A DNA stretch of 64,000 nucleotides from Sandaracinobacter neustonicus (GTDB lineage Bacteria; Pseudomonadota; Alphaproteobacteria; Sphingomonadales; Sphingomonadaceae), in the NCBI RefSeq assembly GCF_006385875.1, contig NZ_VFSU01000034.1, forward strand, positions 310,001 through 374,000, written 5' to 3'. Position numbers and translations under genes: made by a program. Below the pieces are notes generated by a model. The model made no database searches. It had not been told where the DNA came from and saw only the letters and a program-made list of their open reading frames with translations. The number at the start of each line of letters is the position of its first letter. Positions within the stretch are counted from its first letter, which is position 1. Below are positions 1 to 64,000 of the stretch, one piece after another.

Positions 1-765
1 CTGGACCGCGCCGAAAAGGGCAAGGCGGGAATCGCCAGGCAGTTGGACCGGCTGGTGGCCAAGGGCACGCTGGACGCCGCCGCCGCAGAGGCCACGCTCG
101 CCCGCATCACGCCTGCCGGGGACAGCGCCGCTTTGTCCGACGCGGATTTCGTGATCGAGGCCGCGACCGAGGGCGAGGAGCTGAAAAAGAAGATCTTCGC
201 CGGGCTGAAACTGGCCCCGCACGCCGTGCTGGCCAGCAACACCTCCTCCATCTCCATCACCATGCTGGGCACCGCGACGGACCGGCCGGACCGCTTTCTG
301 GGCCTGCACTTCTTCAACCCGGTGCCGGTGATGAAGCTGGTGGAAATCATCCCCGGCCTCGCCACCTCGGCCGAAACCCGCGCCATCGCCCGTGATTTCA
401 TCGCCACGCTGGGCAAGACCCCGATTGTTTCCGAAGACAGCCCCAGCTTCATCGTCAACCGGGTGCTGTGCCCCATGCTGAACGAGGCGATCTTCGCGCT
501 GGGCGAAGGTGTGGGCAGCGTGGAAGACATCGACACCGGGCTGAAGCTGGGCGCGAACCACCCCATGGGGCCGCTGACGCTGGCGGATTTCGTGGGCCTC
601 GATACACTGCTCGCCATCATGCATGTGATGCAGAAAGCCACCGGAGACCCGAAATACCGCCCCGCGCCGCTGCTGACCAAATATGTGGAAGCCGGTTGGT
701 ATGGCCGCAAATCCGGCCGGGGATTCTATGATTATTCCGGCGAAAAACCCGTTCCCACGCGCTGA
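1..765 (+). CDS. 3-hydroxyacyl-CoA (3-hydroxybutyryl-CoA) dehydrogenase, 5'-truncated by the window edge
   Basis: This soluble enzyme of the HADH family oxidises (S)-3-hydroxyacyl-CoA to 3-ketoacyl-CoA with NAD(P). The frame is open from base 1, so the N-terminal NAD-binding P-loop lies outside the window. The visible part holds the rest of the Rossmann domain (SNTSSISIT), the catalytic-loop signature [15 protein letters not shown] and the helical C-terminal domain with [16 protein letters not shown]. It ends [14 protein letters not shown], typical for short single-function 3-hydroxybutyryl-CoA dehydrogenases. About 255 residues are present of an expected 285-295. A role in fatty-acid or polyhydroxybutyrate/butyrate metabolism cannot be decided from this fragment. 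Confidence 0.93.
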
Positions 766-792
766 TCCCGTTGCCCCCAAAGGAGGTTCCTG

Positions 793-1191
793 ATGTTGAA
801 GGCAGCCCTTCCGATTTCCGCCCTGCTCTTGCTGGCTGGTTGCGCCAGCAACAATGACAGCCCCGCCAACCGCACCGTCTGGGTGGAGGACGGACCGCCG
901 GTGAACTGCATCAACCGCAATCAGGTGCGCAGCTTCCGCGTGATCGATGACCGCACCATCGATTTCGAACGCAACCGCAATCAGGCCTGGCGCAACAACC
1001 TGCCCATGCGCTGCAGCGGCCTGACTTTCGGACAAGCGATCCAGATCAACAGCCGCACCAGCCAGATCTGCAGCTTCGACAGCATCACCCCCCGATCCAT
1101 GGGCAGCGGCCCCAACGCCATGCGCTGCCAACTGGGCCAGTTCCAGCCGATGAAGCGCGTGCCCGTGCCGGAAACCAAGCCGGCGGGGTGA
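793..1191 (+). CDS. Small predicted lipoprotein of unknown function
   Basis: 132 residues. A hydrophobic signal ends in a clear lipobox (LLLLAGC, Cys17), so the mature protein should be lipid-anchored at the cell envelope. A strong ribosome site (AGGAGG at 781-786) lies 6 bases before the ATG. The mature part is rich in Asn and Arg and has five Cys (the lipidated one plus four), which could form disulfides in the periplasm. No family is recognised. It follows the dehydrogenase with a 27-bp gap and may be co-transcribed with it. Convergent with rbfA across a repeat-rich spacer. Confidence 0.8.
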   Translation: MLKAALPISALLLLAGCASNNDSPANRTVWVEDGPPVNCINRNQVRSFRVIDDRTIDFERNRNQAWRNNLPMRCSGLTFGQAIQINSRTSQICSFDSITPRSMGSGPNAMRCQLGQFQPMKRVPVPETKPAG

Positions 1192-1553
1192 CGTTGAGGG
1201 CAGGGGGCTTTGCCCCCTGTACCCCCAGCAGGAGGGTGACCCTCCTGCACCTCCGAAGTTTTTGAAAAAGAATAATATTCTTTGCAGAGCCGTTGGCCTG
1301 CACCGCCGCTCATCTCCCCCGCTCAGGCTGAGCTTGTCGAAGCCCGTGGAGAATGCACTCTGGCTCGGCCGTTGTGCTTTCACGTTCGGGGCTTCGACAA
1401 GCTCAGCCTGAGCGGGCGGAGAGGCGGCAGGATAGAAGACAGGCAAGCGCTGGCTAAAGCCAACATCTGCCGGGAGGCCTTTTAAAAAACTTCGGGGGTC
1501 AAGGGGCGTCACGCCCCTTGCGGGGTGCAGGGGCAGAGCCCCTGCCTCCACCG
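1192..1553. repeat. Repeat-filled convergent spacer: two opposed double-hairpin modules around one 99-bp palindrome
   Basis: No gene is seen here. The left module (1197-1264, reverse orientation) has hairpins at 1201-1219 (stem 8, loop TTT) and 1228-1248 (stem 9, loop TGA), followed by a T tract. The right module (1484-1547, forward) has hairpins at 1500-1520 (loop TCA) and 1527-1545 (loop AGA). Between them is the 99-bp element at 1318-1416. The small palindrome AAAGAATAATATTCTTT lies at about 1267-1283. The hairpins could end transcription from both the lipoprotein gene and rbfA. Confidence 0.8.
1318..1416. repeat. 99-bp palindromic element, copy 1
   Basis: A perfect 28-bp inverted repeat (left arm 1318-1345, right arm 1389-1416) surrounds a 43-base centre. 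The arm core is CTCAGGCTGAGCTTGTCGAAG. The centre contains TTGTGCTTTCACGTTCG, shared with copy 3. See copies at 10118-10216 and 16554-16652, which have the same arm and centre lengths. Confidence 0.92.
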
Positions 1554-1982
1554 TCACTCGTCGTCGAGGATTCGCGGCGGGGCGCGGTCTTCGAGGTCGC
1601 GGGCGACTTTGGGGGTGCGCAGCAGGGCGTCGATGCGGGCGGCTTCGGCGTAGCTGTCGTCCACTTTGAAGTGGATGTCGGCGGCATATTTGGTGTTCAC
1701 GCGGCGGGCCAGTTCGCCTTTCAGCTGGCGGGCGTGGCTGTTGAGCGCGCGCAGAACCGCTTCCTGATCGGCGGGTGTTGCGCCCACGGGCATGATGAAG
1801 GCGGTGGCGTGGCGCAGATCGGGGGAGACGCGCACTTCGGAGACGGAGACGATGTGCTTATCCAGCACATCGTCCCGTATGTCTCCGCGCGCCAGTACGT
1901 CGGCCAGCACGTGGCGCATGGCCTCGCCCACCTTCAGGGTGCGGACGGAGCGGCCGTCCGCCGAGGAGTGTCCGCGTTTCAC
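1554..1982 (-). CDS. rbfA: Ribosome-binding factor A
   Basis: 142 residues. RbfA binds the 30S subunit and helps late 16S rRNA 5'-end maturation and cold adaptation. The family pattern GRSVRTLKVGEAMRHVL, then EVRVSPDLRHATAFIMP and LNSHARQLKGELARRV, is intact as a KH-like fold. I chose the GTG at 1982 because it overlaps the infB stop as GTGA, the coupling style seen all along this operon. Upstream in-frame codons lie inside infB and read as low-quality sequence. It is the last gene of the rimP operon here; truB, often next in other bacteria, is absent. Confidence 0.92.
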   Translation of the reverse strand: MKRGHSSADGRSVRTLKVGEAMRHVLADVLARGDIRDDVLDKHIVSVSEVRVSPDLRHATAFIMPVGATPADQEAVLRALNSHARQLKGELARRVNTKYAADIHFKVDDSYAEAARIDALLRTPKVARDLEDRAPPRILDDE

Positions 1983-4825
1983 AGCTGGCGCAGACGCTCT
2001 TCGATTTCGAAGGTTTCGATGGTGTCGCCTTGCTGGATGTCCTGGAAGTTTTCCAGGCCGATGCCGCATTCATAGCCCTTTTCCACCTGCGTGACGTCGT
2101 CTTTGAAGCGACGCAGCGAGGCGATGGAGCCATTGTAGACGATGACATCGTCGCGAAGGACGCGGGCCTTGAGGTTCCGCTTGATATAGCCTTCGGTGAC
2201 GAGGCAACCGGCGGCCTTGCCGAACTTGCCCGCCTGGAACACTTCGCGGACATCGGCGCGGCCGACGACATTTTCGAAATATTCCGGCCCCAGCTTGCCG
2301 GCCATCCCGGCCTTCACTTCATCGATCAGGTCGTAGATGATGTCGTAATATTTCAGCGGCACCGCGCCGGCGTGGGCAGCTTCGCGGGCCTTGGCGTTGG
2401 CGCGCACATTGAAGCCGATGATGACCGCGCCGGAGGCCCGGGCGAGCGTGACATCGGATTCGGTGATAGCCCCGACTCCCGAGTGCAGCACGCGCACCTT
2501 GATTTCGTCTGTGGAGAGCTTGTTGAGCGCCGAGACGATGGCTTCGGTGGAACCGTGGACATCCGCCTTGACGACGACGGGGAATTCCATCGCCTTCTTC
2601 TCGGCGAGGCCTGCGAACATGCTTTCGAGGCTGGCAGGCGCCGCGGTGGTGCGCTTCGTCAGCGCGACCTGCTGGCGGTAATCCGCGACTTCGCGGGCGC
2701 GGGCTTCATTTTCCACGACCGAAAGGATGTCGCCGGATTGCGGCACGCCGGACAGGCCGAGCACTTCCACCGGCATGGAGGGGCCGGCTTCCTTGATGGT
2801 CTGCCCCTTGTCGTTGACGAGGGCGCGGACCTTGCCCCACTCCACACCGACGACGAAGATGTCGCCAGCGCGCAGGGTGCCGCGCTTGACGAGAACGGTG
2901 GCGAGCGGGCCACGGCCCTTGTCCAGCTTGGCTTCCACCACAATGCCTTCGGCCATCCGGTCCGGATTGGCCTTCAGCTCCATGATTTCGGCTTGCAGCA
3001 GGATTTTTTCCGTCAGTTCGTCGAGGCCGGTTTTCTTCAGCGCGGAGACTTCGACGTCCTGCACGTCGCCGCCCATTTCCTCCACCTGGATGTCGTGCTG
3101 CAGCAGTTCGGTGCGCACGCGGTTCGCGTCTGCGCCGTTCTTGTCCATCTTGTTGATGGCGACGATCATCGGAACGCCCGCCGCCTTCACATGGTTGATG
3201 GCTTCGATCGTCTGCGGCTTGATGCCATCGTCTGCCGCCACCACCAGCACGACGATATCCGTCGCCTGCGCGCCGCGGGCGCGCATTTCGGTGAAGGCTT
3301 CATGGCCCGGCGTATCGAGGAAGCTGATCTTGTCGCCGGATTTCAGCGTGACCTGGTAGGCCCCCATATGCTGGGTGATGCCGCCGGCTTCGCCCTTCAC
3401 CACATCGGTGCCGCGCAGGGCATCCAGCAGCGAGGTCTTGCCGTGATCGACATGGCCCATGATGGTGACGACGGGGGGGCGCGGCTTCAGATGTTCGTCC
3501 GCGTCGGCCTCGCCTTCGATGCCGATTTCCACGTCGCTGTCGGACACGCGCTTGATGATGTGGCCGAATTCGGTGACCAGCAGTTCGGCGGTGTCCTGAT
3601 CGATGAACTCGTTCATCGTGGTGGGCATGCCCATCTTGAACAGGGCCTTCACCAGATCCGCGCCGCGTTCGGCCATGCGGTTGGCCAGTTCCTGCACGGT
3701 GATGGCTTCGGGCACCTGCACTTCGCGGCTGGTGCGCGCCTGCGCGGCCCCGCCGCCGCCATGGGCGGAGCGCTTCTGCTTTTCATTGGCGCGCCTGAGC
3801 GAGGCGAGCGAGCGCGAGCGCACGCCGTCTTCGTCACCCAGCGCGCGGTTGATGGTGAGCTTGCCCGAGCGGCGCTCGTCGCCGCGGCTGCGCGACGGCT
3901 TGGCAGGCTCGGGCGCGCGGCGCACCGGGCCACGGCCGGGGGCCGCCCCGCGCGGGCGGTCGTCGTCGTCTGCTTCGGCGGCGGGCGGCGGCGGAGGCGG
4001 GGCCTCTGCGGCGCGCTTCGCTTCCTCGGCGGCGCGGGCGGCTTCCTCGGCTTCGACTCGGGCCTTTTCCTCCAGCCGCGCGGCTTCGGCTTCAGCTGCC
4101 TCGGTGCGCTCGCGGTCTTCGCGGATGCGGACTTCCTCGGCGCGTTGCAGACGCTCTTCCTCGGCGAGGCGCATCATCAGCTGCGTCCGCTCACGCGGGG
4201 TCAGCTTGGGATTTTGCAGCGCCTTTTGCACGGCGGTGAGTTCGGGCTTTTGCGGCGCGGGCTTGGGGGGCGGCGCAGGCGCGGGTTTCGGCGCTGCGGC
4301 GACAGGAGCGGGCTTGGGCGCTTCGGCCACGGGCGCGGGCTTCGGTTCCGGCACGGGGGCGGGTTCCGGTTCCGGCGCAGGGGCGGCTTCCACCGCCACG
4401 GGTTCGGGCGCGGGTTCTGGCGCAGGCGCAGCTTCCACGGGCGCGGGGGCTTCGGCTTCCACCGGCTTCGGCGCGGGCTTGGCCGGTTCACCCTTGTTCA
4501 GCGGCTCGTCCGTCACGACCACGAACGGCGGCGGCGGGGCCACCGGCATTTGCGGCTGGGCAGGCGCGGGCGCGGCGACGGGCGGCTCGGGCGGCAACGG
4601 GGCCTCGACGGCCGGTGCATCCACCAGCACATCGTCCATCTCCGCTTCCTCAGAAGCGGGGATCGGGTCTCCGGGTTTGCGGAACACCCGGGCCTTCTTC
4701 GTTTCCACGACGACCTTGTGCGTGCGGCCATGGCTGAAGCTTTGCTTCACCTGGCTCACTTCAGTCGTGCGCTTTACGCCGAGTTGCGGCCGGAGGCCCA
4801 GCTTCGGCTTTTCGTCTTCGCTCAT
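1979..4825 (-). CDS. infB: Translation initiation factor IF-2
   Basis: 948 residues. This GTPase brings fMet-tRNA to the 30S subunit and promotes subunit joining. The N-terminus [16 protein letters not shown] is the usual alphaproteobacterial IF-2 start. Residues 70-195 are a Pro/Ala/Glu-rich linker and 205-275 a charged predicted coiled coil. The IF2_N-like segment (about 371-425) precedes the G domain, with P-loop GHVDHGKT (457-464), DTPGHE (504-509) and NKMD (558-561). Domains II to IV follow. Start and stop overlap the neighbouring genes by 4 bases (ATGA, GTGA), so translation of the operon is probably coupled. Confidence 0.98.
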
Positions 4826-5544
4826 TCCCGTCCTTCGTCGTTCCGCCGCTCGGGAAGGCCCCGACCGTCGTTTGAAATATTGCTGTTGCCAAGAAAGGCA
4901 GCCCAGCGCGCAACCTCGGTTGCGATCCGCGCCGCTGCCTTGCCATTGGTGACGCCCGAATGCACTATATTCTCACGCCCGAGCGACCGAGACAAGGCGT
5001 CCCGCCCGGCCGGCAGCGTGAGAACCTCCGCCATATCGCCTTCGTTGCGGTCATAAGAGCCGACGCGGAAGGCCTGATTCAGTTTCGACGTTCCATCGTC
5101 CGCCGCATCGGCTGCGTGCATCAGCAGGTAAACCCGCCCGGCGCGCGCCCATTCGGCAATCTTGTCTGACCCGAATATAAGATGCCCGGCGCGATGTTCG
5201 AGACCCAGCCTGTCCAGCGCGCGGCGTTCCAGCCCGTCGGCGATGCGCTGCGGCAGATCGGCTGGCACCTCGACGGGTTGGCGGAAGGCGCGGGCGAGCG
5301 CGCCCTTCAGCTTGCCCTTCGCCAGCGCCGATTCCAGCGCGGGTTTGTCCACCCCGATCCACGCCCCCCGGCCCGGCAGCTTGGCGGCCAGATCGGGCCA
5401 TGCCGCCCCGTCCGGCCCCAGCGCCAGCCGGATCAGCGATGCACGTTCGCCATGCACCCCCGTAAGGATGCATTTCCGCTCAGGCGTGTGCCCGAGGGGA
5501 AGATCGACTTCTACAGTCGCATCTGGGGTGTCATTGGAGGACAT
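4822..5544 (-). CDS. DUF448 (YlxR-like) RNA-binding protein with C-terminal L7Ae-like domain
   Basis: 240 residues. The N-terminal part (about 20-105) is a YlxR/DUF448 domain with RKCILTG and LPGRGAWI. The C-terminal part (about 110-215) looks like a ribosomal L7Ae-type RNA-binding domain (RAGHLIFGSDKI to IVHSGVTNGKAA). The fusion is common in alphaproteobacteria, where separate ylxR and ylxQ genes are replaced by one. It sits between nusA and infB, consistent with a role in RNA processing or ribosome assembly. Its stop overlaps the infB start (ATGA). The exact molecular role in this group is not established from sequence. Confidence 0.9.
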   Translation of the reverse strand: MSSNDTPDATVEVDLPLGHTPERKCILTGVHGERASLIRLALGPDGAAWPDLAAKLPGRGAWIGVDKPALESALAKGKLKGALARAFRQPVEVPADLPQRIADGLERRALDRLGLEHRAGHLIFGSDKIAEWARAGRVYLLMHAADAADDGTSKLNQAFRVGSYDRNEGDMAEVLTLPAGRDALSRSLGRENIVHSGVTNGKAAARIATEVARWAAFLGNSNISNDGRGLPERRNDEGRE

Positions 5545-5591
5545 ACGCGGTTGCGCCCTCCCTGACTGCGGGGTGGATGGGGTGGCTCATC

Positions 5592-7154
5592 TCAGGCCTC
5601 GGTTGCCTCGTCCGTCACTTCATCGGCGAACCAGTGCTGGCGGGCGGCCATGATGATGGCGTTGCCGTCGTCCTGCGAAATGCCGAACGAAGCGAGCAGC
5701 CCGGCCGGAATTTCGCGGCGCTTGTCGCCCTTGCCGATCAGTTCGTCGGTGGAAAGGTCGGCGAGGTCGTCCAGCGTCTTGATGCCCTTGCTGCCAAGCC
5801 GCACCAGCATTTCCTCGGTCAGGCCGGGGATTTCCGACAGCGCATCTTCCACGCCCAGCGCGCGACGGGCGTCGCGGTAGCCGGATTCGCGGCGCTCCAG
5901 CGCTTCCACCGCGCGGCTTTGCAGCTCGGCGGCGACGTCTTCGTCCAGACCTTCGATGGAGGCGAGTTCGTCGGCCTCCACATAGGCCACTTCCTCAAGG
6001 CTGGTGAAGCCTTCGGCGACGAGCAGCTGGGCCAGCGTTTCGTCCAGCTCCAGTTCCTTTTCGAACAGTTCGGAGCGCTCGACGAATTCCTTCTGCCGCT
6101 TTTCGCTTTCGGCGGCTTCGGTCATGATGTCGATCTGGTGGCCCGTCAGCTGCCCGGCGAGGCGGACATTCTGCCCCCGGCGGCCGATGGCGAGGCTCAG
6201 CTGATCGTCCGGCACCACCACTTCGATGCGGGTGTCCTCCTCGTCGATGACGACCTTGGAAACTTGCGCCGGTTGCAGCGCGTTCACCACGAAGGTCGCA
6301 GTTTCGGGCGACCAGGGGATGATGTCGATCTTTTCGCCGGCGAGTTCCTGCACCACCGCCTGCACGCGGCTGCCGCGCATACCGACGCAGGCGCCGACCG
6401 GATCGATGCTGCTGTCGTGGCTAAGCACGCCGATCTTGGCGCGGCTTCCCGGATCGCGGGCGCAGGCCTTGATCTCGATGACGCCGTCATAGATTTCCGG
6501 CACTTCCTGCGCGAACAGCTTCTTCATGAAATCGGGGTGGGCGCGCGAGCAGAAGATCTGCGGCCCGCGATTTTCCCGCCGCACCAGCGTGATCAGGCTG
6601 CGCACACGGTCGCCCACGCGCAGCACTTCGCGCGGGATTTGCTGGTCGCGGCGGATCACGCCTTCGGCGCGGCCCAGATCGACGACGATGTGCCCGAATT
6701 CCACCCGCTTCACGAGGCCGGTGATGATCTCGCCCTGACGATCCTTATACTCGTCATACTGGCGCTCGCGCTCGGCATCGCGCACCTTCGTCACGATCAC
6801 CTGCTTGGCGGCTTGCGCGGCGATGCGGCCGAACTCGATGGGGGGCAGCGGGTCGACGATGAAATCGCCCAGCTTCACGTCGGATTCGCGCTCCTTCGCG
6901 TCGACGAGGCTGATCTGCTTGAAATAATCCTCGGGTTCTTCAACCACTTCCAGCACGCGCCACAGGCGCAGGTCGCCGCCACGCGGATCGATCTTGGCGC
7001 GGATGTCATTCTCGGCCCCGTAACGGGCGCGGGCGGCGCGCTGGATCGCCTCTTCCATCGCCTCGATCACGATCATGCGATCGATCGACTTTTCGCGGGC
7101 GACCGCATCGGCGATCGCGATCAGTTCGGCCTTGTTCGCAGCAATGGGGTTCAT
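5592..7154 (-). CDS. nusA: Transcription termination/antitermination factor NusA
   Basis: 520 residues. NusA binds RNA polymerase and nascent RNA to control pausing, termination and rRNA antitermination. Visible domains are an N-terminal polymerase-binding domain (1-125), an S1 domain (about 138-202), KH1 with GMRG (258-261) and KH2 with GRRG (324-327). Two acidic helix-hairpin-helix-type repeats make up the C-terminus (about 350-515). It lies 9 bases downstream of rimP and 47 bases upstream of the DUF448 gene in the conserved operon. Confidence 0.98.
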   Translation of the reverse strand: MNPIAANKAELIAIADAVAREKSIDRMIVIEAMEEAIQRAARARYGAENDIRAKIDPRGGDLRLWRVLEVVEEPEDYFKQISLVDAKERESDVKLGDFIVDPLPPIEFGRIAAQAAKQVIVTKVRDAERERQYDEYKDRQGEIITGLVKRVEFGHIVVDLGRAEGVIRRDQQIPREVLRVGDRVRSLITLVRRENRGPQIFCSRAHPDFMKKLFAQEVPEIYDGVIEIKACARDPGSRAKIGVLSHDSSIDPVGACVGMRGSRVQAVVQELAGEKIDIIPWSPETATFVVNALQPAQVSKVVIDEEDTRIEVVVPDDQLSLAIGRRGQNVRLAGQLTGHQIDIMTEAAESEKRQKEFVERSELFEKELELDETLAQLLVAEGFTSLEEVAYVEADELASIEGLDEDVAAELQSRAVEALERRESGYRDARRALGVEDALSEIPGLTEEMLVRLGSKGIKTLDDLADLSTDELIGKGDKRREIPAGLLASFGISQDDGNAIIMAARQHWFADEVTDEATEA

Positions 7155-7163
7155 GCTCGTCCC

Positions 7164-7736
7164 TCAGTTCCTGATCTGGTCCGGCTCGTCGCCGGAATCG
7201 TCTTCAAATTCGTCAAACTCGTCCGCGCCTTCGTCCGTCAGCAGCGTCGCGGTTTCGGCGATCAGCCGGTCCGTCAGCAGCAGCTTGGCGGTGCGGATCG
7301 CGGCGAACGGCAGGGCGACTTCGCCCAGCCCCTCCACCTCGATGCGGATATCCTCGCCGCTGGTGCCTTTCAGCGGCCCCTGAAAGCGCTTGCGGTCCGC
7401 GCCGTTCATCGGGATTGCTTCGGCCAGTTCCAGCTTGGCGTCATGCCCGGCCCAGCGGTCGAAATCCTTCAGCCGCGTCAGCGGCCGGTCGATCCCCGGC
7501 GAGGAGACTTCCAGCATATATTCGCTGTCGATCGGGTCCGTCTCGTCCAGCAGCAGGGAGATTTTGCGCGACACGCGGGCGCAATCATCCACCTTCATCT
7601 GCCCGGTGGCGGGATCTTCCAGCATGATCTGCAGCGTAAGAGACGGCCCTTCGATCAGCGCCACGCGCACAAGTTCGAACCCGGCATCGGTGACGATGGG
7701 TTCGATCAATGCGGTCAGCTGTTCGAGATTGGCCAT
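7164..7736 (-). CDS. rimP: Ribosome maturation factor RimP
   Basis: 190 residues from the ATG at 7736; the frame is open further upstream but that part runs into the promoter region and is not conserved-looking. RimP is a cytoplasmic 30S assembly factor. It starts [20 protein letters not shown] and contains the family signature [12 protein letters not shown] and [12 protein letters not shown]. The C-terminus is acidic. It is the first gene of the rimP-nusA-infB-rbfA operon and is divergent from hisG. The 152-bp spacer at 7737-7888 must hold both promoters. Confidence 0.96.
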
Positions 7737-7888
7737 TCGTTTCTCCTGCACCCGACTCGCAAAGCCCTTTTGGCCCCGCGGCCGTTGGGCCGGAGGTTCC
7801 TGTGAGGCTGGGCTGTCAGGAAGTGAGGGGCATATACGTTGCTTGTGCGGTTGCCGCAAGTGCCGGGGCAGTGCATAGCCCGCCCGCC

Positions 7889-8536
7889 ATGCAACAACTC
7901 GTCATCGCCCTGCCGAAAGGCCGAATCCTGAAGGAAGCCCTGCCGCTGCTGCGGGAGGCTGGCATCCATCCGGAAGCCGCGCTGTTCGACGAGGACAGCC
8001 GGGCGCTGCGCTTTGCCACCAACCGGCCCGATGTCTCGGTGATCCGCGTGCGCAGCTTCGATGTGGCCACCTTCGTGGCCTTTGGCGCGGCGCAAATCGG
8101 CATCGTCGGCAATGATGTGCTGGCCGAATTCGATTATTCGGAGCTTTATTCGCCGGTCGATCTGGGCATCGGCCGCTGCCGCCTTTCTGTCGCGGAACCG
8201 CTGGGCACGCCGCCCATCACGTCGGAAAGCCATGTGCGGGTGGCCACCAAATATCCCCACCTCACCAAGCTGCATTTCGCGGGGCAAGGCATTCAGGCCG
8301 AGTGTGTGAAGCTGAACGGGGCGATGGAATTGGCCCCGCTGCTGGGCCTCGCCCCGCGCATCGTCGATCTGGTCTCCACCGGCAAGACGCTGAAAGAGAA
8401 CGGCCTTGTTGAGCGCGAGGTGATATTGGAAGTCACTTCCCGGCTGATTGTGAACCGGGCCGCCTTCAAGACCATGCCCGAAGTGGCGCGGCTGGTGGAT
8501 GCATTCCGCGCCGTGCTGGGTAGGGCGGCGGCCTGA
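7889..8536 (+). CDS. hisG: ATP phosphoribosyltransferase, short form
   Basis: 215 residues from the ATG at 7889, starting [16 protein letters not shown]. It catalyses the first step of histidine synthesis, ATP plus PRPP to phosphoribosyl-ATP. The phosphate-binding region reads [14 protein letters not shown]. The length stops at the catalytic domains and lacks the roughly 80-residue regulatory domain of long HisG. Short HisG normally works with HisZ, which is not in this window. The stop overlaps the hisD start by one base (TGATG). Confidence 0.95.
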
Positions 8537-9822
8537 TGCAGCGGCTGGACAGCCGGGACGCCGGATTCGCGGCCAGCTTCGCCGCGCTGGTGGCCGACAC
8601 GCGCGAGCCGGACCGGGGCGTGGCAGGGCAGGTGGCCGCCATCCTTGAGCGGGTGAAGCGCGAGGGCTTCCGCGCGGTGGCAGACCTGACGGAAAAGTTC
8701 GACCGCGTGCATCTGAGCGCGGGCAGCGCGGAAATCTCCGCTGCCGAACGCCGCGCGGCCATCGCCCGCGTGCCCGCCGATCAGCGCGCCGCGCTGGAAC
8801 TGGCCGCCGCGCGAATCCGCGCCTTCCATCAGGCGCAGCGCCCGGCCGACGGCAGCCACAGCGACGAAAGCGGCATCCGCGCGGGCTGGCGCTGGACGCC
8901 GGTGGAGCGCGCCGGCCTCTATGTGCCGGGTGGCCGCGCGGCCTATCCCTCCTCCGTGCTGATGAACGCCATTCCGGCGCAGGTCGCGGGCGTGGACGAG
9001 CTGGTGATGGTGACGCCCACGCCCGGCGGCGAGCTGAACCCGCTGGTGATGCTGGCGGCCGAACTGGCGGGCGTTGAGCGGCTGTTCCGCATCGGCGGCG
9101 CGCAGGCCATCGCCGCGCTGGCGTTCGGCATCGATCCGCTACCGAAATGCGACATGATCGTGGGGCCGGGCAACGCATGGGTCGCGGAAGCCAAGCGGCA
9201 GCTGTATGGCACCGTCGGCATCGACATGGTGGCCGGGCCGTCGGAAATTCTGGTGATCGCCGATGCCTCCGCCCGGCCGGACTGGATCGCCGCAGACCTG
9301 CTCTCGCAAGCCGAGCATGACCCGGTGGCGCAATCCATCCTCATCACCGACAGCGCCACACTGGCCGACGCCGTGGCCGACTGGGTGCAGAAGCTGCTGC
9401 CCACCCTTTCCACGCAGGAAGCCGCGCGCGAAAGCTGGGACGATTATGGCGCGATCATCCTGATCGGCGACATGGCCGAAGCCCCTGCACTCGCCAACGC
9501 GCTGGCCGCCGAGCATGTCGAACTGATGCTGGCCGATCCGCAGCCGATGTTCGCCGCCATCCGCCATGCCGGATCGATCTTCCTCGGCACCCACACCCCA
9601 GAACCCATCGGCGACTATATCGGCGGACCCAACCACGTCCTCCCCACCGGCCGCCGCGCCCGCTTCTCCGGCGGGCTGGGCGTGCACAATTTCATGAAGC
9701 GCACCACATGGCTGGACGCCGGCGAACAAGGCTTCGCCGCCGTGGCCGACGCAACCGCCACACTGGCCGACGCCGAGGGGCTGCCCGCACACGCGCTGTC
9801 TGTGCGGATCCGGCGGGGGTGA
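8536..9822 (+). CDS. hisD: Histidinol dehydrogenase
   Basis: 428 residues. It oxidises L-histidinol to L-histidine in two NAD-dependent steps. GPGNAWVAEAKR (210-221) is the family signature. Q258 and H261 fit the zinc ligands and E326-H327 (AAEHVEL) fit the catalytic pair of the well-studied enzyme. The loop GPNHVLPTGRRARFSGGLGV is complete. It is coupled to hisG. The rest of the his pathway is elsewhere. Confidence 0.97.
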   Translation: MQRLDSRDAGFAASFAALVADTREPDRGVAGQVAAILERVKREGFRAVADLTEKFDRVHLSAGSAEISAAERRAAIARVPADQRAALELAAARIRAFHQAQRPADGSHSDESGIRAGWRWTPVERAGLYVPGGRAAYPSSVLMNAIPAQVAGVDELVMVTPTPGGELNPLVMLAAELAGVERLFRIGGAQAIAALAFGIDPLPKCDMIVGPGNAWVAEAKRQLYGTVGIDMVAGPSEILVIADASARPDWIAADLLSQAEHDPVAQSILITDSATLADAVADWVQKLLPTLSTQEAARESWDDYGAIILIGDMAEAPALANALAAEHVELMLADPQPMFAAIRHAGSIFLGTHTPEPIGDYIGGPNHVLPTGRRARFSGGLGVHNFMKRTTWLDAGEQGFAAVADATATLADAEGLPAHALSVRIRRG

Positions 9823-10398
9823 GCGGGCTGCGCGGGTAGAGCGGGTATTCGCGCGCCGGGGGGGCAAGGTTCTGCCCGTTGGCGGTACGGCTCCCCGGTT
9901 TTTTGCCTCCGGCGGGCAGGGAAATGATTTCCCTGCACCCTCAACATTGGCGTCGCGCGGCAACTGCAGCGTCGTGGACGTGATCAGATTCGATTGCCTG
10001 CGGCGCACCGCGGCCCTCTCCCCCGTGCCAAGGGGGAGAGTTGGAGAGGGGGTGTCACCGCCGGGCCTGATCCACAACATCCCCACAAGCCCGCTATCAT
10101 CCCAACCCACTTTCCAACCCGCTCAGGCTGAGCTTGTCGAAGCCCCCAACGCGAAAGCGCAACGACTAAGCCCGGGTCACACCACATGGGGCTTCGACAA
10201 GCTCAGCCTGAGCGGGGAAGGGTGACGGGACCACTGCCCAAAAGCGCCGCAGGCAGTAAACCCCCACCCTCGCGCCAAGCGGAGAACCCCCACCCCAACC
10301 CCTCCCCTAAAGGAGGAGGGGCTAAGTAAAAAGTTCGGGGGTGCAGGGGCGTCACGCCCCTGCCGGGGTGAAGGGGCAGAGCCCCTTCGGTTACCTAA
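9823..10398. repeat. 576-bp convergent spacer made of mosaic repeat modules
   Basis: No convincing gene. From left: a double-hairpin variant in reverse (9905-9942), a shared segment to about 10010, a hairpin plus G-rich tract (10016-10053) resembling the DUF559-unit ends, the 99-bp palindrome copy 2 (10118-10216), a shared segment with CCCTCGCGCCAAGCGGA (10235-10330), and a forward double-hairpin module (10327-10390). Apart from the 99-bp element, the order matches the reverse complement of 50541-50928. The hairpins flanking both convergent genes could act as terminators. Confidence 0.8.
10118..10216. repeat. 99-bp palindromic element, copy 2 (centre inverted)
   Basis: Arms 10118-10145 and 10189-10216 are a perfect 28-bp inverted repeat identical to copy 1; the centre is again 43 bases. 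The centre matches the other two copies in reverse complement (GCGAAAGCGCAACG here, CGTTGCGCTTTCGC on the other strand), so this copy is in the opposite orientation. It sits between two repeat modules that are adjacent near 50.72 kb. Confidence 0.92.
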
Positions 10399-10806
10399 TC
10401 ACCCCCGCTTGCGAACCGGCTTCTTCGCAGGCGGTATCTGCACCGGCTCCGGCTTGGCGGCGGTCGGGGCGTTGGCGCGCATCAGCAGTTGCAGGCACTC
10501 CCCGGCGGCGAAGTCGCGGCCGTCTGGCAGGCGGGCGTCGGCGTGTTTCGCCAGCGGGGCGGCACCCGGTTGCGGGTAGAACCACAGGTCCAGAATGCAG
10601 CCGCCTGCAAATTGCAGCTGGCGGGCTTCGCCTTCGCGCTTGTCCAGCCGGGGTTTGCCCAGCAGGTTGAGTGCGGTTTCGGCAGGGTGGCCCAGCAGCA
10701 ATTCCATGCCCGGCGGCGGGGGCGGGGGCGGGGATTCAAGGGGGACGGCGGGGGCCGTGGCGCAGCCGGCGAGCAAGGCGAGGCCGAGGAGGGGAGCGAT
10801 CCGCAT
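10399..10806 (-). CDS. Predicted lipoprotein of unknown function
   Basis: 135 residues. The signal MRIAPLLGLALLAGC ends in a lipobox at Cys15, followed by a proline-rich linker. The mature part has two further Cys and a basic Pro/Lys C-terminal tail. The segment LLGHPAETALNLLGKP followed by LQFAGGCILDLWFYP resembles the small outer-membrane assembly (SmpA/BamE-like) fold pattern G-x-P-x3-A-x2-LLGKP, but this is only a hint. It is divergent from the PfkB kinase gene with a 74-bp spacer and is flanked downstream by repeats. Confidence 0.78.
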   Translation of the reverse strand: MRIAPLLGLALLAGCATAPAVPLESPPPPPPPGMELLLGHPAETALNLLGKPRLDKREGEARQLQFAGGCILDLWFYPQPGAAPLAKHADARLPDGRDFAAGECLQLLMRANAPTAAKPEPVQIPPAKKPVRKRG

Positions 10807-10880
10807 GGTGTCTGCGTCTAGCCTTGGGGGCGGGGCAATGCTAGCGGCCGGAAAACAGCCTTCCGCATCAGGAGACCGAC

Positions 10881-11879
10881 TTGTCCGACCCGTATGACGT
10901 GATTGCGATCGGAAACGCGATCGTCGACGTGCTTTCCGCGCATCCGGATGAATTTCTGGCGGAGAAGGGTATCCCCAAGGGGTCCATGCGGCTGATTTCC
11001 GCCGTGGAAGCCGCCGAGCTGTATTCGAAGATGGGGCCGGGGCGCGAAGTGTCGGGCGGCTCTGCGGCCAACACCTGCGCCGGGATCGCCGCGCTGGGTG
11101 GCAAGGCGGCGTTTGTGGGCCGGGTCTCCAACGATCAGCTGGGCAAGGTGTTCGCGCATGACATCCGCGCGGCGGGCGTGGACTATCGCACGCCGCCCGC
11201 CGAAAGCGGCCCGCCCACCGGCCAGTGCCTGATCATCGTCAGCCCGGATGCGCAGCGGACGATGAGCACCTATCTGGGATCCTGCCAGGAGGTGGACGAG
11301 CCGGACGTGGACGAGGCGATGGTGCGGGCCGCGCAAGTCACCTATTTCGAAGGCTATCTGTGGGATCCGCCCGCGCCGATCCGCGCCATCCGCAAGGCCA
11401 AGGCGATTGCCCGCGACGCCGGGCGGCAGGTGGCGCTGACGCTGTCTGACGTGTTCTGCGTGGAGGGGCATCGCGCGGAATTCATCGAGATGATGAAGGC
11501 GGGCCTCGTCGATATCGCCTTCGCCAACGAGAATGAGGCCAAGAGCCTGTTCCAGACGGAGAGTGCCGAGGCCGCCATCGAGGGGCTGGCGCAGATCGTG
11601 CCGCTGGCGGTGGTGACGCGTTCCGACAAGGGGGCCGTGGTGGTGCAGGGCGCGGCGCGGGTGGAGGTGCCGATCACCCCTGCGCTTCGCGTGCTGGACA
11701 CAACCGGCGCGGGCGACCTGTTCGCCGCCGGCTTCCTGACAGGCCATGCGCGCGGGCTGTCGTTGAAGGACTGCGCGGTGATGGGCACCATCGCGGCCGC
11801 CGAGATCATCGAACATTATGGCGCGCGTCCGGAAGCGGATTTGCAGGCGCGGGTGCGCGCGGCGGGGATCGCCCTTTAG
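10881..11879 (+). CDS. PfkB-family carbohydrate kinase, adenosine kinase-like
   Basis: 332 residues starting at a TTG (10881) with AGGAGA about 6 bases upstream; no better ATG or GTG is in frame. The PfkB pattern is complete: GGSAANT (59-65) in the N-terminal lid region and DTTGAGD (273-279) with the catalytic Asp279 and anion hole. Sequences of this type are usually labelled adenosine kinase in sphingomonads; the substrate could also be a sugar. The 3' end overlaps that of the convergent protease gene by 4 bases. Confidence 0.9.
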   Translation: MSDPYDVIAIGNAIVDVLSAHPDEFLAEKGIPKGSMRLISAVEAAELYSKMGPGREVSGGSAANTCAGIAALGGKAAFVGRVSNDQLGKVFAHDIRAAGVDYRTPPAESGPPTGQCLIIVSPDAQRTMSTYLGSCQEVDEPDVDEAMVRAAQVTYFEGYLWDPPAPIRAIRKAKAIARDAGRQVALTLSDVFCVEGHRAEFIEMMKAGLVDIAFANENEAKSLFQTESAEAAIEGLAQIVPLAVVTRSDKGAVVVQGAARVEVPITPALRVLDTTGAGDLFAAGFLTGHARGLSLKDCAVMGTIAAAEIIEHYGARPEADLQARVRAAGIAL

Positions 11880-13345
11880 ATCGGCGGAATGGTGGCGAGG
11901 TGGACGGAGACGGCCGCCATCGCCCAATCCCTGAACTGCGGCAGCACCACGGCGCAGGCGGCCGGGTTTCCGGCCTGGAAGCAGCCCATGGCGGCATCCG
12001 CCGGCACCACCAGCCCGCTGCGGATGGCGCTGACTGCGGCATAGCTGCGGCCGCGCGTCATGTGGGTGAGGAAGACATAATCGGTGCGCAGCTGGTTGGG
12101 GCCGACCTGCTGCGGCGCGCCGAACGCCTTGCGGTTCACCATGAAGCCGTCCGGCCGGGAAACCGGGGTGAGATAGGTGAAGCTCGGGTCCGGCGGCAGG
12201 CCGGCCGGGAAGATGGCGGCGAAACTGTGTTCGAACATCTGCGAGACATTCTGGATTTCGGCCTGCATCGCCGGGCCGGACGTCTGGCTGGCGCGGTGGG
12301 TGACGATGCTGATGCCGACATGCGGGCCAACCTGCACGATGCAGCCGACCGCGCCGGGCGTGATCGCCGAGCCAGCGGGCAGGGGAATCGCGGCCCCGGA
12401 TTCCAGATCGACCCAGACATCGAAACGCGCTTTGTCGGGATCGCCCAGTGCGCCGCCGACTGCGCCCAGCACCTGTTGCAGCCCGCGCGGATCGTCGGTG
12501 CCGCGCGACAGCTCTGCCAGTGAAACGGTGCGCGAGCGGGTGAGCTGGAACGGGCCGCAGGCCACCTGCTGTGTCTGCGCCTGCGGGGCCTGATCGGCGA
12601 AGGCGAGGCCGCTGCTGCGGGCGAGCGCCTTCACCGTGGCGACCGGCCGCCAGTTGCCGCCCTGAACCAGATAGCGCGCCCGCACCGCCCAGACGATGCC
12701 GCTGGCCCCGTCCTGCAAGCCGCCTGCGCCGATGGCGACGACGCTGCCATCGGAGGAGAGCAGCGGCGCGCCGGACAGGCCGGAGACAAGGTTGCCGTCC
12801 AGCCGGAGGATCGCGGTGTCCAGCCGCCATGGGCCATTGGCCTGAATCTGCTGGCTGATGTGCGCGGGCAGCATGTCGCGCAGTTGCGCGCCGGGTTCCT
12901 GATTGGCCGCGGTGACGGTGAGCAGCTTGTCGTCTGGCGTGGGCGCGCCCACCGCATAACCCACGGCGGCGACGCGGGAATGGACGGGCGGCAGCGCCTC
13001 GCGGATTCTTACCGGGGCGAAGCCGCTGCTGGCGGACAGCCGCAGGATCAGCAGATCTTCCGAGACCAGCTCGCGTTCCGGGGAGGCGATGATCGGGGCG
13101 CGGCCGGGGAATTGCACCCGCATACGCTGGCACCCGGCCACAACATGCCGCGCGGTGACGACGCGGTTGGAATCCGGCCAGACGAAGGCGGTGCCGGTGC
13201 GGGTGCCGCCGCTGCCGCATTGTTCGGCGATGACTTGCCCCACCTGCTTCAGCGCGGCCTGCACCAGCGCCGGGGAGGGGGTTTGCGCGGCGGCGGTTGC
13301 CGCCGCGAGGGCAGCAAGGGCAATCGCGGCGAGGCGCGCGATCAC
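11876..13345 (-). CDS. Secreted trypsin-like serine protease
   Basis: 489 residues from a GTG at 13345 that overlaps the upstream stop (GTGA). The signal peptide VIARLAAIALAALAAATAAAQ ends near residue 20, so the enzyme should act in the periplasm or outside. The chymotrypsin-fold triad is visible: His66 (VVTARHVVAGC), Asp96 (SEDLLIL) and Ser190 (SGLSGAPLL). The roughly 290 residues after the protease domain are not recognised and may bind substrate. It is coupled to the membrane protein gene at 13342-14013, suggesting a functional pair. Confidence 0.82.
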   Translation of the reverse strand: MIARLAAIALAALAAATAAAQTPSPALVQAALKQVGQVIAEQCGSGGTRTGTAFVWPDSNRVVTARHVVAGCQRMRVQFPGRAPIIASPERELVSEDLLILRLSASSGFAPVRIREALPPVHSRVAAVGYAVGAPTPDDKLLTVTAANQEPGAQLRDMLPAHISQQIQANGPWRLDTAILRLDGNLVSGLSGAPLLSSDGSVVAIGAGGLQDGASGIVWAVRARYLVQGGNWRPVATVKALARSSGLAFADQAPQAQTQQVACGPFQLTRSRTVSLAELSRGTDDPRGLQQVLGAVGGALGDPDKARFDVWVDLESGAAIPLPAGSAITPGAVGCIVQVGPHVGISIVTHRASQTSGPAMQAEIQNVSQMFEHSFAAIFPAGLPPDPSFTYLTPVSRPDGFMVNRKAFGAPQQVGPNQLRTDYVFLTHMTRGRSYAAVSAIRSGLVVPADAAMGCFQAGNPAACAVVLPQFRDWAMAAVSVHLATIPPI

Positions 13346-14013
13346 CGCGCCGCCGCCGGGCCGCAGCGGCGCTGGTAGGCGGCTTCTGCAAAAGCGGCGC
13401 GTTCGGCGGCGGGCTTCGCCTTGCCTGCCCGGCCGATGGAGGCCCATGGCTCGGCGGATTGCGCCATCGCCTCCAGCCGCTCGTTCGGATCGGGGATGTA
13501 GCGGGCGTTCAGCAGGCCGCAATTGGCGTCTGCGCTGTCCTGATTGAAGTTGAAGGCGAAGGGCGAGGTGGCGGGCACGGCGGTGGGGGCTTCCACATCT
13601 GCCAGAAAGCCGGTGCGCAGCCCCAGCTGTTCGTAAATGGCGAGATCCTGCGCCTTGTCCGGCGACAGGCCGCCTGCTTCGAACCGGGCGACGCGCTGCT
13701 GGAAATCCGGGCCGAGCGAGCCATGGGCACGGACCGCGATGCCCGCCAGCAGCGCCGCCGTCATGGCGAGGCCGAACCCCACCATCCGCGCGCCGCTGAC
13801 ATTGGCCCTGAGCGCGCCGATGCTGCCGCCGAAGCCGAAAAAGGTGACGAGCAGCGCCAGCACCGCTGCTGCCGCCGAAGCCGCGATGGGGCTGGCCGAC
13901 AGGCCGACCAGCAGCCCGACAAGGCCGCCAAGCGCCGCGCCCGCCAAAATATTGAAGGCGGTGCCGCCCTGCGGGCCTGTGTCGCGCGGGGCCGAGTCGG
14001 CTTGGTCGGGCAT
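13342..14013 (-). CDS. Membrane protein of unknown function, coupled to the serine protease
   Basis: 223 residues. After a polar N-terminus there are about two long hydrophobic blocks between residues 20 and 66 (LAGAALGGLVGLLVGLSA, then AAAAVLALLVTFFGFGG) and one near 75-92, giving two or three membrane helices. A soluble C-terminal region follows, with two Cys (CGLL and RRCG). No family is recognised. Its stop overlaps the protease GTG by 4 bases, so the two are almost certainly translated together. Confidence 0.75.
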   Translation of the reverse strand: MPDQADSAPRDTGPQGGTAFNILAGAALGGLVGLLVGLSASPIAASAAAAVLALLVTFFGFGGSIGALRANVSGARMVGFGLAMTAALLAGIAVRAHGSLGPDFQQRVARFEAGGLSPDKAQDLAIYEQLGLRTGFLADVEAPTAVPATSPFAFNFNQDSADANCGLLNARYIPDPNERLEAMAQSAEPWASIGRAGKAKPAAERAAFAEAAYQRRCGPAAAR

Positions 14014-14076
14014 AGCGATCCTCCTTCGCCGACTATGGAAGGCCTGCGAGGGAAGGCAAGGCCCTTCCCCCGGCCT

Positions 14077-15294
14077 TTACAGCGGCTTCAACTGGCTGAA
14101 GGGGGTGTCCTTGTCCGGCCGCAAGTCTCCGGGAAGGCCCAGCACGCGTTCGGCGATGATGTTGCGCAGGATCTCGTCCGTGCCGCCTGCGATGCGAAGC
14201 CCGGCTGACCACATATAGCTGCCCTGCAGCTTCTCGAGGTCGGAGCCGGGTTCGACGGCGAAACCGGCGGATTCGGCCAGATCGAGCGCGAAGGCGGACA
14301 TGTCCTGCAGCGTCTTGGCGACGACCACTTTGGAGATGGATTGCTCCGGCCCCGGAATCTGCCCGCGCGAAAGGGCGGAGAGCGCCCGCATCTGCGTGAG
14401 GCGGATGCCTTCATCGGCGATATAGGTATCCGCGATACGGTTGCGCACGTCCGTCTGCTGGATGGCGGGGCCGGTGTCTGTCTCCAGCGAATTGGCGACG
14501 TTCAGCAGCGTCTGGTAGCCGGGCGCGTTGCGGGGCTTGCCGCCCACCGCCAGCCGTTCGTGCATCAGCGTGGTGAGGGAGACCTTCCAGCCTTCGCCCA
14601 CCTCGCCCAGCCGGTGCGTGTCTTTCACGCGCACATCGGTAAAGAACACCTCGTTGAAATCGCTGCCGCCCGACATCTGCTTGATGGGGCGCACCTCCAT
14701 GCCGGGGGCGTGCATGTCCACGATGAACATGGTGAGGCCCTTGTGCTTGGGCGCATCGAAATCGGTGCGCGTCACGACGATGCCGAAATCGGACTTGTGC
14801 GCGAAGCTGGTCCACACCTTCTGGCCGTTGATGACCCATTCGTCGCCGTCCTTCACCGCCTTGGTGCGGATGGAGGCGAGATCGGAGCCCGCGACCGGCT
14901 CGGAAAACAGCTGGCACCAGACTTCCTCGCCCCGCAGCGCCTTGGGCACATAACGGGCGGCGATCTCCGGCGAGCCGTGGGTGAACACAGTGGGGATGCA
15001 CATGCCAAGGCCGATGGAATAGAGGCCGGTGGGGACGAAGGTGCGGCTTTCTTCCTGATTGAAGATGATCTGGTGCATGGGCGTCAGGCCCTGCCCGCCG
15101 ATCGCCTTGGGCCAGGTGATGCCCACATAGCCGGCTTCGAACTTCTTCAGTTGCCATGCCTTTGAGCGGGTGACGAAATCCTCCAGCGCCCATGGTTTGG
15201 CGGGGGGCTGGAGATATTCGGCGGCGGCCTCTGCCAGCCATGCCTTCACCTTGGCGCGGAATTCGGCCTCGGCGGCCGTGTCATTGAAATCCAT
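14077..15294 (-). CDS. Acyl-CoA dehydrogenase, large partner of an adjacent pair
   Basis: 405 residues from MDFNDTAAEAEF. FAD-dependent alpha,beta-dehydrogenation of an acyl-CoA. The order N-terminal helical domain, beta barrel (WCQLFSEPVAGSDLASI, WVINGQKVWTS) and C-terminal helical domain is complete, ending IAGGTDEILRNIIAERVLGLP. It lies 13 bases downstream of a second, divergent acyl-CoA dehydrogenase gene (15308-16402). Paired genes of this kind often encode heterotetrameric enzymes acting on steroid or other bulky acyl-CoA esters; the substrate here is unknown. Confidence 0.93.
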   Translation of the reverse strand: MDFNDTAAEAEFRAKVKAWLAEAAAEYLQPPAKPWALEDFVTRSKAWQLKKFEAGYVGITWPKAIGGQGLTPMHQIIFNQEESRTFVPTGLYSIGLGMCIPTVFTHGSPEIAARYVPKALRGEEVWCQLFSEPVAGSDLASIRTKAVKDGDEWVINGQKVWTSFAHKSDFGIVVTRTDFDAPKHKGLTMFIVDMHAPGMEVRPIKQMSGGSDFNEVFFTDVRVKDTHRLGEVGEGWKVSLTTLMHERLAVGGKPRNAPGYQTLLNVANSLETDTGPAIQQTDVRNRIADTYIADEGIRLTQMRALSALSRGQIPGPEQSISKVVVAKTLQDMSAFALDLAESAGFAVEPGSDLEKLQGSYMWSAGLRIAGGTDEILRNIIAERVLGLPGDLRPDKDTPFSQLKPL

Positions 15295-15307
15295 CGTTCG
15301 TCCCCCA

Positions 15308-16402
15308 TTAGGCCGCAGCCCGGTTGCGCTGTTCCAGCGCCCGGACGAGACGGTCGGACCAATGTGCGCGGCTGCCGATGAGGGCGGCCAGCAGGCGGTT
15401 GCGGCGGTAATAGAATTGGCAGTCCTGCTCCCATGTGAAGCCGATGCCGCCGTGCAGCTGCACCGATTCCTCGGCCGTGAACGCCAACGCATCGAGGCTG
15501 GCGACGCGCGCGGCGGAGGCCGCCTGCGCCAGTTCGGGGGCGTCTGCCTCCCACGCCCAGCAGCCGTGTAGGGCGTGCGCGCGGGCCAGTTCGGCCTTGA
15601 TGAACATGTCCGCCAGCTTGTGCTTCACACCCTGATAGCGGCCGATGCGCTGGCCGAAGGCGACGCGATCCTTCGCATAGGCGACCGTCATGTCGCGCGC
15701 GGCATCGGCCGTGCCCAGCGCTTCCCATGCGGACAGCACGGCGAGGCGCTCCGTCAGCTTCACCCAGTCAGCCGCCGTGCCCAGCCCTTCCGCCGGGGTT
15801 CCGGCGAAGGAGAGGGTAGCCGAGGGGCGGACGAGATCGAGCGTGTCCTGCTTCTCCCGCGTCACGCCCTCCAGCGATGCGATCGCCATGGCGGGTCCGT
15901 CCGGCGTAGCGATGGTGACGATGGCGACGGTGGCCACCAGCCCGTCGATCACCGGGGATTTGCGGCCGCTGAGCTTGCCGCCCTCCAGCTTCGTGGCGGG
16001 GGTTTGCAGCGGCGAATTGGGGCCTTCGGCCCATGCGATCACGCCGACAGCTTCGCCAGAGGCCAGCTTCGGCAGCCATTCGGCCTGTTGCGCCGCGCTT
16101 CCGGCGATCAGTAGCGCCTCGATGGCGGACAGCGTGGACATCAGCGGCACGGGGGCGAGGCTGCGGCCGATTTCCTCGGCCAGCACACAGGCTTCATCCG
16201 CCCCCAGGCCAAGGCCACCATGCGCTTCGGGCACGCGGGCGGCGGGCCAGCCCTGCTCCACCACCTCGGCCCACAGTTTGGCGTCGTGCGTCTGCCCGCT
16301 GTCCATCACCTTGCGGGCGGCCGATGGCCCGGCGCGAGCATCCAGAAATTTGCGCGCCGCCTCTTTCAGGGTCTTGGCGTCATCCGACAGGTCGAAATTC
16401 AT
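15308..16402 (-). CDS. Acyl-CoA dehydrogenase-like protein, small partner
   Basis: 364 residues. The acyl-CoA dehydrogenase fold is recognisable (VPEAHGGLGLGADEACVLAEEIGRSL near the N-terminus, DRVAFGQRIGRYQGVKHKLADM, LHGGIGFTWEQD). The middle barrel domain is short, and the usual C-terminal G-T-x-E motif of the catalytic subunit is replaced by FYYRRNRLL. That fits the non-catalytic or half-site partner of a heteromeric enzyme with the next gene. No operon partner upstream; the 291-bp spacer upstream holds a 99-bp palindrome. Confidence 0.88.
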   Translation of the reverse strand: MNFDLSDDAKTLKEAARKFLDARAGPSAARKVMDSGQTHDAKLWAEVVEQGWPAARVPEAHGGLGLGADEACVLAEEIGRSLAPVPLMSTLSAIEALLIAGSAAQQAEWLPKLASGEAVGVIAWAEGPNSPLQTPATKLEGGKLSGRKSPVIDGLVATVAIVTIATPDGPAMAIASLEGVTREKQDTLDLVRPSATLSFAGTPAEGLGTAADWVKLTERLAVLSAWEALGTADAARDMTVAYAKDRVAFGQRIGRYQGVKHKLADMFIKAELARAHALHGCWAWEADAPELAQAASAARVASLDALAFTAEESVQLHGGIGFTWEQDCQFYYRRNRLLAALIGSRAHWSDRLVRALEQRNRAAA

Positions 16403-16693
16403 GAACCTCTCCTCCGGGCACCGGAGTAATGCGGGAGAGGCTGTTCAGCCGCCTGTCGATTGCGCCAGCCTTTGGTTGGCGATTATGTTCTTTGCAAACT
16501 CGGCGGCTTCCCGGCCGTACCCGCCGCTCTCCTCACTCCGCTCAGGCTGCCCCCCCGCTCAGGCTGAGCTTGTCGAAGCCCAAGGAGCATGTCCCCCATC
16601 TCAGCCATTGCGCTTTCACGTCCGGGGCTTCGACAAGCTCAGCCTGAGCGGGTGGAGGCCTGTTTGCAGAAGATGCAATCGCCCTTTGGCCGC
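16403..16693. other. 291-bp spacer between minus-strand genes holding the third 99-bp palindrome
   Basis: No gene is seen. The palindrome occupies 16554-16652. A 12-base partial copy of its left arm (CCGCTCAGGCTG, 16538-16549) lies just before it, as if left by an earlier copy or slippage. The promoter of the small acyl-CoA dehydrogenase gene should lie near 16410-16500, but no confident -35/-10 was picked. Confidence 0.6.
16554..16652. repeat. 99-bp palindromic element, copy 3
   Basis: Arms 16554-16581 and 16625-16652 form the same perfect 28-bp inverted repeat, with a 43-base centre (16582-16624) that includes TTGCGCTTTCACGTCCG. Same orientation as copy 1. Confidence 0.92.
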
Positions 16694-16933
16694 TCACCAC
16701 TTCCCGCTGCTGCCGCCGCCGCCGAACGAGCCGCCGCCGCCTTTGAAATCGTCGTCGTCATCCTTGTTGTGCTTGTGGCGGTGGAAGAAGCCGCCCTCTT
16801 TCTCGGCTTGTTCCGCTTCCTCGCGGCGGCGGCGTTCCTCGCGCTCCGCCTTCGAACTCTTGCGCACGCCACCGCCCAGCAGCGACAGCAGGATGAACAG
16901 CACAAGGATGATGACAATGGTGAGAAGGATCAT
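16694..16933 (-). CDS. Mini membrane protein with Gly-rich TPM-like tail
   Basis: 79 residues from the ATG at 16933, which overlaps the upstream stop as ATGA; an ATG 30 bases earlier is possible but would overlap more. Residues 1-22 (MILLTIVIILVLFILLSLLG) are one membrane helix, followed by a highly charged Arg/Glu segment, a His/Lys/Asp stretch and the tail GGGGSFGGGGSSGKW. That tail is typical of the C-terminus of TPM-domain membrane proteins, but the TPM domain itself is absent. Function unknown; it is coupled to the 2OG-Fe(II) oxygenase. Confidence 0.7.
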   Translation of the reverse strand: MILLTIVIILVLFILLSLLGGGVRKSSKAEREERRRREEAEQAEKEGGFFHRHKHNKDDDDDFKGGGGSFGGGGSSGKW

Positions 16934-17556
16934 GCCGCCCTCATCGATCGTTCCCGATACCATTTGGTGATGACATATTTGGTGCCTCTATAGACCTTCA
17001 TGCCGGAATGCAGCGTGGCATAGTTGGGGCGGCCCTGACCATCCAGATTGCACCAGGCCAGCAATTTTCCGGTTTCCGGCTGGAAGATCTTGCCAATCTC
17101 TTTGAAGCGCGTCGCGCCGCCTTCTTCAGGTTCGTTCAGATAGACCATCATCGTCCATGTGCGCTGGCCGCCGATACGGGTGTTGGTTTCCCAATCCGGC
17201 CCGCTCGATTCGAAGTAATCGGTGTGTAGCTTGAATTCCTGCCCCGGCGCATAGCGCTGGCCCTGCAGCACCTCGCCATGATCGGCCGGCTGGCCAGAGG
17301 TGGCGTCCAGCAGGGCGTTCACCCCGTCCACCAGTGGGTCTCCGCCGAACAGGTCGCAGGTTTCGGAGGTGCGGTTGAACGGGTCTCCGTTCGCATCGGA
17401 GATGGTGGAGGGGCGGCGGCTGGCATCGATCCGGGCCATCAGGTTCGCGCAGGTGGTGGGATCAAGGAAGTTCTTTTTCTGGTAGAGGGTGAGCTGCTTG
17501 CCGGGGAATTTCTGGCAGCCGGTGAAGGGCGGGGGCGAGGGAAGGGGCTGGCTCAT
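16930..17556 (-). CDS. 2-oxoglutarate/Fe(II) oxygenase, prolyl 4-hydroxylase-like
   Basis: 208 residues. The iron-binding facial triad is visible as H-x-D in FKLHTDYF and a distal His in NYATLHSGMKVYRG; a Lys further on (TKYVITKWYRER) fits the 2-oxoglutarate carboxylate ligand. The region RTWTMMVYLNEPEEGGATRF is the usual prolyl hydroxylase core. Substrate unknown; bacterial members hydroxylate proteins or small molecules. It ends overlapping the start of the mini membrane protein gene. Confidence 0.88.
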   Translation of the reverse strand: MSQPLPSPPPFTGCQKFPGKQLTLYQKKNFLDPTTCANLMARIDASRRPSTISDANGDPFNRTSETCDLFGGDPLVDGVNALLDATSGQPADHGEVLQGQRYAPGQEFKLHTDYFESSGPDWETNTRIGGQRTWTMMVYLNEPEEGGATRFKEIGKIFQPETGKLLAWCNLDGQGRPNYATLHSGMKVYRGTKYVITKWYRERSMRAA

Positions 17557-17964
17557 GGCCCGGTCCGATAGCCGATCTGTCGGGGTGTGTCAGGCGGTGG
17601 GTTTGGTTGTGTGGGCTTTTTCGGGGTGTTCCGCCTATCTCTCCACCAACCACACCGTCACCCCGGACTTGATCCGGGGTCCAGCTGGTCTTCTTCGACG
17701 TTGGAGTAGAAAGCGGGGCCCAGGATCAAGTCCGGGGTGACGGTTGTGGGTATGGGGATGGTTGTGGATCAGGCCAACCGGTGACACCCCCTCTCCAACT
17801 CTCCCCCTTGCAGGGGGAGAGAGCTTCCGTTGCGCCGCAGGCAATGAAATCTCATTCACTCACACGGCGCTGCAGTTCAGGTGCAGCGCAAATATTGAGG
17901 GTGCAGGGAAATCATTTCCCTGCCGGGTGCAGGGCAGAGCCCTGCCCGCCGGAGGCGATATCCC
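17557..17964. repeat. 408-bp repeat-bearing spacer upstream of the oxygenase gene
   Basis: No gene is seen. It holds an inverted repeat at 17655-17743 and a mosaic module at 17761-17956 that ends 8 bases before the stop codon of the oxidoreductase gene. The mosaic module consists of a G/C hairpin (17785-17821), a shared core with GCGCCGCAGGCAAT, and a double-hairpin variant (17897-17956). The oxygenase promoter should lie between 17557 and 17650. Confidence 0.75.
17655..17743. repeat. 89-bp inverted repeat of the GGACTTGATCCGG type
   Basis: Left arm about 17655-17682 and right arm about 17715-17743 pair imperfectly; both carry the core CCCCGGACTTGATCC or its complement. Repeats with this core are widespread in alphaproteobacterial intergenic regions. 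One copy in the window. Confidence 0.75.
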
Positions 17965-20900
17965 TTACGCCGCCGCGCGTGCCGCCTCTCCCGGCCATCT
18001 CGCCCACAGCGCTTTGCGCTTGCTCTCCACCGCCTGTTCGGCGGCTTCTTTCACCGGGCCGAAGCCGCGGATGTCCAGTGGCAGGCGGGCGATTTCGGCG
18101 GCCAGTGCCAGATTGTCGCTGGTCAGGCCTGCCAGCAGCTTGTCCACCTCCGCTTCGTAGGCGGGGATGGCTGCCTGCTCGCGCTGCCGTTCGGCGGTGC
18201 GGCTGAACGGATCGAAGGCGGTGCCGCGCAGGCCTTTGCCGGCGGCGAGCAGCTTGAACAGCGGCTCGATCAGCCAGCCGGGCATGGCGTATTTCTTCGG
18301 GCGGCCGGTTGCCGGATCGGTCTTGGCGAAGATCGGCGGGGAGAGGTGATAGCTGCGCTTGCTGGCCTTGCTGAAGGTTTCGCCCATCAGCTGGTCGAAG
18401 CGGCCGTCCGTCATCAGCCGGGCGACTTCATATTCGTCCTTATAGGCCATCAGCTTGTGCAGGCTGCGCGCGACGGCTTCGGTGAGGGCTTCGGAGCCGG
18501 GGCGCAGCGCGGTTTCTGCGGCGCGGGTTTTGCCCACCAGCGCGCGGAAGCGGGCGGCCCATTCGGCGTTGCCCCATGCGGCAAGGTCTGCCGCGCGGGC
18601 GTCGATCCGCGCATCCAGCGTCTGCGGGGTTTGCGGGGCGGGGGCCAGCAGCGCCTCCACCTTGGCCGGATCATGCGCCAGCAGGCGGCCGAGGTTGAAC
18701 GCCTCCTTGTTGAATTTCACCGCGACGCCGTTCAGTTCGATTGCGCCCTCCATGGCCGTCAGCGGCAGCGGAATCAGCGCCTTCTGCCAGGCGTAGCCCA
18801 TCAGCAGGATGTTGGCGGCGATGGCGTCGCCCATCAGCTGGGTGGCGATGCGTTCGGCGGCCACGAAGTCATGCTGCTTTGTGGCCTGCTCAACCGCCTT
18901 CACCACCTGGGCTTCGCGGAAATCCAGATCGCGGTTGCGCACGAAATCGGCGGTGGGGGCGATGTTCGCATTGGCCACCACATGGGTGCGCACGGGTGAC
19001 ATCAGGTTCTGCGCGGCCTTGTCCGTGGCGACGACGGAATCGCAGGCGATCACCAGATCGGCCGCCCCGGTCATGATGCGCGGCCCCAGCAGTTGGGCGT
19101 TGGAGGGGGCAAGGCGCACATGGCTCCATACCGCGCCGCCCTTCTGGGCGAGGCCCGCCATATCGGCCGTGGTGGAGGCGACGCCCGCCAGATGCCCGGC
19201 CATCCCCAGCAGCGCGGAGACGGTGAGCACGCCGGTGCCGCCGATGCCGGTGACGAGGATGTTGCTGGCCTGCGTGAGCGCGGGCACCGCCGGTTCGGGC
19301 AAGGCGGCGAAATCCAGCGCGCGCTTTTCCGGCTTGCGGACCTCTACGCCTTCCACGGTCACGAAGCTGGGGCAGAAGCCCTTCACGCAGCTGAAATCCT
19401 TGTTGCAGCTGGACTGGTTGATGCGCCGCTTGCGGCCGAACTCAGTCTCCAGCGGCTCCACGGAGACGCAGTTGGATTGCACGGAGCAATCGCCGCAGCC
19501 TTCGCAGACGGCGGGGTTGATGATCACCCGCTTGTCCGGATCGGGCATCAGCCCGCGCTTCCGGCGGCGGCGCTTTTCGGCGGCGCAGGTCTGATCATAG
19601 ATGATCACGGTGCAGCCCGGCGTCGCGGCGGCAGCTTGCGAGATCGGGTCCAGCTGCGCCCGATCATGCAGTTCCACGCCTTCGGGCAGATAGCCCGCCG
19701 GGTAGCGGGAGAGATCTTCCGTCAGCACCCAGACCTTCTTCGCGCCTTCGGCCAACACCTGGCGGGAAACTTTGCCCACCGTCAGCTGGCCTTCCACCGG
19801 CTGCCCGCCGGTCATGGCGACGGCGTCGTTGAACAGGATCTTGTAGGTGATGTTCACGCCCGAGGCGATGGCCTGACGGATCGCCAGCAGGCCGGAATGT
19901 TCATAGGTGCCGTCGCCCAGATTGGCGAAGATATGCTTGTCGGCCACGAAGGGGGCCTCGCCCACCCATGTCACGCCTTCGCCGCCCATTTGCGTGAAGG
20001 TCTGCGCCCGATCCATCCACAGCGCCATGATGTGGCAGCCGATGCCCGCCAGCGCGCGGCTGCCTTCGGGCACTTTGGTGGACGTGTTGTGCGGGCAGCC
20101 GGAGCAGAAATAGGGCGAGCGTTTGGTGGGCGTGCTGAACTTTGCCAGCAGCGCCTCGCGCTTCTCGAAATAGGCCAGCGCATTTTCGATGCGGTCGGTC
20201 TTGTGGAAGTGGCTGAGGCGGCGCGCGATCACCTTGGCGATCATGCCGGGCGTCAGTTCATTGTCGGGGCTCAGCAGCCATTCGCCGCTTTCGTCCTGCT
20301 TCCCCACCACCTGCGGACGCACGTTCGGCTTCCAGTTATACAGCTGCCACTTCAGCTGATGCTCGATGAATTCGCGCTTTTCCTCGATGACGAGCACTTC
20401 CTCCAGCCCCTCGGCGAAGGCACGCACGCCGTCCGGCTCCAGCGGCCATGGCATGCCGACCTTGTAGAGCCTGAGGCCGATGTCGGCCGCGACCTTCTCG
20501 TCGATGCCCAGTTCCTCCAGCGCTTCCAGCGTGTCGGCGAAGGCCTTGCCGGTGGTGAGGATGCCGATGCGCGGGCGCGGGGTGTCCCACACCAGCCGGT
20601 CGATGCCGTTGGCCTTGGCAAACGCCATGGCCGCGAAGCCCTTGTAGCGTTGCAGGCGGGTGTCTTCGTCGCGCCAGATGTCGTTCGGGCGGATGTGCAG
20701 CCCGCCTTCGGGGAAATCGAACGGCGGCAGAATGATGCCGCGCCGCTCGTTCGCGGTGTCCACCGTGGCGGAGGTTTCCACCGTGTCCGCGGTGGCCTTG
20801 AAGCCCACCCATGTGCCGGCAAAGCGGCTCATGGCGATGCCCAGCAGGCCATATTCCACGAATTCATGCACGGAGGACGGCGCGAGGAAGGGCACGAAGG

Positions 20901-21435
20901 CAGCGGAGAAATTATGATCCGACTGGTGCGGCAGGGTGGAGGATTTCGCGCCATGATCGTCCCCCACGATCGCCAGCACGCCGCCGTTTTTGGAGGTGCC
21001 CGCGGCGTTGGCGTGCTTCAGCACGTCCATCGCCCGATCCAGCCCCGGCCCCTTGCCATACCAGAGGCCGAACACGCCATCGACGGTGGCGCGCGGGTTC
21101 AGATCCGTCATCTGCGAGCCCCAGACGGCGGTCGCGCCCAGTTCCTCGTTGATGCCGGGCACGAACTGCACATTGGCGGCCGACAGGCGCTTTTTCGCGC
21201 GCCACAGTTCCTGATCGAAGGTGCCGAGAGGAGAGCCGCGATAGCCGGAAATGAAGCCGCCGGTGTTCAGGCCCGCAACGGCGTCGCGCGCCTGCTGCAC
21301 CAGCGCGAGGCGGACGAGTGCCTGCGTGCCCGAGAGGAAGATGCGGTCCGCATCCAGCGCATAACGATCATCCAGTGAAACAGACGTTTGCGCCGGGCGC
21401 TGCGAAGCGCTGCCGGCGGTCAGAATCTCGGCCAT
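17965..21435 (-). CDS. Indolepyruvate ferredoxin oxidoreductase, fused subunits
   Basis: 1156 residues from the ATG at 21435, preceded by GGGAGAGAG. It decarboxylates aryl pyruvates to aryl-acetyl-CoA and passes electrons to a ferredoxin. One chain holds the alpha part (pyrimidine domain and thiamine-binding core; SGCPHNTSTKVPEGS, GIGCHIMALWMD, ANLGDGTYEHSG), a Cys-rich iron-sulfur segment (CEGCGDCSVQSNC, then SCNKDFSCVKGFCPSF), and a gamma-like domain with GIGGTGVLTVSALLGMAGHLAG. The C-terminal extension of about 200 residues is usual in proteobacterial fused forms. Likely role is aromatic amino-acid or phenylacetate metabolism. No partner gene is adjacent. Confidence 0.95.
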   Translation of the reverse strand: MAEILTAGSASQRPAQTSVSLDDRYALDADRIFLSGTQALVRLALVQQARDAVAGLNTGGFISGYRGSPLGTFDQELWRAKKRLSAANVQFVPGINEELGATAVWGSQMTDLNPRATVDGVFGLWYGKGPGLDRAMDVLKHANAAGTSKNGGVLAIVGDDHGAKSSTLPHQSDHNFSAAFVPFLAPSSVHEFVEYGLLGIAMSRFAGTWVGFKATADTVETSATVDTANERRGIILPPFDFPEGGLHIRPNDIWRDEDTRLQRYKGFAAMAFAKANGIDRLVWDTPRPRIGILTTGKAFADTLEALEELGIDEKVAADIGLRLYKVGMPWPLEPDGVRAFAEGLEEVLVIEEKREFIEHQLKWQLYNWKPNVRPQVVGKQDESGEWLLSPDNELTPGMIAKVIARRLSHFHKTDRIENALAYFEKREALLAKFSTPTKRSPYFCSGCPHNTSTKVPEGSRALAGIGCHIMALWMDRAQTFTQMGGEGVTWVGEAPFVADKHIFANLGDGTYEHSGLLAIRQAIASGVNITYKILFNDAVAMTGGQPVEGQLTVGKVSRQVLAEGAKKVWVLTEDLSRYPAGYLPEGVELHDRAQLDPISQAAAATPGCTVIIYDQTCAAEKRRRRKRGLMPDPDKRVIINPAVCEGCGDCSVQSNCVSVEPLETEFGRKRRINQSSCNKDFSCVKGFCPSFVTVEGVEVRKPEKRALDFAALPEPAVPALTQASNILVTGIGGTGVLTVSALLGMAGHLAGVASTTADMAGLAQKGGAVWSHVRLAPSNAQLLGPRIMTGAADLVIACDSVVATDKAAQNLMSPVRTHVVANANIAPTADFVRNRDLDFREAQVVKAVEQATKQHDFVAAERIATQLMGDAIAANILLMGYAWQKALIPLPLTAMEGAIELNGVAVKFNKEAFNLGRLLAHDPAKVEALLAPAPQTPQTLDARIDARAADLAAWGNAEWAARFRALVGKTRAAETALRPGSEALTEAVARSLHKLMAYKDEYEVARLMTDGRFDQLMGETFSKASKRSYHLSPPIFAKTDPATGRPKKYAMPGWLIEPLFKLLAAGKGLRGTAFDPFSRTAERQREQAAIPAYEAEVDKLLAGLTSDNLALAAEIARLPLDIRGFGPVKEAAEQAVESKRKALWARWPGEAARAAA

Positions 21436-21594
21436 GTCTCTCTCCCAATATGGGTCAATAATACTGACCTTTCTGTTGGAATGCAATGATTCGCGCCAAA
21501 CGCCGGATCAGGGCGCTTGCGCAGGCGCGTTGCCCTGTTATAAGCCCGCGCTTCGATTTCTGGCATCGAGTGACGACCCTGCCGGGTTGTCGAG

Positions 21595-21679
21595 GCGGGT
21601 GTGGCGGAACTGGTAGACGCGCTGGTTTTAGGTACCAGTGTTGAAAGACGTGGGGGTTCGAGTCCCTCCACCCGCACCA
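21595..21679 (+). tRNA. tRNA-Leu (anticodon UAG)
   Basis: 85 bases including an encoded CCA. The acceptor stem GCGGGTG (21595-21601) pairs with CACCCGC (21669-21675), and discriminator A and CCA follow. The anticodon stem CTGGT/ACCAG closes a 7-base loop TTTAGGT, giving anticodon TAG for CUN Leu codons. The long variable arm and the T arm GGGGGTTCGAGTCCCTC fit a class II leucine tRNA. Confidence 0.97.
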
Positions 21680-21684
21680 GCCGT

Positions 21685-21746
21685 GGCTGAGCCGCTCGAG
21701 CTTCATCCCCTGAGCGGCTGAGCCGCTCGAGCTTAATTCCCTGAGA
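21685..21746. repeat. Two tandem 31-bp repeats between tRNA-Leu and tig
   Basis: The 19-base core GGCTGAGCCGCTCGAGCTT occurs at 21685-21703 and 21716-21734, each followed by a variant of CATCCCCTGAG. The second unit can also fold as GAGCGGC-TGA-GCCGCTC. It lies 6 bases after the tRNA CCA and ends about 15 bases before the trigger factor ATG, so it forms the tig leader or a processing signal downstream of the tRNA. Confidence 0.8.
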
Positions 21747-21760
21747 AGGACTGGTTTTTC

Positions 21761-23332
21761 ATGAGTGTGACCGAGACGCTGAACGAAGGCCTGAAGCGCG
21801 GCTACAGCCTTGAGATCGCGGCTGCCGCGATCGCCGACAAGGTGGAAGCCGCGATTGCGCAGGTTGCCCCGCAGGTGAAGATGCCCGGCTTCCGCCCCGG
21901 CAAAGTGCCCAGCAACCTCATTCGCAAGATGCACGGCGAAGCGCTGCGCCGCGAAGCGCTGCAGGAAGCGATCAACGATGCCGTGAACAAGCTGCTGTCG
22001 GAAAACGGCCTGCGCCCGGCGACTCAACCGCAGATCGACATCGACGGCGGGCTGGGCGAAGGCGAAGATCTGAAGATCTCCGTCAGCCTTGAAGTGCTGC
22101 CCGATGTGCCCGACGCCGATCTGGACGGCATCACGCTGGAGCGTCTGACGGTGGAAGCGGGCGACGCCGACATCGAGAGCGCGCTGGAGCGGCTGGCCGC
22201 GCAGCAGAAGTCGTTCGAGGACGCGCCCGCCAAGCACAAGGCGAAGGACGGCGACCTTGTGGTGATGGATTATGTCGGCACCTCCGATGGCGTTGCCTTC
22301 GAAGGCGGCACCGGTGAAGGCATGGAAATCGAGCTTGGCTCCGGCCGGCTGATCCCGGGCTTCGAAGACGGCCTGAAGGGCGTGAAGACCGGCGACAAGA
22401 CGACGGTGAAGGTGACCTTCCCGGCGGATTATCCGGCGGAAAACCTGGCCGGCAAGGATGCCGAATTCGCCGTGACGGTGACTGCGGTGAAGACCGCCAG
22501 CACGCCGGTGGTGGACGATTCCATGGCGACCAACCTGGGCCTGGAATCGCTGGATCAGCTGAAGGCGATCCTGAAGGATCAGGTCGAATCCGAGCTGAAC
22601 GGCCTGACCCGCACCTATCTGAAGCGCAAGCTGCTGGACCATCTGGCCGCCTCGCACAGCTTTGAAGTGCCGCCCTCCATGGTTGACGCCGAGTTCCAGC
22701 AGATCTGGCAGCAGGTGGAAGCCGAAGCGACCGACGAGGACAAGGCGCAGATGGAAGCCGAGCGCGGCGACTATGGCCGCATCGCCGAGCGCCGCGTGCG
22801 GCTTGGCCTGCTGCTGTCGGACATCGGCCAGAAGAATGGCGTGCAGGTGACGCAGGCGGAAATGAACCGTCTGGTGGCGCAGGAAGCCGCCCGTTATCGC
22901 GGGCAGGAACGCGAAGTTCAGAAATATTTCGCCGAGAACGCCGTGGCCGCGGCCCAGCTGCGCGCGCCGCTGTTCGAGGAGAAGGTGGTGGACTTCCTGC
23001 TGGGCAAGGCGACGATCACCGACCGCGCTGTGAGCCGCGCGGAACTGGAAGCCGCGATCGAGAGCGAGGACGAGACGCCGCTGGGCGCTGGCGTTCCGCA
23101 CGGCGCGCCGGGCCATGTGCATGGGCCGGATTGCAACCATGATCATGACCACAAGCCCGCAAAGAAGCCGGCTGCGAAGAAGGCTGTGAAGGCAGAGGCA
23201 GAAGCCGAGGTTGTGGCTGAGGACGCGAAGCCCGCGAAGAAGCCCGCCGCCAAGAAGTCTGCCGAGCCGAAGGCCGAGGGTGAAGCCGCGCCGAAGAAGG
23301 CTGCACCGAAGAAGAAGGCTGCTGCCGAGTAA
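21761..23332 (+). CDS. tig: Trigger factor with long Lys/Ala-rich tail
   Basis: 523 residues. Ribosome-bound chaperone and prolyl isomerase that meets nascent chains. The ribosome-binding signature region GFRPGKVP is near residues 47-54, the FKBP domain spans roughly 160-245 (GDLVVMDYVGTSDGVAFEGG, LIPGFEDGLKG), and the helical C-terminal domain follows. The last 80 or so residues add a His-rich patch (HVHGPDCNHDHDH) and a repetitive Lys/Ala/Pro tail not needed for the core fold. The protein is longer than typical trigger factors (430-450). clpP does not follow, unlike many relatives. Ends at a strong terminator. Confidence 0.97.
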   Translation: MSVTETLNEGLKRGYSLEIAAAAIADKVEAAIAQVAPQVKMPGFRPGKVPSNLIRKMHGEALRREALQEAINDAVNKLLSENGLRPATQPQIDIDGGLGEGEDLKISVSLEVLPDVPDADLDGITLERLTVEAGDADIESALERLAAQQKSFEDAPAKHKAKDGDLVVMDYVGTSDGVAFEGGTGEGMEIELGSGRLIPGFEDGLKGVKTGDKTTVKVTFPADYPAENLAGKDAEFAVTVTAVKTASTPVVDDSMATNLGLESLDQLKAILKDQVESELNGLTRTYLKRKLLDHLAASHSFEVPPSMVDAEFQQIWQQVEAEATDEDKAQMEAERGDYGRIAERRVRLGLLLSDIGQKNGVQVTQAEMNRLVAQEAARYRGQEREVQKYFAENAVAAAQLRAPLFEEKVVDFLLGKATITDRAVSRAELEAAIESEDETPLGAGVPHGAPGHVHGPDCNHDHDHKPAKKPAAKKAVKAEAEAEVVAEDAKPAKKPAAKKSAEPKAEGEAAPKKAAPKKKAAAE

Positions 23333-23395
23333 GGCGGGGTTCTGGATCAGGCGCCGGGCTTTGTCCGGCGCTGATCTCGAAGGTCTGAGGGCATG

Positions 23396-23432
23396 AAAAA
23401 GGGGGCGGAGCCAGCAGGCTCCGCCCCCTTTT
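23396..23432. terminator. Bidirectional rho-independent terminator between tig and the porin gene
   Basis: A 12-bp stem (23401-23412 with 23417-23428, loop AGCA) is flanked by A5 on the left and T4 on the right, so it can work on both strands for the two convergent genes. Confidence 0.9.
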
Positions 23433-23450
23433 CGTTTCAGGACCGGCGGA

Positions 23451-24203
23451 TCAGAAAGCCGCGGTCACCGAGAACACGACCGTTTCCTGCGCGGGGCGGT
23501 TGAAACGGAAGCCATCGACCTTGTTGTTGGTCAGATTGTTGCCGACATAGGCCACGCCGAAGGTCAGCGCTTCCCACGTTACGTCGGCACCGATCAGCCA
23601 GTCCCACTTGTGGGTCTTGGTGCCGGAATCGTCGACAACGAGGCCGCCGCGCTCGTTGCCCAGAACGCCCTTCAGCGTGATGGGCGTGCCCGGGATCGCA
23701 CCGGAAATCTGGCCGAAGGCATAGCGGCTGGAAGTGGACAGGTTCTTCTGATCCGGTGCCCAGTTCAGGCCGAAGGTGGCCGTAACCGGACCCAGAGGAA
23801 TAGCGACCGAACCGAACAGTTCGACGATGTTGGTGTTCGAGCCGCCGGGGTAGGTGTAGTAGATCACGCCGGCCGTGGTGGTGGTGCCGGCGATGTCGCC
23901 GCTCCAGCCGCCGGTGAAGTCCATTTCCACGGTGGAGCCGTTGAAATCGGCGATGGAGGAGCCCCAGATGCTGGCGAACAGGCCAGTCGAGCTGTTGAGG
24001 TTGATGCCGCCTTGCACAGCCGGATCGAGATCCGAATAGCTGATGCCACGGAACCGGTAATCGGTGACGAAGGCGACGTTGCCGCTGACGCTGAGGGGCT
24101 TGGCCTCATCTTCCGCGAAGGCGGCGGTCGGGGCCGAAAGGCCTGCAAGCATCAGGGCGCCGGCCAGCACGGCCCGGCTGCTGATGGACGAAACTGCTTT
24201 CAT
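23451..24203 (-). CDS. TorF-family putative outer-membrane porin
   Basis: 250 residues from MKAVSSISSRAVLAG, with ribosome site GGAG about 8 bases upstream. The signal peptide ends at AAFAEDEA (near residue 28). The N-terminus of the mature chain, SVSGNVAFVTDYRFRGISYSD, followed by alternating amphipathic strands and a C-terminal aromatic residue (SVTAAF), fits a small beta-barrel of the TorF/Gcw-chp type. Likely a channel for small solutes. Divergent from parE across a 278-bp spacer. Confidence 0.9.
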   Translation of the reverse strand: MKAVSSISSRAVLAGALMLAGLSAPTAAFAEDEAKPLSVSGNVAFVTDYRFRGISYSDLDPAVQGGINLNSSTGLFASIWGSSIADFNGSTVEMDFTGGWSGDIAGTTTTAGVIYYTYPGGSNTNIVELFGSVAIPLGPVTATFGLNWAPDQKNLSTSSRYAFGQISGAIPGTPITLKGVLGNERGGLVVDDSGTKTHKWDWLIGADVTWEALTFGVAYVGNNLTNNKVDGFRFNRPAQETVVFSVTAAF

Positions 24204-24342
24204 TTTCCGCTCCTGGTAGCCCGTGCATCGAGGCACGGGTCTGATTGTCGATGCGCTCGCTTCAGGCATCGTGCCCGGTTGTTGGGCGTGCTGTTGGGCA
24301 GGCAATATCCCGCCGGTTTGGCCCATTCAGATTGAACAGATA

Positions 24343-24357
24343 TTGTGCGGCGCACAA
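24343..24357. promoter_or_regulatory. Perfect 15-bp palindrome in the porin/parE divergent spacer
   Basis: TTGTGC-GGC-GCACAA at 24343-24357 is a perfect 6+3+6 inverted repeat, about 140 bp from either start codon. Its size suits a dimeric regulator site. No regulator is assigned and no promoter was confidently located in the spacer 24204-24481. Confidence 0.4.
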
Positions 24358-24481
24358 GTTGCCAAAGCGTGGTTTCTGCTGTGTGGGCGCAAGACAGTCA
24401 CGCTATGTGGCTGCACTGCAACAGTCCTGTCATGTGCAACTGGCCCGTTTTCTTCCGCGCGGCCAGCCGCTATGACGGGGC

Positions 24482-26470
24482 ATGACTGATCTTTTCGCCG
24501 GTTCGGCATCCGGCGCTGCCAATGCGGCCGGGGGCTATGATGCCTCTGCAATCGAAGTGCTCGAAGGGCTGGAGCCGGTGCGCCGGCGGCCGGGCATGTA
24601 TATCGGCGGCACCGATATCAACGCGCTGCACCATCTGGCTGCCGAGATCATCGACAATGCGATGGACGAAGCGGTGGCGGGCCATGCCAGCCGCATCGAA
24701 GTGGAGCTGGCGGCCGACGGCACGCTGATCATCGGCGACAATGGCCGGGGCATCCCGATCGACCCGCACCCCCGCTTCCCGGACAAGTCCGCGCTGGAAG
24801 TGATCCTGACCATGCTGCATTCGGGCGGCAAGTTCACCGCCGGGGCCTATTCCACCTCTGGCGGCCTGCACGGCGTCGGCATTTCCGTGGTGAACGCGCT
24901 GGCTGAGGAACTGACGGTGGAAGTGGCGCGCAACCGCACGCTGTGGCGGCAGCGCTATTCGCGCGGGGTGGCGCTGGGGCCGGTGGAGAATATGGGCCCG
25001 ACGCCCAACCGCCGGGGCACGACCGTTGCCTTCCGGCCGGACCCTGAGATTTTCGGCGCGGGCGTGCGCTTTTCGCCGGACCGCCTGTATCGGCTGGCGC
25101 GATCCAAGGCCTATCTGTTCGGCGGCGTGGAAATCCGCTGGCGCTGCGCCCCGGAGCTGGCGACCGAGAAGGTGCCGGAGGCGCAGACCTTCATCTTCCC
25201 CGGCGGCCTCGCGGACCATCTGGCGGAAGATGTGGCGGGCGAGGCGACCGTCACCAACCAGCCCTTCACCGGCACCCACGAGTTTGGCCAAAACCAGGGC
25301 CGTGTCGAATGGGCGATGCACTGGACTGTCGCGGCCGACGGCGCGCACAGCTGGTATTGCAACACCATCCCCACGCCGCAGGGCGGCACGCATGAGGCGG
25401 GGTTCCGCACCGCCATCGTCAAGGGGCTGAAGGGCTTCGCGGCCCTTATCAACAACCGCAAGGCGGGCGAACTGACGGCGGACGACGCGCTGGTGGGCAC
25501 GCGGATCATGCTCTCCCTGTTCATTCCGCAGCCGCAGTTCCAGTCCCAGACGAAAGACAGGCTGTCGTCGCCTGAAGCGCAGCGGCTGGTCGAAGCGGTG
25601 GTGAAGGACCATTTCGACCATTGGCTGGCCGAGGATCAGGAGCGCGGCCGCGCCCTGCTGCAGTTCGCGATCGACCGGATGGACGAGCGCCTTGCCCGCC
25701 GGGCCGAGCGCGAGGAAAAGCGCAAGACGGCGACCAACGCGCGCAAGCTGCGGCTGCCGGGCAAGCTGACGGATTGTTCCTCCAACAGCCGCGAGGGCAC
25801 CGAATTGTTCATCGTGGAAGGCGATTCGGCGGGCGGGTCGGCCAAGCAGGCGCGCGACCGGTCCACGCAGGCGATCCTGCCCATTCGCGGCAAGATTCTG
25901 AACGTGGCATCCGCCGCCGCCGCCAAGATCGGGGCGAATCAGGAAGTCGCCGATCTGGCGCTGGCGATGGGTTGCGGCACGCGCGACCGTTATCGCGACG
26001 AGCAGCTGCGTTACGACCGCATCATCATCATGACAGACGCCGACGTGGACGGCGCGCATATCGCCACGCTGCTGATGACCTTCTTCTTTCAGGAAATGCC
26101 GGGGCTGGTGGCGGCCGGGCGGCTCTATCTGGCACAGCCGCCGCTCTATCGCCTCTCCGCCGGGGCAGAGAGTGTGTATGCGCGCGACGATGCCGAGCGG
26201 GAGTATCTGATCTCCACGAAATTCAAGGGCCGCAAGGTGGAAGTGGGCCGCTTCAAGGGCCTTGGCGAAATGGCCCCGGGGCAGTTGCGCGAAACCACCA
26301 TGGACCCGGCGCGGCGCACGCTGATCCGGGTGACGTTGCCCGAAAGTCATCAGGACAGGCACCAGGTGCGGGACCTTGTGGACCGGCTGATGGGGCGCGT
26401 GCCGGAGCATCGTTTCAACTTCATTCAGGCCCATGCAGCCACGGTGGAAGCCGAAGATATCGACGCCTGA
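24482..26470 (+). CDS. parE: DNA topoisomerase IV subunit B
   Basis: 662 residues. ATPase subunit that with ParC unlinks daughter chromosomes. The GHKL ATPase part shows EIIDNAMDEA, GDNGRGIPID and STSGGLHGVGISVVNAL; the transducer domain follows; the TOPRIM domain shows ELFIVEGDSAGGSA and MTDADVDGAHIATLLMTFF. Length and the absence of the gyrase-specific insert favour ParE over GyrB. Stands alone, with a 99-bp gap to the next gene. Confidence 0.95.
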   Translation: MTDLFAGSASGAANAAGGYDASAIEVLEGLEPVRRRPGMYIGGTDINALHHLAAEIIDNAMDEAVAGHASRIEVELAADGTLIIGDNGRGIPIDPHPRFPDKSALEVILTMLHSGGKFTAGAYSTSGGLHGVGISVVNALAEELTVEVARNRTLWRQRYSRGVALGPVENMGPTPNRRGTTVAFRPDPEIFGAGVRFSPDRLYRLARSKAYLFGGVEIRWRCAPELATEKVPEAQTFIFPGGLADHLAEDVAGEATVTNQPFTGTHEFGQNQGRVEWAMHWTVAADGAHSWYCNTIPTPQGGTHEAGFRTAIVKGLKGFAALINNRKAGELTADDALVGTRIMLSLFIPQPQFQSQTKDRLSSPEAQRLVEAVVKDHFDHWLAEDQERGRALLQFAIDRMDERLARRAEREEKRKTATNARKLRLPGKLTDCSSNSREGTELFIVEGDSAGGSAKQARDRSTQAILPIRGKILNVASAAAAKIGANQEVADLALAMGCGTRDRYRDEQLRYDRIIIMTDADVDGAHIATLLMTFFFQEMPGLVAAGRLYLAQPPLYRLSAGAESVYARDDAEREYLISTKFKGRKVEVGRFKGLGEMAPGQLRETTMDPARRTLIRVTLPESHQDRHQVRDLVDRLMGRVPEHRFNFIQAHAATVEAEDIDA

Positions 26471-26569
26471 CGGGAACTCGTCGCATCCGGTTCCAGAAGG
26501 CGCGTGACTTTCCGCTGAGACTGCGCCAAGGGGCGGCTGTTCCGACACTGTCAGTTCAAGGAATTTTCC

Positions 26570-26950
26570 ATGCTTGCCAACGTGTTTTCCAGCATCTTCA
26601 ACTTCGCAATGTTCACCTTCGTGGTGTTCATCTTCGTGCTGTGGCTGTGGCTGCTGTTCTCGGTGATCGGGGACCTGTTCCGCCGCCACGACATCGGCGG
26701 TTTCGGCAAGGTGCTGTGGATCATCTTCCTTGTGCTGCTGCCTTACCTTGGCGTGTTCGCCTACATCCTGACGCAAGGGCGCGGCATGGGCGAGCGGCAA
26801 GTGGCGCAGATGAAGCAGGCCCAGCATGACCTGCGCGAATTCGTCGGCTTTTCCCCTGCTGACGAGCTGAAGAAGCTGGACGAGCTGAAGGCCGCCGGCA
26901 GCATCTCTGCCGACGAATACGGCAAGCTGCGCGCCAAGGTGCTCGGCTGA
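26570..26950 (+). CDS. Small membrane protein with PLDc_N-like and SHOCT domains
   Basis: 126 residues. Two membrane helices (about 10-35 and 48-67; LWLWLLFSVIGDLFRR, VLWIIFLVLLPYLGVFAYIL) resemble the phospholipase D N-terminal membrane segment. The C-terminus PADELKKLDELKAAGSISADEYGKLRAKVL is a SHOCT (short C-terminal) module, thought to mediate oligomerisation. Function unknown. A ribosome site AAGGAA precedes the ATG. Confidence 0.85.
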   Translation: MLANVFSSIFNFAMFTFVVFIFVLWLWLLFSVIGDLFRRHDIGGFGKVLWIIFLVLLPYLGVFAYILTQGRGMGERQVAQMKQAQHDLREFVGFSPADELKKLDELKAAGSISADEYGKLRAKVLG

Positions 26951-27031
26951 CCGCAATCCGCGCGCGCCGCTGGCCAACCGGCCATCGACGCGCGCGATGC
27001 GGCTTTCTATAACGAGGGGCAGGAGAAGACG

Positions 27032-28786
27032 TTGAAGTCCCTGACCCCTCGCCTGTTGTTTTCGCTGCTGCCGTTGCTGGCGTTCAGCCCGTCCGCCGTG
27101 CTGGCGCGCACCGCCCCGGTGATGCCCAGCAGCGATGAAGCCGCCCAGGCCTATGTGCAGGGTCGGCTGGCCATGGCCGACGATGATCTGCCTGTCGCCG
27201 CCGAGCTGTTCCAGCGCGCGCTGCTGGCGAACCCGGATGAGGCGCTGATGCGCCGGGCGCTGGATGTGGCGATGCTCTCCGGCGACATGAAGACGGCGGT
27301 GCGGCTGGCGAACCGGATCGAGCTTCCGCCTGAATCCCAACCGCGCATGGCGGTATCAGACAGTCTTGTCGCGCTGACCCGAGCCGCGGGCGCGGCCAGC
27401 AAGCGGGACTGGCGCGGGTATGAGGCCGCGCGGCTCGCCTTCGAAGCGCCGGGCCGCGCTGTTACCTCCAACCAGCTTCTGGGCACGTTGCTGGCGGCCT
27501 ATGGGCTGGCGGGGAAGGGCGACCTGAATGGGGCCATCGCGCTGCTGGACGGGCAGACGGAGCGCGGCATCTCCGCCTCTTACATCGCCGAGCATCGGGC
27601 GCATCTGCTGGCGCTGGCGAAACGCTGGCCGGAAGCGGCGGACGCCTATGCGGGAATCGTCAACGCCGAAGGCGCGAATGTGGCGCGGCTGCGCATCGCG
27701 GCGGCCGCCTCTGCGCTGGAAGCCGCGAAGACAGACCCCGCGTATCGCGCGCGCGCCATCACCATGCTGGGCGGCGGGCCGGATCGCGACCCTGTGCTGG
27801 TTGCAGCCCGCGCGCGGCTGGCGGCGGACCCGAAGATCGACGGCCGCAAGCTGGGCGCGCTGCCGACCCGACCGGAAGAAGGGCTGGCGCTGATGCTGCT
27901 GCGCGTGGCGACCGACCTTGCCCGCGAACGGGCGATCGCGCCTGCGATCAGCTTTGCCCGGCTGGCCAATCTGGTGGACCCGAAGCTGCCGGACGGCTGG
28001 TTCGTCACATCGGACGCGCTGGCCCGCGCCGGGCAGCCGCAACTGGCGCTGGACGCGCTGGCGCCCGCGCCCAAGACAGACCCGTGGGGCCTGCTGGCAG
28101 ACGTGCGCCGCGCCGCGATCCTCACCTCTCAAGAGCAATATCCCGAGGGGTTGGCCATTGCCAACCGGCTGGCCGCGCGGCCGGATGCCGGGCCGGAGGA
28201 CTGGTCCCGCGTGGCGGATATCGAACGGCGCACCGGCCGCAACGCCGATGCAGCCGCCGCCTATGGCCGGGCGCTGGCGATGCTGCCGGAAACGCCGGGG
28301 CCGGTGCATGCCCAGCTGTGGTTCCTGCGCGGCTCCGCCTATGAACTGGCGGGCGACTGGGCCTCTGCCGAGCCGGACCTGCGCCGCGCGGTGGAGGTGC
28401 AGCCCGACAATTCGCTGTTCCTGAACTACCTTGGCTATTCCCTGCTGGATCGCGGCAAATCGGTGCCGGAAGCGCGCGAGCTGATCGCCCGCGCCTACAA
28501 GGCCGCGCCGGACAATGGTGCCATCATCGACAGCATGGGCTGGGCCGAATATGCCAGCGGCAATTATGCCGAAGCCGTGCGGCTGCTGGAGCAGGCGCGC
28601 AGCAGCGAACCGGGCGACCCCACCATCGCAGACCATCTGGGCGACGCGCTGTGGAAGGCCGGGCGCAGGATCGAAGCCCGCCACGCATGGTCCAGCGCCG
28701 CCGCGCTTTCGCCGGAACCCAAGCTGGCCGCGCTGCTGGCGAAGAAGCTCGACTTCGGGCTTGATGTCGCGCTCGCCGGGAAATGA
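27032..28786 (+). CDS. Exported tetratricopeptide-repeat protein
   Basis: 584 residues starting at a TTG (27032) with AGGAGAAG upstream. A signal peptide (LKSLTPRLLFSLLPLLAFSPSAVLARTA, cleavage near 25-28) sends it to the periplasm or outer membrane. TPR-like helix pairs are visible at 39-75 (AYVQGRLAMADDDLPVAAEL) and through the C-terminal half (SAEPDLRRAVEVQPDNSLFLNYLGYSLL; AVRLLEQARSSEPGDPTIADHLG). Its stop overlaps the ispE start (ATGA). The pairing with ispE may be only translational; a role as a scaffold is a guess. Confidence 0.85.
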   Translation: MKSLTPRLLFSLLPLLAFSPSAVLARTAPVMPSSDEAAQAYVQGRLAMADDDLPVAAELFQRALLANPDEALMRRALDVAMLSGDMKTAVRLANRIELPPESQPRMAVSDSLVALTRAAGAASKRDWRGYEAARLAFEAPGRAVTSNQLLGTLLAAYGLAGKGDLNGAIALLDGQTERGISASYIAEHRAHLLALAKRWPEAADAYAGIVNAEGANVARLRIAAAASALEAAKTDPAYRARAITMLGGGPDRDPVLVAARARLAADPKIDGRKLGALPTRPEEGLALMLLRVATDLARERAIAPAISFARLANLVDPKLPDGWFVTSDALARAGQPQLALDALAPAPKTDPWGLLADVRRAAILTSQEQYPEGLAIANRLAARPDAGPEDWSRVADIERRTGRNADAAAAYGRALAMLPETPGPVHAQLWFLRGSAYELAGDWASAEPDLRRAVEVQPDNSLFLNYLGYSLLDRGKSVPEARELIARAYKAAPDNGAIIDSMGWAEYASGNYAEAVRLLEQARSSEPGDPTIADHLGDALWKAGRRIEARHAWSSAAALSPEPKLAALLAKKLDFGLDVALAGK

Positions 28787-29589
28787 ACGGGCCAGACGGC
28801 GGAGCTGAACCCGCCCCCGCCAAGATCAATCTGGCGCTGCACGTGCGCGGACGCCGGGCAGACGGCTATCATGAACTGGAAACGCTGTTCGCCTTCACCC
28901 GCTTCGGAGACCGGCTGGAGGCGCGGCAGGCAGACGGCTGGAGCCTGAGCCTGACCGGCCCGACCGCCGGTGCCGCCGGGCCGCTGGCCGACAATCTGGT
29001 GCTGCGCGCCGCCCGCGCCTTCGAAGCGCAGGCAGGCGGGCGGCGCTATGCCCTGACGTTGGATAAACATATCCCCGTGGCGGCAGGCCTAGGCGGCGGC
29101 AGCGCCGACGCGGGCGCGACCCTGCGCCTGCTGAACCGGCTGGCAGGCGAACCGCTGGCCGAAGCCGATCTGGAACGCATCGGCGCAGCGCTGGGCGCGG
29201 ACGTGCCCGCCTGTGTGCGCAACCGCACCGCCATCGGCACCGGTGTGGGCGAAGCGCTGACAGACGCGGCTGCGCTGACGGGAATGGGCGTGCTGCTGGT
29301 GAACCCGCGCGTCGCCGTGCCCACCGGCCCGGTGTTCAAAGGCTGGGACGGGCAGGATCGCGGCCCGCTGTTCAGCGACTGGCGGCAGGCGCGCAACGAT
29401 CTGGAATCCCCGGCCATCGCGCTGCAACCCGTGATCGCCGACGTGCTGGACTGGCTGCGTGCACTGCCGGGGGTGTCGCTGGTGCGCATGTCGGGTTCAG
29501 GCGCAACCTGCTTCGCGCTGTTCGAGGGGGCCGCGCCGGAAGTCGCGCCGCCCGAGGGGTGGTGGGCTGTTTCGACGGAGTTGCTGTAG
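28783..29589 (+). CDS. ispE: 4-diphosphocytidyl-2-C-methyl-D-erythritol kinase
   Basis: 268 residues. GHMP kinase of the MEP pathway for isoprenoid precursors. Catalytic Lys14 (APAKINLALHV), ATP-binding glycine loop PVAAGLGGGSADAGA (99-113; GLGGGSAD 102-109) and catalytic Asp140 (GADVPAC) are present, and the C-terminal SGSGATCFALF motif is intact. Translationally coupled to the TPR gene. Confidence 0.97.
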   Translation: MNGPDGGAEPAPAKINLALHVRGRRADGYHELETLFAFTRFGDRLEARQADGWSLSLTGPTAGAAGPLADNLVLRAARAFEAQAGGRRYALTLDKHIPVAAGLGGGSADAGATLRLLNRLAGEPLAEADLERIGAALGADVPACVRNRTAIGTGVGEALTDAAALTGMGVLLVNPRVAVPTGPVFKGWDGQDRGPLFSDWRQARNDLESPAIALQPVIADVLDWLRALPGVSLVRMSGSGATCFALFEGAAPEVAPPEGWWAVSTELL

Positions 29590-29599
29590 GGGGTTTGCA

Positions 29600-29755
29600 C
29601 CGCGCCACAGCGTCGCAGGCAATCGAATCTGGTCACGTCCACGACGTGGGGGTTCAGGCGCTACACCACCTCAGAGGGTGCAGGGATATCATTTCCCTGC
29701 CCGCCGGAGGCAAAAAACCGCGGGCCGACGGGCTCCAAGGGCAAACCCCTTGGCC
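29600..29755. repeat. Mosaic repeat module between convergent ispE and a signal-peptide protein gene
   Basis: Core with GTCGCAGGCAATCGAATCTGG (from about 29610), then the hairpin variant 29674-29711 and a third hairpin around 29729-29755 (GGCTCCAAGG/CCTTGGCC). It matches parts of the modules at 9905-10010, 17830-17956 and 50810-50928. Confidence 0.75.
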
Positions 29756-29787
29756 GACGCGGCACGCAAAAGCCGCCGCCCGTCGCC

Positions 29788-30315
29788 TCAGCGCATCCGG
29801 ATTACCTGCACAGACCGGTTCGAATTCTCCGGCTGCAGCCGGTAGCTTCCCATGGCGCCGCGTTTCACGGCCACCTTGGTGCCCACCTTGGCGTTGGGCA
29901 GATTGAAGCCGTCAGCTTGCCGCCACATCTGGCCGTTGTCGAGGATGAAAACGGGTTTGCCGGACGCGTCGCGCAGGATTTCGCTGATGCTGGCGTCGAC
30001 GGATTTCACTTCGGCTGCGCTGTCTGCCTTGCCGAAGCTGGCCTTGCGGGTTTCTTCCGCCTGTACGGCGGCGGCGGTTGCGGCGGCCGCCGCGGCGGCG
30101 GCTGCGGCCTGTTTCGCTTTCGCGGCTTCGGCTTCGCGCGCTTCGCTCACCCGCCGGGCGTCGGCGGAGATTGCCTTCACCACCGAATCATAACAGGCGA
30201 GTCGCTTCGCATCGTCCGGCTCGGCAGAGCAGCCGATCAGCTTGTCGGGCACTTGCGCGCCAGCCGGAGCGGAGAGCAGCAAACCGGCACCCAGCGCTGC
30301 AACCAATATTCGCAT
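29788..30315 (-). CDS. Exported protein of unknown function with Ala/Lys coiled coil
   Basis: 175 residues. Signal peptide MRILVAALGAGLLLSAPAGA. Two Cys (IGC and LAC, about residues 29 and 41) frame a short motif CSAEPDDAKRLACYDSV, a pattern seen at the start of several small periplasmic alphaproteobacterial proteins. A long Ala/Lys/Glu coiled coil spans about 55-90. The C-terminal half (DASGKPVFILDNGQMWRQ to VKRGAMGSYRLQPE) looks like a small beta barrel. Not assigned to a function. Confidence 0.75.
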   Translation of the reverse strand: MRILVAALGAGLLLSAPAGAQVPDKLIGCSAEPDDAKRLACYDSVVKAISADARRVSEAREAEAAKAKQAAAAAAAAAATAAAVQAEETRKASFGKADSAAEVKSVDASISEILRDASGKPVFILDNGQMWRQADGFNLPNAKVGTKVAVKRGAMGSYRLQPENSNRSVQVIRMR

Positions 30316-30398
30316 CGACAGTTATCCTTCCACGTGCCACCCACTATCGGCGCACCCACCATAGGCCTCCGCCCCCAATCGACAAGAGCATCGATCCC

Positions 30399-31214
30399 AT
30401 GACCAGCCTTTCAGACACCCTCGCCCATGCGGAATTGCTGGAGGCGTTGAGCCCTGCCGTGCGCGCGGCCGGTGCGCTGATCGAGCAACTGAAAGCGAAC
30501 GGACTTGTCCAGCGAGACAAGGCGGACAAATCGCCCGTAACAGAGGCCGACGAGGCAGCAGAGCAGCTGCTGGAGGCCGCCATCCGCAAGCTGGAGCCGG
30601 ACGCCGTGATCGTGGGCGAGGAAGCCGTGGCGGCGGGCACGATTCCCGATGCCGCCGCGCGCTTCTGGCTGATCGACCCGCTGGACGGCACCCGTGATTT
30701 CGTGGGCGGCGGGCTGGATTATTCGGTGAATGTCGGGCTGGTCGAACAGGGCGTGCCCACCGTTGGGCTGGTGCTCCACCCGCCCGGCGGAACATTGTGG
30801 ACAGGCGCGGCGGGCCTGGGCGCGTGGAAGGAAGGCCCGACGGAGCCGCGCCATGCCATCCGCACCCGCCCGCTGCCCGCGGCTGCACCGCGCATCGTCA
30901 CCAGCCGCTCGCATCTGGATGATCAGACGAAGGCATGGGCGGCTGCCTGCCCGGGGGCGGAAACCCATCCGTCCGGCTCCAGCCTGAAATTCTGCCTTCT
31001 CGCCGAAGGTGCGGCCGATGCCTATCCGCGCTTCGGCCCAACCTGCGAATGGGATACGGCGGCTGCCGACGCCATCCTGCGGGCGGCGGGCGGCACCATG
31101 CTCGGCCCGGACGGTGCGCTGTTCAGCTATGGCAAACCGCGCTACCTGAACGGCGGCTTCCTTGCGCTGGGCGATCCTTCGGCCGTTGCCCGCCTGCCCG
31201 CCTTCCCCGGCTGA
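30399..31214 (+). CDS. cysQ: 3'(2'),5'-bisphosphate nucleotidase (inositol monophosphatase family)
   Basis: 271 residues from the ATG at 30399. It should dephosphorylate PAP/PAPS produced in sulfate assimilation and lipid sulfation. Metal-site motifs are GEE (73-75), DPLDGT (93-98) and WDTAAADAIL near the C-terminus. Inositol-phosphate activity is possible, but the sequence around the metal site is CysQ-like. Single gene. Confidence 0.9.
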   Translation: MTSLSDTLAHAELLEALSPAVRAAGALIEQLKANGLVQRDKADKSPVTEADEAAEQLLEAAIRKLEPDAVIVGEEAVAAGTIPDAAARFWLIDPLDGTRDFVGGGLDYSVNVGLVEQGVPTVGLVLHPPGGTLWTGAAGLGAWKEGPTEPRHAIRTRPLPAAAPRIVTSRSHLDDQTKAWAAACPGAETHPSGSSLKFCLLAEGAADAYPRFGPTCEWDTAAADAILRAAGGTMLGPDGALFSYGKPRYLNGGFLALGDPSAVARLPAFPG

Positions 31215-31265
31215 AGCGGGTTAACTGCCAGCAAGGTTAATATTCTCACGATTGTCGGCAGATTT

Positions 31266-31274
31266 GACAGTGTC
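31266..31274 (+). promoter_or_regulatory. Candidate activator site, GACA-N-TGTC
   Basis: The sequence TTTGACAGTGTCC contains the palindrome GACA-G-TGTC. Its centre is 43 bp upstream of the -24 GG of the sigma-54 promoter at 31312. A similar site lies 42 bp before the second sigma-54 promoter near 62.9 kb. Confidence 0.5.
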
Positions 31275-31311
31275 CGCGCAAAAACCGTCGATTGATGCTG
31301 TTCCGCCCGCT

Positions 31312-31327
31312 TGGCACGCATCCTGCA
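31312..31327 (+). promoter_or_regulatory. Sigma-54 (-24/-12) promoter of the PEP-CTERM gene
   Basis: TGGCACG-CATC-CTGCA fits the RpoN consensus TGGCACG-N4-TTGCW with one mismatch. The invariant GG (31313-31314) and GC (31325-31326) are 12 bp apart. Transcription should start near 31338, giving a leader of about 42 bases before the ATG at 31380. Confidence 0.78.
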
Positions 31328-31379
31328 AATGCCTGCCCGGAGGCCATGCATCTGCATGGACACGAAAGGGTTGGATACA

Positions 31380-32096
31380 ATGATCAAGATGATTCTGGCA
31401 GGCGCGAGCCTCGCCCTGATGGCGGTTCCGGCTTCGGCGGCTGTAAATCTCGTGCAGAACGGCAGCTTTGAAACTGGCCTGTCCAACTGGACGATCGGCG
31501 GCTCAGACGATGCCAGCAAGACCGGCGGCGGCAAGGACCCCGTCGCCATCACCTATGGCGCGGCGCAGCCCTATCCCGTGGGCGCTTATGGGGAAGCCGT
31601 TCCCGTCGCCAACGCCCCCACCAGCAGCCCGGACGCCGCAGGCAGCCATGGCGCCTATTTCGTCACCGATTGGGCGACCAACCAGTCGCTCACCCAATCC
31701 GTCTATCTGGCGGCGGGCAATTACGAGATCGGCTTCTCGCTCTATGCCCCCGGCAACGGCTACGGCAACGCGGGCGACGCCAGCTTTTCCGGTACCATCG
31801 CCGGCGTGACGCTGGTGAACCGGCTGGTTTCGGAAGGCCCCAAGCAGGCGTGGGAAGCCTTTTCCGGGAACGCCACCGTGGTGTCGTCGGGCTGGTATGA
31901 TGTCAGCTTCGTGTTCAACACCGGCTATCACCCGTCGAAGGATGTGGTGATCGATCAGGTCTATATCATGTCCTCGAAGGATGGCGGCACGGTGATCCCG
32001 GGCGTGCCGGAACCGGCGACCTGGGCGATGCTGATCGCGGGCTTCGGGCTGGTGGGCGCCGCCGCGCGCCGCCGCCGCCCGATTGTCGCTGCCTGA
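31380..32096 (+). CDS. PEPxxWA-CTERM sorting-domain protein
   Basis: 238 residues from the ATG at 31380 (MIKMILAGASLALMAVPASAA signal). The mature start NLVQNGSFETGLSNWTIGG is the opening of a DUF642/carbohydrate-binding-like beta sandwich. The C-terminus has VPEPATWAMLIAGFGLVGAAARRRR, a PEP-CTERM sorting signal: PEP motif, hydrophobic span, Arg cluster. An exosortase should cleave it and deliver the protein to the cell surface or exopolysaccharide. No exosortase gene is in the window. Driven by a predicted sigma-54 promoter. Confidence 0.93.
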   Translation: MIKMILAGASLALMAVPASAAVNLVQNGSFETGLSNWTIGGSDDASKTGGGKDPVAITYGAAQPYPVGAYGEAVPVANAPTSSPDAAGSHGAYFVTDWATNQSLTQSVYLAAGNYEIGFSLYAPGNGYGNAGDASFSGTIAGVTLVNRLVSEGPKQAWEAFSGNATVVSSGWYDVSFVFNTGYHPSKDVVIDQVYIMSSKDGGTVIPGVPEPATWAMLIAGFGLVGAAARRRRPIVAA

Positions 32097-32147
32097 ACAA
32101 ACACCCGGCGGGAGCATCCCGCCGCGTTCACCAGACCCAGCAAGGGG

Positions 32148-32185
32148 AACGGTCGGGAGCCAGTCGGACTCCCGGCCGTTTCTCT
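32148..32185 (+). terminator. Terminator after the PEP-CTERM gene
   Basis: A 12-bp stem (32148-32159 with 32169-32180, one G-T pair) with a 9-base loop, followed by TTCTC. It separates the PEP-CTERM gene from the TIR-domain gene. Confidence 0.75.
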
Positions 32186-32276
32186 GTGCCAGCTACTTTC
32201 TCGCCCGGACGTTCGGGCAAATTGTTTGTTAACCCTTTTCATGGCATAATCGCCCCCGTGGTTTGGGGGGTGGCGT

Positions 32277-34139
32277 ATGCTGGACCCGGGGCAACAGCAG
32301 GCAACGCAATACAGCGCGTTCATCAGCTACAGCCGACGGGATTCCCGGCAGGCGCGCTGGCTGCAGACGGCGCTTGAATCCTATCGCATGCCGCAGCGGC
32401 TGGTGGGCACGCCCACGCCGCTTGGCCCGGTGCCGGGCCGGTTCCAGCCGGTGTTTCTGGATCTCTCCGAACTCACCGCAGCGCCGGATCTGCTGAACGA
32501 GCTGGCGCAGGCGCTGGCGGCCAGCCGCTACCTGATCGTCCTGTGCACCCCGAACGCGGCGCACTCCGAATGGGTGAACCGCGAAATCACGCTGATGCAG
32601 GAGACGGGGCGCGGCGACCATATCCTGACGGCGCTGTTCGAAGGCGACGAACATTCGGCTTTCCCGCCCGCCCTCCTGAACATTGCCGGAAACCACCAAC
32701 CGCTCGCCGCCGATTTCCGAAAGGAGGGAGACGGTCGACGGCTCGCCCTGCTGAAGCTGGTGGCCGCCATGTCCGGCGTGGGGCTGGGCGAACTGGTGCA
32801 TCGGGAGGAAAACCGGCGAACCCGGCGGCTGATGGTGGTGGCCACCGCCTGTCTCGCGGGGATGGCGGCATTCGGCGGCATCAGCCTCTATGCCATGAAC
32901 GCGCGCGCGCAGGCGGAAGCCGAGAGGCGCAAATCGGAAGCGATGGTGAACAGGCTGGTCACCGATCTGCGCGGCGCGGTGAAACCGGCGGGCAATCTTG
33001 CCATGCTGGAACAGGTGAATGAAGCTGCCGTCTCCTATTTCCGGGGCCAGTCCTTGCAGAACATGCCGGATGCCGCGCTGGCAACACGTGCCCGGCTGCT
33101 GATCGCGATGGGAGACGATGCCGCCGCGCGCGGCGATTTCGTGACGGCACGCGGCCATTTCGAGGAAGCCGCCCGAACCACCGCCGCCCGCCTTGCCGCC
33201 GCGCCAAATGATATCCAGCGCGTGTTCGATCATTCGCAATCGGAATATTGGCTGGGCCACTCCGCCTGGAGCGCGGGCAACCCGGTGGCCGCGCGCAAGG
33301 CGTGGAACGAATATGCGCGGCTCGCCAACCAGCTCGTCGAAGCGCAACCCGCCAGCGCGGCCTGGCATCTGGAGGCGGGCTATGCCCAGAGCAATCTGGG
33401 CGTGCTGGACCTTCGGCAGAATCTGGATGTCGCGACTGCGGAAATGCGTATCAAGACGGCGCTTCGCCACTATCACGCGGCGCTGGATCGCGATCCGACC
33501 AACCCCACCATCCTTACCGACATTGCGGACGGTCTGGCATGGCTGGCAGACAGTCAGCGCGCAGCCGGAAAGCTGGCCGAAGCCCGGCAGACCCGTAAGC
33601 AACAGGAACATGTGCTGACAGCCGCCCTGCGTGCTTATCCCGACGATATCGAACTGAAGCGGATACTGGCGGTGAACGCCATGGCAACCGGCCGCATCGA
33701 AGACGCCGCCGGGCATCAGCCGGAAGCGCTTGCCCGCTTTCAATTCGCCCGGCAGGCAGCCGCGCGCATGGTTCGCGACGATCCGCGCAACGTCGTTCTT
33801 GCGACAACCGAGCGGATGGCCATGCTATGGGAGGCGCGATCCCGGCTGAAGCTGTTGCCGGCTTCCGGCCGGCCCCGGGCGGGCGGATACACGGACGAAA
33901 TCGGCCGCTGCGCGCAGCCGAAAGACAATTATCCACTCGCCGAAACGGAAGATTGGTGCCGGTTGGTTCACGCCCGGCTGGCACTGATGAACGGGGATCG
34001 CGCGGCGGCGCGCGCGCTTCTCGATACGGTCGCGGAAAGCCGGCTGAAGCCCGGCGCGCCACGGCTCTCGGCCCGCTTCGGGCTCGATTATGCTGGAGAA
34101 ATCAATGAGTTGAAACATATGGAGGCCAACAGGCCATAG
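32277..34139 (+). CDS. TIR-domain protein with a transmembrane helix and TPR-like C-terminal half
   Basis: 620 residues. Residues 12-150 form a TIR domain: first strand SAFISYSRRD, then a BB-like region (FQPVFLDLSELTAAPDL) and SRYLIVLCTPNAAHSEWVNREI, whose Glu103 occupies the position of the catalytic Glu in NAD-cleaving TIR domains. One membrane helix (about 184-207, MVVATACLAGMAAFGG) follows. The remaining 400 residues are helical repeats of TPR type (GDFVTARGHFEEAARTTAA, GNPVAARKAWNEYARLANQL). The TIR part should be cytoplasmic and the repeats on the other side or membrane-apposed. Start chosen at 32277; the ribosome site (GGGGGG) is unusual. Coupled (10-bp gap) to the next gene. Confidence 0.85.
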   Translation: MLDPGQQQATQYSAFISYSRRDSRQARWLQTALESYRMPQRLVGTPTPLGPVPGRFQPVFLDLSELTAAPDLLNELAQALAASRYLIVLCTPNAAHSEWVNREITLMQETGRGDHILTALFEGDEHSAFPPALLNIAGNHQPLAADFRKEGDGRRLALLKLVAAMSGVGLGELVHREENRRTRRLMVVATACLAGMAAFGGISLYAMNARAQAEAERRKSEAMVNRLVTDLRGAVKPAGNLAMLEQVNEAAVSYFRGQSLQNMPDAALATRARLLIAMGDDAAARGDFVTARGHFEEAARTTAARLAAAPNDIQRVFDHSQSEYWLGHSAWSAGNPVAARKAWNEYARLANQLVEAQPASAAWHLEAGYAQSNLGVLDLRQNLDVATAEMRIKTALRHYHAALDRDPTNPTILTDIADGLAWLADSQRAAGKLAEARQTRKQQEHVLTAALRAYPDDIELKRILAVNAMATGRIEDAAGHQPEALARFQFARQAAARMVRDDPRNVVLATTERMAMLWEARSRLKLLPASGRPRAGGYTDEIGRCAQPKDNYPLAETEDWCRLVHARLALMNGDRAAARALLDTVAESRLKPGAPRLSARFGLDYAGEINELKHMEANRP

Positions 34140-34149
34140 GGAGATAGCC

Positions 34150-34812
34150 ATGATCACCGACGAGCGGACACTCACCACCGACGAAATAGCGCAACTTCAG
34201 TCAGATGGCTCGACATGGGCCGCCTCGATCTGGAACCGACCGGACTGGCTGAAAGCCGCGCTGGTCGCCGGAGAGCCCTTCTCCGATGTTTTGCAGGTGC
34301 TGTCCCTGCTTCCTGTCTATGATCATCCCGACATCGACAGTTTCATGCACATGGGATTGGTCGACCTTGTGATTGCCGAATTCGATGCGAAATGTATCGG
34401 TCGGCACATCCACTTCTATGCGCCCAACAAGCCGGGGGTTCAGGTGCCCATGCCCGCCACACCGGCCGGGGCGATGAAAACCCATTGGGACATGTGGCTG
34501 AAGTCGTTCTACGATCCGGTCGGCGGCAGGCAGCGCATAACCGTCCGCATCTATCTGAACGATCCGCTGCTCCGCTTCCTGTGGAACCCCGGATTTCCGA
34601 TCACCGTGAAAACGCCGCAGGGCCAGACACTCATTTCCAACCCGCGCTTCGATCAGCTGGGTGGGCGCTGGGTCAGCGTCGAATTCCTTTACGAGCCGGG
34701 CAACACCGATTTCGATCAGATGGCGGACTTCAACATCGCCCTGATCGTCGATGACAAGCTGCACGAAGGCTATTGTCTGCCGATCATCATCGACCCGCGC
34801 TGGGGCAATTGA
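34150..34812 (+). CDS. Unrecognised protein paired with the TIR-TM-TPR gene
   Basis: 220 residues, no signal peptide or membrane helix. The first 60 residues look helical (TDEIAQLQSDGSTWAASIWN, LVAGEPFSDVLQVLSLLP); the rest is beta-rich with many aromatic and Asp residues and ends LPIIIDPRWGN. I do not recognise a family. Base composition is visibly lower in GC than flanking core genes. The 10-bp spacing behind the TIR gene and a shared hairpin downstream suggest one transcription unit, so it may be the cofactor, sensor or regulator of the TIR protein. Confidence 0.7.
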   Translation: MITDERTLTTDEIAQLQSDGSTWAASIWNRPDWLKAALVAGEPFSDVLQVLSLLPVYDHPDIDSFMHMGLVDLVIAEFDAKCIGRHIHFYAPNKPGVQVPMPATPAGAMKTHWDMWLKSFYDPVGGRQRITVRIYLNDPLLRFLWNPGFPITVKTPQGQTLISNPRFDQLGGRWVSVEFLYEPGNTDFDQMADFNIALIVDDKLHEGYCLPIIIDPRWGN

Positions 34813-34816
34813 ACGC

Positions 34817-34838
34817 CTGCCGGGCGTCAGCCCGGCAG
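34817..34838. terminator. Hairpin shared by convergent 3' ends
   Basis: CTGCCGGGC (34817-34825) pairs perfectly with GCCCGGCAG (34830-34838), loop GTCA. It overlaps the last codons of the acyl-CoA dehydrogenase gene and lies just after the TIR-partner stop. No T tract, so termination strength is uncertain. Confidence 0.5.
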
Positions 34839-36617
34839 CGCGTCCTCCGGGATGGCATAGAGCAAATCCGCCCCGCGCGTGATCGGCCCCAGCAGGGCCG
34901 GGGCGGCGGGGAGCAATTGCTCGGCGAAGAAGCGGGCGGTGGCGATCTTGGCTTTCAGGAAGGCCGGGTCGCCCTCTCCCACGTCCAGCCGTCGCGCGGC
35001 TTCGGCGGCCTGCCGCGCCAGCAGAGACGCGCCGATGGTCAGCCCGAACATGCGCAGATAGGGGGTCGCGCCCGCCGCCGTGTCAGCCAGCTTGTCGCCC
35101 TCGTTGCCGCTGATCCACACCGAGGCCGTCTGCAGAGCCTCGATAGCGTCTTCCAGATAGGGCACCATTTGCCCCAGTTCGCCCGTCTTCGGCAGCCCGC
35201 CCACGAAGCTGCGCTCACGCTGCAACAGGCTGCGCCAGTGACGGCCACCGTCCATCGGCAGCTTGCGGCCCACCAGATCCAGCGCCTGAATGCCGTTGGT
35301 GCCTTCGTAAATCGGGGCGATGCGCGAATCGCGGTAATGCTGCGCCGCGCCCGTCTCCTCGATAAAGCCCATCCCGCCGAACACCTGCAGCGCAAGGCTC
35401 GACATCTCCACGCCGATGTCGGTGGAAAAGGCCTTGGTCACCGGCGTCAGCAGATCGGCCAGCCCCTGCGCTTCCGCCTTCTTCGCGGCGTCCGCCTCGG
35501 CATGGGCGCGATCCACCGCAGCAGCGTTCAGATAGGCGATCGCCCGCGCGGCTTGCGTGAACGCCCGCACCGTCATCAGCATTCGCCGCACATCGGCATG
35601 TTCGATGATGCGCACCGGCTCGCGCGCGCCGCCGAACTTCGCCGATTGCACCCGCTCGCCCGCGAAGGTCAGCGCCTGCTGATAGGCGCGCTCGGCGATG
35701 GCGACGCCTTCCAGCCCCACATTGATCCGCGCATGGTTCATCATCGTGAACATCGCCCGCATCCCGGCGTTCTCCGCGCCCACCAGATAGCCGACGCAAT
35801 CGTCATTGTCGCCAAAGGCCATGGTGCAGGTGGGGCTGCCGTGGATGCCCAGCTTATGCTCGGTGGAGACCACACGCGCATCGTTGCGCGCGCCCAATGA
35901 TCCGTCGGCGTTCACAAGGAACTTCGGCACGATGAACAATGAAATGCCCTTGGTGCCAGCAGGCGCATCGGGCGTGCGGGCCAGCACCAGATGGACGATA
36001 TTCTCCGTCAGATCATGCTCGCCCCAGGTGATGAAGATCTTCTGCCCTTTCACCCGCCATGTGCCGTCAGCCGCTGGCGTGGCGGTGGCGCGCAGCGCCC
36101 CCACGTCGGACCCCGCCTGCGGCTCCGTCAGGTTCATCGTCCCCGTCCAGCGCCCCTCGATCAGGGGCGCCAGATACAGCGCCTGCTGCTCAGGGCTGGC
36201 ATGCGCCTGCAACGCCTCGATCGCCCCCAGCGTCAGCATCGGGCACAAGGAGAACGCCATGTTGGCCGATGTGATCTGCTCCTGCACGGCGGATGCCAGC
36301 ACGAAGGGCAGGCCCTGCCCGCCATGTTCCGGGTGCGCGCCCAGCCCGATCCAGCCGCCCTCGGCATAGGCGTTGTACGCCTCCTTGAACCCAGGCGGCG
36401 TGGTCACCACGCCGTCCACCGCCTTCGAACCGATCTTGTCGCCCACCACGTTCAGCGGCGCGAACAGGTCCGCCGCCAGCTTGCCTGCCTCCGTCAGCAC
36501 CGCCTCCACCAGATCGGGCGTGGCAGCTTCGAAGCCGGGCAGGGCCTGCAACTCGTCGATGCGGGCGATGGTTTCCAGCACGAAGCGCTGCTCGGCGAGT
36601 GGGGGCGTATAAGACAT
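34827..36617 (-). CDS. Acyl-CoA dehydrogenase, DmdC-like, with C-terminal extension
   Basis: 596 residues. FAD enzyme of acyl-CoA beta-oxidation, longer than standard (about 380) because of an extra C-terminal domain seen in 3-methylmercaptopropionyl-CoA dehydrogenase-type and very-long-chain members. Visible motifs are TEPQAGSDVGAL and WRVKGQKIFITWGEHD (barrel), TEHKLGIHGSPTCTM, and IYEGTNGIQALDLVGRKL with the catalytic Glu. The substrate is not given by sequence. Monocistronic; start ATG at 36617, 47 bp from the divergent Sua5 gene. Confidence 0.93.
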   Translation of the reverse strand: MSYTPPLAEQRFVLETIARIDELQALPGFEAATPDLVEAVLTEAGKLAADLFAPLNVVGDKIGSKAVDGVVTTPPGFKEAYNAYAEGGWIGLGAHPEHGGQGLPFVLASAVQEQITSANMAFSLCPMLTLGAIEALQAHASPEQQALYLAPLIEGRWTGTMNLTEPQAGSDVGALRATATPAADGTWRVKGQKIFITWGEHDLTENIVHLVLARTPDAPAGTKGISLFIVPKFLVNADGSLGARNDARVVSTEHKLGIHGSPTCTMAFGDNDDCVGYLVGAENAGMRAMFTMMNHARINVGLEGVAIAERAYQQALTFAGERVQSAKFGGAREPVRIIEHADVRRMLMTVRAFTQAARAIAYLNAAAVDRAHAEADAAKKAEAQGLADLLTPVTKAFSTDIGVEMSSLALQVFGGMGFIEETGAAQHYRDSRIAPIYEGTNGIQALDLVGRKLPMDGGRHWRSLLQRERSFVGGLPKTGELGQMVPYLEDAIEALQTASVWISGNEGDKLADTAAGATPYLRMFGLTIGASLLARQAAEAARRLDVGEGDPAFLKAKIATARFFAEQLLPAAPALLGPITRGADLLYAIPEDALPG

Positions 36618-36664
36618 TCGGGGGCACCTGTGTTTCGGGACGGCCCCCGGCTATAGCGGCAGTG

Positions 36665-37624
36665 ATGACGGATTCCACTGCCGAGATCACATATCTGCAC
36701 CCCGCCGATCCCAACGGCGTGGCCGAAGCCATCGCGCTGATCGCTGCGGGCGGCATCGCCGCGCTGCCCACGGAAACCGTCTATGGCCTCGCCGCGGATG
36801 CCGCCAACGGCGAAGCCGTCGCCCGCATCTATGCCGCCAAGGGCCGCCCCGGCTTCAACCCGCTGATCGTGCATGTTGCAGACCGCGCCATGGCCGGCCG
36901 CTACGCCCTGTTCGACCCGCTGGCAGACAGGCTCGCCAGCCGCTTCTGGCCCGGCCCGCTCACCCTTGTGCTGCCGCTGATGCCGGACGCCCCCGTCTCC
37001 AGCCTCGTCACCGCAGGGCTGCCCAGCATCGCCATCCGCATCCCCGCGCACCCGGTGATGCAGGCGGTGATCCGGGGCCTTGGCCGGGGAATCGCCGCGC
37101 CCTCCGCCAACGCGTCAGGACGTCTCTCCCCCACGCGCGCCGCGCATGTGCTGGAAAGCCTGAACGGCCGCATCCCGCTGATTCTGGACGCCGGGCCAAC
37201 CAGCGCCGGCCTCGAAAGCAGCATCGTCGCCATCGCCAACGGGCAAGCCAGACTCCTCCGCCAGGGCGCCATCGCGCGCGAAACACTGGAAGCCGAGCTG
37301 GGCACCCCGCTGCCCGTCGCAGCAGACGCCGAACCCGTCGCCGCGCCGGGCATGCTGCTCAACCATTACGCCCCGCGCCTGCCCATCCGCCTGAACGCCC
37401 GCACCGCCACGCCACACGAGTTCCACATCGGCTTCGGCCCCGTCCCCGGCGACGAAAGCCTCTCGTCGGGCGGAAACCTCCCCGAAGCCGCCGCCCGCCT
37501 GTTCGACCTGCTGCACAAAGCCGACGCCAGCGGACGCGCCGCCATCGCCGTCGCGCCGGTGCCGAGCGACGGGCTGGGGGCCGCCATCAACGACCGGCTG
37601 AAACGGGCCGCAGCCGGGGGGTGA
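36665..37624 (+). CDS. sua5: Threonylcarbamoyl-AMP synthase, long Sua5 type
   Basis: 319 residues from the ATG at 36665. It makes threonylcarbamoyl-AMP from Thr, bicarbonate and ATP for the t6A modification of tRNA. The YrdC domain fills about 1-205 (PTETVYGLAADA, AKGRPGFNPLIVHV, GPLTLVLP, AAPSANASGRLSPT). The C-terminal Sua5 domain follows a linker with GMLLNHYAPRLPI. Convergent with the nitroreductase gene across a repeat. Confidence 0.95.
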   Translation: MTDSTAEITYLHPADPNGVAEAIALIAAGGIAALPTETVYGLAADAANGEAVARIYAAKGRPGFNPLIVHVADRAMAGRYALFDPLADRLASRFWPGPLTLVLPLMPDAPVSSLVTAGLPSIAIRIPAHPVMQAVIRGLGRGIAAPSANASGRLSPTRAAHVLESLNGRIPLILDAGPTSAGLESSIVAIANGQARLLRQGAIARETLEAELGTPLPVAADAEPVAAPGMLLNHYAPRLPIRLNARTATPHEFHIGFGPVPGDESLSSGGNLPEAAARLFDLLHKADASGRAAIAVAPVPSDGLGAAINDRLKRAAAGG

Positions 37625-37647
37625 GAGAGGCCCCCACCTCAACAGCT

Positions 37648-37751
37648 TCCCTCGAAGCGAAGCTGACGCGAAGCCTCAACGAGAGGGGCTAAAAAGTCCG
37701 GGGTGCAGGGAGCACGGCTCCCTGCCGGGCTCCAAGGACAAAGCCCCGGCC
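37648..37751. repeat. Double-hairpin module with preceding shared segment
   Basis: GAAGCGAAGCTGACGCGAAGC (37654-37674) is also found, inverted, at 50620-50645. The module at 37691-37751 has hairpin 1 with stem CAGGGAGC/GCTCCCTG and a second degenerate hairpin. Lies between convergent sua5 and the nitroreductase gene (132-bp spacer). Confidence 0.75.
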
Positions 37752-37756
37752 TTCAA

Positions 37757-38332
37757 TCATCCGGGCCAGTTGCTCACCACGGTCGCCAATTCAGGCCGGG
37801 GGCGTTCTTCCAGCGGGCCTTTGGGGGTGCCCAGGAAGAAGAATCCGGCGAGGCGCCCACCCGGGTGGCCGAGGGCCTCTGCAATGCCGGGCAGGAAGGC
37901 GGGGGCGGCGGTGAGCCAGTTGCCGACATAGCCCAGCGCATGGGTGGCAAGCAGCAGGTTTTGCGCGGCGGCACCTGTGGAAAGCTGCTGTTCCCACAAA
38001 GGAATCTTGCCTTCCTTCGGCGTGGAGACCAGCGCGACCAGAACCGGGGCCTGCTCCGCAAACACGGTCATCGCCTCCAGTTCCATCCGCCCGGCTTCGG
38101 GCTTGTCGGCGCGGTAAAGGCGTTGCAGCAGCGCTGCAAAGGCCGCGCGATCACGGATGACCACAAAGGCCCATGGGGCGAGCTTCCCATGATCGGGCAC
38201 GCGGGCGGCCGCTTGCAGGATGGTCGCCAGTTCGGCGTCAGACGGGCCGGGGGCGACAAGATCACGCGCCTTGGCCGAGCGGCGCGTGAGCAGCAGGGAG
38301 ATCGTGCTGGAACGGTCGTTGAACTCGGCCAT
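37757..38332 (-). CDS. Nitroreductase-family flavoprotein
   Basis: 191 residues from the ATG at 38332, which overlaps the upstream stop by one base (TGATG). FMN-binding signatures are LLTRRSAKARDLVAPGPSD, PDHGKLAPWAFVVIRD and GAAAQNLLLATHALGYVGNW; the C-terminus GFFFLGTPKG fits short YdjA-type nitroreductases. Likely NAD(P)H-dependent reduction of nitro or quinone compounds; the natural substrate is unknown. Confidence 0.9.
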   Translation of the reverse strand: MAEFNDRSSTISLLLTRRSAKARDLVAPGPSDAELATILQAAARVPDHGKLAPWAFVVIRDRAAFAALLQRLYRADKPEAGRMELEAMTVFAEQAPVLVALVSTPKEGKIPLWEQQLSTGAAAQNLLLATHALGYVGNWLTAAPAFLPGIAEALGHPGGRLAGFFFLGTPKGPLEERPRPELATVVSNWPG

Positions 38333-39000
38333 CAGAGCGGTTTGAAGCTGGCGACGGAGCGGCGCTTGCCGCCCATGCCCATCGGCGCGGTGACGTCGGT
38401 TTCGCTGGTCTGCGTCGTCAGGACGGGCAGGCCGTTCGCGCCTTGCCGGTAAAGGCTGGTGACATTGAACTTGTTGACGCTGGCGACGATCTTCACCCGG
38501 ATCGGCTTGGCGGCGAAGATGCGCACTTCGCTCAGCTTGGCACCCTCCATCGTCGCTTCGGCGGACAGGCCTGCGCTGATGTCGCCGCCGGGCGTCACGA
38601 CCGCGCCTTTGGGCAGGCTGTTCCACAGAAACACGGTCTTGCCGTCCACGTCGCGCCGGCTGCTGGGCGTTCCGCTCAACAGCTTGTGCAGATTGTGGAA
38701 TCCGGGCGGGTTGATGTTGCCCTTGGCGTGCGCCGCCAGTTCCTCGGGCGTCGGCTTGCGGCCATCGACGCTCAGCAGCGTCCAGTTGCCGGCGGTTGCC
38801 GATTTCGGCGTGAAGCGATCCACTACAAGGGCGGGTTCCTTCTTCGGGTCTGCCCTCAGTTCGGCTTTCGTCGTGCGTTCGAAGCCGACGACGGGGGCCT
38901 TGGCCGAGTCCGCGATCAACTGTTGCAGCTGCGCGTCGGTGGTGGCGGCAACCGGCGAAGCCGCAGCGATGGCGACGAGCAGGGGAAGAACAGCGCGCAT
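38332..39000 (-). CDS. Exported protein of unknown function
   Basis: 222 residues from MRAVLPLLVAIAAASPVAATT; an ATG 16 codons earlier gives a poorer signal peptide. Predicted periplasmic. The body has a Pro/Gly-rich middle (NINPPGFHNLHKLLSG) and a repeat-poor C-terminus rich in Lys and Ser. Not recognised. It precedes and is coupled to the nitroreductase gene. Confidence 0.72.
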   Translation of the reverse strand: MRAVLPLLVAIAAASPVAATTDAQLQQLIADSAKAPVVGFERTTKAELRADPKKEPALVVDRFTPKSATAGNWTLLSVDGRKPTPEELAAHAKGNINPPGFHNLHKLLSGTPSSRRDVDGKTVFLWNSLPKGAVVTPGGDISAGLSAEATMEGAKLSEVRIFAAKPIRVKIVASVNKFNVTSLYRQGANGLPVLTTQTSETDVTAPMGMGGKRRSVASFKPL

Positions 39001-39035
39001 GAACGGCCTTTCGAAAGGATGACGCAAACGGAAAT

Positions 39036-39057
39036 GGCCGGACATCACTGTCCGGCC
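39036..39057 (-). terminator. Hairpin downstream of rpoD
   Basis: GGCCGGACA (39036-39044) pairs with TGTCCGGCC (39049-39057), loop TCAC; on the minus strand it is followed by ATTTCCGTTT. Nine-bp perfect stem 12 bp after the rpoD stop. Confidence 0.6.
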
Positions 39058-39068
39058 GATGAACCGCC

Positions 39069-41075
<2,007 letters not shown>

Positions 41076-41146
41076 GCCAGTCCTAACCGATATGGGCGCG
41101 GAAAGCCGAACTGCCCCCCGCGCCAAGCCCTGCACCGCGGCGGAGA

Positions 41147-42925
41147 TCAGGCCCCGCCATTTTCAATCGCGAGCTTGCGGAGCCTTGAAAACGCCTGCTG
41201 CCGTTGTGCGCGGCGCTGCTCCTGCCGGAGAAGCGCGTCCGCAAAGGCTTCATCGCTATCAAGGTTTCGAGGCTCGTCTGCTGCTTGCCGTATGTGGTGC
41301 GACTCGGTGACAGACGCAAGTGCAGCCGCGACACGGCCGCGCAAAAGCTCTGCCGAGTCCAGATTTCCGAACAGCGGGGCATGGCCCGCCAGCAATTCAC
41401 CGGGCGGCTGATGCGCGATCAGCCGGTCGCGCGCGAGCATGTAGCTGGGTGTTTCCAGCGGCAGTTCCGCCAGCGCCTCCACCAGTTCGTCCACCAGTGC
41501 CGGGTTCTGGCTGAGCGTCTTCAGCAGCATCGCGCAGGTCTGTTCCTGTTGCGCGGCGGCAGCGGCGCGGGTTTCCGGGCGGGCCGGTTGCAACGGCGGC
41601 GGCCCCTGAAAGCCCCGGCGGCGGCCCGGATCGGGGCGAAAGGCCGCGCGCTCCGGCCGGGCGGGGCGCAGCAGCGCGTCGGCGCGGTCCAGCCATGTGC
41701 GGAGGTAATCGCGCTTCACGTCCGGGTCGGCGATCTCGTTCGCCAACGCCTTCAGCCGCTGGCGGAATTCGGCGCGGCGCTCCGGCGTGTCGAGCGGGGC
41801 GGCATCCGCCTCGCGCTCGAACAGGAAGCGTTCCAGCGGCACGGCGGTGCCCAGCAACGCCTCCACAGCGGCCGCACCGCCGCTGCGCGCGAGATCGTCT
41901 GGGTCCTGCCCCTTGGGCAGCGCCACGAATCGCAGCGAGCGGCCCGGACCGATCAGCGGCAAGGCGCGGGTGGCCGCGCGCGACGCCGCGCGCATCCCCG
42001 CGCCGTCGCCATCGAAGGCCAGCATCGGTTCCGGCACCAGCTTCCACGCCAGCTGCATCTGATCTTCCGTCAGCGCGGTGCCCAGCGGCGCGACGGCTTC
42101 CATCAACCCCGCGCCCGCCAGCCCGACCACATCCATATAGCCTTCCACCACCAGCAGGCGGCCGGATTTGCGCGCGGCAGGTGCGGCGCGGTGGTAATTG
42201 TAGAGCAATTTGCCCTTGTGAAAGACGGGGCCTTCCGGCGAGTTTAGATATTTGGGCTCGCCGTCGCCCAAAATGCGCCCGCCAAAGCCCACCGGCCGCC
42301 CGCGCGCATCATGGATGGGGAACATCAGCCGCCCCCGGAAGCGGTCATAACGACGGCCTTCGGATTCGCCCGCCAGCCCGGCTTCCAGCATCTGCTCCGG
42401 CTCCATGTCGGGGAAGGCGGCCTTCAGATGTTTCGTCAGAGCCTCTTTCGAATCGGGGGCGAAGCCGATTCCGAACAGCGTTTGCAGGGCAGGGGCCACC
42501 TGCCGCCGCCCCAGATAGGCACCGGCAGCCGCGCCTGCGGGCGTCGCCATTTGCAGGCGATACCAATCCTCCGTGGCGGCGATCAGCTCCGTCAGCCCCG
42601 CGCGCTTCTTCGTTTCCGGGCTTTCGGGGCGCATTTCGGGCACCGTCAGCCCCGCTTCGGCGGCCAGCGCCTTCACCGCGTCCATGAAGGTCAGCCCATC
42701 CTGCTCCATCACGAAGCGGATGGCGTCCCCATGCGCGCCACAGCCGAAGCAGTGATAAAAGCCCTTGTCTTCATTCACGTAAAAGCTGGGGGATTTTTCG
42801 TTGTGGAAGGGGCAGCAGCCCTTCATCTCCCGCCCGGCGCGCGTCAGCTTCACCCGACGGCCGACGACCGCCGCCAACCCGGTGCGGGCGCGGAGATCGT
42901 CGAGGAAGTCGGGCGGCAGGCTCAT
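41147..42925 (-). CDS. dnaG: DNA primase
   Basis: 592 residues. Synthesises RNA primers at the replication fork. The zinc finger is [11 protein letters not shown] to [13 protein letters not shown]. The TOPRIM core has [10 protein letters not shown] and [11 protein letters not shown]. The C-terminal DnaB-binding helical region (about 440-590) is present but weakly conserved, and ends [14 protein letters not shown]. One base separates it from yqeY upstream, so they are co-transcribed. Confidence 0.97.
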
Positions 42926-42926
42926 C

Positions 42927-43379
42927 TCAGCCCAGCGCCGCCTTCACCATTCCGCTGGCCTTGGACATGTCGATCTGCCCCTGCAGCCGCGCCTTCACCA
43001 GCGCCATCACCGCGCCCATGTCTTTCACGCTGGTCGCACCGGCCTCTGTCACCAGTGCGGCGATGGCGGCCTTGGCTTCCTCTTCCGACATCTGCTTCGG
43101 CAGGAAGCTTTCGATCACCTCCAGCTCGGACTGTTCGGCGGCGGCCAGTTCGGGGCGGTTGCCTTTCTCGAACATCTCGATCGATTCGCGGCGTTGCTTG
43201 GCCATCTTGCCCAGCACTTCCATCACCAGCACATCGTCATCCGCTGGCGCGCCGCCGGTGCGGGCCTCGATGTCGCGATTCTTGATCGCCGCCTGAATCA
43301 GCCGGATGGCCGCCACGCGCACGCTGTCCTTGGCCTTCATGGAATCGATAAGGCCTGTCTTGATGTCATCCCGGATCAT
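42927..43379 (-). CDS. yqeY: GatB/YqeY-domain protein
   Basis: 150 residues from MIRDDIKTGLIDSMKAK, with a strong AAGGAG. YqeY proteins share the tRNA-binding tail domain of GatB, and this one shows it as EEAKAAIAALVTEAGATSVKDMGAVM. The partner tRNA or enzyme is not known. First gene of yqeY-dnaG-rpoD; divergent from carA across 114 bp (43380-43493), which must hold both promoters. Confidence 0.95.
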   Translation of the reverse strand: MIRDDIKTGLIDSMKAKDSVRVAAIRLIQAAIKNRDIEARTGGAPADDDVLVMEVLGKMAKQRRESIEMFEKGNRPELAAAEQSELEVIESFLPKQMSEEEAKAAIAALVTEAGATSVKDMGAVMALVKARLQGQIDMSKASGMVKAALG

Positions 43380-43493
43380 GTCTGTTCTATTCTCCTTGAA
43401 ACCCCACATAAGCGCCCGCGCGGCATTGACCAACAGCGCGCACCCCCCTATCGCGGCGCCTTAGCCCGAAACCTGAATTTTAAGGATCTGCCG

Positions 43494-44657
43494 ATGGCCG
43501 ACGACCCCTCTGCGCGCCAACAATCCGGCGCGACCGGAGTCGTCGTGCTGGCTGATGGAACCCTGTTCTGGGGCCATGGCGCGGGCGCGGAGGGCGATGC
43601 CGTCGGTGAACTCTGCTTCAACACCGCGATGACGGGCTATCAGGAAGTGATGACGGACCCGAGCTATGCCGGGCAGATCATTACCTTCACCTTCCCGCAC
43701 ATCGGCAATGTCGGTGCCAATGCCGAGGATATCGAGGGTGTGAACCCCTATGCGCTGGGCTGCGTGATGGCCGAACCCATCACCGCGCCCTCCAGCTTCC
43801 GCAGTGACAAGCCGTTCGACCAGTGGCTGGCCGACTGGGGCCGGATCGGCGTGACGGGCGTGGACACCCGCGCCATCACCCGGCGCATCCGCAAACTCGG
43901 CGCGCCCAACGCCGTGATCGCCCACAACAAGGATGGCCTGTTCGACATCGACGCGCTGGTGGCGAAGGCGGCCGGCTGGAGCGGGCTGGAAGGCCTCGAT
44001 CTGGCGAAAGAGGTTTCCTCCACACAGACTTGGGTCTGGGATGAATGCCCGTGGAAGCTGGGCGAAGGCTATCAGCCCGGGGATTTGCCCGCCGACGCCC
44101 CGCATGTGGTGGCGGTGGATTATGGCATCAAGCGCGCGATCCTGCGCCAGCTGGTGGATGCCGGTGCCCGCGTGACGGTGGTGCCCGCCATCGCCAGCTT
44201 CGACGAGATCATGGCGCTGAATCCGGACGGGCTGTTCCTGTCCAACGGCCCCGGCGATCCGGCGGCGACCGGCGTGTATGCCGTACCGACCATCCAGAAG
44301 TGGCTCGCGACGAAAAAGCCGCTGTTCGGCATCTGCCTTGGCCACCAGCTGCTGGGCATCGCCATCGGTGCCAAGACGGTGAAGATGCACCAAGGGCATC
44401 GCGGCGCGAACCATCCGGTGAAGCAATTGTCTGACGGGAAGGTGGAAATCACCTCCATGAACCACGGCTTCACCGTGGACGCAGACACGCTGCCCGCCAA
44501 CGCCCGCGCCACCCACATCAGCCTGTTCGACCAGACGCTCTGCGGGCTGGAACTGACGGACCAGATGGCCTTCAGCGTGCAGCATCACCCGGAAGCCTCC
44601 CCGGGCCCGCAGGACAGCTATTATCTGTTCCGGCGGTTTGTGGAGGGGTTGCGGTGA
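43494..44657 (+). CDS. carA: Carbamoyl-phosphate synthase small chain
   Basis: 387 residues. Glutamine amidotransferase subunit that feeds ammonia to CarB for arginine and pyrimidine synthesis. The N-terminal CPSase domain (ADGTLFWGHGAGAEG, FNTAMTGYQEVMTDPSYAGQI) and class I glutaminase domain (GICLGHQLLG with catalytic Cys; C-terminal HHPEASPGPQD) are complete. Unlike the usual arrangement, carB is separated from it by two small genes and an RraB-like gene. Overlaps the next gene by 4 bases (GTGA). Confidence 0.98.
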   Translation: MADDPSARQQSGATGVVVLADGTLFWGHGAGAEGDAVGELCFNTAMTGYQEVMTDPSYAGQIITFTFPHIGNVGANAEDIEGVNPYALGCVMAEPITAPSSFRSDKPFDQWLADWGRIGVTGVDTRAITRRIRKLGAPNAVIAHNKDGLFDIDALVAKAAGWSGLEGLDLAKEVSSTQTWVWDECPWKLGEGYQPGDLPADAPHVVAVDYGIKRAILRQLVDAGARVTVVPAIASFDEIMALNPDGLFLSNGPGDPAATGVYAVPTIQKWLATKKPLFGICLGHQLLGIAIGAKTVKMHQGHRGANHPVKQLSDGKVEITSMNHGFTVDADTLPANARATHISLFDQTLCGLELTDQMAFSVQHHPEASPGPQDSYYLFRRFVEGLR

Positions 44658-45058
44658 CGGGTGCGGGAAAAGCTCTGCTTGCGATGACCGCCCTCCTGTC
44701 GGCAACGGCTTGCTCTGCCGATGCGCTTCAATCCTGTGTCGCAGAAAAACTGGAGCCGGGTTTGTCCGTCATTGGTCTGATGAGAAGCGAGAAGCTCGAT
44801 ATGACCAAAGCCCGGCTGGTTACGCAATTGTTTGAAGGCGATGACGCCAAACTTGCCAAGCTGAAGCCGATGTTTGCTTTGACGGATTGGACGTTTGCGT
44901 CTGATGGTCCGGGCCGAATGATCCTCAGCGCCCATAGGGTGGTGGACGAATCTTGGGTCAAGGATAGCACGAACAGGATGTGCGCTGCGGCGGCGGCTGC
45001 AGAGGTTGTATGGGATGGTTGGGACGTCGACGTCGCAGCCGATGGTGGTCAGAAATGA
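44654..45058 (+). CDS. Small exported protein of unknown function inserted between carA and carB
   Basis: 134 residues from a GTG that overlaps the carA stop. A short hydrophobic N-terminus (ALLAMTALLSATAC) could be a signal peptide or a marginal lipobox at Cys20. The rest (VAEKLEPGLSVIGLMRSEKLD, LFEGDDAKLAKLKPMFAL, DWTFASDGPGRMILSAHRVV) is not recognised. Hand counting 300 bases (44701-45000) gives about 56% GC, clearly lower than carA and carB, suggesting recent arrival or relaxed selection. It ends as ATGA with the DUF559 gene start. Confidence 0.7.
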   Translation: MTGAGKALLAMTALLSATACSADALQSCVAEKLEPGLSVIGLMRSEKLDMTKARLVTQLFEGDDAKLAKLKPMFALTDWTFASDGPGRMILSAHRVVDESWVKDSTNRMCAAAAAAEVVWDGWDVDVAADGGQK

Positions 45059-45522
45059 GTTCTGAAACCATCACTGGCTGTTCGCGATCTTCTCCCTCCC
45101 GCCCGCAGGGGGGAGGGTCGGGGAGGGGGGACGCCCTTTCCGCTTATGCCAAGGCCAATCGCCGCCAGCCGACCGAGCCGGAAAAGCGGCTGTGGGCGGC
45201 GATCAAGTCCAACCGGCTGAACGGAATCCCGTTCACGCGGCAGGTGGTGGTGGCAGGCTACATCCTCGATTTCGCCACCCGGCGGGAACGCATCGGCATC
45301 GAGATTGACGGCCACACGCATACGGATCCTGAGGCCGAAGCCCGCCGCACGGCGGCCATCGAAGCCGAAGGCTACCAGCTGATCCGCTTCCAGAACTGTG
45401 ATGTGATGGAGAATCTGCCCGGCGTGCTGGCGACCATCGCCAGCACTGTGCCTGCGCCACGGTCCTCCCCCCTCCCCAGCCCTCCCCCCGGCGGGGGGAG
45501 GGAGCAGAAAGTGCCCGCATGA
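45055..45522 (+). CDS. DUF559 (Vsr-like) endonuclease-domain protein, copy 1
   Basis: 155 residues. The core domain (about 35-125) has the DUF559 pattern: EKRLWAAIKSNRL, FTRQVVVAGYILDF (Asp72), RIGIEIDGHTHTD (Glu83, Asp85, His87, His89), EGYQLIRFQNCDV. These residues fit a Vsr/PD-(D/E)XK-like nuclease site. The ends of the gene (residues 10-27 and 134-155) are translated from GC-rich terminal inverted repeats and do not look like protein domains. It is coupled on both sides (ATGA overlaps) inside the car operon. Substrate unknown. Confidence 0.85.
   Translation: MSSETITGCSRSSPSRPQGGGSGRGDALSAYAKANRRQPTEPEKRLWAAIKSNRLNGIPFTRQVVVAGYILDFATRRERIGIEIDGHTHTDPEAEARRTAAIEAEGYQLIRFQNCDVMENLPGVLATIASTVPAPRSSPLPSPPPGGGREQKVPA
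45091..45503 (+). mobile_element. Candidate DUF559 insertion unit 1 with about 40-bp terminal inverted repeats
   Basis: The left end (45091-45131) and the right end (45463-45503) are inverted near-copies. Both form a hairpin (CTCCCTCC with GGGGGGAG) followed by GG-T/C-GGGGAGGGGGG. The DUF559 coding core lies between. The right end also supplies a G-rich ribosome site for the rraB-like gene. No target-site duplication is evident. Confidence 0.6.
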
Positions 45523-45880
45523 CCTCGCCCCAAATCGATCCCGAAAAGCTCGCCGCGGAAATCGCGGAGGATGCCAAGATTCTGGAGGCGCTCGCCGAGA
45601 ATGGCGATATCGCCTCGCTCACCCGCCCCATCGATCTGCACTTCAAGGGCAGCCAGGAAGCCATCGAAGCGCTGGCGGAAGCGTCCGAGGAACTCGGCCT
45701 CGAATTCATCGAATTCGGCGAATATGAGGATGGCGACATCGCCGCCGACTTCATCGTGGAAGGCACCACCGAACCCGCCGCCATGGCCGCGTTGACGAAG
45801 CGCGCGCTGGAAATCGAACTGGCCTATGGCGTCGAGTATGACGGCTGGGGCTGCGCTGCTGAAACCGGAACTGAAAACTG

Positions 45881-45881
<1 letters not shown>
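45519..45881 (+). CDS. RraB-family regulator of ribonuclease E
   Basis: 120 residues. The sequence [27 protein letters not shown] at the start and GVEYDGWGC at the end match the RraB fold (ferredoxin-like). In E. coli RraB binds and inhibits RNase E; here the role is inferred. It starts in an ATGA overlap with the DUF559 gene and ends in TGATG with carB, so it is tightly coupled to pyrimidine/arginine biosynthesis translation. Confidence 0.88.
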
Positions 45882-49120
<3,239 letters not shown>

Positions 49121-49344
49121 GGAACTGGCAGGCGCACCACTCCGACTGAGGGGGGGCAGGCTGATGGGGCGCGACTGCTCGCACTTGCGGAAATCCGCTT
49201 CGCTCCCTACAGTTGCAGCCCGATTTCGGCCCGATTTCGGCATTGCGCAACCTTCCGAACGAAGCGGGACGGGAGAGCGGCACCAAGGGACGCCGCGCCC
49301 GCGACGATCGGAACCCGTCAGTTCGAACAAGAGTTAGACAAAGC
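49121..49344. other. 224-bp spacer upstream of greA
   Basis: No gene is seen. An 11-bp direct tandem GCCCGATTTCG lies at about 49218-49240, and a poly-G stretch at 49149-49156. Promoter of greA expected here; none confidently picked. Confidence 0.5.
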
Positions 49345-49824
49345 ATGGCAACGATAGACAAGGTTCCGATGCTGGCCGAAGGCCATGAGATGCTCCAGCG
49401 GCAGCTCAAGCATCTGAAAGAAGTCGAGCGGCCCGAGAATGTCGAGGCGATCGAGGAAGCGCGCGCCCATGGCGACCTGTCCGAAAACGCCGAATATCAT
49501 GCCGCGAAAGAGCGGCAGGGCCATATCGAAGCGCAGATCGCCGAGTATGAAGACAAGCTGGCGCGCGCCATCGTGATCGACCCCACCACGCTGTCGGGCG
49601 ACAAGGTGGTGTTCGGCGCGACCGTCCGCCTGCTGGACGAAGACGACAAGCCGATCACCTATCAGATCGTGGGCGAGCTGGAAGCCGACGCCAAGCGCGG
49701 CCGCATCAGCTATAACTCGCCCGTCGGCCGGGCGCTCATCGGGCGCAAACTTGGCGAGGAAGTGGAAGTGGTGACGCCGTCGGGCGACCGCAGCTACCTG
49801 ATCGACCAGGTCGACTTCCGCTAG
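49345..49824 (+). CDS. greA: Transcript cleavage factor GreA
   Basis: 159 residues from [18 protein letters not shown]. It rescues backtracked RNA polymerase. The coiled-coil N-terminus carries the acidic tip ([20 protein letters not shown], with the D-x-x-E-N pattern) and the C-terminal FKBP-like domain ends [21 protein letters not shown]. The stop is 8 bases before the rhomboid gene start, so they may be co-transcribed. Confidence 0.97.
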
Positions 49825-49832
49825 GATCGGCA

Positions 49833-50534
49833 TTGGCGGAGGGGCCTTCCGATCCGGCGACCCCAGCTGTCGCGGCCGGCCCGGCCGCGGCAGCGCTGCC
49901 CATTCCATGGGCCACGCGGATCATCCTGATCCTGTGCGTGGGCCTCGAAGCGCTGAACCTGCTGATGGGCGATGGTTTCGCCCGCACCATCAGCTATATG
50001 GGCGGGCTGGTGCCCGCCCGCATCACCGGCGCGGTGATCGGCATTCCCGAAAGCCCCGTTCCCGCGCCGCTGACCTTCATCACCCACATCTTCCTGCACG
50101 GCGGCCCCGTGCACCTCGCCATGAACATGGTGTTCCTGGCGTGGGTGGGGCGGCAGGTGGAAGTGTTCGCAGGCACATGGCGCTTCCTGCTGCTGTTCTT
50201 CGCGGGCGGGATCGCCGGCGGGCTGATGCAGGTGGCCTTCAGCCCGACCTCCGTCGTGCCGATGATCGGTGCCTCCGGCGCAATCTCCGCCGTGTTTGCC
50301 GCCTATGCCCTGATCTTCGCCCGCTCCGGCGAAGCCCCGGCCTCCTTCCTCGGCTTCCACCTCTCCGGCGAAACCGTGCGCGCACTGCGCTACGCCTCGC
50401 TGTGGATCGGCCTGCAACTGCTGACAGCCGTGGCCTTCAACACGCCGGGGCAATCGGGCATCGCTATCTGGGCGCATATCGGCGGGTTCCTCGCCGGGCT
50501 GCTGATGGCGCCGTTGTTGAAGCGGCGGGCTTAG
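49833..50534 (+). CDS. Rhomboid-family intramembrane serine protease
   Basis: 233 residues from a TTG (49833) with AGGAT about 6 bases upstream. Six membrane segments; catalytic Ser148 in GASGAIS and His215 in AHIGGFLAG form the dyad, and the upstream His/Asn pattern HGGPVHLAMNM fits the oxyanion helix. It should cleave transmembrane substrates in the inner membrane. Convergent with the DUF2306-like gene across a repeat-rich spacer. Confidence 0.92.
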   Translation: MAEGPSDPATPAVAAGPAAAALPIPWATRIILILCVGLEALNLLMGDGFARTISYMGGLVPARITGAVIGIPESPVPAPLTFITHIFLHGGPVHLAMNMVFLAWVGRQVEVFAGTWRFLLLFFAGGIAGGLMQVAFSPTSVVPMIGASGAISAVFAAYALIFARSGEAPASFLGFHLSGETVRALRYASLWIGLQLLTAVAFNTPGQSGIAIWAHIGGFLAGLLMAPLLKRRA

Positions 50535-50941
50535 AGGCCTCCGGCGGCCCGGGCTCCGCCCGGGACCCGGCAGGGGCGTGACGCCCCTGCACCCCCATTA
50601 GTTTTTCTTAGCCCCTCCCGTTGACGCTTCGCGTCAGCTTCGCTTCCAGGGGAGGGGTTGGGGCGGGGGCCATCCGCTTGGCGCGAGGTTGGGGGTTATA
50701 GCCTGCGGCGCTTCTGCTGCGCTCGTTGTGATGTCAGCGGATCAGGCCCGGCGGTGACACCCCCTCTCCATCTCTCCCCCTTGCAGGGGGAGAGGGCTGC
50801 GTAGCGCCGCAGGCAATCAAAGTGGATCACGCGCACGGCGCTAGAGTTGGGCCACAACGCAAATGTAGAGGGTGCAGGGAAATCATTTCCCTGCCGGGTG
50901 CAGGGCAGGGCCCTGCCCGCCGGAGGCAAAATGCGCGCGCC
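50535..50941. repeat. 407-bp convergent spacer of mosaic repeats, mirror of 9905-10390
   Basis: No gene is seen. In order: double-hairpin module reversed (50541-50607), a shared segment (50613-50720) with CGCTTGGCGCGAGGTTGGGG, a hairpin plus pyrimidine tract (50758-50794), a core with GCGCCGCAGGCAATC, and a double-hairpin variant (50868-50927). The two halves join directly at about 50720-50740, where the copy at 10 kb carries the 99-bp element. Confidence 0.8.
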
Positions 50942-51454
50942 CTACCCGAACAACCACATCCCCAGCATTCGGTGGAACGGAAAGGTAAAGAACCCGGCCA
51001 CCAGCAGGGCGAAGATCGACAGGCCGCGCGCGCGTCGCCGGTGCCCGGCGACGGCGTGGCGGCGGGCTTGGCTCACCATGATGGGCACTTGAATCAGCAC
51101 CCAGATGGACAGCAGGTGGATCACGCTGAAGCCGCCGCCCCGCGTCAGGCGGATGTCGAAGGTGATGAGGGCGCTGGCGACCATGGCGATGGCCCATATC
51201 CAGCCCAGAATCCGGTGGGTTCGGGCGCCTTTGACGCCCCACATCTGTGCGGTGGTGACGCCCAGCACCAGCAGCATCAGCAGCAGGTGTGCCCAGACGG
51301 TGGGGCGCGCGTCGGCCCAGTGCGGCTGGCCGCGCACGATGGCGGCAAGCACAGCGGCGAGCAGGGCGAGCGCCAGCCAGCCGATCAGGCGGTCCGGCAG
51401 GATACGGGTGAGGAAAGAGGGGCGCTCTGCGGTGGTGGCCATGGGAAGGGACAT
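50942..51454 (-). CDS. DUF2306-like membrane protein
   Basis: 170 residues from the ATG at 51454 (MSLPMATTAERP, preceded by AAGG); an ATG 15 codons upstream abuts a terminator hairpin and is less likely. Four membrane helices are seen: [46 protein letters not shown] and LSIWVLIQVPIMV/IFALLVAGFFTFPFH. The pattern resembles small DUF2306-type membrane proteins. Function unknown. Confidence 0.72.
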   Translation of the reverse strand: MSLPMATTAERPSFLTRILPDRLIGWLALALLAAVLAAIVRGQPHWADARPTVWAHLLLMLLVLGVTTAQMWGVKGARTHRILGWIWAIAMVASALITFDIRLTRGGGFSVIHLLSIWVLIQVPIMVSQARRHAVAGHRRRARGLSIFALLVAGFFTFPFHRMLGMWLFG

Positions 51455-51500
51455 GCCTTCACCGGATCGGGCTGCCAATGGGGCAAACAGGGGCGGCATG

Positions 51501-51537
51501 AAAAAGGCCCCGGCGGTTTCCCGTCGGGGCCTTTTTT
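51501..51537 (-). terminator. Strong terminator downstream of icd
   Basis: A 16-bp stem (AAAAAGGCCCCGGCGG paired with CCGTCGGGGCCTTTTT, one G-T pair, loop TTTC) with T runs on both sides; active in minus orientation for icd and possibly also plus. Confidence 0.92.
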
Positions 51538-51559
51538 GGCCTGTTCTGTGCCGACCGGC

Positions 51560-52786
51560 TTACGCGCCGGCCTTGCCCATTTCCTTGTCGAGATTGTCGA
51601 CGATGGCCTGGAAGAACATCTCGGTCGTCATCCATGCCTGATCGGGGCCGATCAGCAGGGCGAGATCCTTCGTCATCTTGCCCTCTTCAACGGTTTCGAT
51701 GCAGATTCGCTCCAGCGTCTCGGCAAACTTCGTCACTTCGGGCGTGCCGTCCAGCTTGCCACGATGCTTCAGCCCGCCCGTCCATGCGAAGATGGAGGCG
51801 ATGGGGTTGGTGCTGGTCTGCTTGCCCTGCTGGTGCTGGCGATAGTGGCGCGTCACGGTGCCGTGCGCGGCTTCGGCTTCCACCGTCTTGCCGTCTGGCG
51901 TCATCAGCACCGACGTCATCAGGCCGAGGCTGCCGAAGCCCTGTGCCACGGTGTCGGACTGCACGTCGCCGTCATAATTCTTGCAGGCCCAGACAAACTT
52001 GCCGCTCCACTTCAGCGCGGATGCGACCATGTCGTCGATCAGGCGGTGCTCATAGACGATGTTGGCGCGGGCGAAGTCCGCCTTGAATTCCTTGTCGAAC
52101 ACCTCCTGGAACAGATCCTTGAAGCGGCCGTCATAGGCCTTCAGGATGGTGTTCTTGGTGGAGAGATAGACCGGCCATTGGCGGGCGAGGCCATAGTTGA
52201 GGCTGGCGCGGGCGAAATCGCGGATGCTGTCGTCGAGGTTGTACATCCCCATCGCCACACCGGCGGTCGGGTAGTCGAACACCTCGAATTCCTTGCTGTC
52301 GGATCCGTCAGACGCTTCCCACTTCATGGTCAGCTTGCCGGGTCCGGGGACGAGGAAGTCGGTCGCGCGATACTGGTCGCCGAAGGCATGGCGGCCGATC
52401 ACGATCGGGTCCGTCCAGCCGGGCACGAGGCGCGGCACATTCTGGATCACGATGGGCTCGCGGAACACCACCCCGCCAAGGATGTTGCGGATGGTGCCGT
52501 TGGGCGACTTCCACATTTTCTTGAGGCCGAATTCCTCCACCCGCGCTTCGTCCGGGGTGATGGTGGCGCATTTCACGCCGACGCCGAACTCCTTGATGGC
52601 GTTGGCGGCGTCCACGGTGATGCGGTCATCGGTGCGGTCCCGCTCCTCGATGCCGAGGTCGTAATAGCGCAGGTCCACGTCCAGATAGGGCAGGATCAGC
52701 TTTTCGCGAATCCACTGCCAGATGATGCGGGTCATCTCGTCGCCATCGAGTTCGACGACGGGGCCCTTCACCTTGATCTTGCTCAT
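51560..52786 (-). CDS. icd: NADP-dependent isocitrate dehydrogenase
   Basis: 408 residues from [23 protein letters not shown]-cycle decarboxylation of isocitrate to 2-oxoglutarate. This is the dimeric eukaryote-like (type II) subfamily: start [30 protein letters not shown] region [20 protein letters not shown], and C-terminal [25 protein letters not shown]. Single gene, ended by a strong terminator. Confidence 0.97.
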
Positions 52787-52824
52787 GCCACCTCTGTCCG
52801 GATGCTGAAAATACTGGCCTGTCC

Positions 52825-53415
52825 TTAGGGAAGGGAAAGGGCCGCCGCAAGCGCATCGGCGTCTGGCAGACATTCGACATAGGTTGTGATGTCGGCGCTC
52901 GCGAATCCGCTTTGCACCACATGGTCCAGCAGGGCGAGGAACGGCTGCCAGAAATCGCCGTCTCCCATCAGCCACACCGGCTTGGCGTGCAGGCGCAGGT
53001 TGCGCCACGACAGCACCTCCACCAGTTCATCCAGCGTGCCCAGCCCGCCGGGCAGCGCCAGAACCGCGTCTGCATGTTCGAACATCAGATGCTTGCGGCT
53101 GTGCAGGCTGTCCACCACGATCATCTCGTTGCAGAGCGGCTCGGCCACTTCCCAGTCTTTCAGGAAGCGGGGGATGATTCCCTCCACCCGGCCGCCTGCG
53201 GCCAGCGCGGCGCGGCCGCATTCGCCCATCAGCCCCAGCGCGCCGCCGCCATAGACAAGGCCGACACCGCGTTCGGCCAGCGTGCGCCCAACGGCCGCCG
53301 CAAGCTGCGCATGGCGCGGATCGGAGCCGCTGCGGGAGCCGCAGAAAACCAGAACAGAGCGGACAGGCCCGGCCGGAATGGCGGCGGGAAGCGAATCGAG
53401 CGGGTGGGTTCTCAT
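52825..53415 (-). CDS. LOG-family (TIGR00730) nucleotide phosphoribohydrolase
   Basis: 196 residues from [13 protein letters not shown]. Signature motifs are [11 protein letters not shown] and [17 protein letters not shown]. The plant-type homologue LOG releases active cytokinins from riboside monophosphates; bacterial members may process AMP or act in nucleotide salvage, so the substrate is not fixed. It stands between icd and the pet operon; 38 bp to icd, same strand. Confidence 0.9.
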
Positions 53416-53531
53416 GGGGGCTGCACCTAGCACTGCTGAGCATGCGCCAACATTGCCCATTGCTTAGCGTAGCCTGCCGTGGCTAAAGGCCAAAAAAAGC
53501 ACGCAAACGACATCCATATCAGGGACAGGGC

Positions 53532-54089
53532 ATGGCAACTCATCCAGAAGCCACGACTGATGCTGCCGACAGCGTCCGACGCAGGGACTTCATCTATGTG
53601 GCGACCGGCGCCTTCGCGGGCGTGGGCGCTGCAACCGTCGCGTGGCCGTTCATCAACCAGATGAATCCGTCCGCCGACGTGCGGGCGCTGGCGACCGTGG
53701 AGGTGGATCTCTCCGCGATCCAGCCCGGTCAGGCGATCAAGACGATCTGGCAATCCAAGCCGGTGTTCGTGCGCAACCTGACGGCCGCCGAACAGACCGC
53801 CGCGCGCAAGGTGCCGCTGTCTGACCTGCGCGATCCGCAGACGCTGGACGAGCGCACCAAGGCGGATCATCACAACTGGCTGATCACGCTGGGGGTTTGC
53901 ACCCATCTGGGCTGCGTGCCGCTGGGCGCGGCAGAGGGCGAGAACAAGGGCGATTACGGCGGCTATTTCTGCCCGTGCCACGGTTCGCACTATGATACCG
54001 CAGGCCGCATCCGCCGGGGCCCCGCGCCGACCAACCTGGTCGTGCCGGCCTACGCCTTCAAAACCCCCACGCTGATCGAGATCGGATGA
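53532..54089 (+). CDS. petA: Ubiquinol-cytochrome c reductase iron-sulfur subunit (Rieske)
   Basis: 185 residues. A twin-Arg-like N-terminus ([25 protein letters not shown]) and one membrane anchor precede the periplasmic domain. The 2Fe-2S cluster ligands are Cys123, His125 (CTHLGC), Cys147 and His150 (CPCHGSHYD), with Cys128 and Cys149 as the disulfide pair. First gene of the cytochrome bc1 operon, 4 bases before petB. Confidence 0.98.
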
Positions 54090-54093
54090 TCCC

Positions 54094-55401
54094 ATGAGCT
54101 TTCCCTGGGCCAATCATTACGAACCCAAGCATCCGCTGATGCAGTGGGTGGACCAGCGTCTGCCGCTGCCGCGGCTGGTCTATAATGCAGTCGGTGCCGG
54201 TTATCCGGTGCCGCGCAACATCAATTACTGGTACAATTTCGGCGTTCTCGCAGGCGTCGCGCTGATGATCCAGATCATTACCGGCGTCGTGCTCGCCATG
54301 CACTTTTCCGCGCATGTCACCACGGCGTTCGATTCGGTCGAGCACATCATGCGCAACGTGAATTCCGGCTGGATGATCCGTTACATGCACATGAACGGGG
54401 CCAGCTTCTTCTTCATCGTGGTCTATTTCCACATCTTCCGCGGGCTTTACTACGGAAGCTACAAGGCCCCGCGCGAAGTCGTGTGGATGCTGGGCGTGGT
54501 GATCTTCCTGCTGATGATGGCCACAGCCTTCATGGGCTATGTGCTTCCGTGGGGGCAGATGAGCTTCTGGGGCGCGCAGGTCATCACCTCGCTGTTCTCG
54601 GCCATCCCGCTGGTGGGTGAAACGATCCGCACCTGGCTGGTCGGCGGCTTCGCGCCGGATAACGCCACGCTGACGCGCTTCTTCTCATTGCACTATCTTC
54701 TGCCCTTCGTAATTCTGGGCGTGGTGATCCTGAAGATCTGGGCGCTGCACATCCCGGGTTCCACCAACCCCACCGGCGTGGAGGTTCAGGGGCCGCAGGA
54801 TACGCTGCCCTTCCACCCCTATTTCACCGCGAAGGATTTCGTCGGCATCTGCGTTTACCTGATGCTGTTCGCGATCTTCGTGTTCTTCATGCCGAACGCG
54901 ATGGGCCACCCGGATAACTATATCCCGGCCAACCCGCTTTCCACGCCGTCGCACATCGTGCCGGAATGGTATTTCTGGCCTTTCTACGCCATCCTGCGCG
55001 CCTTCACGATCAACTTCCTGTGGATCCCGGCGAAGCTGTGGGGCGTGATCGCGATGTTCGCCTCCATCCTGCTGCTGTTCTTCCTGCCCTGGCTGGACAG
55101 CAGCCGCGTGAAATCCACCGCCTATCGCCCGATGTACAAAATCTGGTTCTGGGTGCTGGTGGTCGACGTGCTGATCCTGGCCTATTGCGGCGGCGCGCCC
55201 GCTGAAGAGCCCTATGTGCGGATCAGCCAGATCGCGGCGGCCTATTATTTCGCCCACTTCCTGATCGTGCTGCCGATCCTGTCCTTCATCGAGAAGCCGC
55301 TGCCGATGCCCAACAGCATCGCGGAAAGCGTGTTCGCGAAGGCGGGTCATAAGGACGCCGCTGCTGCCCCCGCCGGGGCGGCCGCTGCGCCTGCTGAATA
55401 A
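54094..55401 (+). CDS. petB: Cytochrome b subunit of the bc1 complex
   Basis: 435 residues. Eight-helix membrane core with two b hemes and the Qo and Qi sites. Heme-ligand helices are near [17 protein letters not shown] and [16 protein letters not shown] (first pair) and the second pair HYLLPFVIL. The PEWY motif of the Qo site reads [15 protein letters not shown] short Ala-rich C-terminal tail ([13 protein letters not shown]) is added. Coupled to petA by a 4-base gap. Confidence 0.98.
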
Positions 55402-55415
55402 GGGGTCAGAGCATC

Positions 55416-56231
55416 ATGGTTCGTTTTCTGGGATTTGGTGTCGGCCTTGTGTTCGTGCTGGTGCTGCTGGTCGCGGCGCTGCTGCCGCGCGATGACGTGC
55501 CGGCTGATCCGATCAAGGCCATCCACGAGCATCCGCGGTCTGCCCATTGGCAGCAGGACGGGCCGCTGGGCATGGGGGTGTTCGGCACCTATGATCGCGC
55601 CCAGTTGCAGCGCGGCTTCCAAGTTTACAAGGAAGTCTGCTCGGCTTGCCACGGCCTGCGGCTGGTGGCCTTCCGCAACCTGTCGGAAATCGGCTTTTCC
55701 GAAGCCGAGGTGAAGGCGCTGGCGAAGGCGAAGGACGTGCCTTCGATCAATTCGCAGACCGGCGAGGAAACCACCCGCCCGGCGCTGCCGTCGGATCACT
55801 TCCCCAGCCCGTTCCCGAACGAAACGGCGGCGCGCGCCGCGAACAACAATGCGCTGCCGCCCGATCTCAGCCTGATCGTGAAGGCCCGGCCGAACGGCAA
55901 GAATTACATCCATTCGCTGCTGACCGGCTATGACGAGACCGCGCCGAAGGGCTTCGACGTGCCGCAAGGACTGCATTTCAACCCTTATTTTCATTCGGTG
56001 AACATCGCCATGGCGAAGCCGCTGAACGAGGATCAGGTGACCTATGCGGATGGCACCAAGGCCACGGTTGATCAGATGGCGATGGACGTGGTCGCCTTCC
56101 TGCAATGGGCGGCGGAACCGGAACTGGAAAAGCGACGGCAGATTGGCGTGGCCTCGCTGATTTTCCTCGGTATCCTCACGCTGCTCGCTTTCCTGACCTA
56201 TCGCCGCGTGTGGGCGGGCATCGCCCACTAG
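55416..56231 (+). CDS. petC: Cytochrome c1
   Basis: 271 residues. Heme is attached at Cys75-x-x-Cys78-His79 (VCSACHGLRL). An N-terminal membrane helix (LGFGVGLVFVLVLLVAALL) may act as an uncleaved or late-cleaved signal. The C-terminal anchor ASLIFLGILTLLAFLTYRRVW ends the chain, with the likely Met heme ligand in the middle of the domain. Passes electrons to cytochrome c. Ends at a strong terminator. Confidence 0.97.
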   Translation: MVRFLGFGVGLVFVLVLLVAALLPRDDVPADPIKAIHEHPRSAHWQQDGPLGMGVFGTYDRAQLQRGFQVYKEVCSACHGLRLVAFRNLSEIGFSEAEVKALAKAKDVPSINSQTGEETTRPALPSDHFPSPFPNETAARAANNNALPPDLSLIVKARPNGKNYIHSLLTGYDETAPKGFDVPQGLHFNPYFHSVNIAMAKPLNEDQVTYADGTKATVDQMAMDVVAFLQWAAEPELEKRRQIGVASLIFLGILTLLAFLTYRRVWAGIAH

Positions 56232-56254
56232 CCGAACGGTCTGGCCAGACATTG

Positions 56255-56286
56255 AAAAGGGCGGGGGAAACCCCGCCCTTTTTTGC
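56255..56286 (+). terminator. Terminator of the petABC operon
   Basis: AAAAGGGCGGGG pairs with CCCCGCCCTTTT (loop GAAA) and runs into T6. Between petC and the ABC1-kinase gene. Confidence 0.93.
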
Positions 56287-56351
56287 GTTGGCCCCCGGCC
56301 CGCCCGCCCGCCGCACTGGCGCGGGCGGCTTCGCCCGCCTAGAGGCAGCGG

Positions 56352-57695
56352 ATGGCTGACCAATCGACGCTGACAGGGCGCCTTGCGCGATTTGCGAAGG
56401 TGGGGGCGAATCTGGGCGGATTCGCCGCCGGGGCCGCCGTGGCGCGCGCGGGCGGCCGATCGCTGGACGATCCGAAGAACGCCGCCGAACTGAAGCGGGT
56501 GCTGGGGGAACTGAAGGGGCCGCTGATGAAGCTGGCCCAGATTTTGGGCAACATCCCCGATGCGGTGCCGCCGGAATTCGCCCGCGAACTGGCCGAACTT
56601 CAGGCCAATGCGCCGCCGATGGGGCAGGGCTTCGTGCGGCGGCGCATGGCGGGCGAACTGGGGGCGGACTGGCGCAGCCGCTTCACGGACTTCACCCCCG
56701 AAGCGGTTTCAGCGGCGTCGCTGGGGCAGGTGCACAAGGGCTTGCTCCCCACCGGCGAAACGGTGGCGGTGAAGCTGCAATACCCGGACATGGCCTCTGC
56801 TGTGGAGGCCGATCTGGGCCAGCTGGACCTGCTGCTGTCGCTGTTCCGCCGGGTGGATGGCTCCATCGACACCAGCCAGATTCGCGACGAACTGGCCGCC
56901 CGCCTGCGCGAGGAACTGGATTATGGCCGGGAACTGAAGCATCTGCTGCTCTATCGCGCGCTGCTGGCGGGCGAATCGCACGCCCGCGTGCCCGCCCCCG
57001 TGGCAGAGCTGTCCACCCCCCGGCTGCTGACGATGGAGTGGCTGGAAGGCACGCGCCTGCTGGACTGGAAATCCGCGCCGCAACAGGTGCGCAACCGCAT
57101 CGCCGAAGCGCTGTTTCTGGGCTGGTATCGCCCCTTCTACCGCTTTGGCGTGATCCACGGCGACCCGCATCTGGGCAACTACACCGTCGCCCGCGCCGAT
57201 GCGGACGCGGCGGTGGTGAACCTGCTGGATTTCGGCTGCGTGCGGGTGTTCCCGCCGCGCTTCATTCAGGGCGTGAACGAACTCTACAGCGCGATCGAAG
57301 CCGGAAACGACGCCCGCGCGGCCGAAGCGTTCGAGCTGTGGGGCTTCAAGGGGCTGACGCCGGAGATTCGCGAGGTGCTGATGCAGTGGGCGCGCTTCCT
57401 CTATGGCCCGCTGCTGGAGGATCGGGTGCGCCCCATCGATCTGGACGGAAAGCCCGGAGACTATGGCCGCGCCACCGCGCAGAAGGTGCATGCGGAACTG
57501 AAACGGCTGGGCACGGTGACGATTCCCGCCGAATTCGTCTTCATGGATCGCGCCGCCATCGGGCTGGGCGGCGTGTTCATCCAGCTGGGGGCGGAACTGA
57601 ACTGGCACCGGCTGTTCCGCGGCCTGATGGACGATTTCGACGTGGCGGCGGTAGAGGGACGGCAGGCAGAGGCGCTGGCGCAGGCTGGCCTTTGA
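56352..57695 (+). CDS. ABC1/AarF/UbiB-family protein kinase-like protein
   Basis: 447 residues. Predicted atypical kinase linked to ubiquinone metabolism or stress. The N-terminal helical K-rich region has the family motif LKGPLMKLAQILGNIPDAVPPEF (KxGQ-like), then the kinase-like core with VAVKLQYPDMASAVEADL, VIHGDPHLGNY and LLDFGCVRVF. Some AarF members support coenzyme Q extraction from membranes. It stands alone after the pet terminator; a ubiE or coq partner is not adjacent. Confidence 0.9.
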   Translation: MADQSTLTGRLARFAKVGANLGGFAAGAAVARAGGRSLDDPKNAAELKRVLGELKGPLMKLAQILGNIPDAVPPEFARELAELQANAPPMGQGFVRRRMAGELGADWRSRFTDFTPEAVSAASLGQVHKGLLPTGETVAVKLQYPDMASAVEADLGQLDLLLSLFRRVDGSIDTSQIRDELAARLREELDYGRELKHLLLYRALLAGESHARVPAPVAELSTPRLLTMEWLEGTRLLDWKSAPQQVRNRIAEALFLGWYRPFYRFGVIHGDPHLGNYTVARADADAAVVNLLDFGCVRVFPPRFIQGVNELYSAIEAGNDARAAEAFELWGFKGLTPEIREVLMQWARFLYGPLLEDRVRPIDLDGKPGDYGRATAQKVHAELKRLGTVTIPAEFVFMDRAAIGLGGVFIQLGAELNWHRLFRGLMDDFDVAAVEGRQAEALAQAGL

Positions 57696-57791
57696 GGCGA
57701 TAAAGCAGAGCTTTCCGCTCGCCTATCAGAAGCGGGATTGTTATCGGTTGGCAGCGGTGCGTATGCCCGCCCGGGGAAAAGAGGGACAATC

Positions 57792-57929
57792 ATGGCCGAA
57801 ATCGAGAATGGCTGGGAAGCCGCCGCAGCCGACAACCGCACAGTCTATTCAGGATTTCTGGGCCTGACGAAATGGGCGATCATCCTGATCGCCATCGTGC
57901 TGATCCTGATGGCGATCTTCCTGACCTGA
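57792..57929 (+). CDS. aa3-type cytochrome c oxidase subunit IV, small form
   Basis: 45 residues. A short polar N-terminus (MAEIENGWEAAAADNRTVYSGF) precedes one membrane helix (LGLTKWAIILIAIVLILMAIF). This is the tiny bacterial COX4 type that lies at the start of the pnt operon in many alphaproteobacteria. It would associate with the oxidase far from its other subunits. ATG at 57792, 7 bases after AGGGA. Confidence 0.85.
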   Translation: MAEIENGWEAAAADNRTVYSGFLGLTKWAIILIAIVLILMAIFLT

Positions 57930-57981
57930 GCCACGCGGGCCATCGAGCTCCGACCAATCCAACCCTTTGTGGGGTGATCGC

Positions 57982-59103
57982 ATGAAGATTGCAGTGCTGG
58001 CCGAAACGGCCGCAGGGGAAAAGCGTGTCGCCGCGACCCCTGAAACGGTGAAAAAATATCTGGCGCTGGGCGCCATTGTTTCGGTGGAATCCGGCGCGGG
58101 CGCAGGCGCGAACATTCCCGATTCGGCCTTTGCGGATGCAGGTGCGACGCTTGGCACCCGCGCGGATGTGCTGGCAGGCGCCGCGCTGGTGCTGGGGGTG
58201 CAAGGGCCTGATCCCGCAGGCCTGCCGACAGGCATCACGCTGGCGGCCAGCCTGAACCCGCACCAGTCGAAGGATCGGCTGGCGGCCTATGCGGCGGGCG
58301 GTGTGGAGGCGCTGGCGATGGAGTTCATGCCGCGCATCACCCGCGCGCAATCGATGGACATCCTCTCCTCTCAGGCGAACCTGTCCGGCTACAAGGCGGT
58401 GATCGACGCAGCCGAAGCCTATGGCCGCGCCTTCCCGATGATGATGACGGCGGCGGGCACCATTTCCGCCGCGCGCGCCTTCATCATGGGCGTGGGCGTG
58501 GCGGGCCTGCAGGCCATCGCCACGGCACGGCGGCTGGGCGCGGTGGTGTCCGCGACGGACGTGCGGCTGGCCACCAAGGAACAGATCCAGAGTCTCGGCG
58601 GCAAGCCCGTGTTTATCGAGGATGAGGAAACCAAGGCCGCCGAAACGGCGGGCGGCTATGCGAAGGAAATGTCAGACGCTTACAAGGCCAAACAGGCCGC
58701 GCTGGTGAGCGAGACGATTGCCAAGCAGGATATCGTTATCACCACCGCGCTCATCCCCGGCCGCCCCGCGCCAAGGCTGGTGACGGCCGCGCAGGTCGCG
58801 ACGATGAAGCCGGGCAGCGTGATCGTCGACCTTGCCGTGTCGCAGGGCGGCAATGTGGAAGGCTCCAAGGCCGACGAGCGGGTGGTGACGGACAACGGCG
58901 TCATCATCCTCGGCTTCTCCAACTATCCCAGCCGTCTGGCGGCGGACGCGAGCGCGCTGTTCGCCCGCAACCTGCTGACCTTCGTGACGACCTTCTGGGA
59001 CAAGGAGGCGAAGAAGCTGGTGCTGCCGGAGGACGACGAGATCGTGAAGGCGATCAAAGTGACCGGTGGCGGGCAGATCGTGCACCCGGGGCTGCAGCCA
59101 TGA
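57982..59103 (+). CDS. pntAA: NAD(P) transhydrogenase subunit alpha part 1
   Basis: 373 residues from MKIAVLAETAAGEKRVAATP. NAD(H)-binding domain I of the proton-translocating transhydrogenase (alanine dehydrogenase/PNT fold). Visible motifs are MPRITRAQSMDILSSQANLSGYKAV and GVGVAGLQAIATARRLGAVVSATD (Rossmann loop). In this lineage the alpha chain is split into PntAA and PntAB. Its stop overlaps the start of a DUF559 gene (ATGA), which separates it from pntAB. Confidence 0.97.
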   Translation: MKIAVLAETAAGEKRVAATPETVKKYLALGAIVSVESGAGAGANIPDSAFADAGATLGTRADVLAGAALVLGVQGPDPAGLPTGITLAASLNPHQSKDRLAAYAAGGVEALAMEFMPRITRAQSMDILSSQANLSGYKAVIDAAEAYGRAFPMMMTAAGTISAARAFIMGVGVAGLQAIATARRLGAVVSATDVRLATKEQIQSLGGKPVFIEDEETKAAETAGGYAKEMSDAYKAKQAALVSETIAKQDIVITTALIPGRPAPRLVTAAQVATMKPGSVIVDLAVSQGGNVEGSKADERVVTDNGVIILGFSNYPSRLAADASALFARNLLTFVTTFWDKEAKKLVLPEDDEIVKAIKVTGGGQIVHPGLQP

Positions 59104-59582
59104 TCGCCGCGACCAGTTCCTCCCCCGCTCGCGGGGGAGGGGGACCGGCGAAGCCGGTGGAGGGGGAGCGCCCCATCCGCCGCCCGGCAACAGTCGCAAA
59201 GGCGCGCAAGCTGCGCCGAACCATGACATATCCCGAAGTGCTGCTGTGGCAGCAGTTGCGCGGGCAACCCGATGGGGTGAAGTTCCGCCGCCAGCATCCG
59301 CTCGGGGCCTATGTCGCCGATTTCTTCTGCGTTCCGGCACGCCTCGCCATCGAGGTGGATGGGGCAGCGCATGATCGCGGCGATGCGCCTTCACATGATG
59401 CCGCCCGCGATCAGTGGTTCTCGGCGCAGGGCGTGACTGTCCTGCGCATCCCGGCGTCAACGGTTCTGGCGGATGCCCGGGCTGTTGCGGCCGATATCCT
59501 TGCGACGGCGCGTGCGTCGTTCCCCCTCCACCATCCTTCGGATGGTCCCCCTCCCCCGCAAGCGGGGGAGGAACAGGAGTAA
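59100..59582 (+). CDS. DUF559 (Vsr-like) endonuclease-domain protein, copy 2
   Basis: 160 residues. The core (about 33-135) has YPEVLLWQQLRGQPDGVKFRRQHP, YVADFFC (Asp74), LAIEVDGAAHD (Glu85, Asp87, His91) and GVTVLRIPA, matching copy 1 in order. Ends (residues 6-25 and 141-160) are encoded by the inverted repeats. The stop is 4 bases before the pntAB ATG; the repeat provides AGGAG for pntAB. Its presence between pntAA and pntAB is not expected from the operon. Confidence 0.87.
   Translation: MIAATSSSPARGGGGPAKPVEGERPIRRPATVAKARKLRRTMTYPEVLLWQQLRGQPDGVKFRRQHPLGAYVADFFCVPARLAIEVDGAAHDRGDAPSHDAARDQWFSAQGVTVLRIPASTVLADARAVAADILATARASFPLHHPSDGPPPPQAGEEQE
59116..59574 (+). mobile_element. Candidate DUF559 insertion unit 2 with about 55-bp terminal inverted repeats
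   Basis: Left end 59116-59170, right end 59518-59574. The outer 29 bases of each end (GTTCCTCCCCCGC, then GCGGGGGAGGGGGACC) are almost identical in inversion; the inner hairpin differs (GGCGAAGCC-like against ATCCTTCGGAT-like), and both end in GGTGGAGGGGGA-CG. The unit encodes the DUF559 core in between. No target-site duplication is evident. Confidence 0.65.
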
Positions 59583-59586
59583 ACTC

Positions 59587-59874
59587 ATGGACTTCATCTC
59601 CATCCTCTCCATCTTCGTGCTGGCCTGTTTCGTGGGCTATTACGTCGTCTGGTCTGTCACCCCGGCGCTGCATACGCCGTTGATGGCGGTGACCAACGCC
59701 ATTTCCTCGGTGATTATCGTGGGGGCGCTGATCGCGGCTGCCGCTGAAGGCTCCGCCGTTGCCAAATGGCTGGGGCTGCTGGCGGTGGTGCTGGCCAGTG
59801 TGAACATCTTCGGCGGCTTCGCCGTCACCGAACGGATGCTGGCGATGTACAAGAAGAAGGAAAAGAAGGGCTGA
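59587..59874 (+). CDS. pntAB: NAD(P) transhydrogenase subunit alpha part 2
   Basis: 95 residues from MDFISILSIFVLACFVGYYV, three membrane helices (VVWSVTPALHTPLMAVTNAIS; VIIVGALIAAAA; LGLLAVVLASVNIFGGFAV), ending in a Lys-rich tail. Membrane domain II part of the transhydrogenase. It ends in TGATG with pntB. Confidence 0.95.
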   Translation: MDFISILSIFVLACFVGYYVVWSVTPALHTPLMAVTNAISSVIIVGALIAAAAEGSAVAKWLGLLAVVLASVNIFGGFAVTERMLAMYKKKEKKG

Positions 59875-61316
59875 TGGAACAGGCTGCCACCACGCCCGAT
59901 ATCGGGCATCTGTCGACAACGCCCGCTTGGGCCATGTTCGCCTACCTCGTTGCCGGGGTGCTGTTCATCCTTGCGCTTCGCGGCCTGTCCTCCCCCGAAT
60001 CCAGCCGGGCGGGCAACCGTTATGGCATGGTGGGGATGTTGATCGCGGTTGTCACCACGATCATCACGCATAGCCTTGCGAACATTGCGGAAATCGGCAT
60101 TGCCATCGCCATCGGCGGGGCCATCGGCTACATCGTCGCCCAGCGCATCGCCATGACGGCGATGCCGCAGCTGGTGGCGGCTTTCCACTCCCTCGTCGGC
60201 CTTGCCGCCGTGCTGGTGGGGGTGGCGGCCTATCTGAACCCGGATGCGTTCGGCATCCTGCAACCGGATGGGCTGGATATCTTCAAGGGCAGCCGCATCG
60301 AACTGGGGCTGGGCGTCGCCATCGGGGCGATCACCTTCTCCGGCTCGGTCATCGCCTTCCTGAAGCTGAACGGCAATATGTCGGGTGCACCGATCCTGCT
60401 GCCGGGGCGGCATGTGATCAACCTTGGCACGCTGGCGGCAATCCTTGTGCTGGTCAGCCTGTTCCACATGGATACGCCGCAGCTGTTCTGGGCGATCCTG
60501 ATCCTCAGCTTCGCCATTGGCTTCCTGCTGATCATCCCCATCGGCGGGGCGGATATGCCTGTCGTCGTCTCGATGCTGAACAGCTATTCCGGCTGGGCGG
60601 CGGCAGCGATGGGCTTCACGCTGCAGAACACGGCGATGATCATCACCGGCGCGCTGGTGGGATCGTCTGGTGCGATCCTCTCTTACATCATGTGCAAGGC
60701 GATGAACCGCAGCTTCATCTCGGTGATCGCGGGCGGCTTTGGCGCGGAAGCAGCAGCCTCGGGCGGGGCGGCTAAGACCGACCGGCCGTGGAAGCGCGGG
60801 AGCGCGGACGACGCCGCCTTCATCATGAAGAATGCGGAAAAGATCATCATCGTGCCGGGCTATGGCATGGCCGTCTCTCAGGCGCAGCACACGCTCAGGG
60901 AAATGGCGGACACGCTGAAGAAGGAAGGGGTGGAGGTGAAATATGCCATCCACCCGGTGGCAGGGCGGATGCCCGGCCATATGAACGTGCTGCTGGCCGA
61001 AGCGAATGTGCCTTATGACGAGGTGTTCGAGCTGGAGGATATCAACAGTGAATTCGCGCAGGCCGATGTCGCCTTCGTGATCGGCGCGAACGATGTGACC
61101 AACCCGGCGGCGCAGACGGACAAATCCAGCCCCATCTACGGCATGCCCGTGCTGGAGGTGTGGAAGGCGAAAACCGTGCTGTTCGTGAAGCGGAGCATGG
61201 GCGGCGTTGGTTATGCCGGTGTCGACAATGATGTCTTCTATATGGACAACACCATGATGCTGCTGGGCGATGCCAAGAAGATGACGGACGAGATCACAAA
61301 GGCGCTCGCCCACTGA
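59874..61316 (+). CDS. pntB: NAD(P) transhydrogenase subunit beta
   Basis: 480 residues. Eight or nine membrane helices in the first 270 residues, then the NADP-binding domain III (IIIVPGYGMAVSQAQHTLREM, YAIHPVAGRMPGHMNVLLAEANV, DVAFVIGANDVTNPAAQ, LFVKRSMGGVGYAGVDNDVFY). Together with PntAA and PntAB it uses the proton gradient to make NADPH. Overlaps the next gene by TGATG. Confidence 0.98.
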   Translation: MEQAATTPDIGHLSTTPAWAMFAYLVAGVLFILALRGLSSPESSRAGNRYGMVGMLIAVVTTIITHSLANIAEIGIAIAIGGAIGYIVAQRIAMTAMPQLVAAFHSLVGLAAVLVGVAAYLNPDAFGILQPDGLDIFKGSRIELGLGVAIGAITFSGSVIAFLKLNGNMSGAPILLPGRHVINLGTLAAILVLVSLFHMDTPQLFWAILILSFAIGFLLIIPIGGADMPVVVSMLNSYSGWAAAAMGFTLQNTAMIITGALVGSSGAILSYIMCKAMNRSFISVIAGGFGAEAAASGGAAKTDRPWKRGSADDAAFIMKNAEKIIIVPGYGMAVSQAQHTLREMADTLKKEGVEVKYAIHPVAGRMPGHMNVLLAEANVPYDEVFELEDINSEFAQADVAFVIGANDVTNPAAQTDKSSPIYGMPVLEVWKAKTVLFVKRSMGGVGYAGVDNDVFYMDNTMMLLGDAKKMTDEITKALAH

Positions 61317-61813
61317 TGGAAATGGGCTTCACACTTTCGTCGCGGCTTCAGGCCCCGGCGGAAGATGTGTGGCATCACCTGCAGTCGCCCGGGCTGATGC
61401 AGCATGTGGCAGCCCCCCTGCTGGAGTTCCGGGCGCTGCCCGGATCGCCACTTCCAGATCCGTGGATAGAGGGCGATTTTCAGGTCTCTCTGCGTCTGTT
61501 CGGGGTACTGCCGCTGGGCAGGCAGACAGTCGGCATCCGCCTTCTGGAAGCGGCTGATTGGCCGCGACGGGTTCTGGACGACGGGCACAGCCCCCTGATC
61601 CGGAGCTGGAAGCATTGGATCGAGCTCAATCCGGCCGGGCCGGGTGAAACCGACTATGCCGACAGGATCGGCATATCGGCCGGGCTGCTTACGCCCTTCA
61701 TATGGCTGTTCGCCCGCCTGCTGTTCGCGCACAGGCAGCGCCGGCTTCGCTTGCTCGCGCAGGCCGGATTCGCACCCTTGCGCGGTTGGGGTGCGTCCAC
61801 TGACTTGAGTTGA
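61316..61813 (+). CDS. SRPBCC-like small protein of unknown function
   Basis: 165 residues. The start FTLSSRLQAPAEDVWHHLQSPGLMQHV is the usual opening of START/SRPBCC lipid- or hydrophobic-ligand binding folds, and the C-terminal long helix (LLTPFIWLFARLLFAHRQRRLRLLAQ) fits too. Not recognised further. It is coupled to pntB by one base. Confidence 0.7.
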   Translation: MEMGFTLSSRLQAPAEDVWHHLQSPGLMQHVAAPLLEFRALPGSPLPDPWIEGDFQVSLRLFGVLPLGRQTVGIRLLEAADWPRRVLDDGHSPLIRSWKHWIELNPAGPGETDYADRIGISAGLLTPFIWLFARLLFAHRQRRLRLLAQAGFAPLRGWGASTDLS

Positions 61814-61860
61814 GGCCCGTCGGCTCCTATCGCGCGATCATCACCGCTTCCGGAGCCCCC

Positions 61861-62853
61861 ATGCGTCTATTTCTGCTTGCTGCCTCCCTCTCGCTGCTGC
61901 TCGGAAGTCCGGCAATAGCCCAAGGCGCGAAAACCTCCTCTGCGTTCGACACCGACGTGGCGGCGCTGAAGCCCGGAGAGTTCATCTGGAACGGCGATCT
62001 GGCCCCCGAAGGGCCGATGACGGTGATCGTGCACCTGCCCACGCAGCGCGCCTTCGTCTATCGCAACGGCATCCGCATCGGCGTCACCACGGTTTCCTCC
62101 GGCAAGCCCGGCCACAAGACGCCCACCGGCATCTTCACCATCCTGCAGAAGAATAAGGACCATAAGTCCAACCTCTATAACAGCGCGCCCATGCCCTATA
62201 TGCAGCGGCTGACGTGGGATGGCATTGCGCTGCACGCCGGGAACCTGCCCGGCTATCCGGCGAGCCATGGCTGCATCCGCATGCCGATGGAGTTTTCCAA
62301 GAAGCTGTTCGAGGCCTCGTCCATGGGGATGACGGTGGTGGTGACGAACGGGCTGGTGACGCCGGAAGTGGCGGACGCCAATGCCTTTCTGATGCCGGTT
62401 ACCGCCAAGGGCGTGGCAGACGATCCGACGCTGCGCCGCCTGAGCAAGGACGAGAACTGGCGCTGGACGCCGGAGAAATCCCCCACCGGTCCCGTCACCA
62501 TCGTGCTCTCCACCGATAACGAGCGGGTGATCGTGTTCCGCAACGGGGTGGAGATCGGCCGCAGCAAGGTGCAAATCGCCAAGGGCTTCGAAATCGGCAC
62601 CCGCGCGCTGCAATATGCAGGCACTGACGCGGACGGCCAGACGCGCTGGATATTCATTCCGCTGCCCGGTTACGAGACGGAGAAGGGGCAGGCCGACGAG
62701 AAGAGCGCGTTGCAGTCCATCTTCATCCCCGCGGATTTCAACCGCCTCGTCCGTTCCGTGATCGGGCCGGGCACCACGGTGCTGGCGACCCATGGCGGCC
62801 TGAACAGCGGGCAGGCGGGCAAGGCGACGACGGTGATCGCGACGGACCAATAA
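61861..62853 (+). CDS. L,D-transpeptidase (YkuD domain)
   Basis: 330 residues from MRLFLLAASLSLLLGSPAIAQ, a clear signal peptide. Acts in the periplasm to form 3-3 peptidoglycan cross-links or to attach lipoproteins. The YkuD active site is His125 (GIALHAGNLPG) and SHGCIRMP (His136, Gly137, Cys138). The C-terminal half from about 200 on repeats a PVTIVLSTDNERVIVFRNG strand pattern related to the N-terminal PMTVIVHLPTQRAFVYRNG, suggesting a duplicated domain without its own active site. Confidence 0.93.
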   Translation: MRLFLLAASLSLLLGSPAIAQGAKTSSAFDTDVAALKPGEFIWNGDLAPEGPMTVIVHLPTQRAFVYRNGIRIGVTTVSSGKPGHKTPTGIFTILQKNKDHKSNLYNSAPMPYMQRLTWDGIALHAGNLPGYPASHGCIRMPMEFSKKLFEASSMGMTVVVTNGLVTPEVADANAFLMPVTAKGVADDPTLRRLSKDENWRWTPEKSPTGPVTIVLSTDNERVIVFRNGVEIGRSKVQIAKGFEIGTRALQYAGTDADGQTRWIFIPLPGYETEKGQADEKSALQSIFIPADFNRLVRSVIGPGTTVLATHGGLNSGQAGKATTVIATDQ

Positions 62854-62900
62854 ACGGCCGCGTGGAAACCTTAATCGCGGCATTCGCAGTCGGAATATTT

Positions 62901-62911
62901 GACAGTTTGTC
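62901..62911 (+). promoter_or_regulatory. Candidate activator site, GACA-N3-TGTC
   Basis: Palindrome GACA-GTT-TGTC at 62901-62911, preceded by ATTT as at the 31.27-kb site. Its centre is 42 bp upstream of the -24 GG of the promoter at 62947. Confidence 0.5.
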
Positions 62912-62946
62912 TAGATTTGGGGCCTTTTCGCCCCTGTAGACCCGGC

Positions 62947-62962
62947 TGGCACGCTTCTTGCC
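62947..62962 (+). promoter_or_regulatory. Sigma-54 (-24/-12) promoter of the 75-residue protein gene
   Basis: TGGCACG-CTTC-TTGCC matches the RpoN consensus TGGCACG-N4-TTGC exactly, GG at 62948-62949 and GC at 62960-62961. Transcription should start near 62973, with a leader of about 28 bases. Confidence 0.85.
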
Positions 62963-63000
62963 AAAGATTGCAATGACGCAATATTTGGGAAGATCAGATT

Positions 63001-63228
63001 ATGAGCATCCGTCCGATTGCAGGGCTTTTGGCCCTGTCGATGGCCGGTTCCGCGCAAGCGGGCACTTCGCTGAACATGGAGACAACCGCGCTGGGGGCCA
63101 TGCTGCTGCTGGCGGCGCTGGGCAGCGGCTTGGTGGTGTTCGCGTTGCAGGAGCGCGGCCGCGAGCGGCAGAAGGGCCAGGAGCCGGTGCGCATCCGGCA
63201 GACCATCCGCCGTTACAACCAGCCCTGA
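63001..63228 (+). CDS. Small single-span membrane protein under sigma-54 control
   Basis: 75 residues from the ATG at 63001. A signal peptide (MSIRPIAGLLALSMAGSAQA) is followed by about 12 exported residues, a membrane helix (ALGAMLLLAALGSGLVVFAL) and an Arg/Lys/Gln-rich cytoplasmic tail. The topology resembles a PEP-CTERM protein without the PEP motif and with a longer tail. Function unknown; its promoter is shared in type with the PEP-CTERM gene. Confidence 0.75.
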   Translation: MSIRPIAGLLALSMAGSAQAGTSLNMETTALGAMLLLAALGSGLVVFALQERGRERQKGQEPVRIRQTIRRYNQP

Positions 63229-63231
63229 GGT

Positions 63232-63549
63232 TCAGCCCCGAACGAAGCAGCCCAGCCCTGCGCGCAGCACCACGCCCACCGTTTCCGGGTCCAGATCGCG
63301 CTTCAGAAGGTCCATCACCTGCTTCTGGCTCAGCTTCGCAGGCGATGTGTTCACCAGCTTCGCCACGCGCTGCAAGGATTTCAACTGGCCGACGGACAGT
63401 TCCTTGCCCATCGGTTCGGCCATGCAGGCCGCCATCGGCTCGGACATGCCCGCCTCTGTGAGGGCAGAGCGAACCTGCGCTTCCTTGGTGGTGGCGCAGG
63501 CGCCCAACAGCAGGGGCAGGGCGATCAGGGGCAGGGAAAAGGAACGCAT
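63232..63549 (-). CDS. Small lipoprotein, paralogue A
   Basis: 105 residues from MRSFSLPLIALPLLLGAC, lipobox at Cys18. The mature part AQVRSALTEAGMSEPMAACMAEP, LSVGQLKSLQRVAKLV, VMDLLKRDLDPETVGVVLRAGLGC aligns with paralogue B. Two conserved Cys could form a disulfide. Coupled to B by one base (TGATG). Function unknown. Confidence 0.75.
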   Translation of the reverse strand: MRSFSLPLIALPLLLGACATTKEAQVRSALTEAGMSEPMAACMAEPMGKELSVGQLKSLQRVAKLVNTSPAKLSQKQVMDLLKRDLDPETVGVVLRAGLGCFVRG

Positions 63550-63884
63550 CACGCGCCAGTAGCGCTGGTGCGTGCCTGCATGCAATCGGCCGCCATTCGG
63601 CCCACCGCAACCAGCGTGTCATCGTCCACATGGTTGCGGATGGCGTCGATCACGTCGCCCACCGGCATTTCCCGGATCGGCTGATCCATGGCGCTGGCGG
63701 CGCGTTGCAGGGATCGCAGCTGGCCGATGGACAGCTGGCGGCTGGAGCGCGAGGCAAGGCAGCGCGCATCTTCGCGGGTGAAGCCCACGCTGCGCAGCGC
63801 GTTATCGACTTCGGTGTGCTTGATCGCCGTTACGCAGCCGGGCAGCATCACCGCCAGAGCCATGGCACCAATGATTATCCGCAC
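63549..63884 (-). CDS. Small lipoprotein, paralogue B
   Basis: 111 residues from a GTG at 63884 (MRIIIGAMALAVMLPGC, lipobox at Cys17). It shares VDNALRSVGF, CLASRSSRQLSIGQLRSLQRAA, VIDAIRNHVDDDTLVAVGRMAADC with paralogue A. The genes are a tandem duplication with diverged sequence, both probably sorted to the outer membrane. The upstream 116 bp to the window end holds the likely promoter. Confidence 0.72.
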   Translation of the reverse strand: MRIIIGAMALAVMLPGCVTAIKHTEVDNALRSVGFTREDARCLASRSSRQLSIGQLRSLQRAASAMDQPIREMPVGDVIDAIRNHVDDDTLVAVGRMAADCMQARTSATGA

Positions 63885-64000
63885 CGCTTCACACTCCCGC
63901 CTTCTAAAACCGATGGTCCGCTTATAAAGCTGTTCAGGACCATGGAAATGCCTTCATTGCCGCCCGCAAACCATTTTCGCCCCCTTCATCTTCGACTGAT

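Follow-up and report, generated by a model that had tools for sequence, protein, structure and literature searches.

Within the window—the whole 64,000-nucleotide stretch of Sandaracinobacter neustonicus DNA that was analysed—a small DUF559 gene (unit 2) occupies the junction between pntAA and a pntAB-type gene (Table 1). The sequence-only reading had described it as a DUF559 gene with inverted ends, coupled to pntAA through an ATGA and followed by an AGGAG ahead of the pntAB-type gene, and all of these features are seen in the sequence. The same applies to its remark that the ends are nearly identical in their outer part and divergent in their inner hairpins: hairpin 1 is common to both ends, and the second hairpin differs between them. 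Residues ~5 to 23 of the ORF are encoded by the left end itself. With up to two mismatches allowed, the exact unit-2 hairpin pattern occurs genome-wide only at both ends and at one other place (with two mismatches), so the ends cannot be put down to chance; this exact end type is not dispersed in the window's genome. The genome contains three DUF559 genes (units 1 to 3), and inverted ends of such design were found at all three.

Table 1. Features of unit 2, its neighbours and unit 1 (positions within the window).
Feature	Position	Strand	Remarks
Unit 1 of the window	45088..45508	+	DUF559, with ends of the same design
pntAA, left neighbour	57967..59103	+	ORF as listed starts with TTG; a start at ATG 57982 is more likely
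Unit 2 ORF	59100..59582	+	160 aa; ATG overlaps the pntAA stop (ATGA)
Unit 2 inverted arms	59113-59146 and 59544-59577		34 nt, 94% complementary
Left end, hairpin 1	59119..59140	+	Perfect; 10-bp stem, 2-nt loop
Left end, second hairpin	59144..59158	+	Sequence unlike that of the right end
Left tail GGAGGGGG	59159..59166	+	Exact mirror of the 3' arm GGGGGAGG (59133-59140)
DUF559 (PF04480) domain	59196..59507	+	PD-(D/E)XK kind; catalytic-type E, D, E-x-D-G and H present
Right tail GGAGGGGG	59522..59529	-	Exact mirror of its own 3' arm
Right end, second hairpin	59530..59546	-	
Right end, hairpin 1	59550..59571	-	Perfect; same stem as left hairpin 1
pntAB-type small subunit, right neighbour	59587..59874	+	

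The unit 2 protein matches the DUF559 profile (PF04480) with an E-value of 3.3e-28 and 98.2 bits, against a cut-off of 20.6. Across 62 aligned DUF559 sequences, the residues E, D, E, G and H are invariant, and the D of the ExD motif is kept in >90%. The AlphaFold2 model of the unit-2 domain had a mean pLDDT of 90.3; the nearest solved structures were 3hrl (NGO0050 of N. gonorrhoeae; profile E-value 2.4e-37) and 3r3p, the catalytic domain of I-Bth0305I (Foldseek E-value 2.8e-4, sequence-profile E-value 3.2e-5), with E. coli Vsr as a weaker structural match (Foldseek E-value 0.11). The Vsr profile (PF03852) cut-off of 27 bits was not reached, since unit 3 scored 16.1 bits and unit 2 gave no match at an E-value of 0.1. 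YcjD is the DUF559 protein of E. coli (PF04480 E-value 1.4e-49), although the PF04480 control list lacks E. coli.

The generality of the design was assessed with an end test, i.e., a local-alignment score between the upstream flank of a gene and its reverse-complemented downstream flank, with a score of at least 16 taken as a pass. The DUF559 domain is present in 129 of 149 Sphingomonadaceae genomes, and 83 of 99 family units—the best-scoring part of the domain search rather than a random draw, with G034 left out—passed the test, as opposed to 0 of 473 shifted positions. The earlier suggestion of one design beyond chance is borne out by these numbers; most other DUF559 genes have such ends, an outcome on which the sequence-only reading had staked its case. 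In the search of the alphaproteobacterial class, DUF559 was found in 63 of 192 genomes, and 18 of the 30 loci listed passed. A protein scan of named genomes gave 20 loci, one of which was dropped because its flank was too short; 17 of the other 19 passed, or 14 of 16 new ones once three that repeat family units are set aside. The shifted control for the class and protein-scan loci was 0 of 184. One scan locus (L237) passes by score yet is not hairpin-like. The passing MAGs carry the labels Accumulibacter, Actinomycetota, Anaerolineales and Deltaproteobacteria, among others. Moreover, eight of 11 plasmid-collection records, chosen for spread out of 40 matches, passed (two from Pseudanabaena, three from Deinococcus, and one each from Azospirillum, Sinorhizobium meliloti and Sphingomonas parapaucimobilis), with a shifted control of 1 in 20. 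Failures of the end test numbered 16 of 99 in the family, 12 of 30 in the class, two of 19 in the scan and three of 11 in the plasmid collection, the last being two Synechocystis genes and a Neisseria gene in which degenerate hairpins are visible. On the Synechocystis sp. B12 plasmids (L253, L254), the DUF559 genes have no scored ends, and one of them lies upstream of a gene annotated as the BREX-1 methyltransferase PglX; some DUF559 proteins may therefore have other roles.

The ends follow a common architecture: a hairpin and then a mirror-image purine tail, either directly or after a second hairpin. When tails were compared with the 3' purine arm in 150 distinct asymmetric arms—a set that includes loci related by descent, hence non-independent, as well as antisense shadows or fragments from the broken gene of G034—the mirror was the better description in 104, a direct copy in two, and both were equal in 44. 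Perfect mirrors numbered 123 and perfect direct copies 26 among these arms, with A or T accepted opposite A. Before deduplication, 100 of 195 arms had perfect mirrors, a figure that fell to 13 of 195 when tails were swapped between arm classes. The tail letter opposite an arm A was A in 202 cases, T in 125, C in two and G in none; this count carries less weight than the order test, because the small direct-copy set (n = 27) shows similar letters. We take the mirror order of the tails to be the purine-motif triplex code. G-quadruplex formation may account for the G-runs of the ends, but it does not predict a mirror order, and four G3 runs are lacking in the GGGAGAAGG class. Ends also tend to match their own partner and to vary together with the protein of the enclosed gene. 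A score of at least 16 was obtained for 71 of 86 own pairs (nine of 95 loci, left without automatic orientation, were set aside here, and L033 was skipped as a duplicate) versus 194 of 988 cross-genome pairs, and the distance between proteins correlates with that between ends (rho 0.30, n = 83, 0 of 999 permutations).

We next consider where the units reside. A pntAB-type gene was present in 72 of 78 genomes, and seven of the 30 loci fetched around it, the window included, carry DUF559—in all seven cases on the pnt strand. In a tree of 105 tips, some of them antisense shadows or fragments from the broken gene of G034, each pnt-junction DUF559 has other pnt-junction genes as its four nearest tips, across genera. 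A recent independent insertion of unit 2 at pnt was rejected on the basis of this tree, in which the pnt DUF559 proteins form one lineage. The DUF559 gene of Sphingomonas parapaucimobilis likewise lies between annotated transhydrogenase genes. Empty allelic sites, which the sequence-only reading had proposed to look for, do exist: within the genus, the pnt junction is filled in G000 and G152, consists of a 10-nt gap in G096 and, judged by reading the sequence, is likewise short in G149; in G150 it holds an insert without a DUF559 match. Two other pnt junctions deserve a mention in their own right. At L128 (G151), the gene is absent and a 51-nt gap contains a leftover-looking hairpin, perhaps the remnant of a lost unit; at L129 (G034), the DUF559 gene is frameshifted and both ends are reversed, with the tails outside and the hairpins inside.

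Inheritance in place also appears to be common beyond pnt. As many as 72 of the 99 family units fall in 13 address groups with both flanking genes common across genomes; taken with the single pnt lineage, common sites therefore reflect descent or site-specific return. Judged from these sequence comparisons, DUF559 genes seem mostly to keep old addresses, and most units look inherited in place. The ends differ between loci while matching within a locus, and at pnt they turn over, with a median end score of 35 within a locus and 13 between loci; in eight address groups the score was 31 within a locus versus 20 between, two groups being reversed (between higher). These end scores come from the same analysis as the mirror counts, in which shadows and fragments of the G034 gene are included. 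A unit's own opposite end was its best match within the address group in only 23 of 53 cases. Flanking genes were co-directional in 70 of 95 readable loci, their strands being called by a crude ORF/GC3 rule and the count covering the unit loci alone. Of those 70 loci, 58 have the unit along the flanking genes and 12 against them, a bias in which the addresses are not independent. The 13 shared-address groups and the single pnt lineage leave the earlier idea that a site preference for coupled gene junctions is the cause unsupported. Its companion claim, that units 1 and 2 are independent insertions, has the tree against it for unit 2, which is not a recent arrival, the pnt proteins being nearest relatives across genera.

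Signs of mobility were found as well. G117 carries two units that are 96% identical over 491 bp at different places with unrelated flanks; the stretch of identity starts ~28 nt beyond the left hairpin and stops ~8 nt beyond its right counterpart. In G128 and G059, a unit is inverted within matching flanks (91% and 86%), and unit 1 of the window is inverted relative to the ten other units of its address. Among same-address pairs, orientation is the same in 225 and opposite in 12, all of the latter coming from two addresses. Units 2 and 3 are present in some congeners and absent from others: at the unit 3 site of G149 the flanks abut, the unit and an adjoining stretch being absent, and in G152 the homology goes no further than the unit's outer right end. 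Three Deinococcus species have the DUF559 gene in one hpa cluster, at junctions that differ between them. No transposition event was seen, and no target-site duplication was convincing by eye, either between filled and empty sites or in the G117 duplicates.

The ends also occur without the gene. A count of the exact unit-2 hairpin had pointed to an absence of dispersed copies in the window's genome, a conclusion that we rejected because looser patterns and a sequence search gave many related types. With looser hairpin patterns there were 46 and 43 matching places, against 1 and 0 for the reversed controls, and at least 36 places, among the matches listed, resemble the right end of unit 3 at 95-100% over ~44 nt. 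As 16 of these 36 lie inside a larger composite repeat, they may not have spread singly. This composite repeat, ~250-550 bp long, was seen in G000 at C2:39250-39810 (L263, ~1420-1980) and at >30 other places among those listed; its copies in G000 are mostly 73-87% identical and join two hairpin families, of the CCTCCCC and CTCTCCC type, the second of which has mirror tails in the fetched copies and is unlike all three resident DUF559 units. Across the family, 81 of 149 genomes carry the CCCTCTCCC hairpin pattern, in up to 99 copies, and one of the 81 has its reversed control, once per strand. In a comparison that covers this one pattern class only, the hairpins were found in 78 of 129 genomes with DUF559 (986 copies) versus three of 20 without it (five copies), and the difference for genomes with at least three copies gave a Fisher value of 3e-5. 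After two hairpins per DUF559 gene were subtracted, a surplus remained in 37 of 129 genomes with the domain (622 copies) versus three of 20 without (five copies), so presence alone offers no strong contrast. Among 58 same-genus pairs, DUF559 and copies were concordant in 27, discordant in seven and uninformative in 24 (p 4e-4). Many copies are inverted doublets, mostly ~75-120 bp apart—i.e., the unit minus its gene, with the same ends. In G147, three doublet types resemble, by eye, three different resident DUF559 units, even in bases inside the tails. The best-scoring unit was one of the same genome for 13 of 20 dispersed loci in G147 (chance 1.0) and six of 19 in G086 (chance 0.8).

This arrangement can be set beside two known classes of repeat. 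PIT/TMECO elements (consensus CCCTCNCCCN3-6GGGNGAGGGN3GGGNGAGGG; PIT is the earlier name; Holder 2015, PMC4666352) are described, in the parts of that article consulted, as orphan intrastrand triplex repeats found in >260 genomes and tied to genome instability, whose single strands, by the authors' account, fold into a stable triplex in vitro, with no in vivo support; their function is given there as not known, and they show no association with transposons, phages or plasmids. In those same parts, no word beginning with 'nuclease' or 'endonuclease' occurs. DUF559 ends share with PIT/TMECO a hairpin plus a third strand in antiparallel purine-motif order, the inverted doublets and the dispersal; they differ in that the unit 2 ends, as a variant, have one additional hairpin ahead of the tail. 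E. coli K-12 holds 23 TMECO copies (PMC4666352, Table 1), one of which, by consensus match, lies ~170 bp past the ycjD 3' end; the other side of ycjD has no TMECO motif, so the motif is one-sided there. A polymorphism between fabI and ycjD was considered as loss of a ycjD unit and rejected, genes with TetR regulator and RND efflux annotations adjoining fabI in three strains; in the same interval (L248-L251), one strain carries IS421 and another has ycjD in place. The second class is the REPIN-RAYT system, in which, according to the consulted portions of PMC3116915, the RAYT is a Y1/HUH transposase. Inverted hairpin pairs, gene-less dispersed copies, the coexistence in a genome of several types next to different enzyme genes, and an enzyme gene that is mainly inherited and seldom duplicated are all points of likeness (PMC3116915, same portions). 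By this analogy, the dispersed inverted doublets appear cognate to the ends flanking the enzyme gene, as REPINs would be, a correspondence weaker in G086 than in G147. In contrast, the enzyme of the DUF559 system is of the PD-(D/E)XK kind, its ends carry mirror-tail triplex motifs, and a Y1 partner gene was not found in the window's genome.

Drawing on these likenesses, we lean towards the reading that a REPIN-like repeat family has DUF559 as its cognate nuclease, in place of a RAYT, with unit 2 as a long-resident member; we hold this to be somewhat probable. Mobilisation of the repeats by the nuclease is what we infer from it. The G-rich strand of an end, made single-stranded by replication or transcription, would fold into a hairpin plus third strand; the DUF559 nuclease would recognise this fold, whether it belongs to a whole unit or to a gene-less doublet, and nick or cut at the base of the folded end; and repair might then copy, invert or re-insert the bounded DNA, keeping both ends alike. 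The gene would stay at inherited addresses, often lost and rarely duplicated, as its short derivatives spread.

This reading is weakened by the Y1 transposase (PF01797) genes present in the genomes richest in repeats and by the composite repeat. In an alternative that we consider unlikely, a homing-type DUF559 gene would have invaded pre-existing triplex-repeat doublets as safe harbours, the doublets being moved by, say, a Y1/RAYT-type transposase or replication slippage and not by DUF559. The existence of gene-less doublets with the same ends fits such a course, as does the fact that the closest characterised fold besides 3hrl is that of a homing endonuclease, I-Bth0305I (PDB 3r3p), which shares fold and sequence profile with DUF559; by its PDB name it is a mobile-intron protein, whereas the DUF559 gene here is bounded by inverted repeats. 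Y1 genes occur in four of the 12 genomes tested; G147, G024 and G086, the three with the most repeats, are among the four, and a transposase may contribute there. However, no Y1 match was found in the window's genome or in seven others of the 12, repeat-rich G077 included, so the transposase is not needed everywhere; moreover, few copies of the hairpin occur in the 20 family genomes that lack DUF559, and ends and proteins co-vary.

Less probable still is a role in repair. DUF559 would then be a Vsr-like nuclease, directed at DNA structures or mismatches, with the task of resolving DNA stalled by a hairpin or triplex; its own substrate would flank the gene, and the repeats would spread through slippage and recombination. 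Caulobacter VsrA, a protein with a DUF559 domain, is studied as a predicted mismatch-repair enzyme in the consulted sections of PMC12907096, which link it to a DNA damage response and propose mismatch repair for DUF559; the sub-threshold Vsr match of unit 3 points the same way. Repair does not readily account for the duplication of a whole unit, nor for the fact that dispersed copies tend to resemble units resident in the genome. As for an ordinary small transposable unit that prefers coupled gene junctions, with independent insertions at the pnt and unit 1 sites, we consider it very improbable: inverted ends, sites without the unit and one duplicated unit would suit it, but addresses common to several genera and the single pnt lineage would not, and the flanking-gene counts do not support the junction preference.

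The interpretation of DUF559 as a cognate nuclease can be taken further, to a claim that we regard as possible but more doubtful than not: that DUF559 units are distinct and very widespread prokaryotic mobile elements, in which a solitary PD-(D/E)XK nuclease acts on ends with an intramolecular triplex fold, with PIT/TMECO repeats (in E. coli, cyanobacteria and others) as their non-autonomous progeny, and with a structure-guided movement for which no DDE, HUH or recombinase enzyme is needed. A link of DUF559 to triplex repeats was not found in the open-access literature consulted. The sequence-only reading had not remarked on the dispersed copies or the mirror rule, nor on the resemblance to a known class of orphan repeats. 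Our results suggest that the DUF559 nuclease—the product of a small gene that is widespread and little studied—may maintain and spread a repeat family previously without a known partner. If true, the orphan PIT/TMECO repeats would gain a candidate enzyme, a function could be assigned to a large domain that has lacked one, and REPIN-like partnerships between repeats and enzymes would have arisen at least twice with unrelated nucleases. E. coli K-12 would then make two ideas testable, namely a mover of TMECO repeats and a biological reader of intrastrand triplexes.
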